A stretch of DNA of 42,353 bases from Chloroflexota bacterium (GTDB lineage: Bacteria; Chloroflexota; UBA11872), in contig JAPPNP010000024.1 of assembly GCA_028873795.1 (NCBI GenBank), positions 1 through 42,353 of the forward strand. The letters are read 5' to 3'. The notes beneath the pieces are model-generated. The model did no database searches, was not told the DNA's origin, and saw only the letters and a program-made list of their open reading frames with translations. Made by a program: the position numbers and the translations under genes. Shown here piece by piece: positions 1 to 42,353 of this stretch. Each line of letters begins with the position of its first letter. Position 1 is the stretch's first letter.

Positions 1-48
1 GGTGTTCACCATGTCTCCGAACACCTGTTCACCATGTGTCCGGTCTGG
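1..48. repeat. Tandem 17-bp direct repeats, possible insertion-sequence end
   Basis: Two near-identical 17-mers (TGTTCACCATGTCTCCG at 3-19 and TGTTCACCATGTGTCCG at 26-42, one mismatch) lie 23 bp apart at the very start of the window. Closely spaced direct repeats of this kind are what transposase-binding ends of IS21-like elements look like. No transposase gene is present on this side of the boundary, so the assignment is inference. It would fit a contig that breaks at a multicopy element. Confidence 0.4.
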
Positions 49-75
49 ACAAAAGGGGGAGGGCTGGGGAGGGGG

Positions 76-828
76 TCATCCGGCTGAGGGTGATCCGGCC
101 TCCCCCGCACCCGCCCGCGCCAGCACATAGAACGCCGACGCAAAGTCCTCGGCCGCCGGCCGCTCCGCCACCAAGCGGTCCAGGAACTTCACCGGCGCCG
201 TCAGCCATCCGGCGACGAAGTCGGCCGCTAGCTCCAATCGCCGCCGCCGGCTGAATCCGCTGAGCAACCCCTTCAGGTAGCCCCGCAGAATCCACGTCAG
301 CGCCGAGCTCGGTCCCGCGCACACGCCCACGTCCACGTCGTGATGCGCGCGAAAGGCATGCCGCAGCCCGCTGCTCGTGAACCGGTGATAGTCGTCCGGC
401 GAGGCGTGATAGCCCTGCAGGAACGGCACCTCGATATAGAGCAGGGCGCCGGGTCGGGCTACGCGTCCCATCTCGTCGATCGCGGCTTGCGGCGTCGGCA
501 GGTGCTCCAACACCGCCGTGGACAGGACGCCGTCGAACGAACCGGAGGCAAACGGCAGACGCAGCGCGTCGGCGCGGCAGGTCACCGCGGGATCTCGGGT
601 GATGTCGATGTTGACCACGCCCCGCGGCCCCGCGGCGCGTGTGATCGCGTCCGGCAGGCCGCGACCGCCGCCGCCTACGTTGAGGATCGCCGCCGGTTGG
701 GCCATGGCGGCGGTGAGCTCGCCGAAGCGAACCAGGTTGCGCGCCGAGGCGTGGTTGTAGGTCGAGCTTGGGACCCGATAGAGCAGTCGCCGGAGCGTCC
801 GCAGCGAAGTGCGGGGCATGCCCTTCAC
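76..828 (-). CDS. Class I SAM-dependent methyltransferase
   Basis: The predicted product of about 250 residues has a Rossmann methyltransferase core. A glycine-rich SAM loop (ILNVGGGGRG, about residues 48-57) is followed by an acidic strand end (NIDITRD), an 'ADALRLPF' segment typical of the adenine-binding region, and 'TAVLEHLPTPQAAIDEMGRVARPG', which matches the Methyltransf_11 pattern. The substrate cannot be told from sequence. I chose the GTG at 828 because it overlaps the TGA of the upstream HAD gene (GTGA) and has a GAGG about 7 nt upstream. An ATG at 819 is the alternative. The tight overlap suggests translational coupling with the phosphatase gene and one minus-strand transcript. The fold is confident; the biological role is unknown. 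Confidence 0.85.
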   Translation of the reverse strand: MKGMPRTSLRTLRRLLYRVPSSTYNHASARNLVRFGELTAAMAQPAAILNVGGGGRGLPDAITRAAGPRGVVNIDITRDPAVTCRADALRLPFASGSFDGVLSTAVLEHLPTPQAAIDEMGRVARPGALLYIEVPFLQGYHASPDDYHRFTSSGLRHAFRAHHDVDVGVCAGPSSALTWILRGYLKGLLSGFSRRRRLELAADFVAGWLTAPVKFLDRLVAERPAAEDFASAFYVLARAGAGEAGSPSAG

Positions 829-1577
829 GCCGGCGCCTCGGTCGCGTCCAACTCCGCGATGGCCGGAATCAGCTGCCCCAGGTCGTCGATGACCGCGTCG
901 GGCGAAACCGACCCCAGACCGGCGGTGGAGTCGTGTCGCAGCCAGATCGCTCGCAGGCCCAGCGCCTGCGACGCGCGCACGTCGATTTCCAGGTCGTCGC
1001 CCACCATCACCGCCTCGGCGGCCGGAACGTCGAGGCGGCGCAGCGCCTCGCGGTAGGCCACCGGATGCGGCTTCATCCAGCCGGACTCGGTGCTCAGCAC
1101 GAGGGCGTCCAGCAGCCGCAGCAGATCGAACGCGCGCAGGCGTTCGGCCAGCATCTCCTCGCCATAGATCAGGTTCCCCACGACCGCCGTGCGCACGCCG
1201 GCCCGGCGCAGCAGCTCCAGCGTGCGCACCGCGTGCGGATCGACGGTCATCTGCGCGTAGAGCGGCCCAAAGTACACCGGCAGCAGCAGGTCGATGAGCT
1301 CGGAGGGCGGCTCGATGTCGAAGCGATCGAGCACTTCCAGGAAGGCCCGCCGCGCGTCCGGCACGGCGCATTCGCCCTGGTACGACGCGATCAGCGCCTC
1401 CTGCAGCGTCTCGCCCAGCGGGTCGGTCAGCTGCTCCGCGGTCGGCGCGTCCTCCGTCAGCCGCCCGAGCGTCTCCGCAACCTGCGCCGCGCCCTGCCGG
1501 TTGCTGGGAGACCCGACCAAAGGCTCCTGCGTCACCAACGTATCGCCCAGATCGAACAACACACCCCGAATCGCCAT
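825..1577 (-). CDS. HAD family (subfamily IA) hydrolase
   Basis: 250 residues with the haloacid dehalogenase motifs in order. Motif I is FDLGDT at residues 8-13 (nucleophile Asp9). Next come a helical cap and a motif II region (AVVGNLIYG). A motif III lysine sits in 'SGWMKPHP', and motif IV is 'MVGDDLEID'. The residue two after the nucleophile is Gly rather than Asp, a common variant in this subfamily. Such enzymes usually act as phosphatases on small metabolites or nucleotides; the substrate here is unknown. The ATG at 1577 opens directly on the motif I strand, as expected for the family. The gene sits immediately upstream of the methyltransferase, with a 4-nt overlap. Confidence 0.9.
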   Translation of the reverse strand: MAIRGVLFDLGDTLVTQEPLVGSPSNRQGAAQVAETLGRLTEDAPTAEQLTDPLGETLQEALIASYQGECAVPDARRAFLEVLDRFDIEPPSELIDLLLPVYFGPLYAQMTVDPHAVRTLELLRRAGVRTAVVGNLIYGEEMLAERLRAFDLLRLLDALVLSTESGWMKPHPVAYREALRRLDVPAAEAVMVGDDLEIDVRASQALGLRAIWLRHDSTAGLGSVSPDAVIDDLGQLIPAIAELDATEAPA

Positions 1578-1623
1578 GCCGCGAGTCTAACGAGCGGCAT
1601 GGCGTTAGCCTTGGTCCGTTCGC

Positions 1624-1718
1624 CCCCGTATCAAGTACGGGGCAGGCTCCGAGCCTGTCGAAGGGCCGTTTATGGTTCGACAGAGCCCGCCCTGAGCCCG
1701 CCGAAGGGCTCACCACGA
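1624..1718. repeat. Dispersed hairpin repeat with GTATCAAGTAC core
   Basis: CCCCGTA-TCAAG-TACGGGG (1624-1642) is a perfect 7-bp hairpin. It is followed by GGCTC/GAGCC and GCCCGCC...GGGCTC segments ending near 1718. The first hairpin recurs exactly at 32892-32910, so it is a mobile or dispersed module and not gene-specific regulation. Confidence 0.7.
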
Positions 1719-1762
1719 ACGGCGCGTGAGCGGTGGCCTCCGGCCGCCAGCGTCACCTACGC

Positions 1763-1847
1763 GTCATTCCGAACGAACGTGAGGAATCTAAGGACGCTGC
1801 GCCGTCTCCATGCCCCTTAGACTCCTCGCTGCGCTCGGAGTGACAGG
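1763..1847. repeat. Composite inverted repeat (TCATTCCG...CGGAGTGACA)
   Basis: A left arm GTCATTCCGAACGAACGTGA plus GGAATCTAAGG is followed, after about 20 nt, by an inverted arm CCTTAGACTCC plus TCGCTGCGCTCGGAGTGACA. The same two-arm architecture recurs at 38616-38698. A single arm is found at 2046-2070 and another at 4344-4373. It looks like a small non-autonomous palindromic element of the kind often seen between genes. Confidence 0.75.
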
Positions 1848-1877
1848 GTGGGCGGTTGGGGCGCGAGCCGCGGGCCT

Positions 1878-1906
1878 GGAGTCCGGCTTAGGGCCGGAAT
1901 GACGGG
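1878..1906. repeat. Short palindrome GTCCGGC/GCCGGAATGACGG
   Basis: GTCCGGCTTAGGGCCGGAAT followed by GACGGG. It is related to the GATTCCCGC...GCGGGAATGACGG modules at 4428-4453 and 32884-32933 by its GGAATGACGG end. Confidence 0.6.
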
Positions 1907-2045
1907 CATTTGGGCGAGGCGCGGCGGGTGCGCGCGGCGCGGTCGCCAACCTGGGGGCCCGGGGTTTTTATACACGTTCGGGGTTTAACTTCGGCGACGA
2001 ACTAAAAATTCGGGCAGGCACTCTGAAACCTTGCGCGCCCGATGT

Positions 2046-2070
2046 GTCATTCCGAGCGCAGCGAGGAATC
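2046..2070. repeat. Single arm of the TCATTCCGAGCGCAGCGAGG repeat
   Basis: One arm (GTCATTCCGAGCGCAGCGAG then GAATC), nearly identical to the left arm at 38616. No matching inverted arm follows here. Confidence 0.7.
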
Positions 2071-2102
2071 CAGGACGTCAAAGCACCGCCGCAGTGCTGT
2101 CG

Positions 2103-2417
2103 CTAGCCGGAATCCGGGTCATAGCCATGGGCGCTCAGTCGATCCCGCGCCGCCCGCCGCTCCGCATCGCTGAAGAGCGGTTTCCAACGCTCCTGCACCA
2201 CCAGCGCCTCCATGGAGATGTCCAGCCGATCAAGCTCCCACAGCGTCGTTAACCCCGACTGAGCCATGGGTCCACCCAGCAAGCGCTTCGCCGCCGGCAC
2301 TCCGCCATACTTGAGGACCATCTGCCGGAAGCGGACTGGCCGATAGCCCAGGTCGGCGGCGTCGTCGTAGATCTTGAGCATCGCCCCGTGAAACTCGCCT
2401 TCAAGGCTCGCGGGCAT
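2103..2417 (-). CDS. Small conserved-type hypothetical protein
   Basis: 104 residues, from an ATG at 2417. The body has the pattern of a widespread small family that I recognise by its phrases but cannot name precisely: 'FHGAMLKIYDDAADLGYRPVRF', a 'GGVPAAKRLL' helix, then 'LWELDRLDISMEALV' and 'WKPLFSDAERRAARDRL'. Homologues often occur alone or next to, or fused to, endonuclease-type domains. The segment is mixed alpha-helical with no membrane segments and no signal peptide. Its neighbours are repeats and a broken transposase, so it may have arrived with accessory DNA. The composition is normal for a coding gene, which argues that it is real. Function unknown. Confidence 0.7.
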   Translation of the reverse strand: MPASLEGEFHGAMLKIYDDAADLGYRPVRFRQMVLKYGGVPAAKRLLGGPMAQSGLTTLWELDRLDISMEALVVQERWKPLFSDAERRAARDRLSAHGYDPDSG

Positions 2418-2482
2418 CCTTCGCTCCCTTGTGCCGTTGCCCTGACGGGGCCGCGATATTCGGTGGCCTGCGCCAATCCGAT

Positions 2483-2506
2483 GTAGGGGCGGTTCGCGAA
2501 CCGCCC
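2483..2506 (+). repeat. REP-like palindrome, copy 1 (GTAG head, GGTTCGCGAACC stem)
   Basis: A GTAG head is joined to the 20-nt perfect palindrome GGGCGGTTCGCGAACCGCCC (2487-2506). It lies just downstream of the split REP-associated transposase. A GTAG tetranucleotide 5' of a fold-back is the known recognition feature of REP elements for their RAYT transposases. Confidence 0.85.
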
Positions 2507-2510
2507 TTTC

Positions 2511-3047
2511 TCACGCGCGGTCTGACTGGATTTCAGGATTGTATTTGTCCAGCTCCCATTTGATCGGGTTATTGACGATGTATTCGCGAACATCCGTCAA
2601 CTCCCTATCGTTGCGAATAACGTGTTCGTAATAGTTCCGTTGCCAGATTGGCTGTCCTGGGGTGTTGCGGGCGAGGTTGATGCGCTTTGTCGAAACTGTC
2701 TTGAACGCGCCAACGAGTCTGCCGAGTGGTTTATGTGGCATTGAGCTATGGGCGGTTCGCGAACCGCCCCTACATTGGTCGGAGATCACGATGATGCCGT
2801 GCAAGTGATTTGGCATCACAACCTATTCATCCAACGCGACATAGGGGCGTTGCACGGCCAGCCATTCCCATGAATCTCTCACCCAACGCCCGGTGTCGTT
2901 CAGTTGGACTGCCCCGTCCACGACATTTCCGAACAGACATGACCGGTCGCGGACGACAACTGTCACGAAATATGCGCCAGCCTGTGAATAGTCGTAATCC
3001 TGTAGCCGAAGCGAACGACGCCGGTGGCCTCTGGAATCGAAGGTCAT
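2511..3047 (-). pseudogene. REP-associated tyrosine transposase (RAYT, Y1_Tnp family), split by an in-frame amber codon
   Basis: Read from the ATG at 3047, the frame gives the typical RAYT N terminus (SLRLQDYDYSQAGAYFVTV... WEWLAVQRPYVALDE). It then meets a TAG at 2823-2825 and continues in the same frame with 'VVMPNHLHGIIVI', 'KPLGRLVGAFKT', 'IWQRNYYEHVIRND' and 'REYIVNNPIKW'. HLH in MPNHLHG is the HUH metal-binding motif, and the Tyr of REYIVNNP is the likely nucleophile. Family members have Tyr where the stop falls (DEYVVMPNHLHG), so one TAC/TAT to TAG change explains the break. The downstream piece alone (GTG at 2819) keeps both catalytic motifs but lacks the N-terminal strands. A GTAG palindrome (2750-2773) is embedded in frame and encodes 'CRGGSRTAH'. 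The gene is probably recently inactivated. Readthrough cannot be excluded. Confidence 0.85.
2750..2773 (-). repeat. REP-like palindrome, copy 2, inside the transposase gene
   Basis: Same 24-nt unit as 2483-2506, in inverse orientation (head at 2773). It lies in the RAYT reading frame, where it codes for the residues around GGSRTAH between the HUH motif and the PLGRLVGAFKT helix. Confidence 0.85.
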
Positions 3048-3083
3048 CGCCAGCCCATTTCATGCAACCCTAGGGTCTCGTGA

Positions 3084-3101
3084 AGGGTTCGCGACCGCCC
3101 C
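3084..3101 (+). repeat. Degenerate REP-like palindrome
   Basis: AGGGTTCGCGACCGCCCC resembles the GGTTCGCGAACCGCCC stem with changes and without the GTAG head. It lies between the transposase start and copy 3. Confidence 0.4.
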
Positions 3102-3158
3102 GACCATAGGTGAGAGGTCTTCGGCAAATCGACGTTGTTGCAGCCGAAACGAATCGGT

Positions 3159-3182
3159 GTAGGGGCGGTTCGCGAACCGCCC
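3159..3182 (+). repeat. REP-like palindrome, copy 3
   Basis: Exact repeat of the GTAG-headed GGGCGGTTCGCGAACCGCCC unit, upstream of the RAYT pseudogene. The transposase is thus flanked on both sides (2483 and 3159) and interrupted by the same unit. Confidence 0.85.
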
Positions 3183-3202
3183 GACCCCCACGGGAAACGG
3201 CC

Positions 3203-3499
3203 CTACACCGACATGACGGTTTCGGTGTCCCCGGCGGCCAGGGCATTCATGTAGGCGAGGATGAGGTCTTTGGTGCGGTAGCGGCCGTCGAATTGGGCTT
3301 GGTCTTCGCGGCGGACGATGGGGAAGGTGTCGAGGACGTAGGCGGCGTCGGCGCGGTCGAGACCGTAGAGGTGGAAGTAGAGCGCGTCGAGGCGGGCGCG
3401 GAGGTGGCGGCGCTCTTCCTCATCCCAGATAAAGGGCGGGCCGCCGTAGCCGCGGTCGCGGGAGAACAGGCCATGGCATCCGGGGCTTGCATGCGACAA
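3203..3499 (-). pseudogene. C-terminal relic of a restriction-modification protein (type IIG / N6 DNA methylase-like tail)
   Basis: A 98-residue frame (ATG at 3499). '[19 protein letters not shown]', '[19 protein letters not shown]' and '[11 protein letters not shown]', then '[16 protein letters not shown]', closely follow the extreme C terminus of large Eco57I/BREX-type DNA methylase-endonucleases. No upstream methylase domain (NPPY motif, AdoMet loop) is present; the HEPN gene begins 4 nt away instead. I read it as a truncated remnant, although the open frame itself is intact. A second short copy of the RYRTKDLIL segment lies on the other side of the toxin-antitoxin pair (4260-4342). Confidence 0.65.
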
Positions 3500-3503
3500 C
3501 GAG

Positions 3504-3887
3504 CTATTTCCGCGCGACTGCGGCGGCGATTTGCTCGGCGACTGCGATGGCCTTCTCGGCCGCTTCGATGTCCGGCTCTTGGGCGGCTTCCGAGGGGTAG
3601 CGGGCTATCGCTACGTATGGGTTGAGGGTGATGGCGGCCGGCCTGAGGCTCGCAAGGGCTGGGTTGACGCCAGCACATAGCCCGATGAGATAGCCGAGAT
3701 CGTGGACGAATCGGAACGGCACGTCGTGAGCGACGAGGTAGCCCTTGAGGTATTTCTCGGCGCATTGCTGGGCGTGGAAGCAGGCCGCGGCCGGAAACGG
3801 CCGGTCGGGCCCGAGTGCACGGCGGGCAATCTCCAAGTCCTCGGCGGCTTTGTCGAACCAGGCCTGCTCAGGCGGGGTGTCGGTCAT
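3504..3887 (-). CDS. HEPN domain protein of a MNT/HEPN toxin-antitoxin pair
   Basis: 127 residues, all alpha-helical. '[16 protein letters not shown]', '[19 protein letters not shown]', '[14 protein letters not shown]' and '[10 protein letters not shown]' match the HEPN family that pairs with minimal nucleotidyltransferases. In characterised HepT/MntA pairs, HEPN is a ribonuclease toxin that the nucleotidyltransferase neutralises by AMPylation. I do not see a clean RX4-6H ribonuclease motif; the nearest candidate is the Arg/His in 'RFVHD'. Toxicity is therefore uncertain, and this subfamily is often just annotated as HEPN. The start ATG at 3887 lies inside the 3' end of the nucleotidyltransferase gene (20-nt overlap), which indicates co-translation. 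Confidence 0.85.
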
Positions 3888-4212
3888 AGAGGACTTCGGA
3901 GTCTTCCAGCATGCGGCTGATCATGGAGTTGGGGTCCTGGCGGTATTTGGCGATCACGTCAGCCGAGCGGATCAGGAGGTCGACTGGCAGCAGGAAGCGC
4001 TCGGCGATGGCGAGGCGAATGCCGTAGCCCTGGCGGCCCTGTTCGTCGTTGTCCCGCAAGACGACCAGCAGATCCAAGTCGCTGTTCTCGTCGATGTCAC
4101 CGCGGGCGCAGCTGCCGAACATGATGACTTGCTCCGGCTCGAAGCGCGCCACGATCAATTGGGTGACGGCCTCGATGGTTTCCCGGTTGAGCGGGTCTTC
4201 GACGATGCGCAT
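3868..4212 (-). CDS. MNT-type nucleotidyltransferase (antitoxin partner of the HEPN protein)
   Basis: 114 residues, with the pol-beta-superfamily minimal nucleotidyltransferase signature 'GSCARGDIDENSDLDLLVV' (GSxxRG then a DxD metal site, about residues 33-51). A third acidic position follows in 'LLPVDLLIRS'. The length and motif order fit a MntA-like protein. It lies directly upstream of, and overlaps, the HEPN gene, the standard arrangement of these modules. Known partners AMPylate HEPN toxins. The ATG at 4212 starts at MRIVEDPLNRETI, a usual N terminus. The module sits between two relics of a restriction-modification gene, suggesting that it inserted into or replaced a defence locus. Confidence 0.88.
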   Translation of the reverse strand: MRIVEDPLNRETIEAVTQLIVARFEPEQVIMFGSCARGDIDENSDLDLLVVLRDNDEQGRQGYGIRLAIAERFLLPVDLLIRSADVIAKYRQDPNSMISRMLEDSEVLYDRHPA

Positions 4213-4259
4213 GGGTCGTTAGGTCGCCATTCGGGCGGCAGTGTTCCCGGCTGCCGGGG

Positions 4260-4342
4260 CGTTTCACAGTTTCAAGGATAAGGTCTTTGGTGCGGTAGCG
4301 GGTGGTGGATTGGGATTGATCGACGCGGCCGGGATCGGGCAT
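4260..4342 (-). pseudogene. Second relic of the restriction-modification tail
   Basis: Read on the minus strand from 4342, this encodes '[18 protein letters not shown]', the same segment as '[17 protein letters not shown]' in the 3203-3499 relic. At DNA level 'AAGGTCTTTGGTGCGGTAGCGG' and its flanks match 3267-3290 closely, with differences on either side. The frame then runs into the nucleotidyltransferase gene and loses all similarity. The two copies flank the MNT/HEPN pair in the same orientation. Confidence 0.6.
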
Positions 4343-4343
4343 C

Positions 4344-4373
4344 TGAGACTCCTCGCTGCGCTCGGAGTGACAT
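4344..4373 (-). repeat. Arm of the TCATTCCGAGCGC repeat, inverted
   Basis: GAGACTCCTCGCTGCGCTCG followed by GAGTGACATG. It is the inverted single arm of the element seen complete at 1763-1847 and 38616-38698. Confidence 0.65.
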
Positions 4374-4427
4374 GAGGTGGGCGGGCTGGCGCCAGACGGC
4401 GAGGGGCGCGGAGGTAATGGAGGGGTA

Positions 4428-4453
4428 GATTCCCGCCTTCGCGGGAATGACGG
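4428..4453. repeat. GATTCCCGC/GCGGGAAT palindrome
   Basis: GATTCCCGCCTTCGCGGGAA followed by TGACGG. It forms an 8-bp stem with a short loop. Relatives lie at 32794-32808 and 32884-32933. Confidence 0.7.
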
Positions 4454-4460
4454 AGAGAGC

Positions 4461-4485
4461 AGGCGCCCACTAGGGACGCCCCTAC
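4461..4485 (-). repeat. GTAG-headed palindrome, GCGCCC-stem variant
   Basis: Reverse-complement copy of the unit at 22201-22225, including its CTAGTGGGCGCC half, with two mismatches. The head GTAGGGGC is at 4478-4485 on the minus strand. Confidence 0.75.
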
Positions 4486-4592
4486 GGCGGTGGTGTCTGG
4501 GCGCGTGTCGTGGTGGGGGGCGGGGCGAATCGGTAGCATGGGCGACCGAGGCCCGCGTCTGCGGCCTGATCTCTTTCTCGGTGGGCGAACTC

Positions 4593-5678
4593 GTGCGGCT
4601 GCGACGCGATATGGCGGCGATTCACGGATACGTGCCGGGCTTGCAGCCCGGCGACGGCGGGTGGATCAAGCTCAACACCAATGAGAGCCCCGAGGCCTCG
4701 CCGGCGGCCGTGGCCGCCCTGCGCGAGGCCGCCGGGGCCTCGATCCGCCTCTACCCCGATCCGATCAGCCGCGAGCTGCGGGATGCCGCCGCCCGGCGCC
4801 ATGGCGTCGAGCCCGAGCAGGTGGTTTTCGGCAACGGGTCGGACGATCTGCTCAACCTGCTGATCCGCGTGGCGTGCGATCCGGGCGACCGCGTGGTCGC
4901 GGCGACGCCCAGCTACTCGCTCTACCCGGTGTTGGCCGCGATCGGCGGCTGCGACATTCGCGAGGTGCCGCTGGGCGACGACTTCGCGCTGCCGGTGCGT
5001 CAGCTGGCCGCCGCGCGCGGCAAGATCACCTTCGTCGCCAGTCCCAACAACCCCGCCGGCACGCACTACGGCGCCGACGAGCTGCGCTGGCTGGCCTCGC
5101 GGGTGAATCTGCTGGTCATCGACGAGGCGTACGTCGAGTTTGCCGACCGCGACAACGTCGACCTGCTGCGCGAATGCAACAACGTCTGCGTCACGCGCTC
5201 GTTCTCCAAGAGCTTCGGCCTGGCGGGATTGCGGCTTGGCTATGCGGTGGCGAGCCCGGTGCTGGCCGACGCGCTGCTGCGGGTGAAGGACTCCTACAAC
5301 GTCAGCCGCCTGGCGCAGACCGCCGGACTGGCGGCGCTCGGTGACATGGAGTGGGCGGAGCGTCATTGGACGGCGATTCGCAGCCGTCGCGACGCGCTGG
5401 CCGCGACCTTGAAAGAGGGATTTGGGCTGAAAGTCCACCCGTCGCAAGCAAACTTCGTATTTGTCGAGCTTGACGGGTACGATGCCGCGGATGTTCAGCG
5501 CCAGCTCGAAGATCGCCGCATTGTGGTCCGGCGTTTTGCCGGCGATCCGCGCATCGCGAATGCGCTTCGGATCTCCATCGGCTCGGCGGTAGACATGCAG
5601 TCGTTCATGGCCGCGTTCGGCGACGTGCTCGGGCACGAAGCCGGCGCGGCGCAATCTTGTGACACCGATCCAAGGTGA
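4593..5678 (+). CDS. hisC: Histidinol-phosphate aminotransferase
   Basis: Fold-type I PLP aminotransferase of about 361 residues. It converts imidazole-acetol phosphate and glutamate to histidinol phosphate in histidine biosynthesis. Visible landmarks: 'YVPGLQ' near the N terminus, 'KLNTNESPEASP', 'FGNGSDDLLNLL', 'PSYSLYP', 'ASPNNPAGT', 'VIDEAYVEF', and the PLP lysine in 'TRSFSKSFGLAGLRLGY' (Lys206). Residual ambiguity with other aminotransferases of the HisC clade (Phe/Tyr/Cobyric) remains. I chose GTG 4593 (VRLRRDMAAIHGYVPG) because family members begin at this point and GGTGGG lies upstream. GTG 4581 and ATG 4611 are alternatives. A longer frame from 4377 crosses intergenic repeats and is rejected. 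No other his genes are nearby. Confidence 0.92.
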   Translation: MRLRRDMAAIHGYVPGLQPGDGGWIKLNTNESPEASPAAVAALREAAGASIRLYPDPISRELRDAAARRHGVEPEQVVFGNGSDDLLNLLIRVACDPGDRVVAATPSYSLYPVLAAIGGCDIREVPLGDDFALPVRQLAAARGKITFVASPNNPAGTHYGADELRWLASRVNLLVIDEAYVEFADRDNVDLLRECNNVCVTRSFSKSFGLAGLRLGYAVASPVLADALLRVKDSYNVSRLAQTAGLAALGDMEWAERHWTAIRSRRDALAATLKEGFGLKVHPSQANFVFVELDGYDAADVQRQLEDRRIVVRRFAGDPRIANALRISIGSAVDMQSFMAAFGDVLGHEAGAAQSCDTDPR

Positions 5679-5702
5679 CATGGCCCACCGGCGGTGGGCG
5701 TC

Positions 5703-5721
5703 GAGGGGGGTTTAGGTCTTG
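5703..5721 (+). promoter_or_regulatory. Shine-Dalgarno and TTG start of hppA
   Basis: GAGGGGGG at 5703-5710, then 8 nt, then TTG at 5719. There is no ATG or GTG at an appropriate place before the first transmembrane segment (LVWVVPAAIVV), so the purine tract fixes a TTG start. Confidence 0.75.
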
Positions 5722-7926
5722 GAAGGTCTAGTGTGGGTCGTCCCGGCGGCCATCGTGGTTTCCGTCGCCGTGGTCGGGTACCTCGTCCGTGATGTTTTGA
5801 CGCGGCCTATCGACCGGAGCGGCCGCAGCGCTGAGTTGATTCCGGCGGTCCAAGGGTTGGACGACGCGGAACGAAGCCGGCTGTTCGCGTCCATGCAGCT
5901 CAATGGCGACCGCATCTATGAAGGCGCAACGGCCTTCCTGCGGCGGCAATACCGCACCATCGCGTTTCTTGCGTTATTCGCGGCGGCCGGGTTGTCCGTG
6001 CTGCTCTTCTTCTTCGGCGCCAACGAGGCCAAGGGCATCGAGGCGGGCGACATCGCCTGGCGCACCGGGGTCTCGTTCCTCGTGGGCGCCGCCGCCTCCG
6101 CGCTCTCCGGGATCATCGGCATGATCGTGGCGGTCAAGTCTAACGTGCGCACCGCCAGCGCGGCCACCAAGTCGCTGGGCGACGCCCTGACGGTGGCTCT
6201 GCGGGGCGGTGCCGTCTCGGGCATCTTGATCGTCGGTCTGAGCCTGCTGGGCGTGTTCGTGCTGTTCGCCCTGTTCGACGGCTTCGGCAACCCGACGCGC
6301 GCGCCTGAGTTGATCGTGGGCTTCGGGTTCGGCGCCAGCTTCGTGGCGCTGTTCGCGCAGTTGGGCGGCGGCATCTACACCAAGGCCGCCGACGTGGGCG
6401 CGGACCTGGTGGGCAAGGTCGAGGCCGGCCTCCCCGAGGACGACCCGCGAAACCCCGCAGTGGTGGCCGACCTGGTCGGCGACAACGTGGGCGACTGCGC
6501 CGGTCGTGGCGCGGACCTGTTCGAATCCACCGCCGCCGAGAGCATCGGCGCGATGATCCTTGGTGTGGCCGTGTTCAAGGCCATCGAGGCCGCGGCCCCG
6601 GGAACGGCGGGCGTCGAGTGGATCCTGTTCCCGCTGGTGGTGCGCTCGTTCGGCACCATCGCCTCGGTGATCGGTCTGCTCGTGATCCGGCCCGAGAAAG
6701 TGCGCGACGCGCAGAAAGCGCTCGACATCGGCTACTGGACCACCGCGCTGTTTTCGGTTGTTGGAATGGCGATTGCGGTGTTCGTGATGCTGGATTCCGC
6801 CTGGTTCTTCCTGTCGGGAGTCATCGGCATTCTGACGAGCGTGGCATTCGTCTACATCACGCAGTACTACACCGCGGGCACGTGGCGTCCGGTCCGTGAG
6901 ATTGCCGAGGCGTCGCGCACCGGTCCCGCCACCAACATCATTTCGGGCATGGCGCTCGGCCTGGAGAACACGGCCGCGCCGATCATCGTCATTTCGATTG
7001 CCCTGTGGACCTCGTTCCACACCGGCGTCGAGGGCTTCGCGGCGCTTGGAATCCCGATCGGCACCTTCGAGGCCGGCGTATTCGGCACCGCCGTCGCCAC
7101 GATGGGCATGCTGATGAGCGCCGCCTACATCCTGGCCATGGACACCTTCGGACCGATCTCCGACAACGCCGGCGGCATCACCGAGATGGCCGAGGCGCCC
7201 GAGGACGTGCGCGACATCACCGACGGTCTGGACGCGGTCGGCAACACGACCAAGGCGCTCACCAAGGGCTACGCCATCGCCTCGGCGGCGCTGGCGGCGT
7301 TCCTGCTGTTCAGCGCCTACTTGGAAACGGCCGATCTCCACAGCGTCGACCTGGCTAAGGTCGAGGTCTTCATCGGCGCCATGCTGGGCGCCATGCTGGT
7401 GTTCCTGTTCAGCTCGTTGGCGATTCGCGCCGTCGGTCGTGCCGCGAGCACGATGATTCAGGAAGTCCGGCGGCAATGGCGCGAGAATCCAGGGATTCTC
7501 GAAGGCACCGTCGAGCCGAGCTACAGCCAGGCGGTCGACATCAGCACGCGTTCGGCGCTGCGGGAAATGATCCTGCCGGGCCTGCTCGCCGTGCTGATGC
7601 CCGTGGTGGTTGGCCTGGTGCTTCGCGCCGAGGCGGAGGCTGCCTTTCTGATGGTGGGCACCATCGCCGGTGTGCTGCTGGCTACCGTGATGAACAACGG
7701 TGGCGGCGCCTGGGACAACGCGAAGAAGTTCATCGAGGCCGGCAACCTCAAGGACGAGGACGGCAACCCGATCGGCAAGGGCACCGAGGAGCACGCGGCT
7801 TCGGTGGTCGGCGACACCGTCGGCGATCCGTTCAAGGACACGGCGGGTCCTTCGCTGCACGTGCTCGTGAAGCTGCTCAGCACGATTACCTTGGTTCTCG
7901 CGCCGGTCTTCGTTGTGACCGCGTAG
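5719..7926 (+). CDS. hppA: K+-independent membrane H+-translocating pyrophosphatase
   Basis: 735 residues with about 16 hydrophobic segments, the standard size of a membrane-integral pyrophosphatase. It couples hydrolysis of PPi to proton export across the cytoplasmic membrane. Signature stretches are 'GGGIYTKAADVGADLVGK', 'EDDPRNPAVVADLVGDNVGD', 'CAGRGADLFES' (about 255-268), 'DTFGPISDNAGGITEMA', and near the C terminus 'MNNGGGAWDNAKKFIE' plus 'VVGDTVGDPFKDTAGPS'. The K+-dependence switch reads G-N-T-T-Lys512-A-L-Thr515. K+-independent H+-PPases carry Lys/Thr here and K+-dependent ones Ala/Ala. The H+ rather than Na+ specificity is inferred from this class. The gene ends 9 nt before uppP, suggesting one transcript. 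Many biosynthetic reactions, including the aminoacyl and nucleotide transfers of this window, release the PPi that it uses. Confidence 0.97.
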   Translation: MEGLVWVVPAAIVVSVAVVGYLVRDVLTRPIDRSGRSAELIPAVQGLDDAERSRLFASMQLNGDRIYEGATAFLRRQYRTIAFLALFAAAGLSVLLFFFGANEAKGIEAGDIAWRTGVSFLVGAAASALSGIIGMIVAVKSNVRTASAATKSLGDALTVALRGGAVSGILIVGLSLLGVFVLFALFDGFGNPTRAPELIVGFGFGASFVALFAQLGGGIYTKAADVGADLVGKVEAGLPEDDPRNPAVVADLVGDNVGDCAGRGADLFESTAAESIGAMILGVAVFKAIEAAAPGTAGVEWILFPLVVRSFGTIASVIGLLVIRPEKVRDAQKALDIGYWTTALFSVVGMAIAVFVMLDSAWFFLSGVIGILTSVAFVYITQYYTAGTWRPVREIAEASRTGPATNIISGMALGLENTAAPIIVISIALWTSFHTGVEGFAALGIPIGTFEAGVFGTAVATMGMLMSAAYILAMDTFGPISDNAGGITEMAEAPEDVRDITDGLDAVGNTTKALTKGYAIASAALAAFLLFSAYLETADLHSVDLAKVEVFIGAMLGAMLVFLFSSLAIRAVGRAASTMIQEVRRQWRENPGILEGTVEPSYSQAVDISTRSALREMILPGLLAVLMPVVVGLVLRAEAEAAFLMVGTIAGVLLATVMNNGGGAWDNAKKFIEAGNLKDEDGNPIGKGTEEHAASVVGDTVGDPFKDTAGPSLHVLVKLLSTITLVLAPVFVVTA

Positions 7927-7935
7927 ACCCGGCTC

Positions 7936-8742
7936 GTGCTCGTCGAGGCGGCTCTGTTGGGCGCCGTGCAGGCGCTCACGGAGTTCCTGCCCGTGAGCAG
8001 TTCGGCGCACCTGTTGCTGGTGCCCGAGTTCGCCGGGTGGTCCGACCCGTTTCTGTCGGGCCTGATGCTCAGCGTGGCGTTGCACTTGGGCACCGCGCTG
8101 GCACTGGCCGTGGCGCTGTGGCGCGACTGGTGGCGGCTGGCGCGCGGCGTCCTGGGTCGGGGCGCGGACGCAGCCGTGTCGCGCCGCGTGGCGGCATCCA
8201 TCGTGGGATCGACGGTGCTGGTCGGGGCGGTGGCCTTTCCGCTGCGTGATGCGCTCACGGAGACCCGAACGGTGCTGGTGGCGTCGATCATGCTCATCGT
8301 GTTCGGCGTGGTGCTGGCGGCGGTCGACCGCTGGGCGCCCGCGCGCACTGGTTTCGATCGCACGCGCCTTCCCGTGTGGCTGCTGGTCGGTGTGAGCCAG
8401 CTCATTGCGCTGGTCCCAGGCGTCTCTCGCTCCGGCATCACCATGACCGTCGCGCGCCTGTTGGGCGTGGAGCGGCACGCCGGCGCGCGGTTCTCGCTGC
8501 TGCTGCTGACGCCAATCGTGCTCGCCATTGGCATCGTCGAACTCTCCTCGGTCGCCGGCACGGAGGCCTTCGAGTCGGTCGCGGGCGCGCTGGTGATCGG
8601 CGCGCTGACGGCGGGAGTGGTCGGCGTGGTCGTGATCCGGGCCTTGCTGTGGTTTGTCGCCACCCGCAGCCTGCTCGTGTTTGGCGTCTACCGGGTGGCG
8701 CTGGGCGCGGCGGCGCTCGCCGTTCTTGCCCTTCAGGCGTGA
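7936..8742 (+). CDS. uppP: Undecaprenyl-diphosphatase
   Basis: 268 residues, polytopic. The BacA/UppP active-site blocks are both present: 'ALTEFLPVSSSAHLL' near residue 17-31 and 'ALVPGVSRSGITMTVARLLG' around residues 156-175. It dephosphorylates undecaprenyl pyrophosphate to recycle the lipid carrier for peptidoglycan and other surface glycans, and its loss sensitises to bacitracin. Several hydrophobic helices follow. The GTG start at 7936, 9 nt after the hppA stop, opens at 'VLVEAALLGAVQALTEF', the normal N terminus. Pairing with a pyrophosphatase may be only positional. Confidence 0.95.
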   Translation: MLVEAALLGAVQALTEFLPVSSSAHLLLVPEFAGWSDPFLSGLMLSVALHLGTALALAVALWRDWWRLARGVLGRGADAAVSRRVAASIVGSTVLVGAVAFPLRDALTETRTVLVASIMLIVFGVVLAAVDRWAPARTGFDRTRLPVWLLVGVSQLIALVPGVSRSGITMTVARLLGVERHAGARFSLLLLTPIVLAIGIVELSSVAGTEAFESVAGALVIGALTAGVVGVVVIRALLWFVATRSLLVFGVYRVALGAAALAVLALQA

Positions 8743-8751
8743 TCACGCCCG

Positions 8752-8757
8752 TATAAT
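8752..8757 (+). promoter_or_regulatory. Putative -10 box (TATAAT) ahead of argC
   Basis: A perfect TATAAT lies in the 43-nt gap between uppP and argC, with its last base 28 nt before the argC ATG. A TTGCCC (8726-8731) sits upstream but with a spacer of about 20 nt, so the -35 is doubtful. A TATAAT stands out strongly in such GC-rich DNA. Confidence 0.55.
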
Positions 8758-8785
8758 TGCGTTTAGCCACCTGAGGCACCGCTGA

Positions 8786-9814
8786 ATGCGCCTGGGCCTG
8801 CTCAATGCCACCGGCTACACCGGCGGCGAGATGATCCGCTATCTGGCCGGCCACCCCGACCTCGAGCTGACGAGCCTGACGGCACGCAGTCAGGCCGGCT
8901 CCACGGTCGGCGAGGTGCTGCCGTGGGTTCGGGCCACGGCGCGGCCGGACTACGCCGACCTGCGGCTCACGCCTGAGCTGGATGGATCGGTTGACGCGGT
9001 GGTCTCGTGCCTGCCCCACAACGCGTCGGCCGTGCAGTTGGCGCCGCTGCTCGACGACGGCGTGCCCGTGGTGGACGTCAGCGCCGACTTCCGACTGCAT
9101 GACCTGGAGGTCTATCGCCAGTGGTACGGCGAGCACCCCGCGTCGGAGTGGATCGCCGACGCGGTCTACGGCCTCACCGAGTACCGGCGCGACGACCTGC
9201 GGCAAACCAGGCTGGTGGCGAATCCTGGTTGTCACGCCATCGCCGCGGAGCTAGCCATCGGTCCGGCCCTGACGGCTGGGCTCGTCGAGCCGTCGGTGAT
9301 CGTGGACTCCAAGACCGGCGTCTCGGGCGCCGGCCGCAGCGCCGAGCCCAAGTTCACCTACTCCGAAATCAACGAAAGCACGGCGCCCTACAACGTCGCC
9401 GCCCACCGCCACGGTCCGGAGATTGCGCAGGAATTGACCGTCCTGGCGGGGACGCCGGTGCAGGTCACGTTCGTGCCCCACCTGGTGCCCATGACGCGCG
9501 GGATTCTCTCGACGGCCTACGCGCGGCTTCGGGACGGGGCGAGCGGCGCGGATGTGGCGGACGCCTATCAGGATCGATACGCCGACGAGCCGTTCGTCCA
9601 CCTGGCCGACGAACCGCCCCGCACCAAGTGGACTACGGGCACCAACCACTGCTTCGTGCAGGCAGTAACCGACGAGGCCACCGGTACGCTCATCGCCATG
9701 AGCGCCATCGACAATCTGGGCAAGGGCGCGGCCGGCGCCGCGCTGCAAAATGCCAACCTGATGCTCGGTCTGGACGAACAAGCCGGACTCGGCATCCCGG
9801 CGGGATATCCCTAA
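8786..9814 (+). CDS. argC: N-acetyl-gamma-glutamyl-phosphate reductase
   Basis: 342 residues. It carries out the third step to ornithine: NADPH-dependent reduction of N-acetylglutamyl phosphate to the semialdehyde. The N-terminal Rossmann segment 'LGLLNATGYTGGEMIRYL', 'LTARSQAGSTVGEVLPW', 'VVSCLPHNASA', 'VVDVSADFRLHD' and 'YGLTEYRR' are diagnostic. The catalytic cysteine is in 'VANPGCHA' (Cys149); most relatives have Tyr where this has His after the Cys. 'SKTGVSGAGRSAEPKFTYSE' and 'PHLVPMTRGIL' complete the family pattern. It starts at ATG 8786 behind a TATAAT box and a GAGG, and abuts argJ with no spacer (TAAATG). Confidence 0.97.
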   Translation: MRLGLLNATGYTGGEMIRYLAGHPDLELTSLTARSQAGSTVGEVLPWVRATARPDYADLRLTPELDGSVDAVVSCLPHNASAVQLAPLLDDGVPVVDVSADFRLHDLEVYRQWYGEHPASEWIADAVYGLTEYRRDDLRQTRLVANPGCHAIAAELAIGPALTAGLVEPSVIVDSKTGVSGAGRSAEPKFTYSEINESTAPYNVAAHRHGPEIAQELTVLAGTPVQVTFVPHLVPMTRGILSTAYARLRDGASGADVADAYQDRYADEPFVHLADEPPRTKWTTGTNHCFVQAVTDEATGTLIAMSAIDNLGKGAAGAALQNANLMLGLDEQAGLGIPAGYP

Positions 9815-11038
9815 ATGAACACCACTCCTGAATCGCTTGACGGATTCGCGGTGATCTCTGGCGGCGTCGTGGCGCCGCGCGGGTTCGAGGCCGGATCCAT
9901 TGCCGCCGGAATCAAAGCCAGCGGCGCTTTGGATCTCGGCGGCATCTTCAGCACCGTCGCCCCTTGCACGGTTGCCGCCACGTTTACCACCAATCGCGTG
10001 AAGGCCTCCAACGTGGAGATCAATCGCGCCCGTGTCGCCAGCGGACAGGCGCGCGGCGTGGTCTTCAACAGCGGCAACGCCAACACCTACACGGGACCGG
10101 AAGGGCGCGCCGACGCGCGGCGCATGGCGGAGCTATTTGCTGAGAGGCAAGGCGTCCAGCCTGAGGAAATCCTGATGGCGTCCACCGGCGTCATCGGGTT
10201 TCGGCTGCCCATGGACCGCGTGGCCGACGGCATCCGGCGGCTCGAGCTCAACTCGGTCGACGGGATCGACGTCGCCACGGCCATGATGACCACCGACGCC
10301 TATCCCAAGACGATCGCGGTCGAGGTGCCGCTCTCGACAGGGACGGTGCGAATCGGCGGCGCCGCCAAGGGCGCCGGCATGATCCACCCAAACATGGCCA
10401 CCATGCACTCGTTCGTCACCACCGACGCCGCCGTGGACGCGGACGTTGCCCTCAGCGCCCTGCGCGCGGCGGTTAACGACTCTTACAACGTGATTTCCAT
10501 CGACGGCGATCAGTCCACCAGCGATACTGTGCTGATGTTTGCCAACGGCGCGAGCGAGACGCCTCCGTTGGACGGCGCGGACGCCGAGCAGTTCGGCCGC
10601 GCGCTCAAGGCTGTGTGCCAGCATCTCGCGCGGGAAATCGTGCGAAACGGCGAGGGCGTCACCAAGCTGGTCACGATCGAAGTTCGCGGCGCGGTGGACG
10701 CCGCCGATGCTAGGCGCGCCGGTCGCGGCATTTCCACCTCGCTGCTGGTCAAGACGGCGGTGTTCGGCGGCGACCCCAATTGGGGGCGCGTCGTCGCCGC
10801 GCTTGGCAACAGCGGCGCCGAGTTCGATCCCGAAGCCTTGGACATTTGGATCGGCGACACCTGCACCGTCGCTGACGGCCGCATCCAGGACTACCACGAG
10901 CCGGACGTCGCCGCGCATCTGCGCCAAACCGAGTGCCGCATCGCGGTCGATCTGCACGCGGGGCCGGCCAGCGCCACGGCCTGGACCGGCGACCTCTCGC
11001 ACGACTACGTCACCATCAACGCGGAGTACATGACCTAG
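9815..11038 (+). CDS. argJ: Glutamate N-acetyltransferase / ornithine acetyltransferase
   Basis: 407 residues. It transfers the acetyl group from N-acetylornithine to glutamate, closing the cyclic arginine pathway. It may also use acetyl-CoA; monofunctional versus bifunctional activity cannot be told here. The proenzyme self-cleaves before the conserved Thr of 'KGAGMIHPNMATM' (Thr196), giving alpha and beta chains. Other landmarks: 'VFNSGNANTYTG', 'ILMASTGVIG', 'SIDGDQSTSDT', 'VKTAVFGGDPNWGRVVAALG' and the C-terminal 'SHDYVTINAEYMT'. The ATG follows the argC stop immediately, implying translational coupling. argB follows 3 nt after its stop. Confidence 0.97.
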   Translation: MNTTPESLDGFAVISGGVVAPRGFEAGSIAAGIKASGALDLGGIFSTVAPCTVAATFTTNRVKASNVEINRARVASGQARGVVFNSGNANTYTGPEGRADARRMAELFAERQGVQPEEILMASTGVIGFRLPMDRVADGIRRLELNSVDGIDVATAMMTTDAYPKTIAVEVPLSTGTVRIGGAAKGAGMIHPNMATMHSFVTTDAAVDADVALSALRAAVNDSYNVISIDGDQSTSDTVLMFANGASETPPLDGADAEQFGRALKAVCQHLAREIVRNGEGVTKLVTIEVRGAVDAADARRAGRGISTSLLVKTAVFGGDPNWGRVVAALGNSGAEFDPEALDIWIGDTCTVADGRIQDYHEPDVAAHLRQTECRIAVDLHAGPASATAWTGDLSHDYVTINAEYMT

Positions 11039-11041
11039 CTC

Positions 11042-11842
11042 GTGGCCGCATCGCCGGATACAGGTTTCGACGGCTTCCGGGGCCGCTACGTGGTGCTCAA
11101 GGTCGGCGGCACGGCGGACGTCGAGCGCGGGCGGATCGGCGCCGACGTGCGGGACCTGGTCGCGGCCGGCGCCCGCGTCGTCATTGCCCATGGCGGCGGC
11201 GACGCGCTCAGCGATTTCCTGGCGGAACGGGGCGAGACGCCCACCTGGATCGACGGGCTGCGGGTTACCTCGGCGGCCACTCGCGACGCCGCGGTGATGG
11301 TCTTTCGCGGTGTCGTCGCCCCGGCGCTGATCGGCGAGCTCGTCGACAACGGAGTCTCGGCCGTCGGGATTGCCGGCAATGACGGCGATGTCATTCGGGT
11401 CGAGCAGCAGTCAGCGGCGCTGGGCTACGTGGGCCAAGTGTGCGAAGTCCGGCGCGGCTTGCTGGACGACCTCACCGAGCGCGGGCATGTGCCGACCATC
11501 GCCCCGCTGGGCCTGGGGCCGGACGGCCAGATCTACAACGTGAACGGCGATGAAATCGCCGGGGCCGTGGCGCACGCGCTGCGGGCGGAGGCCTTGCTCT
11601 TTCTCACCGACGTGCCGGCGGTTCTCGATGCTGACGGGGAACCGATCCGCGATCTGCCCGCCGGACGCGCCAATGCCCTCATCGCCCAGGGCGTGATCCG
11701 CGACGGCATGGTGCCCAAGGTCCGCGCGGCGCTTGACTTGCTGGACGCGGTCGATGCCGTGTGGATCACCGACGGCCGGGAACCCCACGCCATCCGGCAG
11801 ACGCTCGTCGAAGGCGCCGTGGGCACGCGCATCGTTGCCTGA
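11042..11842 (+). CDS. argB: Acetylglutamate kinase
   Basis: 266 residues of the amino-acid kinase fold. It phosphorylates N-acetylglutamate using ATP. Motifs: 'VVLKVGGTAD' at the ATP-binding N terminus, 'VIAHGGGDALSDFL', 'IDGLRVTSAATRDAAVMVF', 'VGIAGNDGDVI', and 'IYNVNGDEIAGAVAHAL' with 'LLFLTDVPAVLD'. NVNGD replaces the more common NVNAD. LysZ-type kinases show related changes, but no LysW or LysX carrier genes are near and argC/argJ are the acetyl-type enzymes, so ArgB is the better call. The GTG start sits 3 nt after argJ. A C-terminal 'GMVPKVRAALDLL' is typical. No N-terminal arginine-sensing helix extension is seen, so feedback inhibition is not predicted from length. Confidence 0.94.
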   Translation: MAASPDTGFDGFRGRYVVLKVGGTADVERGRIGADVRDLVAAGARVVIAHGGGDALSDFLAERGETPTWIDGLRVTSAATRDAAVMVFRGVVAPALIGELVDNGVSAVGIAGNDGDVIRVEQQSAALGYVGQVCEVRRGLLDDLTERGHVPTIAPLGLGPDGQIYNVNGDEIAGAVAHALRAEALLFLTDVPAVLDADGEPIRDLPAGRANALIAQGVIRDGMVPKVRAALDLLDAVDAVWITDGREPHAIRQTLVEGAVGTRIVA

Positions 11843-11863
11843 CGCGCGCGGTTCGGATCGCCA

Positions 11864-11869
11864 TATAAT
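11864..11869 (+). promoter_or_regulatory. Putative -10 box (TATAAT) ahead of argD
   Basis: A perfect TATAAT in the 58-nt gap between argB and argD, ending 31 nt before the argD ATG. This is the same geometry as the box before argC. No well-spaced -35 is evident. It suggests an additional start for argD and argH within the cluster. Confidence 0.5.
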
Positions 11870-11900
11870 CCCAGCCAACCGGCACGGCTAGAGTTCATCC

Positions 11901-13094
11901 ATGACCCAAACAGCGACGGACTGGCAAGCGCGCGAGGCCCAGGTCTACCACCAGACGTTTTCTCGCGCCCCGGTCACCCTGGTTCGGGGCAGCGGCATGC
12001 GGGTGTGGGATGACGCGGGCAATGAATACCTGGACTTCGCCGCCGGCATTGCGGTCAACGCCCTCGGCCACGCCAACCCCGATATCGCGGACGCGGTGGC
12101 GGAGCAGGCGCGCACCTTGGTTCAGGTGTCGAACCTGTTCTACACCACGCCGCAGGTCGAGTTGGGCGAGCGGCTGGTCAGTCACTCGGCGCTAGACCGC
12201 GTGTTCTTCGTCAACAGTGGCGGCGAGGCCACCGAGACCTGCGTCAAGATCGCGCGCAAATGGGGCCGGCAGAATCGAGACGGCGCGACGGGCGTCATCA
12301 CCACGCTGCGCGGCTTCCACGGCCGCTCGCTCGCCATGACGGCGGCCACGGGAACGCCGGCCTATCACGAGCCGTTCGAGCCGATGCCGGCCGGATTCAC
12401 GCACGTCCCCTACAACGACCTGGACGCCGTACGCGACGCCATCGACGACTCCACGGCCGCCGTCATGCTGGAGCTCATCCAGGCCGAAGGCGGCGTCTGG
12501 GTGGCGGACGCGGACTACGTGAGGGGGCTCCGCGACCTCTGCGACGCTCACGGCATCTTGCTGATTCTCGATGAGGTGCAGACGGGCATCGGGCGCACCG
12601 GCAAGCTCTTCGCCTACGAGCACTTCGGCATCACGCCCGACCTGATGGCGCTGGCCAAGGGGCTGGGCGGCGGGCTGCCCATCGGCGCGGCGCTGAGCAC
12701 CGAGCGGTGCAGCGTGCTGCGGCCCGGCGACCACGGCTCGACCTTCAGCGGCAACCCGCTCGTCTGCGCCGGCGCCCGGGTGGTGTTCGATCACGTCACC
12801 GCGCCGGGATTCCTCGCGGACGTGGTGCGAAAGGGCGACCACGCCGCCACCGAGCTGCGGCGCCTGGGCGCTGAGACCGGTGAGATCACGGACGTGCGGG
12901 GGCTTGGGCTGCTGGTGGGGTTCGACCTCACGAGCCCCGAGCGCGCCGATCACGTGATCGCCTACGCGCGCGATCACGGGGTGTTGCTGATCAAGGCCGC
13001 CGCGGCGACGATTCGCCTGGTGCCGGCCCTGACCATCAGCGACGCGGAGTTGGATACGGGCCTTGAGGTCATTGGCGCGGCCCTGCGCGCCTAG
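11901..13094 (+). CDS. argD: Acetylornithine aminotransferase
   Basis: 397 residues, class III PLP aminotransferase that makes N-acetylornithine from the semialdehyde and glutamate. Visible motifs: 'LDFAAGIAVNALGHANPD', 'SNLFYTTPQVELGERL', 'FFVNSGGEATETCVKIARKW', 'TLRGFHGRS', 'LILDEVQTGIGRTGKLFAYE', and the PLP lysine in 'MALAKGLGGGLPIGA' (Lys253). 'STFSGNPLVCA' and 'RGLGLLVGFDL' follow in family order. Related enzymes (succinylornithine, LysJ, ornithine or 4-aminobutyrate transaminases) share the fold; the arg context decides. It has its own TATAAT-like box and only a weak ribosome-binding site. Confidence 0.95.
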   Translation: MTQTATDWQAREAQVYHQTFSRAPVTLVRGSGMRVWDDAGNEYLDFAAGIAVNALGHANPDIADAVAEQARTLVQVSNLFYTTPQVELGERLVSHSALDRVFFVNSGGEATETCVKIARKWGRQNRDGATGVITTLRGFHGRSLAMTAATGTPAYHEPFEPMPAGFTHVPYNDLDAVRDAIDDSTAAVMLELIQAEGGVWVADADYVRGLRDLCDAHGILLILDEVQTGIGRTGKLFAYEHFGITPDLMALAKGLGGGLPIGAALSTERCSVLRPGDHGSTFSGNPLVCAGARVVFDHVTAPGFLADVVRKGDHAATELRRLGAETGEITDVRGLGLLVGFDLTSPERADHVIAYARDHGVLLIKAAAATIRLVPALTISDAELDTGLEVIGAALRA

Positions 13095-13096
13095 CC

Positions 13097-13117
13097 GCGG
13101 GCGCCTTCGGCTCCCGC
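13097..13117. repeat. Hairpin between argD and argH
   Basis: GCGGG-C-GCC-TTC-GGC-T-CCCGC, starting 2 nt after the argD stop, forms an 8-bp stem with one internal mismatch and a 3-nt loop. There is no T-run after it, so it is not a classical intrinsic terminator. It could attenuate or protect the argD end of a transcript. Confidence 0.5.
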
Positions 13118-13138
13118 GCACGGGCTGAGACAACGGCC

Positions 13139-14575
13139 ATGTGGGGCGGGCGATTCGAGTCGGAGCCCGCCGACGCGGCGCGCGCGTTCACGCGCTCGTT
13201 TCCCTGGGATCGGCGGCTGTATCGGGAAGACATCGTCGCCAGTCGCGCTCACGCCGCCATGCTCGGCGCGCGGGACATCATCGGCGCCTCCGACGCCGAC
13301 GCGCTAACCGCCGGGCTGGACCGGCTGCTGCAGGAGCTCGATGAGGCCGGCGGTCCTGTTGACGCCGGCGACGAGGATATTCACAGCTACGTAGAGCGCG
13401 TCCTGATCGAGCGGCTCGGCGACGCCGGTCGCCGTCTGCACACCGCCCGCAGTCGCAACGACCAGGTCGCCACCGACATGCGGCTCTACGTCAAGGGCTT
13501 GACGCTGCGGATCGGACGCGCGCTGGTGGACCTCATGGCGGTGCTCGTCGACCGGGCCGAGCCGGATACGGTCGCGCCCGGATTCACTCACCTTCAGTCG
13601 GGGCAACCGGTCACCCTGGGTCACTACCTGCTGGCGATTCACGAAATGCTCAGCCGGGATGTCGATGCCTGCTATCAGGTTTTCGCCCTGGCCGACGTCT
13701 GCCCGCTCGGGAGCGGGGCGCTGGCCGGGGTGCCCTATGACATCGACCGCGAGCACGCGGCGCACGCCCTGCATTTCAGCCAGATCACGCGCAACAGCAT
13801 GGACGCGGTGGCCGATCGCGACTATCTGCTGGCGGTGCTCAATCTCGGAGTCGGCATCCTGCTCCACCTGTCGCGCTGGGCCGAGGACCTGGTGGTGTGG
13901 GCTTCGCCCGGCTTCGCGATGGTCGAGTTCGCCGATGCCTACGCCACGGGCAGCAGCATCATGCCGCAGAAGAAGAACCCGGACATCGCCGAGCTTGTCC
14001 GAGGGCGCGCGGGCACGGCCCTCGGGATCGCCTCGGGTATGGCCGCCACCGTCAAGGGCGTGCCGCTCACCTATGGCCTCGACTTGCAGGAAGACAAACA
14101 GGCGCTGTTCCGCATGGAAGACCTGGTGCTTCCCAGCCTCGGGATCATGCGCGAGGCGTTCAAGACGCTGCGTTTCGATCGGGCGCGGATGGCGCAAATG
14201 GCCGAGTCCGGCTACGCCACGGCGACCGAAATCGCCGACTACCTCGTCGAGCGCGACGCGCCGTTTCGCGAGGCCCACGAGATCGCCGGACGCGTAGTCG
14301 CGGCGGCCATCGAAGCGGGCGTCGAGCTGACCGCACTCACCGACGATCAGCTACAGGCCCTAGATGCGCGACTCGGCGCGGACCTCCGGGAGCGCCTGAC
14401 GGCGGAGCGCGCGGTCGCGCGACGTGATGTGCCGGGCGGCACGGCGCCGCGACAGGTCAGACTGGCAATCGCCGACGCGCGGGGACGAATTGATCTCGAA
14501 CGCGGCCGCTTGCGCGAGCTGGCCGCCAGCGGACTTCCCGCCGCCTTGGCGCCCTGGAGACCATTGAACGATTGA
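13139..14575 (+). CDS. argH: Argininosuccinate lyase
   Basis: 478 residues of the fumarase/aspartase superfamily. It splits argininosuccinate to arginine and fumarate in the last step of arginine synthesis. It starts with the canonical 'MWGGRFESEPADAARAFTRS'. It then shows 'DEDIHSYVERVLIERLGD', 'LHTARSRNDQVATDMRLYVK', 'GFTHLQSGQPVTLGHYLLA' and the mobile catalytic loop 'GSSIMPQKKNPDIAELVRG' (catalytic Ser about 273). A C-terminal helical segment follows. Its usual partner argG (argininosuccinate synthase) and argF are not in the window, so the pathway must be completed elsewhere. The ATG at 13139 is 44 nt after argD. Next comes lysC, separated by about 120 nt. Confidence 0.96.
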   Translation: MWGGRFESEPADAARAFTRSFPWDRRLYREDIVASRAHAAMLGARDIIGASDADALTAGLDRLLQELDEAGGPVDAGDEDIHSYVERVLIERLGDAGRRLHTARSRNDQVATDMRLYVKGLTLRIGRALVDLMAVLVDRAEPDTVAPGFTHLQSGQPVTLGHYLLAIHEMLSRDVDACYQVFALADVCPLGSGALAGVPYDIDREHAAHALHFSQITRNSMDAVADRDYLLAVLNLGVGILLHLSRWAEDLVVWASPGFAMVEFADAYATGSSIMPQKKNPDIAELVRGRAGTALGIASGMAATVKGVPLTYGLDLQEDKQALFRMEDLVLPSLGIMREAFKTLRFDRARMAQMAESGYATATEIADYLVERDAPFREAHEIAGRVVAAAIEAGVELTALTDDQLQALDARLGADLRERLTAERAVARRDVPGGTAPRQVRLAIADARGRIDLERGRLRELAASGLPAALAPWRPLND

Positions 14576-14576
14576 G

Positions 14577-14606
14577 GTAGGGGCTTCGCGGGAAAGACGG
14601 AGGGTT
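14577..14606 (+). repeat. Degenerate GTAG-headed repeat
   Basis: GTAGGGGCTTCGCGGGAAAG followed by ACGGAGGG. It combines the GTAGGGGC head with the end of the GCGGGAATGACGG module, right after argH. Confidence 0.5.
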
Positions 14607-14682
14607 ACTCAAGGATCTCCCCTCGGGATAGGCGGGGCGGCGGCGCACGACTCGCTGCTACGCTTGCGTCCCTGTCGTGAAT

Positions 14683-14697
14683 AGGAGCCGGTACGTG
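14683..14697 (+). promoter_or_regulatory. Shine-Dalgarno deciding the lysC start
   Basis: AGGAG (14683-14687), 7 nt, then GTG at 14695. This is far better placed than for the alternative upstream GTG at 14677, whose codon precedes the AGGAG. Confidence 0.8.
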
Positions 14698-15927
14698 GAA
14701 ACCCTGGTCTGTAAGTTCGGCGGCACCTCCGTGGCGACGCGTGAGCGCATCGCCGCCGTGGCCGAACGCATCGCCGACGCCGCTGCGGGCGGCGATCGCC
14801 TGGCCGTCGTCGTCTCCGCGCGGGGTGACGCCACCGATCGACTCATCGAAGAGGCGGAGCACACGGCTTCGCGGCCCAACCCCCGCGAGCTGGACATGCT
14901 GATGTCCACCGGCGAAACGGCCTCCGCCGCCCTGGTGGCCATGGCCGTCAGCGCCCACGGTCCCGAGGCCGTGGCGCTCAGTGGGATCCAGGCGGGGGTC
15001 GCCACCGACGGCGTCTATGGCCGCGGCCGCATCGAGCGGCTGGATCCCACCCGGGTGCGGCAGGAGCTGGACGCGGGCCGGATTCCGATCGTCGCCGGGT
15101 TTCAGGGGCTTGGGCCGGACGGACACATGGTCACCTTGGGCCGCGGCGCTTCCGACACCACCGCCGTTGCGCTGGCCGCGGCCCTGCGCGCCGACCGCTG
15201 CGAGATATACACCGACGTCGAGGGTGTCTACACCGCCGACCCGCGGTGCGTGCCGCTCGCGCACAAGCTCGACGCCATCGGCTATGGCGAGATGCTGGAG
15301 ATGGCGCAACTCGGCGCAAAGGTCATGCAGCATCGCTCCGTAGGTATCGCCCAACGCTTCCGTCTCCCGGTCGTGGTACGTTCCAGTTTCACGGATACAC
15401 CGGGGACGTCCATGATGTCGGCCGAAGCGGTTGAGATTGAGAGCGTGGCGCTTGTGCGCGGCGTGGCCCACGACTCCGACGTAGCGCGTATCACGGTTCG
15501 GGGGGTGCGCGACCGACCGGGCCTGGCGCACAGCATCTTCCAGCCCCTGGCCGATCAGGGCATCAACATTGACGTCATTGTCCAGAACGTCTCCGACGCC
15601 GGGACGACGGATATCTCATTCACGGTCAGCAAGGCGGATATGGCCACGGCCGTCGACCTGGTGCGGCCGATCGCCGCGGAGATCGGGGCGGGCGAGGTAT
15701 CGGCCGACGGCAGCCTGGGGAAGGTCGGGATCGTGGGCGTGGGAATTCAAAGCACGCCCGGCATCGCCGCCCGCGCATTTGGCGCGCTGGCCGATGGCGG
15801 CATCAACATCCTGGGCATCACAACCAGCGAAATTCGCATCACCTGCCTCGTCGACGAAGCCGAGGTCGAGAACGCCGCGCGCACGCTCCACACGGCGTTT
15901 GGGCTGGACGCGGACGCGGCGCAGTGA
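14695..15927 (+). CDS. lysC: Aspartate kinase
   Basis: About 410 residues. It phosphorylates aspartate, the committed step toward lysine, threonine, methionine and diaminopimelate. The kinase core starts at once ('VCKFGGTSVATRERI', residues 5-19), followed by 'VVVSARGDATDRLI', 'DMLMSTGETASAALVAM', 'GFQGLGPDGHMVTLGRGASD', 'CEIYTDVEGVYTADPR' and 'MLEMAQLGAKVMQHRSV'. Two ACT regulatory domains follow ('ITVRGVRDRPGLAHSIFQPL', about 262-335, and 'IVGVGIQSTPGIAARAFGAL', about 343-405). This architecture predicts feedback inhibition by lysine and/or threonine. Start by Shine-Dalgarno, see the separate entry. I looked for and did not find a lysine riboswitch in the 119-nt leader. Confidence 0.96.
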   Translation: METLVCKFGGTSVATRERIAAVAERIADAAAGGDRLAVVVSARGDATDRLIEEAEHTASRPNPRELDMLMSTGETASAALVAMAVSAHGPEAVALSGIQAGVATDGVYGRGRIERLDPTRVRQELDAGRIPIVAGFQGLGPDGHMVTLGRGASDTTAVALAAALRADRCEIYTDVEGVYTADPRCVPLAHKLDAIGYGEMLEMAQLGAKVMQHRSVGIAQRFRLPVVVRSSFTDTPGTSMMSAEAVEIESVALVRGVAHDSDVARITVRGVRDRPGLAHSIFQPLADQGINIDVIVQNVSDAGTTDISFTVSKADMATAVDLVRPIAAEIGAGEVSADGSLGKVGIVGVGIQSTPGIAARAFGALADGGINILGITTSEIRITCLVDEAEVENAARTLHTAFGLDADAAQ

Positions 15928-16019
15928 GGCGTGGCCTACACAGCCGCTCAAGGGGTCGTTGGTAAACTCGGGCCGACTCGCACCAGAGACGGCGCGGACG
16001 CTTACGGGACAGGCTCGAT

Positions 16020-16538
16020 ATGGTTGAAATGATGGTTGACAGCGTGCGCGTCAACCTGGTCAGCCCGAGCCGGGTAGTGGTGCTCAAGGAGTGCGACGGG
16101 GCACGATATCTGGCCATCATGATCGGCACCGCCGAGGCCGATGCCATCGCCGTCAAACTGCAAGACCGGAAGGTCCAGCGGCCGCTCACGCACGATCTGC
16201 TGCGCTCGGTGGTCGACACCGTCGGCGCCGGCGTCCAGCACGTGTCCATCACCAAGATGGTCGACCAGATCTACTACGCCAACATTGCCATGACGTTCAA
16301 CGGCCGCCAGCTCGAGGTTGACTGCCGGCCCAGCGATGCCATTGCGCTCGCGGTGCGCGTCAGCGTGCCAATCCTTGTCGACGAGGACGTTCTTGGGCAG
16401 GCCGGGTTCGAGCCCGACCAAGAGCAGGATGACGCCGAGCCCTCGGACGGCGACGCGGAACCCGTGTCGGAGGAGAAGCTTGAGGTCTTCCGCAAATTCA
16501 TCGATCAACTCGACCTCGACGACTTCGGCCGGTCGTAG
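16020..16538 (+). CDS. Bifunctional nuclease family protein (BFN/DUF151)
   Basis: 172 residues. The DUF151 core is clear: 'VRVNLVSPSRVVVLKECDG', 'RYLAIMIGTAEADAIAVKLQ', 'RPLTHDLLRSVVDTVGAGVQ', 'YYANIAMTFNGRQLEVDCRP' and 'SDAIALAVRVSVPILVDEDV'. An acidic tail (about residues 128-148) follows, and it ends with a helical segment 'LEVFRKFIDQLDLDDFGRS', reminiscent of the C-terminal clamp seen in actinobacterial and chloroflexal members. Plant BFN1-type relatives have DNase/RNase activity, but bacterial functions are poorly defined. The ATG at 16020 is behind GGGACAGG. It is transcribed in line with lysC, possibly from its own promoter in the 92-nt gap. Confidence 0.9.
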   Translation: MVEMMVDSVRVNLVSPSRVVVLKECDGARYLAIMIGTAEADAIAVKLQDRKVQRPLTHDLLRSVVDTVGAGVQHVSITKMVDQIYYANIAMTFNGRQLEVDCRPSDAIALAVRVSVPILVDEDVLGQAGFEPDQEQDDAEPSDGDAEPVSEEKLEVFRKFIDQLDLDDFGRS

Positions 16539-16600
16539 CCGCCGCATCCAGCTAGCGTCCGGTCGGCGCGCCACCGAGCGCGTGTAGCGGATTCGCCTTC

Positions 16601-18895
16601 GTGCCACGGCCTTCGGTTCGGTGCCTCTCGCGCCCGGGAAAGATTGTGGCGGGCCTCGTGGTTGGCTTGCTCCTCGCGGCAGCGGACGGGACGCATCCCC
16701 CCGACGTCTTGGTGGACCTTGACGGAGTGCCCGCCGGCCCGGTCTCCGAGGTCGATTTCGAGTTCGGCACCAACGAACTGCATGACCTCTTCGTGGCCGG
16801 CGGCATCGATCGGGCCCGCGAGCTTGGTCTGGACAGCGTGCGGGTGTGGCTCGGCCACCGTTTCCTCTCGATTGCCGTGCGCGGAATCAGCGCCTCCGAT
16901 ATGGACTGGGAGTTCCTCTACGACTACGTCGCGCGCGTGCTGGCGGCCGGCGCGGAGCCGTTCGTGAGCTTCGTGGCGCCTCCGGCCTGGATACCCGCCG
17001 CGAGCGGCCGCCCGAGCTCGCAGCATGAGAGCGAGACGCTGGGGGCGGAGGGCGCCCAGGCCTACGGCGAGTACGTGGCGGAGGCTATTGCCAGGCTTCA
17101 CGCGCGCTTTGGTGATCAGGCGCTGGACTGGCGCTACGTCATCTGGAACGAGCCGAACAATCATCAAAACGCCGGAAGCACCTACGCCTGCGGGACAGGT
17201 GAGGCGTACGCGGTCCTATTCAACCAAGCGCGCGCGGCGACGGACGGTCGTTTCGGCTCGGGGCGGATCGCCCTCGGAGGGCCGTCGCTCGACGCCATCG
17301 ACTCCGGCGCCACGCCCGGCGCGGACGGTCAGCCGATCTGTGGCGCCCAGCCCGACCTCGATTGGCAGAACTATCTGACAAGTGTCGATGCGCGCGTCCC
17401 GTTCGATTTCATCACCTGGCACTGGTACGGGATGTTCGAGATTGGTCAGGCCAGTCCCCACGACACCCTCGTGAATCGGCTGGGGTGGTTCGAGCGTCGC
17501 GTTCGACTGATCACCGAGCTTGCCGCCGGCCGCCCCCACATCGTCGAGGAGATCAACTACAACGGCGATCTTGACGCCGATCCGCTCATCAACGCACAGG
17601 TCAACGCCGCCTTCCTCGCCTCGGCGACGCTGCGGGCCGTGCGACAGGGCGCGAGCGGGACCATGGTCTACAAGGGAACCCGTGGAACCGGCGGACTCAC
17701 GCCGCGCGGTGAGCCGGACTTCGGGCTCTGGGAAAGCGACCCGGAGGTTCCGACGACGCCGGCCTACCGCGCATTGCAACTCTTGCGTCGCGTGGTCGTG
17801 AACGGCGCCAGACTCGCGCACGTCGAGGTGCGGCCGGGCGATGTCGATGCCCTGGCGCTCACGCGTGGCGAGGATGCCGCGCTCATTCTGGTGAATCTGT
17901 CCGACCAGCAGCGCCAGGTCCGGGTTTCCGGACTTCCGGCCGGGCCGTCGGTACACGTCGACGACGTGGCGCCGTGGCGCACGGCATGGTTTGACGGCGC
18001 CTCGCTCACCCTCGAGCCGCATGCCGTCGCCGTCGTCACCCCCGCAGCCTCAACGCTCGCGACCCTGCCGCTCGTCGCCACGGGTGCATCCGCGTATGGC
18101 GGGACCGCCGGAGCGCCGAGTTGCGCCGGGTGCCATGGAGTGGCCGGCGACGGTGGACCTGCCCCGGCCATTCGCGATGTCGTTCGCGCGACCTTCGACG
18201 CCTCCCACGCAGCCTCCGCGCCAAGCGCCGGGTCGATTGCCGCATTTCTCGCCGGACTTGCCGATGCCACCCATGCGTTCGCCGGTGAGGTGATGGACGA
18301 GGACGGCATGCCGATCGAGGGCGCCATGGTCCTGGCCGACTTCGGCGCCCATGGTCAGGTGGCGTTCACCGACCGTGACGGGCGATTTCACCTGTCGGCG
18401 GCCCGAGGCGACGATGGGCCGTTTGCCGTCGCGCCTCAGCTCTTCGCGATTCATCCGGACTTCCGTGCGGCCGGCGTTCCGACGGCGCGAATGGCCTCCT
18501 CGCTGAGCCAGACGGATGTCGACTTCGAGTTGACGGGCAACGCAGATGAGGACGGTCGCCCGCTGCTTGCCAGCGCCCATGTCGTGCCCCACACCGGGCC
18601 GGGGGTGCCATCGGGCGCGTGGACGGTCGGCGTGGCCACCGCCGGCGAGGGACTGAGCGTGTGGGCGGTCCACCGGGCGAGCGGACGTGCGGTGCGCCTG
18701 CACGGGGTGGACGGGCATCCCTACGGCCTCTTCCACACGCGAATCGGCGTGCTGAATCCTCCCGCGAATGAGCGCCATTGGACATTCGTTGCCGTGGCGC
18801 CGGACGGCGCAGCCTCGAGATTCAACGACTTCAGGCCCGAAATCCCGCCGGTCGGCGAGCTCGGATCCGCCGCCGGCCTACGCCTCCCGGTGTAG
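16601..18895 (+). CDS. Secreted GH39-like glycosidase fused to a CxxCH motif and a carboxypeptidase-regulatory-like domain
   Basis: 764 residues. A basic, hydrophobic N terminus (KIVAGLVVGLLLAAADG) looks like a signal peptide, so export is likely. Residues 50-400 form a TIM-barrel glycosidase of the GH39/GH5 clan: 'YVIWNEPNNHQN' carries the acid/base Glu184, and 'PHIVEEINYNGD' offers the nucleophile (Glu316 or Glu317). A beta-sandwich follows (to about 490, 'LILVNLSDQQRQVRVSGLP'). Then comes 'GAPSCAGCHGVAGDGGPAPA', a cytochrome c heme motif (Cys508, Cys511, His512), with 'SAGSIAAFLAGLADA' as a possible closing helix but no clear axial Met. Residues about 561-605 resemble a carboxypeptidase-regulatory-like domain ('GEVMDEDGMPIEGAMVL', 'FTDRDGRFHLSA'). 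A C-terminal beta-rich region follows. The GTG start precedes the signal peptide. Substrate unknown. Confidence 0.8.
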   Translation: MPRPSVRCLSRPGKIVAGLVVGLLLAAADGTHPPDVLVDLDGVPAGPVSEVDFEFGTNELHDLFVAGGIDRARELGLDSVRVWLGHRFLSIAVRGISASDMDWEFLYDYVARVLAAGAEPFVSFVAPPAWIPAASGRPSSQHESETLGAEGAQAYGEYVAEAIARLHARFGDQALDWRYVIWNEPNNHQNAGSTYACGTGEAYAVLFNQARAATDGRFGSGRIALGGPSLDAIDSGATPGADGQPICGAQPDLDWQNYLTSVDARVPFDFITWHWYGMFEIGQASPHDTLVNRLGWFERRVRLITELAAGRPHIVEEINYNGDLDADPLINAQVNAAFLASATLRAVRQGASGTMVYKGTRGTGGLTPRGEPDFGLWESDPEVPTTPAYRALQLLRRVVVNGARLAHVEVRPGDVDALALTRGEDAALILVNLSDQQRQVRVSGLPAGPSVHVDDVAPWRTAWFDGASLTLEPHAVAVVTPAASTLATLPLVATGASAYGGTAGAPSCAGCHGVAGDGGPAPAIRDVVRATFDASHAASAPSAGSIAAFLAGLADATHAFAGEVMDEDGMPIEGAMVLADFGAHGQVAFTDRDGRFHLSAARGDDGPFAVAPQLFAIHPDFRAAGVPTARMASSLSQTDVDFELTGNADEDGRPLLASAHVVPHTGPGVPSGAWTVGVATAGEGLSVWAVHRASGRAVRLHGVDGHPYGLFHTRIGVLNPPANERHWTFVAVAPDGAASRFNDFRPEIPPVGELGSAAGLRLPV

Positions 18896-19180
18896 GGGAC
18901 CGCCCGGCGCGAACTGCCCGCCCTCGGGCAACGGCAGGCGCTGCACGCGCTGCCGGAAGGTGCCCTCGCCCTTGGTCAGCTCGTGGGGGTCCCATCCCTG
19001 CTTTTCCAATTCGGCCAGCACGTAGGCGCGGTCGAACTGCTCGCCGGTGGCTGGATCGCGCAACTCCTGGGACCAATGCAGCATGTGCTTCGGAAACTCG
19101 AAGTACCCGTCGCTCTCGCGCCGCGGCACGCGCAGCCGCAACTCGGAGACACGGATGTGGTGACGGGCGGAGTCAGACAT
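18878..19180 (-). CDS. Small hypothetical protein
   Basis: 100 residues, no membrane segment. The sequence is compositionally ordinary, with a mixed polar pattern ('IRVSELRLRVPRRES', 'FEFPKHMLHWSQELRD', 'FDRAYVLAELEKQGWDPHEL', 'FRQRVQRLPLPEGGQF'). I do not recognise a family. Its 3' end overlaps the end of the glycosidase gene by 18 nt in tail-to-tail orientation. It is the last minus-strand gene downstream of the methyltransferase at 19246. It is probably a real gene because codon composition and residue variety are gene-like, but its role is unknown. Confidence 0.6.
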   Translation of the reverse strand: MSDSARHHIRVSELRLRVPRRESDGYFEFPKHMLHWSQELRDPATGEQFDRAYVLAELEKQGWDPHELTKGEGTFRQRVQRLPLPEGGQFAPGGPLHREA

Positions 19181-19245
19181 GGGCGGTAGTTCTCGCGGAG
19201 ACCCTCACGGCCTGTGGCAATTCTGGTGACCCGTGCCCGCGTCTG

Positions 19246-20043
19246 TCAACGAGCGGGCCGGCGCGCGCAGACGAGGAGGTTCGGCGAGTCCGGGCACCAG
19301 GACCCGCGCCGGTAGTCGCCGTAGGTCGCCAGGTCGACGAATCCCGCGTCGCGCACTTCACCCATCAGCTGATCACGGCTCATGAGGGCCAGGCTGTAGC
19401 CCAGCCGCAACTCCTCGGGCGGTTCGCCGGCGTCCGCATGGAGGCGGTAGATGAGCAGGCTTTGGCCCCGATCAGTCTCCGGGTCGTAGGTATAGAACCG
19501 CTCGCGCGTGACGAGTCGATCCGATTCCGGGTCGCGCTCGAGAAACTGCACCGTCTCGTGGTCCGGCGTGCGATCGATGGCATTGGCCGCGAACACGTCG
19601 ATCACCAGCGTCCCGCCCGGCCGCAAATGCTCGAACGATGCGGTCAGGCACGACGCGCGGGCTTGGGCGTCCGGCAGCAGCAGGAGGGCGTTGAAGGCGG
19701 CGACGACGACGTCGAATGGCGTGTCGAGGTGAAACCGCGCCATGTCGTCGCGCGTGAAGGTCAGGCGGGACGCGATCTCCGGGTCGAGCCGTGCGCGCTT
19801 GGCTTGCGCCCGACCCAGCATGTCCTCCGAAATGTCCAGGCCCGTGACCCTGTGACCCAGCCGCGCCAGCGCCACCGCCACCCGGCCCGTGCCCGTGGCC
19901 AACTCGAGGATCCACGACGTTTCAGCTCCGGCGCAGGCCGCCAGAAACTCCAACTCGTCGCCGGCGCAGTCGGGATACTCCAGGTCGTAGACCCGCGCGG
20001 CTTGGTCGTAGCCGGTATCAATGAACGGCGGCTGCGTGGTCAT
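19246..20043 (-). CDS. Class I SAM-dependent methyltransferase
   Basis: 265 residues. The N terminus 'GYDQAARVYDLEYPDCAGDE' is typical of Methyltransf_25/UbiE-like proteins. The SAM-binding motif I is 'ILELATGTGRVAVALA', motif II 'VTGLDISEDMLGRAQ', then 'FTRDDMARF' and 'FDVVVAAFNALLLL'. 'HLRPGGTLVIDVFA' closes the core. The C-terminal half forms a beta-sheet seen in this group ('RERFYTYDPETDRGQSLLIY'). Substrate unknown. The ATG at 20043 overlaps the endonuclease V stop in an ATGA, so the two are probably co-translated. Confidence 0.9.
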   Translation of the reverse strand: MTTQPPFIDTGYDQAARVYDLEYPDCAGDELEFLAACAGAETSWILELATGTGRVAVALARLGHRVTGLDISEDMLGRAQAKRARLDPEIASRLTFTRDDMARFHLDTPFDVVVAAFNALLLLPDAQARASCLTASFEHLRPGGTLVIDVFAANAIDRTPDHETVQFLERDPESDRLVTRERFYTYDPETDRGQSLLIYRLHADAGEPPEELRLGYSLALMSRDQLMGEVRDAGFVDLATYGDYRRGSWCPDSPNLLVCARRPAR

Positions 20044-20747
20044 GCGCGGGATAGCGCGCGCGCCGCCAGATGCGCCTGTCGCAGCGGCTCGGGCTGGCGG
20101 AAGCGACCCGTGCACCGCAGCGCCAGGGCCGTCGCCGCCCGCAACGAGAGCCGGTGGCCCACCGACACGAACACCGGCGACACGTCGGCCCGCGTGCGCA
20201 GCACCGCGCCCACCACCTCGCCGCGGATCGTCAGCGCGGTATGCGATCCGCGCGGACCGTCGGGCATCGAGTAGTCGCCCACCAGGCGCGTCTTGGCGCA
20301 ACCCGCCGTGGGCAGGTCGAGCTCCAGGCCGAGGTGGCAGGCCAGGCCAAAGCGCCGCGGGTGCGCCAACCCGTGCCCGTCCACGAGCACCGCCTGCGGC
20401 GTCGTGGTCAGGCGCTCCAGGGCGGCAAGCGCCGCCGGCAGCTCGCGAAACGCCAGGAGGCCGGTGAGGTAGGGAAAGCGGACCGGCTCCTCCGCCGTGG
20501 CGGTCTCGCGCAACTCCATGGTCGGAACGTGGACCAGCGACGCCACGGCAATGGCCGTCTCGTCGCGCACGTGAACGTCGACGCCGGCGACGAGGTTGGC
20601 GTGCCCCGCCGACCCCGCTGTGACGACGCGCGACGCCAGGCGTGTCTGCAAGGCGCGGGCGCCGGCGGGGTCCGACGGCCAGTCCTGATCCTGAAGCGGC
20701 AGTATCTGGCTAGCCCGCGCCGGTCGACCCCGGCTGCTGCTCGCCAA
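20040..20747 (-). CDS. nfi: Endonuclease V (deoxyinosine 3'-endonuclease)
   Basis: About 235 residues. It nicks DNA near deoxyinosine and other deaminated bases. Conserved blocks: 'QDQDWPSDPAGARALQTRLA', then 'LVAGVDVHVRD' (catalytic Asp), 'FPYLTGLLAFRELPA' (catalytic Glu after the lesion-binding Tyr), 'VLVDGHGLAHPRRFGLACHL' (second Asp) and 'PVFVSVGHRLSL' (His). 'PTAGCAKTRLVG' replaces the common GVAKS loop. No ATG or GTG lies in frame near the expected start. TTG 20747, behind GGAG with a 7-nt spacer, is the best choice and overlaps the end of the nucleotidyltransferase gene by 38 nt. An atypical ATA or CTG near 20705 is possible. Confidence 0.9.
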   Translation of the reverse strand: MASSSRGRPARASQILPLQDQDWPSDPAGARALQTRLASRVVTAGSAGHANLVAGVDVHVRDETAIAVASLVHVPTMELRETATAEEPVRFPYLTGLLAFRELPAALAALERLTTTPQAVLVDGHGLAHPRRFGLACHLGLELDLPTAGCAKTRLVGDYSMPDGPRGSHTALTIRGEVVGAVLRTRADVSPVFVSVGHRLSLRAATALALRCTGRFRQPEPLRQAHLAARALSRA

Positions 20748-21417
20748 GCTCCTGCTCCAGGCGCGCGTGGTCCTTGACGCTTTCCATGGAGCGCCACCAG
20801 GCGCGGGTGGTAAACGCGCCCAGCTTCCCTTGCGCGGCAAGGTCGGGAAACGTCGAGTCCTCGTGGTCGCCGACGACGGGCAGCTGGTGCTCGATTTCGC
20901 GGCTCATGACGTAGACGCCGCCGTTTATCCAGTGCGGCAGCACCGGATTGGTGGCGAATTGGCGCACGTGTCGACCGTCCACTTCGACGATGCCGAACTG
21001 GCTCACGTACGGCGTCAGCAGGAGCGTGGCCGTGTTCCCGTCCTCGCGATGCTGCGCAATCATCGGCGCCAGCGACTGCGCCGAAAGGACGTCGGCATTC
21101 GTGGCGATGAACAGCTCTTCGGTCGCGGGAATCCGGCCACAGCCGAGCCGCAGGCCCCCGCCGCGTCCCATGGGTGTGTCTTCAACCTCGTAGACGATCT
21201 CGACGCCAAGCGAGCCTCCGTCGCCGAAGTAGTCCTGGATGATCTCGTGCATGGCGCCGCAGGACACCACAAAGCGATCGACGCCCTGGCCGATCAGCCA
21301 GTCGATCTGGCGCGCCATGATGGGGCGACCCGCCACCTCGACCATGGGCTTCGGCCGATTCGCCGTCAGCGGCCGCAAGCGCTCGCCCTTGCCTCCGGCA
21401 ATTAGCACCGCGTACAT
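20710..21417 (-). CDS. Sugar-phosphate nucleotidyltransferase (NTP_transferase family)
   Basis: About 235 residues. 'MYAVLIAGGKGERLRPLT' is the nucleotide-binding signature of sugar nucleotidyltransferases. It is followed by 'RPKPMVEVAGRPIMARQIDW', 'VEDTPMGRGGGLRLG' (usually PLGTAGAL), 'LFIATNADVLSAQSL', where Asp is the metal ligand, and 'WINGGVYVMSREI'. It most resembles mannose-1-phosphate guanylyl- or glucose-1-phosphate thymidylyl-type enzymes that make NDP-sugars, but the exact nucleotide and sugar cannot be fixed. Family proteins start at MYAVLIAGG, hence ATG 21417. A GTG at 21462 behind AAGGG would add 15 residues. It leads an overlapping minus-strand trio with endonuclease V and a methyltransferase. 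Confidence 0.88.
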   Translation of the reverse strand: MYAVLIAGGKGERLRPLTANRPKPMVEVAGRPIMARQIDWLIGQGVDRFVVSCGAMHEIIQDYFGDGGSLGVEIVYEVEDTPMGRGGGLRLGCGRIPATEELFIATNADVLSAQSLAPMIAQHREDGNTATLLLTPYVSQFGIVEVDGRHVRQFATNPVLPHWINGGVYVMSREIEHQLPVVGDHEDSTFPDLAAQGKLGAFTTRAWWRSMESVKDHARLEQELGEQQPGSTGAG

Positions 21418-21474
21418 GGCTGGCTCTTGCTCCCGTGTCCTTTCGGGGATTTGGGCCGTCACGGCTGATCCCTT

Positions 21475-21539
21475 GTAGGGGCGCCCTTGTGGGCGCCCGT
21501 TCCGTCGGTGTCCAGAGCAGCCACAAGGGCTGCCCCTAC
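21475..21539. repeat. Inverted pair of GTAG-headed palindromes
   Basis: GTAGGGGCGCCCTTGTGGGC... (21475-21498) faces an inverted copy CAGCCACAAGGGCTGCCCCT... (21518-21539). The GTAG heads are on the outside. The arrangement is like a BIME, a paired REP. It lies between the VOC gene and the nucleotidyltransferase gene. Confidence 0.75.
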
Positions 21540-21592
21540 GGCGAGTGATGGCTGCTAGCCCCGCATTCTAGGCCGCGCGCGCCGGTCGCAGG

Positions 21593-22057
21593 CTAGGGCT
21601 GTGATCTCGGCGCTGCGGCGTCCCCGGCGGGTCGCTCCGGCGGAGCGCGCAGCTCGATGATGATGCCGTCCGGGTCGCCCAGGTAGAGTCCCCGGCCATC
21701 GGCATCCGCCACCGGGCCATCGGCGTGAATGCCGTGCTGCGCGAGCCGGTCTTTGATCGACTCCAGATCCCCGCCGGGCGCGCTGAACGCCACGTGCTGC
21801 AATCCGAGTTGCCCCCAGTTTCGCGGCGGCGCGGCGATTGACGGTTCGGGCGCTTGGAAGAGGTGCACGGACACCTCGCCGCGGGTCAGCACCTGGCGAA
21901 AGCCCGTGCGTCGCACCGGCTGCAATCCGAACACCGTGGAATAGAACGCCGTGCTGCGATCCAGATCGCGCACGTTGATCGCGACGTGGTTTACAGCGCC
22001 GACATCGAGAAGCGGCAACTGGTCTGGAGCAACGTCGGGCATCGGCATGTGCGACAT
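21593..22057 (-). CDS. VOC (glyoxalase/dioxygenase-fold) family protein
   Basis: 154 residues with two beta-alpha-beta-beta-beta halves of the vicinal oxygen chelate fold. 'VNHVAINVRDLDRSTAFYST' offers the first metal His. 'LGLQHVAFSAPGGDLESIKD' starts the second half with another His. 'GLYLGDPDGIIIELRAPPE' ends with the metal Glu (IIIELRA). Members include glyoxalase I, ring-cleavage dioxygenases and fosfomycin-type resistance enzymes; the activity here is unknown. The ATG at 22057 is the reasonable start. Paired GTAG palindromes lie on both sides of the gene (21475-21539 and 22159-22225), so this stretch may have moved as a unit. Confidence 0.85.
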   Translation of the reverse strand: MSHMPMPDVAPDQLPLLDVGAVNHVAINVRDLDRSTAFYSTVFGLQPVRRTGFRQVLTRGEVSVHLFQAPEPSIAAPPRNWGQLGLQHVAFSAPGGDLESIKDRLAQHGIHADGPVADADGRGLYLGDPDGIIIELRAPPERPAGDAAAPRSQP

Positions 22058-22158
22058 GGTGACCGGAGACGTCCGGTCGCCGCGCAGCGTACGCCGCCGG
22101 CGGGGATCCGACGAGCCTTGCAGGGGCGAAGGTGTTGGGCGTCCGGCGAGATCGATAC

Positions 22159-22225
22159 GGGCGGCCACAAGGGCCGCCCCTACGCGAAAAGCGAGTTCTT
22201 GTAGGGGCGCCCCTAGTGGGCGCCC
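22159..22225. repeat. Second inverted pair of GTAG-headed palindromes
   Basis: GGGCGGCCACAAGGGCCGCC... (22159-22183, head inward) and GTAGGGGCGCCCCTAGTGGG... (22201-22225, head inward), separated by 17 nt. The heads face each other, the opposite arrangement to the 21475 pair. The right copy matches the unit at 4461-4485. Confidence 0.75.
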
Positions 22226-22309
22226 TGACGCGCGGGGGCGTGAGACTCGACGCGGATGCGGTGAAACGCGGCCGGCATCTTTGCTAGGTTCGGGCGCCGT
22301 TGGGGCGCT

Positions 22310-22324
22310 GGGAGACTCACGCTG
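22310..22324 (+). promoter_or_regulatory. Shine-Dalgarno and probable CTG start of nrdR
   Basis: GGGAG (22310-22314), 7 nt, then CTG at 22322, whose frame gives Leu-Arg-Cys-Pro-Glu-Cys. No ATG, GTG or TTG exists in this frame between the preceding stop (22262) and the first zinc-ribbon cysteines. Confidence 0.6.
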
Positions 22325-22963
22325 CGCTGCCCGGAATGTGGAACGGATCGCCTGCAGGTGGTGGATTCGCGCGAGGCGCCGGATGCCGTGCGCCGGCGTC
22401 GTGAGTGCAGCAACGGCCATCGCTTTACCACCTATGAACGGTGCGAAGTCTTCAGGTGCCCGCGCTGCTCGTCCACGGAGACGCGGGTCGAACGCACCGA
22501 TGTCAACGCGCGCGGCGTGGCGCGAACCCGCCGCTGCGGTCCCTGCGGCCTCATGTTCGGCACCGTTGAAGGATTGGATCGCCTCGACATCTCCGTAATC
22601 AAGGCGGACGGGCGACGCGAACCGTTCAGCGGCGGCAAGCTATTCGGCGCGGTGCGCGCGGCGTGTTCCAAGCGGCCCGTGGCGAGCGAGCGCCTGCTGG
22701 CGCTGGCCGACGGCATCGAGACCGAGCTGCGGGACACGGGGCAAACCGAGGTGCGGTCGGCCGTGCTCGCGGAGATGGTGCTCGAGCGGCTCCAACCGCT
22801 CGACGAGGTCGCCTCGGTGCGCTACGCCTCCAGCTACGTTGAGCCCGGCGGGGTCGAAGAGATGCTTGCGGTCATTCGCCAGACCCTGGACCGGCGCGAG
22901 CTGCAATCGATTCGCGAAACGAACCTGCCGCTCGTTGCCGAAGAGACGGAGTCGTCCGACTGA
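22322..22963 (+). CDS. nrdR: NrdR-type transcriptional repressor with a duplicated zinc ribbon
   Basis: About 213 residues, against about 150 for ordinary NrdR. NrdR represses ribonucleotide reductase genes by sensing ATP/dATP. The first ribbon has Cys3, Cys6, Cys29 and then His33 ('RRRRECSNGHRFTTYER'), where the canonical protein has a fourth Cys. An insertion of about 45 residues follows, with a second ribbon (Cys46, Cys49, Cys72, Cys75: 'RCPRCSSTETRVERTDVN', 'TRRCGPCGLMFG'). Both ribbons share the spacing C-x2-C-x22-C. The ATP-cone then starts at 'LDISVIKADGRREPFSGGKL' and includes 'AACSKRPVASERLLAL' and 'VRYASSYVE'. The reading frame must begin at CTG 22322 to keep the first CxxC. A GTG at 22358 would delete half of that ribbon. 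No nrd genes are in the window. Confidence 0.85.
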   Translation: MRCPECGTDRLQVVDSREAPDAVRRRRECSNGHRFTTYERCEVFRCPRCSSTETRVERTDVNARGVARTRRCGPCGLMFGTVEGLDRLDISVIKADGRREPFSGGKLFGAVRAACSKRPVASERLLALADGIETELRDTGQTEVRSAVLAEMVLERLQPLDEVASVRYASSYVEPGGVEEMLAVIRQTLDRRELQSIRETNLPLVAEETESSD

Positions 22964-22989
22964 CTCCGGGACCGGCGGCGGCGCGGCCG

Positions 22990-24144
22990 GTGCTTCCCGT
23001 CGGCGGGTTCGTGGCGCTCGGCGTCGCGCTGGCGCTGATCGGCCTGGTCGTTGGGCTGCGCCATGAGCTGCGACTGGCGGTGGACGTCGGCGCCGCGCTG
23101 GCATCGCTGATCCCCGGCGAGGACCAGTCGGAGACCGCCGAACCGAACGCGCGCGGCGTCCGCTACACCAGCAGCGGGGGCGATGAGATCCCCGCCGATC
23201 TCTATGCGCCGGCGGCGGGTGGCGCCGGCCCGGCGCTGATCTTGGTCAACGGCGTGGAGGTCACCGGACGGCGGCACCCGGTGCTGGCGGCGTTTGCGGA
23301 GTCGCTGGCACGTGCCGGATTCGTGGTGCTGGCGCCCGAGCAGCTGGGCAATGCGGCCTACCGGCTGGTCGATCGCGACCCGGACGCCCTGGTGGCGGGT
23401 TTCGAGTTTCTGCGGCGGCAGCCGGAGGTCAATCCCAAGCGCATCGCCTTCGTGGGCGTGTCAACCGGAGGGTCGCTGTCGCTGGTCGCGGCCGCCGACC
23501 CACGCATCGCCGACGACGTCGCGTTCGTCGCCACCATCGGCTCGTACTACAGCCTGGCGACCCTGCTGCAGGCTGCCACGACCGGAACCATCCTCGAAGA
23601 CGGCGGCCTTCGACCATTCACCCCGCACCGCTACGTCTGGGGCGTGGCGCGTAACACGTTGGTCAGCCATCTGCCCAACCCTGACGATCAGCGGCTGCTC
23701 TACGACCTCTTTCCCGGCAGGTCGCCCGAACCGGACCCCGACGCGCTGGCGCGCATCGACCTTGACGACCTCAGCGCGTCGGGTCGGGCCGTCTTCGAGC
23801 TCTTCGTCAACCGCGATCCGCGGCAGGCCTCCTATCGCATACGGCGGATGGAGGCGCACCTGCCGCTGAGTCTCGACGCGCTGTCGCCGGTGGGCGTGGC
23901 CGACGGGATCCAAACGCAGGTCCGCATGCTCCACGACCTGGGCGACACCTACATTCCGAGCAGCGAGTCCGAGCGCTTGCTGCGTCGGCTGGGCCCACGG
24001 CAGGCGCAGCTCACGCAAACCGACGTGCTCGAACACGCGCTCCTGGACGAGGTGCAGCTCTCGCCGGATTTTCTGCTGGGCACATTCGCGCCCGGCATGC
24101 TGAGCATGTTTGGGTTCACCTTCGCCGCGCTGCACGGTCTTTAG
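22990..24144 (+). CDS. Membrane-anchored alpha/beta hydrolase (dienelactone-hydrolase-like)
   Basis: 384 residues. A single hydrophobic segment near the N terminus (GFVALGVALALIGLVVGL) suggests a signal anchor or signal peptide. The catalytic domain follows after about residue 55. 'PALILVNGVEVTGRRHPVL', 'GFVVLAPEQLG' and 'RIAFVGVSTGGSLSL' give the nucleophile elbow (Ser158). 'MLHDLGDTYIPSSESERLL' supplies the acid (Asp319) and 'VLEHALLDE' the His (His349). The order fits serine hydrolases of the dienelactone/prolyl oligopeptidase-like group. Substrate unknown. It begins 26 nt after nrdR and may share its transcript. The GTG start at 22990 has no strong ribosome-binding site. Confidence 0.85.
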   Translation: MLPVGGFVALGVALALIGLVVGLRHELRLAVDVGAALASLIPGEDQSETAEPNARGVRYTSSGGDEIPADLYAPAAGGAGPALILVNGVEVTGRRHPVLAAFAESLARAGFVVLAPEQLGNAAYRLVDRDPDALVAGFEFLRRQPEVNPKRIAFVGVSTGGSLSLVAAADPRIADDVAFVATIGSYYSLATLLQAATTGTILEDGGLRPFTPHRYVWGVARNTLVSHLPNPDDQRLLYDLFPGRSPEPDPDALARIDLDDLSASGRAVFELFVNRDPRQASYRIRRMEAHLPLSLDALSPVGVADGIQTQVRMLHDLGDTYIPSSESERLLRRLGPRQAQLTQTDVLEHALLDEVQLSPDFLLGTFAPGMLSMFGFTFAALHGL

Positions 24145-24198
24145 GCCGATCGCCAGCGCGTGACGGTGCGCCCCGGTTTCCGACTGCCAATGCCGCGC

Positions 24199-24759
24199 CT
24201 ACGGTGAGGGTTGCTTGTCCTCCGCCGTCTCGCCGTTGGTGTCCGCGCTATCGGCGGCCGAGCTGGCTCCCGTCTGCGGCGCTCGCAGCAACAGTACGGC
24301 CGCGCCCACCGCGATCAGGACAACCGGCCAAAGGTTCAATAGCGTGCTACCGAAGCCCCACGGCGGAAGGCCAACCGCGAAGGCGTTCGAACCATGCCAT
24401 GCCCACGGGATGACGGTGAACGGGCTCCAGAACGGATCGAGTGTGACGCCCATCGTGCCGAGCAGCGCCAGCACGCCGACCGCGAGCACGACCGCGCCCG
24501 CGATCGCCCGCCAGTTGCCCGGCCGCGCCGGCCGGGCGGGAGGAATGCCTGCCTGTGCCGACTCATGGACCCGCGAGTAGGTCGGCGTGATGAGCCACAG
24601 CGCGAGATATACCGGCACCACGATCCCGCTTGCCAGCAACGTCGCGACCACCCACCCGATCCTGACCAAGGTCGGATCCCAACCAAAGCGTTCGGCCCAT
24701 CCGGCGGCAACGCCGCCCAGCATGCGGTCCGACTCGCTGCGGTATAGCCGCTGTTGCAT
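24199..24759 (-). CDS. PspC domain-containing membrane protein
   Basis: 186 residues. The N-terminal PspC domain is distinctive: 'RLYRSESDRMLGGVAAGWAE', then 'FGWDPTLVRIGWVVATLL' and 'VVPVYLALWLITP' (one transmembrane pair). Two further hydrophobic segments follow (AIAGAVVLAVGVLALLG and 'WPVVLIAVGAAVLLL'), and a polar tail ends it. PspC relatives take part in envelope stress responses, but stand-alone bacterial members are mostly uncharacterised. The ATG at 24759 is set by a strong GGGAGGAG 8 nt upstream. It is convergent with the hydrolase gene and divergent from the flavoenzyme gene. Confidence 0.9.
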   Translation of the reverse strand: MQQRLYRSESDRMLGGVAAGWAERFGWDPTLVRIGWVVATLLASGIVVPVYLALWLITPTYSRVHESAQAGIPPARPARPGNWRAIAGAVVLAVGVLALLGTMGVTLDPFWSPFTVIPWAWHGSNAFAVGLPPWGFGSTLLNLWPVVLIAVGAAVLLLRAPQTGASSAADSADTNGETAEDKQPSP

Positions 24760-24910
24760 CGGTGCTTCTCCTCCCGCAATTGATCGCTACCGATTCTCGA
24801 CCATGATAACGCCGCGCGGCTGGCCTTTATGAATCAAAGGCCCTACCTTCTGTGCACGTGACCAGGTCGCTGGTACTCGGCAGATCGATGCTGCGGGGAC
24901 TTCGCACGGC

Positions 24911-26014
24911 ATGAGCAACGACTTGCGAAACGTCGACGTCGCCATCGTCGGCGGTGGCATCGTGGGCTGCGCCGTGGCGCTGGCCGCGCGTCAGGCCGGG
25001 CTTTCGGCAGCCATCCTGGAGCGCGGACGCATCTGCGGCGAGGCGTCGTCCGTGGCGGCGGGGCTCATCTGCGGGCAGTACGACGCCGACGGAGGCACGC
25101 CGCTGGTGCGGCTGCGATTGGCGGGACGCGACGGATTTCCTGAATTCGCCGAGCTCCTGGAATCGCTTGGCGGCGCTTCGGTCGGCTATCTCCCGGGCCC
25201 GACCATGGGCGTCGCTCTGACGGACGACGAGCGCGAGCGACTTCTGACCCGCGTCGCCGCGCAGCGGGAGGCTGGCTTCGATGTCGAGTTCCTGGAACCG
25301 GACGAAGCACGCCGTCGCGAACCTGTGCTGGCGCCCGACGTCACCGGCGCCGCTCTCTACCCCGACGGGCAGGTCGACACGCACCGCTGGGCGCCCATCG
25401 TGCATCGCGCCCTCCTGGCCGCGGGCGTGGACGTGCACCAGGGCGCAGAGGTGGTTGCCCTTTCGGGTGGCGCCGACGCGGCGGTGCGGACCGTGCGCGG
25501 CACTGTCAGCGCGGACCACGTCGTGCTGGCCACGGGTCCCTGGGCGCGTGAGCTGCTCCCCTGGGTTCCGGTCGTCCCGTCCAAGGGACACATCATCACC
25601 TTCGAAGCGCCCAATATCCGCACGCGCCACGTCATCCACAGGCCCGCCGGCACGCTGAGCCAGCGGTCGGACGGACGCCTCATCTTCGGCGCCACCAAGG
25701 AGCGCGTGGGATTCGACCGGCGGGTGCGGGCCGGCGCCATCGAGTCGCTGCTCCGCGCCGCCGCGGCGGGAGTCCCCGGGCTGGCGGACGGAACGCTCAC
25801 GGGAATCCTGACGGGATTCCGTCCGGATTCCGAGGACGGTCTGCCCTTGATCGGGCGCGACTCCCGCACCGGCGTGATGCTGGCTACCGGGCACCACACC
25901 CACGGCGTCACCATGAGCTGGCTCACCGGGCAGATCATCGCCCGGTTGCTCGTCGGCAAGGATCCCGGCTACCCGATCGAGCCGTTCAGCCCCGATCGGT
26001 TCCGCGCCGACTAG
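24911..26014 (+). CDS. FAD-dependent oxidoreductase (DAO family, glycine oxidase/ThiO-like)
   Basis: 367 residues. The dinucleotide-binding loop 'VAIVGGGIVGCAVALAARQ' (GxGxxG at residues 14-19) is followed by 'ILERGRICGEASSVAAGLIC', the GG-doublet/ATG-like region of the DAO family. 'HRWAPIVHRALLAAGVDVHQ', 'VLATGPWARELLPW' and 'PSKGHIITFEAP' follow. The C-terminal FAD-contacting block is 'GFRPDSEDGLPLIGRD' and 'ATGHHTHGVTMSWLTGQII'. The pattern fits glycine oxidase or a related D-/secondary-amine oxidase. ThiO would supply thiazole synthesis, but no thi genes are near, so the substrate is open. ATG 24911 is just before the FAD loop. Confidence 0.88.
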   Translation: MSNDLRNVDVAIVGGGIVGCAVALAARQAGLSAAILERGRICGEASSVAAGLICGQYDADGGTPLVRLRLAGRDGFPEFAELLESLGGASVGYLPGPTMGVALTDDERERLLTRVAAQREAGFDVEFLEPDEARRREPVLAPDVTGAALYPDGQVDTHRWAPIVHRALLAAGVDVHQGAEVVALSGGADAAVRTVRGTVSADHVVLATGPWARELLPWVPVVPSKGHIITFEAPNIRTRHVIHRPAGTLSQRSDGRLIFGATKERVGFDRRVRAGAIESLLRAAAAGVPGLADGTLTGILTGFRPDSEDGLPLIGRDSRTGVMLATGHHTHGVTMSWLTGQIIARLLVGKDPGYPIEPFSPDRFRAD

Positions 26015-26029
26015 CTGACGCGGTCCGTC

Positions 26030-27775
26030 CTAGCGATGCGGTGACCAGCGCCGCGGCTTCGGTTGGCCTAGCCACGCCGTCAAGGTCTCCGACGTCATGG
26101 TGTTGAGCACATCGCCGGCGGTGAGCCACGCGCGGCGGGCGGTGGCGACGCCGTAGCGTATGTAGGCCATGCTCTCGGGGCGGTGGGCGTCGGAATTGAT
26201 GGTGATCGGCACTCCCAGCTCCTTGGCGCGGCGCGCCATCACGTCGTCAAGGTCGAGGCGCTCCGGCGACGCGTTGATCTCCATGGCCGTCCCGGTCTCG
26301 GCGGCGGCGGTGAGCACCGCGTCCAGGTCGAACTCGTAGCCGTCGCGATAGCCGAGCATGCGCCCCGTGGGATGGCCGATCACATCCACGTGCGGGTTGT
26401 GAATCGCCGTGATCAGCCGCGCGGTCATGGTCTCGCGCGGTTGATTGAAGTTGCTGTGGATCGATGCCACCACGACGTCCAGATCGGCCAACAACGGGTC
26501 GTCGTAGTCCAGGCCGCCGTCGCTCAGAATCTCGACCTCGCTCCCGTGCAGCACCCGGATCTCCGGAGCGTCGGTCCGCGCCTGCTCGATTTCCGCCCGC
26601 TGCGCCCGAATACGCTCCGGCGACAACCCATTCGCGACCTGCAGGCTGCCCGAATGGTCGGTGATGCCGATGTAGTCGTATCCCGCGGCTTGCGCCGCCG
26701 CGGCCATGTCGGCGACGGACGCCGCGCCATCGCTCCAGAGCGAATGTCCGTGGAATTCGCCGCGAATGTCCGATAGCTCGATCAGGTCGGGCAGTGCGCC
26801 GTCGGCGGCGGCGGCAATCTCGCCGCGGCTCTCACGCAGCTCGGGGGGAATCACGGGCAGCCCGAGGGCCGCATAGACATCGGCCTCGCCGGGCGCGGGC
26901 CGGCGAACCTGCGTCTCGACCTCGTCCAGCCCCCACTCGTTCAGCGACAGGCCCAGGGCCAGCGCCCGATGCCGCAGCTCGATGTTGTGCTCCTTGGATC
27001 CGGTGAAGTACACGAGGGCCGCGCCGTAGCTGGCGGGCGGCACCACGAGCAGATCGACCTGGAGATTGTTCGCCACCAGCACGCGGGACTTCGACGATCC
27101 CGATGCCAGCACCTCGACGATCGCCTCGTGGTCGAGGAAGTGCCGCATCACCGGGTCCGGGTCGTCGGCGGCAGCCAGGATGTCGACGTCGCCGATGGTC
27201 TCGCGCATCCGGCGCAGGCTGCCGGCGTAGGTCGCCGCGCCGACTCCGGGCGCCCGGCGCACGTGGGCGGCCAGGTGCTCCGCGAGCGGCAACACGTCGC
27301 CCAGCAGGTGACGCGCGGTTCGCTCGCGGAACCGCTGCAGCTCGCGCAGGAGACGTTCCTGGCGCTTGGCGCCGATGCTGCGCACCTTCGCCAGCTCGTT
27401 GGCTTGCGCCGCCGCTTCCAGCTCGTCGATGCTCGTGATCTGCTGCTTGGTATAGAGCGTGGCCACCGTCTTCGGGCCGAGGCCGGGCACGCGCAGCATG
27501 TCGAAGACGCCGGGCGGAATCTCCGCGCGCATCTCGTCGTACTCCGCGACTCGTCCCGTGGTGACGAGTTCGCGCAGAAAGCCCGCGATGCCCTTCCCGA
27601 TGCCTGGCACCGACTCCAGCGTGTCGCTCGCGACCAGCTCGCCAAGATCGACGGTCAGCCCGTCCACCCGGCGAGATGCGGTGCGAAACGCCCGCACGCG
27701 GAACTGATTGGCGCCGCGGATCTCCAGCACGTCCGCGAAGGCCTCCAGCAGGTCCGCCGCATCTTTGTTCGTCAT
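26030..27775 (-). CDS. polX: DNA polymerase X family protein with PHP domain
   Basis: 581 residues, a full-length bacterial PolX involved in base-excision repair and end processing. The N-terminal helix-hairpin-helix 8-kDa region ('FRVRAFRTASRRVDGL', 'LESVPGIGKGIAGFL', 'LRVPGLGPKTVATLYTK') leads to the polymerase nucleotidyltransferase motif 'YAGSLRRMRETIGDVDIL' with a further Asp in 'NNLQVDLLVVP'. 'YFTGSKEHNIELRHRAL' and 'LNEWGL' follow. The PHP phosphoesterase domain starts near residue 340 with 'EFHGHSLWSDGAASVADMA', then 'YIGITDHSGSL', 'GSEVEILSDG', 'VVASIHSNF', 'VIGHPTGRM', 'EINASPERLDL' and 'INSDAH', which bring the metal-binding His/Asp set. ATG 27775 is the family start. It is divergent from the secreted protease gene. 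Confidence 0.96.
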   Translation of the reverse strand: MTNKDAADLLEAFADVLEIRGANQFRVRAFRTASRRVDGLTVDLGELVASDTLESVPGIGKGIAGFLRELVTTGRVAEYDEMRAEIPPGVFDMLRVPGLGPKTVATLYTKQQITSIDELEAAAQANELAKVRSIGAKRQERLLRELQRFRERTARHLLGDVLPLAEHLAAHVRRAPGVGAATYAGSLRRMRETIGDVDILAAADDPDPVMRHFLDHEAIVEVLASGSSKSRVLVANNLQVDLLVVPPASYGAALVYFTGSKEHNIELRHRALALGLSLNEWGLDEVETQVRRPAPGEADVYAALGLPVIPPELRESRGEIAAAADGALPDLIELSDIRGEFHGHSLWSDGAASVADMAAAAQAAGYDYIGITDHSGSLQVANGLSPERIRAQRAEIEQARTDAPEIRVLHGSEVEILSDGGLDYDDPLLADLDVVVASIHSNFNQPRETMTARLITAIHNPHVDVIGHPTGRMLGYRDGYEFDLDAVLTAAAETGTAMEINASPERLDLDDVMARRAKELGVPITINSDAHRPESMAYIRYGVATARRAWLTAGDVLNTMTSETLTAWLGQPKPRRWSPHR

Positions 27776-27991
27776 GCTCGGTCGCGCCTCTCGAACGCCC
27801 AAACGCGGGCGGTTCCGGCAACTGCGGTGGCCACGCATTCTCACCGAAATTTCGCCAAGGCGCGCATTTGCGCGCGACGCCGAGACGCTCGACATTGGCG
27901 GACTGCCGCGCCATGCTGGGCGGCGACTTCGCGGGGTCTGAGGAACGGCGCTATTCCACGTCCGATCGACGCGTCGCGGGCGGTCGCGCTA

Positions 27992-29935
27992 ATGCCTCTG
28001 GCGCGAGTTCTCGCATTGGCCATGCTGGCCGTCGTCTGGGCCGCGCCGTCGCCGGCGTTCGCGGCTGAATCCGGATTCGCGACCGCACAGGTTTCCGCCG
28101 TCGCGTACTTCCCGGAGCTCGAGCACAACGTGGCCGACGTTGCCGGAACGTTTGCCGACGGCGTGCCTTTCCGGGCGCGCTTTCTGCGGCACTTCGAGCG
28201 AACCGGCGGCGTGGAACGCTGGGGCTTCCCGACGTCGACCGTCTTCGAGGAAATGCCCGGCACGCTGACGCAGTACTACCAGCGCGGCGTGGTGGACTGG
28301 CGGCCGCCGGAGGAAGGCGGCGCCCACATATTCCTCCGTCGTCTCGCGTGGGACTACGTCGGCGGCGGGATGAGCGGTTCGGAGGATCAGGGCGTGGAGC
28401 CGGACCTCACCAATCCCAACGCCGGCGCGGCGCTCGGTCCCTGGGGCCACAAGGTCTCGAACCTGTCGGTGGAAGGCGAGAGCATCGGATTCGCCGATTT
28501 CTTCAGCCGCTTCGGCGGCGTTGATTCGTTTGGCTATCCGAAGACCGATGCGCGACGGGACAACCACCCACGGGCCGTGCTGCACGACCCGACCCGGCCC
28601 GTCGACGACCGCATTCGCCAGTACTTCCAGGCGGCAGTGCTCGAATACCACCCGGAATCTCCCGGCTCGCCGGTAAAGCTGCGCCTGCTTGGGGACACCG
28701 TCCGCGATAGCACATATCCCCATGGCAGTTGGCGGCAGTACCTGGCGTTCGCTCCTGAATCGCCATTGGCGCCAGGCGATCGCCTGGAACTGGGTCTGGA
28801 ATCTCGCCGCGGCCCGCGCGGCCCGACCGTGGCCGATGCGGCGGAGTTTCTTCAGCTGTCCCTGCTGCGCGTGCAGACCGATCAGGGCTGCGGGTCGGCC
28901 TTTTTCGTCACCGCCGACGGCTATGCCGTCTCGAACTGGCACGTAGTTCGAGACGCCCGCGTCATCGTCGTGTCGAGCCCGACGGGCTACGTAGCGGAAG
29001 CGGAGATCGTCGCGGGTGACGCAGATCGCGACATGGCGTTGCTGAAGGTCCCGGACGAGGGTCATGTCCCGGTAACCTGGGGCGACTCCGACAGCCTGCA
29101 GTCGGGCGACGAGCTGGTGGCGCTGGGCTACGGCGTGACCCTGGTCCACGACGGCGCCAACTGTCCGCTGTTGCCGACGGTGACGACAGGCGTCCTGTCC
29201 AATCGCGTCATGAACGAAGGGATCAGCTACCTCCAGACCGATGCCGCTCTCAACCCAGGAAGCAGCGGCGGGCCCGTCGCGACGACGGCTGCGCACGTCA
29301 TCGGCATGACCGTGGCCGGGTTCACCGAACTTCAAAACACGAACTTCGTCATTCCCGGTTCCGAAGTGCGCGCATTGGTCGATGCCTGGCTCGACGACAT
29401 CCGCGTTGGCGAAGCGCCGCCGGAGATTCCGCCGCCGGGTGAACCGGAGATGCTGCTCAGGAGCCGACGGGTCCGCTGCGACGGATTCGGCGGATCCGAT
29501 CTGGAGACCGAGAGCTACAACTTCGCCGTGCGCACGACGATCGAGAAGTTTGGCGACGCCGTGGCCGTGATCACCTTCAACGACCGCTTTGACGAGAGTT
29601 TCCGCAGCCGAGACACGCTGTACCTTGGGCCCCACATTTGGAATGGTGAACGCTCGCTGTTCACGTGGGCTCGGGTGACCGACGGCGAGCTTCAGGTCGT
29701 CGCGGACGACGAAAACCTGGCGATTCCCGCAGATTCAGCGCCGTACACGGTGATTCTGGTATATGACGCCGGATCGGTTCAGCTCTTTATCGACGAGGAG
29801 GAACGCTACGTCGAGGACGGCTTGGAATACGAATACCCGAAGCTCTCGCTGGGTTGCACGGGATTGGTTGATCCGGGTCGCGACTACGTCGTGTTCTCGA
29901 GAGTCCGGGTCGTGGGCGTGCCACTTCCGGCATGA
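27992..29935 (+). CDS. Secreted trypsin-like serine protease with N-terminal GG-F-G-P repeats and C-terminal beta domain
   Basis: 647 residues. 'MPLARVLALAMLAVVWAAPS' and the following PAFA-A form a classic signal peptide. Two homologous modules follow at about 60-125 and 170-245: 'FRARFLRHFERTGGVERWGF' with 'LTQYYQRGVVDWRP', and 'IGFADFFSRFGGVDSFGYPK' with 'IRQYFQAAVLEYHPES'. These resemble LGFP-type repeats of secreted proteins. The S1C-like protease domain has His317 (NWHVV), Asp347 (DRDMALLKV) and Ser425 (LNPGSSGGPV), so the triad is complete. The last 150 residues are beta-rich ('VRTTIEKFGDAVAVITFNDR', 'PYTVILVYDAGSVQLFIDEE'), likely a ligand-binding sandwich. ATG 27992 precedes the signal peptide, without an obvious ribosome-binding site. 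Confidence 0.88.
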   Translation: MPLARVLALAMLAVVWAAPSPAFAAESGFATAQVSAVAYFPELEHNVADVAGTFADGVPFRARFLRHFERTGGVERWGFPTSTVFEEMPGTLTQYYQRGVVDWRPPEEGGAHIFLRRLAWDYVGGGMSGSEDQGVEPDLTNPNAGAALGPWGHKVSNLSVEGESIGFADFFSRFGGVDSFGYPKTDARRDNHPRAVLHDPTRPVDDRIRQYFQAAVLEYHPESPGSPVKLRLLGDTVRDSTYPHGSWRQYLAFAPESPLAPGDRLELGLESRRGPRGPTVADAAEFLQLSLLRVQTDQGCGSAFFVTADGYAVSNWHVVRDARVIVVSSPTGYVAEAEIVAGDADRDMALLKVPDEGHVPVTWGDSDSLQSGDELVALGYGVTLVHDGANCPLLPTVTTGVLSNRVMNEGISYLQTDAALNPGSSGGPVATTAAHVIGMTVAGFTELQNTNFVIPGSEVRALVDAWLDDIRVGEAPPEIPPPGEPEMLLRSRRVRCDGFGGSDLETESYNFAVRTTIEKFGDAVAVITFNDRFDESFRSRDTLYLGPHIWNGERSLFTWARVTDGELQVVADDENLAIPADSAPYTVILVYDAGSVQLFIDEEERYVEDGLEYEYPKLSLGCTGLVDPGRDYVVFSRVRVVGVPLPA

Positions 29936-30004
29936 GCAGACGGCTTTCACGCCCGCCGGACGGCGCGGTGCGGGCAACGTTCGAACAAGGGAGGCGATGA
30001 CCCG

Positions 30005-30853
30005 ATGATGAAACTCTGCTTGCTATCGCTCTCGTTCAAGCGCTCGTTTGCCGCGGGCGCGATGGACGTCTGGTCGTTCCTCGACGTGGCCAGGGACTTT
30101 GGCTTCGACGGCGTCGATCTCTACGCCGGTGCATTGCCGTCGGACGACCACCGCGCGCTCGACGACGTGGCGCGCGCCTGCCTCCGCCGTGGGCTCTCGA
30201 TCCCATGCGTCTCGATTGGCAACACCTACGCCGGACCGGAAAAGCACCTGCACGAGCAGGTCGCCATGACCCACCGCTGGATCCGCGCCGCGGCTCGCCT
30301 GAAGGCGCCGCAGGTTCGGGTCTTCGCCGGCACTCCCGAGCCGGGCGACGAGGCGGCCGCCTGGACACGCTGTGTCGCGGCGTTGCGGCAATCGGCGGCG
30401 TTCGGCGCCGAGTTGGGCGTGCGGGTGAGTCTGCAAAACCACAACCACCGGCAGATTGCACGCACCGGAGCAGACGTCGAGCGCATGCTGCGGGACGTCG
30501 CTCATCAAAACATGGGGCACGTGCTGGACTGCGGACAATACGCCGGATCGCCCGGCGCCAGCGGCTACGCCGATGACCCCGATCGCGCCGCCTACGACTA
30601 TCTCGCCAGCATCGAGCGGACGGCTCCCTCGGCCACCCATGTACGCGCCAAGATCTACGAGATGCGCGACGGCCGCGAAACCAGCCTGGACTACGAGCGC
30701 ATCTTCCGCGCGCTGCGGGAGGTGGCTTACAACGGCTGGGTGAGCCTGGTGTACGAGGGCCAGGGCGACGAGCGCGCCGACATCGCCGCCGCCATTCCGA
30801 TGCTGCGCCGGTTCATCGGCGAGTACTCGACGCCCGCCGCGCCGCCGGCGTGA
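30005..30853 (+). CDS. Sugar phosphate isomerase/epimerase (xylose isomerase-like TIM barrel)
   Basis: 282 residues. The barrel opens with 'LCLLSLSFKRSF' and 'DFGFDGVDLYAG'. It continues with 'PCVSIGNTYAGPE', 'KAPQVRVFAGTPEPGDE', 'LGVRVSLQNHNHRQI' and 'MGHVLDCGQYAGSP', and ends with 'HVRAKIYEM' and 'GWVSLVYEGQGDERADI'. The His, Asp and Glu residues in these strands are the usual metal-binding set of AP-endonuclease-2-family isomerases. The exact sugar is unknown. A GGGAGG lies about 9 nt before ATG 30005. It is followed 62 nt later by a 3-hydroxyacyl-CoA dehydrogenase gene in the same direction, so a shared catabolic operon is plausible. Confidence 0.88.
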   Translation: MMKLCLLSLSFKRSFAAGAMDVWSFLDVARDFGFDGVDLYAGALPSDDHRALDDVARACLRRGLSIPCVSIGNTYAGPEKHLHEQVAMTHRWIRAAARLKAPQVRVFAGTPEPGDEAAAWTRCVAALRQSAAFGAELGVRVSLQNHNHRQIARTGADVERMLRDVAHQNMGHVLDCGQYAGSPGASGYADDPDRAAYDYLASIERTAPSATHVRAKIYEMRDGRETSLDYERIFRALREVAYNGWVSLVYEGQGDERADIAAAIPMLRRFIGEYSTPAAPPA

Positions 30854-30915
30854 GCCCCGAGCGGCTGCCGCTCTAGTAGCATGGCGCGCGCAATCGCAGG
30901 GAGCGGGAATCTCGA

Positions 30916-31869
30916 ATGAGCGCGGAAACCATTGGCGTCCTGGGCGCCGGCCTCATGGGACACGGCATCGCCCAGATATTTGCCGCCGCCGGCCACCCGG
31001 TCGTCATGGTCGATGCCGACCCCACCGCGTTCGACCGCGCCCGCGCCAAGATTCGTCAAAACCTCGATCTGCTCGTGGAGTACGAGTGGCTGGACGCTGA
31101 CGCGGCCGACGCCGTGCTCCCGCGCATCGGCACCTCCACAAATCTCGCCGCGCTGCGGCCCGCCGACCTCATCATCGAAGCCGTCGCCGAGGACGCCGAG
31201 GTCAAACGCGAGGTCTACGGCAAGCTGGCGCCGCACCTGCGGCCCGAGACGATCCTGGCGACCAACACCTCAAGCATCCCGATCCGCGTCCTCGCCGACG
31301 CCACCGGTCGCCCGGACCGCTTCACCACCACCCACTTCTTCCGCCCGGCCTACATCATTCCCATGGTGGAGGTGACCAAGGGCGAGCACACCTCCGAGGC
31401 CACCGTCACCCGGGTGCTCGAGCTTCTTCGCGGCGCCGGCCTGCGTCCCGTCCGCATCAACGTGGATCTGCCGGGACAAGTGGCAAACCGCTTGCGCCAG
31501 GCGCTGTTCCGCGAGGCGCTCGATCTGGTGGAGCGCGGCGTGATCTCTGCCGAGGACATCGACGAGCTGGCCGGCCTCTCCTTCGGGCCGCGCATGCCGC
31601 TCATGGGCGTGATCCGCGACCGAGACCTCGTTGGGCTTGACATAACAACCAAGGGCGCGGAGCGCGTCTGGCCCGACCTTTCCAACGCCGCCGAACCGCA
31701 CGCCTCGCTCCGCGATCTGGCGGCCGACGGGCACCTGGGACTCAAGACCGGGCGAGGCTTCTGCGATTGGTCGGATGTCGACTTCGCGGCCTATTGGACG
31801 AAGCTGGAACGCCAGCAGCTCGAAATCTTCGGCGCTCTGCGCCGCGCGGACGCCCTGCCGCGCGACTGA
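30916..31869 (+). CDS. 3-hydroxyacyl-CoA dehydrogenase family protein
   Basis: 317 residues. The NAD-binding N terminus 'IGVLGAGLMGHGIAQIFAAA' is followed by the Asp of 'VVMVDADP'. The catalytic region includes 'ATNTSSIPIRVLAD' and 'FTTTHFFRPAYIIPMVEV' (catalytic His). The C-terminal helical dimerisation part includes 'VANRLRQALFREALDLVERG', 'ISAEDIDEL' and 'HLGLKTGRGFCDW'. The substrate may be a 3-hydroxyacyl-CoA, or a small 3-hydroxy acid as in gulonate or carnitine dehydrogenases, which share 'THFFRPAYIIP'. GGGAGCGGG stands 9-15 nt before ATG 30916. It is the middle gene between the isomerase and the FAH-type hydrolase. Confidence 0.9.
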   Translation: MSAETIGVLGAGLMGHGIAQIFAAAGHPVVMVDADPTAFDRARAKIRQNLDLLVEYEWLDADAADAVLPRIGTSTNLAALRPADLIIEAVAEDAEVKREVYGKLAPHLRPETILATNTSSIPIRVLADATGRPDRFTTTHFFRPAYIIPMVEVTKGEHTSEATVTRVLELLRGAGLRPVRINVDLPGQVANRLRQALFREALDLVERGVISAEDIDELAGLSFGPRMPLMGVIRDRDLVGLDITTKGAERVWPDLSNAAEPHASLRDLAADGHLGLKTGRGFCDWSDVDFAAYWTKLERQQLEIFGALRRADALPRD

Positions 31870-31941
31870 CCCGACGACACAGCCGGGCGGCGAGCGCGTA
31901 TCCTGCCCGGGACGCAACGCAATCTGCGAAAGGCGCGGCTC

Positions 31942-32709
31942 ATGGACCTCGTTCGCTACGAATACCAGGGTGAGATTCGACATGGCATCCGCGAGGGCGA
32001 CAACGTCGCCGAGATCGACGGCGACTTCTTCGGCGACCTCCAGCGCACCGGCGCCATAGCCGCGCTCAGCGACGTGAAGCTGAAGTCGCCAACGATGCCG
32101 AGCAAGATCCTGAATATCGCCGGAAACTACTACAGCCACCTGGGCGACAGCCCGCCTTTCACCCGGCCGCAGCCTTTCCTTGCTCCGCCGTCGTCGGTGA
32201 TCGACCCGGGGGCGGACATCGTGATTCCGGCCGGCAGCGTCAACGTCGACTATGAGGGCGAGATAGCCGTCATCATCGGCAAGCGAGCGCGCAAGGTTTC
32301 GGTGGACGACGCTCCGAGCCACATCCTGGGCATCTGCCCCGCCAACGACGTCAGCGAGCGCGATTGGCAAAACGGCGACGACAAGGATGTCCAGTGGTGG
32401 CGCGCCAAAGGCGGCGACACCTTCTCACCGTTCGGGCCGTGGATCACCACCGGGCTGAACTATCGCGACATCGGTCTCAAGACCCTCGTCAACGGCGAGG
32501 TGGTGCAGGAGACCAACACCAAGGACGACATGGTCCACGACATCGACACGACCTTGAGCTTCATCTCACAGCACATGACGCTCGAGCCGGGCGACGTCAT
32601 CTTCTCCGGCACGCCGCAGACCACCGTCGCGCTCAAGCCGGGCGACGTGGTCGAGGTGCACGTGGACGGCTGCGGCGTCCTGTCCAATCCGGTGGCGGCG
32701 GAGGAATAG
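31942..32709 (+). CDS. Fumarylacetoacetate hydrolase (FAH) family protein
   Basis: 255 residues. 'ILNIAGNYYSHLGDSPPFTR' and 'PPSSVIDPGADIVIPAGSVN' lead to the metal-binding block 'DYEGEIAVIIGKRARKVS'. Next come 'GICPANDVSERDWQ', 'WWRAKGGDTFSPFGPWITTG', 'VNGEVVQETNTKDDMVHDID' and 'LEPGDVIFSGTPQTT'. The family hydrolyses or decarboxylates acylpyruvates and related 2-oxo acids such as ureidoglycolate and 2-hydroxyhepta-dienedioate. The particular substrate is unknown. It lies 72 nt downstream of the dehydrogenase gene in the same orientation; AAAGG is 8 nt before ATG 31942. The block probably degrades a sugar or aromatic acid intermediate. Confidence 0.9.
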   Translation: MDLVRYEYQGEIRHGIREGDNVAEIDGDFFGDLQRTGAIAALSDVKLKSPTMPSKILNIAGNYYSHLGDSPPFTRPQPFLAPPSSVIDPGADIVIPAGSVNVDYEGEIAVIIGKRARKVSVDDAPSHILGICPANDVSERDWQNGDDKDVQWWRAKGGDTFSPFGPWITTGLNYRDIGLKTLVNGEVVQETNTKDDMVHDIDTTLSFISQHMTLEPGDVIFSGTPQTTVALKPGDVVEVHVDGCGVLSNPVAAEE

Positions 32710-32737
32710 CCGCACTTCGAGACCTTGGCGTCGAGAG

Positions 32738-32765
32738 GTAGGGGCGACGCATGCGTCGCCCCTAC
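32738..32765. repeat. Perfect 28-nt palindrome with two GTAG heads
   Basis: GTAGGGGCGACGCA joined to its exact reverse complement TGCGTCGCCCCTAC. It carries the GTAG head of the REP-like units on both sides, with a GACGCATGCGTC core. It sits just after the FAH gene and could also fold in the transcript. Confidence 0.85.
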
Positions 32766-32793
32766 TCGTGGGCCAATAGGCCTAGGGTCGCTA

Positions 32794-32934
32794 GATTCCC
32801 GCCTTCGGAGACCTTGGCAAAACCCGGCCAAACTCGAGGATGACCTGGCGAACCTCATCCGCGCCCAGGTTCATTGAAGGGTGGATTCCCGCCCCGTATC
32901 AAGTACGGGGCAGGCTCTTCGCGGGAATGACGGA
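32794..32934. repeat. GATTCCCGC palindrome arms with inserted GTATCAAGTAC hairpin
   Basis: A lone arm at 32794-32808 (GATTCCCGCCTTCGG) is followed at 32884-32933 by GATTCCCGC plus the CCCCGTATCAAGTACGGGG hairpin plus GCGGGAATGACGG. The hairpin is identical to 1624-1642. It separates the two arms that are adjacent at 4428-4453, so one repeat family has nested in another. The whole intergenic space 32710-32970 is repeat DNA. Confidence 0.65.
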
Positions 32935-32970
32935 GGGGTTGCGCACGGGTGTCCGCTCCCTAGAAGCCGT

Positions 32971-33942
32971 TTACCCCATAAAGGGTCGGGCGAGCAGGGC
33001 GCTGTACTTGAACTTCTCGGTCCTGACGTCGAGTTCACGCTCGTCCTCGGGATTGAGCGTGACGTCCACGGCGCCGGCATTCGTGCGGGCCTGCTCCGCG
33101 TATTTGGCGCCGGGGATGACCACGACTCCGGGGTGCCGCAGCAGCCAGGCCAGCGCCACCTGCGCCGGGTGGCAGTCCTGCCGGTCGGCCACTTTGATCA
33201 GCGTCTCGACGACAGGGCCCGCGGCCTCATAGCCCTTATCGCGAAACCGGGGCGACCAGCGCCGGCCGTCGCCCGGACGGCTGTTGAAGTTGTAGTTGCC
33301 CGCGAGCATGCCCTGAGCCAGCGGGCTGTAGGCCAGCAGCGTGACGTTGAGCTCCTGGCATGCCCGGAGCACGCCGTTGGTCTCGGGCGCGCGCCGCAGC
33401 AGGCTGTACTCGACCTGGTTCGAGGCCAGCGGCACGCCGAGATCGGCCAGGCGCGCGTGCATCCGCCGCATGGCGCGGGCGGTGAAGTTGCTCACGCCCA
33501 CCGCGCGGATGCGACGGTCGCGCACGGCGCGCGCCAGCGCCTCGGCGAGGCGCCGGTGCGAAATAAGCCCAATCGGCCAGTGGATTTGGTAGAGGTCGAT
33601 CGTGTCGACGCCGAGGCGCGTCAGGCTGCGATCGATCGCCTCGTCGACCGAGGTGGACCGCAACCGCCACGGCAATGGCCCATATTTGGTCGCCACCAGC
33701 GTTCCGCGCGACGCGCGGGCAAGCGGACCGAGGATTCGCTCCGACTCACCGCGTCCATAGATTTCTGCGGTATCGAAAAGGTTGCATTCGGCCTCGCGCG
33801 CGGCGGCAAAGGCACCCTCCACGTCCTCGCGTCCGTGCACCCGCCCATATTTCCAGTACTTGGTGTCGCCCCATTGCCAGGTGCCGACGCCAACCCGCCC
33901 GACGGTGATGCCGGTGGCCCCCAGGCGGCAGGTTTCACTCAC
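32971..33942 (-). CDS. Aldo/keto reductase
   Basis: 323 residues of the AKR TIM barrel, an NADPH-dependent carbonyl reductase. The catalytic tetrad is recognisable: Asp in 'NLFDTAEIYGRGESERILG' with the Tyr of IYG, Lys in 'LVATKYGPLP' and His in 'DLYQIHWPIG'. 'RIRAVGVSNFTARAM' and 'LASNQVEYSLLRR' are the family signatures, and 'LAYSPLAQGMLAG' and 'HPGVVVIPGAKYAEQARTN' close the cofactor site. It most resembles Kv-beta/YghZ-like general reductases. The gene is convergent with the catabolic run at 30-32.7 kb, and its own start at 33942 faces the VapC region. Substrate unknown. Confidence 0.93.
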   Translation of the reverse strand: MSETCRLGATGITVGRVGVGTWQWGDTKYWKYGRVHGREDVEGAFAAAREAECNLFDTAEIYGRGESERILGPLARASRGTLVATKYGPLPWRLRSTSVDEAIDRSLTRLGVDTIDLYQIHWPIGLISHRRLAEALARAVRDRRIRAVGVSNFTARAMRRMHARLADLGVPLASNQVEYSLLRRAPETNGVLRACQELNVTLLAYSPLAQGMLAGNYNFNSRPGDGRRWSPRFRDKGYEAAGPVVETLIKVADRQDCHPAQVALAWLLRHPGVVVIPGAKYAEQARTNAGAVDVTLNPEDERELDVRTEKFKYSALLARPFMG

Positions 33943-34089
33943 AAGAGATCCCTGGAGCGCCGTACGAGCGGCAGTGACTCAGCCATTTTGTGAAGTCCTC
34001 TGTCCAGACGAGTCTGATGCGCCCATGGTAGTGAGTTGAGTCTTGGTCAGTGCCTCAAAGGGTCGCATTGACCGCCAGGGCCATCACAT

Positions 34090-34485
34090 CTATGGCGTGA
34101 TAGCAAGCGGATGCGTAACGAGCTGACGATCGACGGTAAGCAGCTTGAGTCCTTCCTCTTGCGCCTGAACGAGCAGAAGCTCGTCGAACGGATCCTTGTG
34201 GGCGATGGGGACTTCGAGGTCTTGCGCGGCGTGACTTACCGTCATCGGCACGAAAATCACGTTCTGTTGATCTAATGCTGCGACCACGTCATTCGGATCG
34301 AACGGACTCGCTCGCCCGCCGGACCGATTCCGAGCCTTGAACTTCAGACGCATTTCCCAGACGGATACGGCGCTCACATAGACCGGCACTGCGTGATTTG
34401 TCAGGATCATGCGCTCAGCGTCGGAGAGGTGATCCGGTGCGGCCATCAGCTTGTAGAGGTAGCTGGTGTCGAGCAGCAGGCGCAC
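34090..34485 (-). CDS. vapC: PIN-domain toxin (VapC-type)
   Basis: About 131 residues. PIN ribonucleases cleave RNA. The acidic quartet is visible: Asp in 'LLLDTSYLYKLM', Glu in 'VSAVSVWEMRLKFKARN', and Asp in 'IAHKDPFDELLLVQAQ' and in 'LLTVDRQLV'. Length and spacing fit the type II VapC family. I chose GTG 34485, which starts right at the first PIN strand, 13 nt after the antitoxin stop. A longer frame from 34539 would overlap the antitoxin gene and adds sequence unlike the family. Confidence 0.88.
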   Translation of the reverse strand: MRLLLDTSYLYKLMAAPDHLSDAERMILTNHAVPVYVSAVSVWEMRLKFKARNRSGGRASPFDPNDVVAALDQQNVIFVPMTVSHAAQDLEVPIAHKDPFDELLLVQAQEEGLKLLTVDRQLVTHPLAITP

Positions 34486-34498
34486 AGGCCTTGGTCGC

Positions 34499-34753
34499 CT
34501 ATTCGAGGCCAAGTACCCGGCGACTGAATGCCGGATCATCGAATTCGTCCGGCCATTCCTCCGCAGCCCCTTCGATGCCTAGTCGCCGTCGTGCCGCATT
34601 TAGCTTGTCAAAATCGATCCCACCGGTTTGCCGGAAGCGCACAAGCTCGACAGCAGGCTCGCCGTGCTTGGTGATGACCACCCGCTCGCCATTTTGAGCG
34701 GCGACTATCAACTCCGACAGCCGTGCTTTCGCTTCACGTAGTGCAAGTTCCAC
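34499..34753 (-). CDS. Phd/YefM-type antitoxin
   Basis: 84 residues. The first 50 residues carry the prevent-host-death fold: 'ELALREAKARLSELIVAAQN', 'GERVVITKHGEPAVELVRFR'. The C-terminal half ('FDKLNAARRRLGI', 'WPDEFDDPAFSRRVLGLE') is the toxin-binding region. It lies directly upstream of the PIN toxin gene. Antitoxins of this type bind their own promoter through the Phd-like domain, so autoregulation of the pair is expected. ATG 34753 is the natural start. Confidence 0.9.
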   Translation of the reverse strand: MELALREAKARLSELIVAAQNGERVVITKHGEPAVELVRFRQTGGIDFDKLNAARRRLGIEGAAEEWPDEFDDPAFSRRVLGLE

Positions 34754-34857
34754 GGGACTGGTCCCCTCCAGCTAGAAAGTGGCTGCTACCAATATGCCAG
34801 ATTGTAGTCACGATCGTGACCACATTGTAACTACCGGAGCGGATCTTGTCAGCAGAA

Positions 34858-34934
34858 TGGCGACCCCGAGAGGACTCGAACCTCCGACCTTGTGGTCCGC
34901 AACCACACGCTCTATCCAACTGAGCTACGGGGTC
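34858..34934 (-). tRNA. tRNA-Arg, anticodon GCG, CCA encoded
   Basis: A full cloverleaf can be drawn on the minus strand. The acceptor is GACCCCG/CGGGGTC, with discriminator G and genomic CCA (34858-34860 on the plus strand read TGG). The D arm is GCTC...GAGC. The anticodon stem TGTGG/CCACA encloses the loop TTGCGGA (anticodon GCG, reading CGC). The variable region is AGGTC and the T arm GGAGG-TTCGAGT-CCTCT. Most bacteria read CGY with ACG (inosine), so GCG is unusual. Its 5' end overlaps the last codons of the upstream CPBP gene by 10 nt. Confidence 0.93.
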
Positions 34935-35587
34935 GGTGCGGCAAGTCTATCAACAGGGGATTGCGGGACCCCGTGTGGAAGGTCATTGGCCCAGGTCCGC
35001 CGGGCCATCAGCCCCGCCATCACGAATATGGCCAGGTCGGCGGCCGCGTGCATGACGATGGCCGGAATGATGGAGTGAAAGTGCGCCGTCGCGATCCCGA
35101 ACATCGCCCCGCCCAGGGTTCCGAGAACCAGAAAAGAGACCGGAAACCGCGCCAGTGCGTGGTGCACGCCGAACACGACGGAGGTGATGGCGATCGCCCA
35201 GGGCATCCCCACCAGGTTGGCCAGCCCATACAGGGCGGCGCCCCGGAAGAACACCTCCTCGGCGACGGGATTCAGCACCGCGAAGAAGGGCAACTCCAGC
35301 GCCAGGGCCGACCGGTCGGGGGCGGCTCGGGGCCGCCATAGCCAGCGGCGGTAGGCGAGCGACACGAGCCCGGCGGCAATGGCCAGGAGCGCGGTCAGCA
35401 GCCAATCGCGCAGGTCCAGGTCCAGATGCAACCCGATCCGCCACGGCTCGATGCCCGCCACGGTGATCCAGACCAGCGGCGCGCCGATCAGCAGCACGAT
35501 GCGCGTCGGCACATCCCATCGCATCCAGGCCCACGCGTCGCGCCAGCCCCGTCGCGCGATGAGGGAGTCGCCGGTGGCGGTTGTCAT
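34925..35587 (-). CDS. CPBP family intramembrane glutamic protease
   Basis: 220 residues, polytopic. CPBP/Abi motifs are present: 'NPVAEEVFFRGAALYGL' (motif 1 Glu-Glu and Arg), 'SVVFGVHHALARF' (motif 2 His), then 'HFHSIIPAIVMHAAAD' (further His and Asp). About six hydrophobic segments are visible ('IVLLIGAPLVWITVAGI', 'LLTALLAIAAGLVSLAY', 'SFLVLGTLGGAMFGIA'). Family members cleave within membranes, as in prenyl-protein processing (Rce1) or bacteriocin self-immunity; the substrate is unknown. ATG 35587 was chosen over a longer frame from 35650. Its stop codon falls inside the tRNA gene. Confidence 0.9.
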   Translation of the reverse strand: MTTATGDSLIARRGWRDAWAWMRWDVPTRIVLLIGAPLVWITVAGIEPWRIGLHLDLDLRDWLLTALLAIAAGLVSLAYRRWLWRPRAAPDRSALALELPFFAVLNPVAEEVFFRGAALYGLANLVGMPWAIAITSVVFGVHHALARFPVSFLVLGTLGGAMFGIATAHFHSIIPAIVMHAAADLAIFVMAGLMARRTWANDLPHGVPQSPVDRLAAPTP

Positions 35588-35694
35588 GGGCCGTTCAACT
35601 CCATCACGACGCACTTGAGACTCGACCCGTACATCTTGCCAGCGACACATCGCATGAGTTCCGTGCCGCCGCGCCGGTCCGGCACGCCGGACCC

Positions 35695-36720
35695 CTAGGG
35701 CCGATAGGCCTCGGATGTAGACAGCCGCCGGCCGTATTGTCGGTCGTAGTAGTCCTGAAACTCACCGGATACGATCGGCTCCCACCAGTCGCGGTGCTCG
35801 ACGTACCAGTCAATGGTGTGGTTGAGCGCCGACGCAAAGTCGTACTCAGGCTGCCAGCCCAGGTCGGCGAGCCGCGAGGCGTCCATGATGTAGTCCCAGT
35901 CGTGGCCGGGGCGGTCTTCCACGAACCGGATCAGGGACTCCGGGCGGTCCAGCCGCTCCAAGATCGCCCGCGCCACGGTGAGGTTGTCGCGATTGTTGCC
36001 GGCGGCGACGTTGTAAACGCCGCCAGGATCGCCACGTTCCAGGACCGTGAGGACGGCGCGCGAGTGGTCGTCGACGTGCAGCCGATCCCGGCGCTGCTCG
36101 CCCCGACCGTAGACGGGCAGCGGCTCATTCAGCAGGGCGTTGATGGTGAACAGCGGCACGGCCTTTTCGGGGTGCTGCCAGCCGCCGATGGTGTTGGCCC
36201 CGCGCGTGATGCACACGGGCAGGCCGTAGGTGGCGTGGAGCGCCAGCACCTGCAGGTCGCCGCCGGCCTTGCTGGCGGAATAGGGACTCCGTGGCCGCAG
36301 CAGATCGCCTTCGCGAAACGCCTGGCCGTGGCTCTCGCCGTAGACCTCGTCGGTGCTCACGTGCACGATGCGCTCGACGCCGGCGTCGCCGGCCGCGCTC
36401 ATGAGCACGAAGGTTCCGGTCACGTTTGTGCGCAGAAAGGCCTGGGCGTCCTGCAGCGAACGGTCGACGTGGGTCTCGGCCGCGAAGTTCACCAGCCAGC
36501 GCGCCCCGGCCAGGACCGATGCCGCGGCCTGCGGATCGGCGATGTCGCCTTCGACAAACTCGGCATCGACGCCGTCCAGCCGGGTGCGGTCGCCCGCGTA
36601 GGTGAGCTTGTCCAGGATGCGCAGCCGCCACTCCGGGCGGGCGGCGGCGACAAAGCGCGCGAAGTTCGCGCCGATGAACCCCGCGCCCCCGGCGATGACG
36701 AGGATTGGACCGTCAGGCAT
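35695..36720 (-). CDS. rfbB: dTDP-glucose 4,6-dehydratase
   Basis: 341 residues, extended short-chain dehydrogenase. 'ILVIAGGAGFIGANFARFVA' is the NAD-binding loop, 'LDKLTYAGD' the strand after it, 'FAAETHVDRSL' and 'VHVSTDEVYGESHG' carry the active-site Thr-Asp-Glu, and 'SPYSASKAGGDLQVLA' the catalytic Tyr/Lys. 'PEKAVPLFTINALLNEPLP', 'RDRLHVDDHSRAVL' and 'DRPGHDWDYIMDASRLADLG' are specific to RmlB. The product dTDP-4-keto-6-deoxyglucose feeds rhamnose and other deoxysugars. rmlA/C/D are not adjacent, although a nucleotidyltransferase of the same superfamily as RmlA lies at 20710. 'ITRGANTIGGWQ' replaces the usual 'CSNNYGPYQ'. It ends 108 nt upstream of the CPBP gene. Confidence 0.93.
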   Translation of the reverse strand: MPDGPILVIAGGAGFIGANFARFVAAARPEWRLRILDKLTYAGDRTRLDGVDAEFVEGDIADPQAAASVLAGARWLVNFAAETHVDRSLQDAQAFLRTNVTGTFVLMSAAGDAGVERIVHVSTDEVYGESHGQAFREGDLLRPRSPYSASKAGGDLQVLALHATYGLPVCITRGANTIGGWQHPEKAVPLFTINALLNEPLPVYGRGEQRRDRLHVDDHSRAVLTVLERGDPGGVYNVAAGNNRDNLTVARAILERLDRPESLIRFVEDRPGHDWDYIMDASRLADLGWQPEYDFASALNHTIDWYVEHRDWWEPIVSGEFQDYYDRQYGRRLSTSEAYRP

Positions 36721-36828
36721 GCGGCATTCTAGCGGCGGCGGGCGGCAAGCCTGGTGGGGTGTGCCTCATGGCGGCTGCCGTTGACTGCTAGGCTCGCTCT
36801 TCGCCTTTAGCACCCCACCGACGCCCAC

Positions 36829-37623
36829 ATGCCATCAGCCTCGCCATTCGACTGGCTCGACGCGTTCGGCGACGACGAGCCGGTCATCGATCCTGTACGC
36901 CACGTGCGCGAGGTGGCCGAGCGCAGGGGAGCGAGCGAGCATTTCGCCATACCGCCGCTGGTCCTCGCCTCGTTCATGCCGCCGACGGTTGACGCCCTGG
37001 CGGACGCGCTTGCGGCACGGCGAACCTGGGGCGGCGTGCACGTCGGCGAGCTTGAAGGGTCGCCGGTGGCGCTGAGCAAGCTGGTTGCGGGGGCGCCGCA
37101 GACCGTGATGACGCTCGAAGAGCTGATCGCGCGCGGGGCGCGCACAATCCTCGTCGGCGGCGCGGTTGGCAGCTTGCAGCCGCACATCCGCATCGGTCAC
37201 CTCGTGGTGCCCAGCGGTGCGCGGCGCCAGGAGGGCACGTCCTTTCACTACGCCGGGCCGGAGCATGCGGCCACGGCGTCCGGCCCCGCCACGCACGCGC
37301 TGCTGGAGGCCGCGCGCGCCGGCTCGCGGCCGGTGCACGAGGGCCGCGTCTGGAGCACCGATGCGCCCTACCGCGAGTTTCGCGGCAAGGTGGTGCGCTA
37401 TGCCGCCGAGGGCGACCTGGGCGTCGAGATGGAGACTTCCGCGCTGATGATCCTTGCCGACGTGCGCGGCGTCGACATCGGGCTCATCCTCACCGTCAGC
37501 GACCACATGTTCGATCCCGCCTGGGGCAACATCTTCGGCACCGACGAGTTCGACGCCAACTGCGCGGACCTCGCGCGGGTCATGCTGGCGGCCGCCTGCA
37601 AGCTCGTCTCCGCCGATGCGTAG
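36829..37623 (+). CDS. Nucleoside phosphorylase-like protein (PNP/UDP family)
   Basis: 264 residues. 'ARTILVGGAVGSLQPHIRIG' is the phosphate/ribose-binding strand (GxxGxL), and 'LVVPSGARRQEGTSFHYAGP' and 'GRVWSTDAPYRE' follow. 'AAEGDLGVEMETSALMILAD' is the nucleoside-binding 'MET' motif, and 'GLILTVSDHMFDPAWG' ends the core. The N-terminal 60 residues ('FAIPPLVLASFMPP') are not obviously part of standard uridine phosphorylase. The fold predicts reversible phosphorolysis or hydrolysis of a nucleoside, with the substrate unknown. It lies 39 nt upstream of an HpcH aldolase gene. The ATG at 36829 has no clear ribosome-binding site. A divergent gene pair with rfbB. Confidence 0.85.
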   Translation: MPSASPFDWLDAFGDDEPVIDPVRHVREVAERRGASEHFAIPPLVLASFMPPTVDALADALAARRTWGGVHVGELEGSPVALSKLVAGAPQTVMTLEELIARGARTILVGGAVGSLQPHIRIGHLVVPSGARRQEGTSFHYAGPEHAATASGPATHALLEAARAGSRPVHEGRVWSTDAPYREFRGKVVRYAAEGDLGVEMETSALMILADVRGVDIGLILTVSDHMFDPAWGNIFGTDEFDANCADLARVMLAAACKLVSADA

Positions 37624-37662
37624 GATTGCGGCTGACAGACCGCTTGGCTGAAGGAAGAACGC

Positions 37663-38553
37663 ATGGCTCGCATCAACCGCTGCATTGAGTTGCTCGAATC
37701 CGGCCAACCGATTTACATGGACGGCGTGCCCGAGCTGAGCTACGACGCCGGCCGCGAGCAGGCGGGCACCTGGGCGGACTACCTCACCGTCGAGTTCGAG
37801 CACTTTCCGCTCAATGTCGTCGGGCTGACCGCCTTCATGCGTGGCCTGCACGATGCGGGGCCGACGCGCAGCGGTCACCCCACGCCCACGGTCATCTGCA
37901 CGCTGCCGGCCCACGGCTCGTCCGCGGCTGAGATTCACGCCAACGCCTGGCAGATTCGGCACATCCTCACTGCGGGCGTTCACGGTCTCTTGCTCTGCCA
38001 CGCGCGGGAACCCGCCGCCGTGCGCGCATTCGTCGAGGCCTGCCGCTATCCGTTTCAGACCATCGGCGTCGGGTCGGGTTTGGGTGAGGGCACCCGCGGG
38101 GCGGGTGGGCAGTCGGCCGCGGCCGAGATTTGGGGACTCGACCCCGAGGACTACCTGCGCGCCGCCGATCCGTGGCCGCTCAACCCGGACGGGGAGCTGA
38201 TGCTGGGTCTCAAGATCGAGGATCGGCACGCGGTGCAGCGCGCCCGAGAGACCACCGCGGTGCCGGGAATTGGCTTTGCCGAGTGGGGCCCGGGTGACAT
38301 GGCCATGTCGTTCGGCCATGCCTCGCGCCACGACCCGCCCTATCCGCCGGAGATGATCGGCGCCCACAATGCCGTTCGCGCGGCCTGTGCCAGGGCTGGG
38401 CTTCCGTTCCTGTGCAGTTGGGCGGACCCGGCCATGACCATGGAGGAGCAGGTGCGGCATCTGATCGACGAAGTCGGCGCTCGGATCATCGGCGGTGGAG
38501 AGGCCCACGCGGAGTTCGGGCGGGGTTACACCAAGCGCGACATGCCGGTGTGA
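37663..38553 (+). CDS. HpcH/HpaI aldolase family protein
   Basis: 296 residues, TIM-barrel class II pyruvate-type aldolase. 'ADYLTVEFEHFPLNVVGLTA' corresponds to the DFV-IDMEHGP region (His retained, Gly replaced by Phe). 'HILTAGVHGLLLCHAREPAA', the metal-binding 'LMLGLKIEDRHAVQRARE' (Glu) and 'GFAEWGPGDMAMSFG' (Asp) follow. Such enzymes split or form 2-keto-4-hydroxy acids to pyruvate and an aldehyde. The exact substrate is open; the replaced Gly and a middle insertion ('YPFQTIGVGSGLGEGTRGAG') set it apart. AAGGAAG 5 nt before ATG 37663 is a strong ribosome-binding site. Confidence 0.88.
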   Translation: MARINRCIELLESGQPIYMDGVPELSYDAGREQAGTWADYLTVEFEHFPLNVVGLTAFMRGLHDAGPTRSGHPTPTVICTLPAHGSSAAEIHANAWQIRHILTAGVHGLLLCHAREPAAVRAFVEACRYPFQTIGVGSGLGEGTRGAGGQSAAAEIWGLDPEDYLRAADPWPLNPDGELMLGLKIEDRHAVQRARETTAVPGIGFAEWGPGDMAMSFGHASRHDPPYPPEMIGAHNAVRAACARAGLPFLCSWADPAMTMEEQVRHLIDEVGARIIGGGEAHAEFGRGYTKRDMPV

Positions 38554-38875
38554 ATGGGTGCTTATCGGGGGATGATTCGTTGGCGTGCGGGCGGACTGTG
38601 GGACGCCTGCTGAACTGTCATTCCGAGCGCAGCGAGGAATCTAAGGGGCGGGGAGAAGGCACAACGTCCTTAGATTCCTCACGATGTTCGGAATGACAAA
38701 GGGGGCGACTCTCAATCCCGCCTGCTAACCGAGATTCGTCAGGTTTCTGCCGCCGCCACCATGAGCTTTCCTTCTCAACGCCGCGAGAATCTCTTGGCCG
38801 CGCCAAGCCGTCCGCCGATCATGGTGACGGGAGACCAATCGCCGGCGCTGCGGCGCGCGGAGGCAGGTTGAATCG
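38554..38875. other. Gene-free stretch with composite inverted repeat
   Basis: 322 nt between the aldolase and the FMN reductase. It contains the 83-nt composite inverted repeat at 38616-38698 and otherwise no gene I can support. The last 100 nt show no clear promoter; GGCAGG precedes the next ATG. Confidence 0.65.
38616..38698. repeat. Composite inverted repeat (second complete copy)
   Basis: Left arm TGTCATTCCGAGCGCAGCGA plus GGAATCTAAGG, about 20 nt of spacer, right arm CCTTAGATTCCTCACGATGT plus TCGGAATGACA. The arms are about 30 nt and nearly perfect. This is the same architecture as 1763-1847. Confidence 0.8.
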
Positions 38876-39451
38876 ATGGCCGAAGAGGTAGTGCTGGCGG
38901 GAATCGCCGGAAGCCTGCGCCGCGACTCGTTTAACGCGGCGCTGCTGCGAGAAGCGCAGGCCCTCGCGCCGGCCGATGTGCGCCTCGACATCGTGGACCT
39001 TGCCGAACTCCCGCTGTACAACCGCGACCTCGAGAACGACGGCATCCCCGCGCCGGTCGAGGACTTTCGCCGCGCCCTTGCCGCCGCCGACGGCCTGGTG
39101 GTCGCGACGCCGGAGTACAACTACTCCATCCCCGGCGTGCTCAAGAACGCCATCGACTGGGCGTCGCGTCCGCCCGACTCGCCGTTGGATAGCAAGCCCA
39201 TGGCCATCATGGGCGCGGGCGGTCGCTTCGGCACGGTGCGGGCGCAGATGCACCTGCGCGAGATCGCGCTGCACAACAGCATGCGCGTGATGATCGACCC
39301 CGAGGTGTTTGTGGCCGGCGCCTGGGGCGCGTTCGACGACCAGGGCCGGCTCACCGACGAGCGCCTGCGCGAGCGGGTGCGACAGCTCATGACGGCCTTT
39401 GGCGAGTTCGTTCGCTACGTGCCAGGCGACCCCACGCTGCGTTGGGCGTGA
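38876..39451 (+). CDS. NADPH-dependent FMN reductase
   Basis: 191 residues with a flavodoxin-like fold. 'LAGIAGSLRRDSFNAALL' is the FMN phosphate loop, 'DGLVVATPEYNYSIPGVLKN' is the ring-stacking region diagnostic of ChrR/Azr-type reductases, and 'AIDWASRPP' and 'AIMGAGGRFGTVRAQMHLRE' follow. Such enzymes use NAD(P)H to reduce quinones, azo dyes or chromate and protect against redox stress. ATG 38876 is the family start. It is followed by the isocitrate dehydrogenase gene, 78 nt away. Confidence 0.93.
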   Translation: MAEEVVLAGIAGSLRRDSFNAALLREAQALAPADVRLDIVDLAELPLYNRDLENDGIPAPVEDFRRALAAADGLVVATPEYNYSIPGVLKNAIDWASRPPDSPLDSKPMAIMGAGGRFGTVRAQMHLREIALHNSMRVMIDPEVFVAGAWGAFDDQGRLTDERLRERVRQLMTAFGEFVRYVPGDPTLRWA

Positions 39452-39492
39452 GCGCCGCGACCCGAGCCGGAGACGCGCAGTGACGGCGGCGA

Positions 39493-39498
39493 TATGCT
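39493..39498 (+). promoter_or_regulatory. Putative -10 box (TATGCT) ahead of icd
   Basis: TATGCT lies 30 nt upstream of the isocitrate dehydrogenase ATG, the same distance as the TATAAT boxes ahead of argC and argD. No convincing -35 is seen. Confidence 0.35.
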
Positions 39499-39528
39499 AG
39501 GCGCCGTTGCCTCGCGCAGGAGTCCTGA

Positions 39529-40980
39529 ATGACGGATAAGACCCCGATCACCGTGGCCTATGGCGACGGCATCGGCCCCGAGATCATGCCGGCGGTCATG
39601 CACGTGCTCGAAACCGCCGGAGCGCGCATCGAGCCTGAAGTCATCGAGATCGGCGAGAAGGTCTATCGCCGCGGCATCACTACCGGCATCGATGACGCCG
39701 CGTGGGAGTCCATCCGACGCACCCGCGTGTTTCTCAAGGCGCCCATCACCACGCCGCAGGGCGGCGGCTTCAAGAGCCTCAACGTCACCACGCGCGTCGC
39801 GCTCGGCCTCTTCGCCAACGTGCGCCCCGCCGCCACGTTCCATCCCTACATCCAGACCAAGCACCACCCCGACATGAACGTGGTGTTGATCCGGGAGAAC
39901 GAAGAAGACCTCTACGCCGGGATCGAATACCGCCAATCCGCCGACGTCATGCAGTCCCTCAAGCTCATCTCCCGCCCGGGCAGCGAGCGCATCATTCGCT
40001 ACGCCTTCGAGTACGCGCGCCACCACGGTCGGTCCAAGGTGACCGCCTTCGCGAAAGACAACATCATGAAGCTGTCGGACGGCCTCTTTCATGAGGTCTT
40101 CGACGAGCTTGCGGCGGAGTACCCGGACATCGAGGCCGAGTATTGGATCGTCGATATCGGCGCGGCCAAGCTGGCGGATACGCCGGAGATGTTCGACGTC
40201 GTGGTGCTGCCAAACCTCTACGGCGACATCCTGTCCGACGTGGCGGCGCAGATCGCCGGATCGGTCGGCCTCGCGGGCGCCGCCAACATCGGCGAGAACG
40301 CCGCGATGTTCGAGGCCATCCATGGGTCGGCGCCGCGCCGCGCGGGCCAGAACCTGGCCAATCCGTCGGGTCTGCTCAACGCCGCCGTGCTGATGCTGGA
40401 CCACATCGGCCAGGCCGATGTGGCCGGTCGGGTGCAGAACGCCTGGCTGCGGACCCTGGAAGACGGCATCCACACCTACGACATCCACACGCCGGAGTAC
40501 AGCAAGGCCAAGGTCGGCACGCGTGAGTTTGGCCAAGCCGTGGTCGACCGAATCGGTCAATTGCCCCAAACCCTGCCGGTCGCCGTCTACGGCGTCGGCG
40601 GCCGAACCCCGGTGCACCCCGCCTCGGTCCCGAGCACGACAGCAGCCAAGCTGACCGTCGGCGTCGATGTCTTCCTGGATTGGAGCGGTGGACAGCCCGA
40701 GGACCTCGCGCGGCAGCTTCACGAAGCTGACGGCGCCGACCTGTCCCTGCAGATGATTAGCAACCGCGGCGCCCAGGTCTGGCCCGTCAACGTGGCCGAC
40801 GGCCTATTGGTCGACCAGTGGCGGGCCCGATTCACGGGCGGCGACGGCGCGGCCGTGGATCACGCCCAAATCGTCGCCCTTCTGGGGCGCATTGCCGCGA
40901 CGGGGCTGGATTTCACCAAAACCGAGCACTTGTGTACGTTTGACGGCGAGCGCGCGTATTCCCTGGCACAAGGCGAGTGA
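39529..40980 (+). CDS. icd: Isocitrate dehydrogenase with C-terminal extension
   Basis: 483 residues. It oxidatively decarboxylates isocitrate to 2-oxoglutarate. '[18 protein letters not shown]' opens the fold. '[20 protein letters not shown]' carries the substrate Ser/Asn/Arg. '[16 protein letters not shown]', '[18 protein letters not shown]' (Lys) and '[20 protein letters not shown]' (metal Asp residues) follow. '[20 protein letters not shown]' and '[10 protein letters not shown]' mark the cofactor end. A further 130 residues beyond the normal core (from about 350) match the long Thermus-type IDHs of about 495 residues. NADP versus NAD use is not assigned. AGGAG lies 6 nt before ATG 39529. 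Confidence 0.92.
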
Positions 40981-40987
40981 CGAATCC

Positions 40988-41485
40988 ATGAGCAACGATT
41001 CCGCCGGCCCGAAAGTCGGCATCTTGATGGGCAGTTCCTCCGATTGGGGCACCATGAAGTCCACCGCCGACACCCTCGCAGAGCTGGGCATCGCGCACGA
41101 GGCACGGGTGCTTTCGGCGCATCGCACGCCGGCCGAAACAATGGAGTACGCGAGCTCGGCGGAGTCGCGCGGACTGGGTGTAATCGTTGCCGCCGCCGGT
41201 GGCGCGGCGCATCTGGCCGGCGTCGTGGCCGCGCACACCATGCTGCCGGTGATCGGCGTGCCTATGCAGGCGTGGTCGCTGGACGGCCTCGATTCGCTGC
41301 TCTCGACGGTGCAGATGCCGCGCGGCATCCCCGTCGCCACGGTCGCCATCGGCAAGGCCGGCGCGGTGAACGCCGGGATCCTGGCCGCGCAGATTCTCGC
41401 CACGGCCGATCCCGCGCTGCGCGAGACGCTGCGCCAGCGGCGTAAAGCGCAGGCGGCGGAAATCCTTGAGGAAACGCTAGAGTAG
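40988..41485 (+). CDS. purE: N5-carboxyaminoimidazole ribonucleotide mutase
   Basis: 165 residues, class I PurE. It moves CO2 from N5-CAIR to CAIR in purine synthesis. The signature is complete: '[20 protein letters not shown]', '[18 protein letters not shown]', '[20 protein letters not shown]', '[20 protein letters not shown]' and '[20 protein letters not shown]'. A slightly longer frame reaches upstream into icd, but ATG 40988 starts 7 nt after the icd stop and gives the normal length. The partner purK is not in the window. The Shine-Dalgarno is weak, so coupling to icd translation is plausible. Confidence 0.96.
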
Positions 41486-41516
41486 GGAAGCTTCGACCGA
41501 CGCGGAGGTTGCCCGC

Positions 41517-42257
41517 ATGCCCCTGACCGACGCCCAAGTCGCCCAATTCCGCGCCGATGGCTATTTGGTCGTGGAAGATGTCGTGCCTGCGACCCACGTG
41601 GAGGAAATGCGCCGGCGCATCGACGCCGTGACGTCCCCTGCGGGCAGCGACGTGGCCGAGCGCATGGGGGTGCAGCTCGAGCCCGACGCGCCCACCGACG
41701 GCGCGTTGCCCCGCAAGCTGAACGAGCTGGCGCCGCACGACGCCGCGTTCCAGCGGCACGCCGAGTCGCCGGAGCTGCTCGAGATGGTGTGCCAGCTCAT
41801 CGGCGAACCGCTGCGCCTGTACTCCGATCAGGCGTTCCTGAAGCCACCGCGGCAAGGCAGCGCAAAGCCCCCGCACCAGGACAACGCCCACTTCGGCGTG
41901 GACCCGGCCGACTGGGGCGTGACCGTGTGGTGCGCGCTGGACGACGCCACGGTTGCCAACGGCTGCATGCAGTACTTCGCGGGCTCGCATCTGGAGGGCG
42001 CCGTGCCGCACGTGTGGGAAGGCGGAACGACGCATCTGATTCCCGAGCGACTCGAATTGCCCGAGCCCGTGCACGCGCCAGTGCGCGCGGGCGGCGTGAT
42101 CTTCCACCACCTGCTGACGTTTCACATGTCTGCGCCCAACACCAGCGACGCCTGGCGGCGGGCCTACGCCTGCCACTACATCCGCACCGACGCCAGCCAC
42201 ATCGACGAGGAACCGATCCAGGCCCTGCTCGACGAGGACCACCCGCTCAGGGTTTAA
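41517..42257 (+). CDS. Phytanoyl-CoA dioxygenase family protein
   Basis: 246 residues, Fe(II)/2-oxoglutarate-dependent dioxygenase fold. '[20 protein letters not shown]' is the typical N terminus. The iron facial triad is seen as H-x-D in '[18 protein letters not shown]' and the distal His in '[17 protein letters not shown]'. The 2-oxoglutarate Arg is in '[11 protein letters not shown]'. '[20 protein letters not shown]' is a family phrase. Marine Chloroflexota carry many such paralogs, so the substrate is open. GGAGG lies 9 nt upstream of ATG 41517. It follows purE by 31 nt and ends about 50 nt before the G-run. Confidence 0.93.
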
Positions 42258-42303
42258 AAGAGCCGGCGACATTCGGTGGCCCGCGCTGCGTGTCCGGTGG
42301 GCG

Positions 42304-42349
<46 letters not shown>

Positions 42350-42353
42350 CGGG

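Follow-up and report, generated by a model that had tools for sequence, protein, structure and literature searches.

An apparently exported glycosidase of the Chloroflexota carries within the same chain a shortened class I cytochrome c domain, the heme-attachment motif of which is kept across two genera. The source genome is a Chloroflexota assembly of 89 contigs totalling 3.18 Mb (GenBank GCA_028873795.1); the window, meaning the whole stretch of 42,353 nucleotides that was analysed, is positions 1 to 42,353 of contig JAPPNP010000024.1. The domain anatomy is well supported. On balance we lean towards reading the protein as an exported glycosidase of clan GH-A to which a heme c, probably with bis-His ligation, is tethered for electron exchange or redox sensing; functional coupling of the heme and the glycosidase is speculative. 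The parts are known and their combination seems to be new, since a GH-A hydrolase joined to a shortened, Met-less cytochrome c was not found in the partly covered literature searched. More generally, the open-access search returned no glycoside hydrolase fused to a cytochrome c, which at its partial coverage is weak evidence. Cytochrome domains have already been seen beside carbohydrate-active parts, namely binding modules and sugar dehydrogenases, settings in which electron transfer is evidently useful. Hydrolases need no electrons. A heme motif fixed across two genera in a hydrolase chain therefore raises a question: is the heme there for sensing, for wiring or for structure? The features of the gene, in window coordinates, are as follows.

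16601–18895 (+), whole gene: predicted exported GH-A glycosidase, mini cytochrome c, carboxypeptidase-regulatory-like and Ig-like protein of 764 amino acids
16601–16690 (+), N-terminal basic stretch and hydrophobic segment, residues 1–30: putative signal peptide or anchor
16700–17800 (+), predicted clan GH-A (beta/alpha)8 barrel, residues 34–400
17150–17152 (+), E184 in WNEP: predicted acid/base
17549–17551 (+), E317 in VEEIN: predicted nucleophile
17801–18046 (+), predicted beta-sandwich of the kind usual in GH-A retaining enzymes, residues 401–482
18056–18268 (+), putative shortened class I cytochrome c domain, residues 486–556
18122–18136 (+), CAGCH, probable heme-attachment motif, residues 508–512
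18206–18208 (+), H536: candidate for the distal heme ligand, the usual Met being absent
18269–18544 (+), carboxypeptidase-regulatory-like beta domain, about residues 557–648
18548–18826 (+), Ig-like beta domain, about residues 650–742

The open reading frame is a real gene. It was found exactly at the coordinates given in the preliminary description, with a GTG start, and ATG stands at the equivalent position in two close orthologues. Near-full-length orthologues occur in eight other genomes, so that tblastn finds the gene in nine members of a Chloroflexota family represented by 19 genomes. Identity to the window protein is 84% in two genomes and 44–48% in six, over nearly the whole length, and the domain order is common to the full-length orthologues of all nine. 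A profile search for the same domain order in Chloroflexota, which the preliminary description had proposed, returned these nine full-length copies from 400 genomes and nothing beyond them, and no relative of the fusion gene was found in the plasmid and viral collections searched. The near relatives are MAGs named Chloroflexi or Chloroflexota, some of them bearing the names of sponge data sets. The family is apparently marine, with several members from sponges to judge by these names. The orthologue in one genome (G001, L010:8239–8241) stops at a TAA 18 codons before the end of the window copy, so the last residues appear to be dispensable.

Pairwise dN/dS is 0.08–0.15 in the barrel, 0.18–0.54 in the cytochrome part and 0.13–0.34 in the tail. 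Because these values are below 1 throughout, every part is judged to be under purifying selection. Apart from the signal segment, the cytochrome part outside its motif is the least constrained and fastest-evolving folded portion of the chain. An exported chain had been claimed beforehand; the N-terminal hydrophobic segment, modelled as a helix at residues 12–30, is indeed present and similar in all orthologues, and secretion itself is predicted from it.

A phmmer search of the whole protein against the PDB gave no match, so profile searches were needed. Taken together, profile and model place residues 34–484 in the clan GH-A fold, as expected from the GH39-like barrel and beta-sandwich first noticed here. 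Against Pfam GH39 (PF01229, cut-off 26) the window copy scores 33.2 bits and four orthologues 30.9–34.7 bits. The full-chain model is of modest quality (mean pLDDT 61.8), with the sandwich strands at 403–479 at pLDDT of about 72–91. VIA-align comparisons with clan GH-A enzymes over residues 34–484 reach Z 24–27, the best being 26.6 with an rmsd of 3.4 over 354 residues, and these alignments extend through the sandwich to residue 484. Five PDB profile matches were obtained, all named beta-xylosidase (E 0.0008–0.005), with WNEP aligned to WNEP. The protein thus shares with GH39 beta-xylosidases and PslG the barrel and beta-sandwich, the WNEP acid/base motif and a Pfam GH39 score over the cut-off; Z is about 25 to the GH39 structures 5jvk, 4m29 and 2bfg and 23.8 to PslG (9g17). 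It differs from them in an identity of about 15–19% and in matching GH30 xylanases equally well. Because GH30, GH39, GH51 and GH79-type structures rank about equally in the fold search, all within 3 Z units, "clan GH-A, GH39-like" would be a safer name than GH39. We know of no heme domain in GH39 enzymes.

The two plausible catalytic glutamates named in the preliminary description, E184 and E316/E317, are both in place and invariant in all nine orthologues, as is H274. E184 follows model strand 178–181 and aligns with WNEPN of the GH39 beta-xylosidases 4ekj, 1px8 and 6uqj; E316 and E317 lie on strand 313–319, in the place of barrel strand 7. Two glutamates are therefore found after barrel strands 4 and 7, as in clan GH-A. 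Comparison with the xTExN motif of GH39 leads us to take E317 rather than E316 as the nucleophile. Glycosidase activity would follow from this arrangement. The invariant C197 and C247 may form a disulfide. Barrel identity between the two genera is about 60%, and outside the family a barrel profile found a single distant cellulase-like protein (G113).

Is the CxxCH downstream of the barrel the start of a true class I cytochrome c, as had been suggested? The answer appears to be yes for the N-terminal half of the domain, the homology of which we regard as secure from profile comparisons. G495 and Y499, the pair of the class I N-terminal helix, are invariant and precede C508, C511 and H512; these three, together with G513 and H536, are kept in all nine orthologues in a region only about 32–41% identical between genera. 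When a profile of the region was built from the nine orthologues, 145 distinct PDB sequences matched it at E up to 1 (best 2.3e-9); each of the 60 listed is either a cytochrome c or a protein that contains such a domain. Pfam Cytochrom_C (cut-off 21.3) gives 23.6 bits in two orthologues of the genus designated g2 and 17.1 bits, below the cut-off, in the window copy. A profile-profile comparison with six Met-type cytochromes of the phylum gave a probability of 97.5% over 35 columns, and a tail profile searched in the phylum matched the CxxCH region of many proteins, of which those examined are c-type cytochromes. In the window copy and two other orthologues (L010 and L011) there are 5 extra residues immediately before CxxCH. 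Homologues lacking CxxCH, which would have spoken against a redox role, were looked for, and the motif is present in nine of nine. Covalent heme at CAGCH is likely on these grounds.

The distal half of the domain is different. The preliminary description had remarked that no axial Met was evident, and this is borne out: among the nine orthologues no Met is conserved after residue 278, and in a multiple alignment with Met-type cytochromes the helix and Met segment (e.g. LYDYIRDRMPAGG in L096) are absent from the fusion protein, while the last helix (e.g. INLASFLSGW) aligns with their C-terminal helix. A "GMP" at window residues 565–576 was considered as the axial Met motif and rejected, as the orthologues have no Met there. 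The invariant histidines downstream of the motif are H536, which stands 24 residues beyond H512, and H618 in the next domain. Because the cytochrome domain has no invariant His besides H512 and H536, H536 is the most likely sixth, distal ligand, a His replacing Met; the aligners set it before the gap, not opposite the Met. The distal half falls outside the profile-method alignments and is covered by the multiple alignment only, and it is poorly modelled (pLDDT 22–45 in the full model, 39–62 in the tail model). Foldseek on the tail alone returned mostly immunoglobulin folds that covered only the C-terminal domain well, and no cytochrome for residues 486–556. Like CcoP, bc1 cytochrome c subunits, c4 and c5-like class I cytochromes, the domain has the G...Y helix, CxxCHG, AP.L after it and a C-terminal helix; unlike them it is about 70 residues long, with the Met segment deleted and an invariant His there. 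Since it has no conserved Met and lacks the Met segment of its Met-type relatives, we consider it a cytochrome c homologue with an altered distal side and not a standard class I member. The apparent change from Met to His in a shortened cytochrome would offer a small test case for how much of the cytochrome c fold is required for holding heme.

All 19 genomes of the family encode two Cytochrom_C_asm (CcmC/CcmF-type) proteins, and seven other proteins of the source genome score over the Pfam Cytochrom_C cut-off; heme c can therefore be made. In the mechanism that we propose, the N-terminal segment would carry the chain across the membrane and the Ccm machinery would attach heme at CAGCH, with the CxxCH His as proximal iron ligand and H536 most likely as the distal one, replacing the deleted Met loop. 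The barrel would cleave a glycoside bond by means of E184 and E317. More speculatively, the tethered heme might pass single electrons to or from a partner at the cell surface, such as a dehydrogenase or the respiratory chain; alternatively, it might sense redox state.

The main rival to a heme-bearing domain is one in which C508, C511, H512 and H536 belong to a former cytochrome that now binds zinc or some other metal and serves to clip barrel and tail together structurally. In its favour, none of the four residues varies, and deletion of the Met segment takes away part of the usual heme pocket. However, the surroundings of CxxCH match cytochromes c and nothing else among the PDB matches listed, G495 and Y499 of the class I helix are kept, the chain is predicted to be exported and its hosts have Ccm-type genes, and we consider the metal clip clearly the less likely, if a serious, possibility. 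Also doubtful, and somewhat more so, is a redox-coupled glycosidase, in which a bis-His heme in this minimal 70-residue cytochrome without a Met loop would control the cleavage of surface polysaccharide or be reduced in step with it. Slightly less probable again is a five-coordinate or weakly six-coordinate heme with a catalytic or sensory role (peroxide, O2 or NO), which would not be an electron carrier and would keep H536 in its pocket as a non-ligating residue. Loss of the Met opens the distal side, and chemistry of this sort would be well served by an invariant His beside an accessible heme, but no likeness to known peroxidase or sensor cytochromes was seen among the matches listed.

Returning to the tethered heme c that we prefer, the same family offers proteins for comparison. 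Glucose/sorbosone dehydrogenase (GSDH) proteins are present in all 19 genomes. Relatives carry cytochrome c-GSDH fusions with Met-type domains (G002 and G014), and similar cytochrome segments occur in two others (G003 and G004). The two fusions (L096:1534–4125 and L099:619–3066) are large exported proteins with an N-terminal Met-type cytochrome c domain and a GSDH domain; in L097 and L098 the cytochrome segment lies within an open reading frame that also matches GSDH. These fusions resemble the window protein in that they are exported and begin their CxxCH region in a closely similar way. They differ in that their cytochrome is N-terminal and keeps the Met segment, and it is joined to a dehydrogenase, an enzyme with an obvious use for a cytochrome acceptor. 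None of the three wholly readable GSDH genes of the source genome contains CxxCH. Comparable proteins with GSDH, cytochrome and CBM parts have been described in Teredinibacter (PMC12055684).

The CBM-cytochrome c proteins of the Cbp2D/Cbp2E type, with their X183 and X132 domains, are likewise carbohydrate-related and exported and have a small mono-heme class I domain (PMC8981238). Unlike the window protein, they combine it with a binding module and a YceI-like domain and have no glycosidase, and X183 has His/Met ligation through Met66, which is absent here. The X183 domain of Cbp2D from Cellvibrio japonicus reduces LPMOs (PMC8981238). Could the cytochrome domain of the fusion protein likewise be an electron donor to LPMOs, as proposed for Cbp2D (PMC8981238)? 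The domain profile does match the Cbp2D structure 7b21 (E 0.006, profile positions 11–56), but the AA10 LPMO family, the one family searched and with a control search that worked, has no member in any of the 19 genomes, and we hold this role to be very improbable. Weakest of all, and scarcely credible, is an ordinary glycosidase with a beta tail in which CxxCH is a chance or decayed motif, as the preliminary description had allowed: a single CxxCH can arise randomly and the Pfam cytochrome match of the window copy is under the cut-off, but only 0.001 occurrences are expected in the window protein by composition (13 of 20,000 shuffles contain one), the Cys and His residues are fixed while their codons change synonymously in copies about 32% identical here, and two orthologues exceed the Pfam cut-off. 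As to substrates, a study of reef sponges reports MAGs with an enrichment of glycosyl hydrolases that target sponge tissue, coral mucus and algae (PMC8163846), which suggests that this enzyme may act on such materials as well.

Beyond the cytochrome part, the tail model (mean pLDDT 73.4) has two beta-sandwich domains. The regulatory-like domain claimed for the first of these stands as a resemblance at residues 561–600, within the first modelled beta-sandwich. PF13620 scores of 20–28.5 bits fall under the curated cut-off of 32.3 in every orthologue scanned, so that membership of the carboxypeptidase regulatory-like family is not claimed. The C-terminal domain, mostly at pLDDT 80–90, aligns with an Ig-like adhesin domain at Z 8.3 (rmsd 2.4 over 75 residues), a weak level that may mean a shared arrangement only. 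In the phylum, the matches of the tail profile besides the nine span about 30–50 residues or else the beta part at 74–125, and none gives the full tail. One candidate for a cytochrome joined to a beta part (G018, L067, positions 10–99) proved to be a Met-type cytochrome with other domains.

In both genera the fusion gene lies between a bifunctional-nuclease gene, which follows lysC, and a small conserved gene without a known family. The slot, after window 14677–16538, is the same, and the orientation relative to lysC and the bifunctional-nuclease gene is opposite. It is in g2 that the fusion gene is reversed with respect to these neighbours, and there it directly follows a Gfo/Idh/MocA-type oxidoreductase gene (PF01408), 5 bases apart (L014:4898–5902, L012:4946–5953 and L017:4898–5902). 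No redox-partner gene consistently adjoins it across the loci examined. About half of the genomes lack the fusion gene yet retain its neighbours. Identity of lysC between genera is 64–65%, near the barrel's value. This distribution would fit simple vertical inheritance in which the gene was inverted locally once and lost several times; a conceivable alternative is that it was gained independently at this slot. A gap of about 1.2 kb separates the neighbours in five of the six g2 genomes examined that are without the fusion gene, which is room for the oxidoreductase gene. The small gene at window 18878–19180 (-) encodes 100 amino acids, is 52–61% identical across genera and has no Pfam family. 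Except in L013, where the contig breaks off, it is present in every genome examined at the locus, and it shares 18 bases with the fusion gene where their 3' ends overlap.
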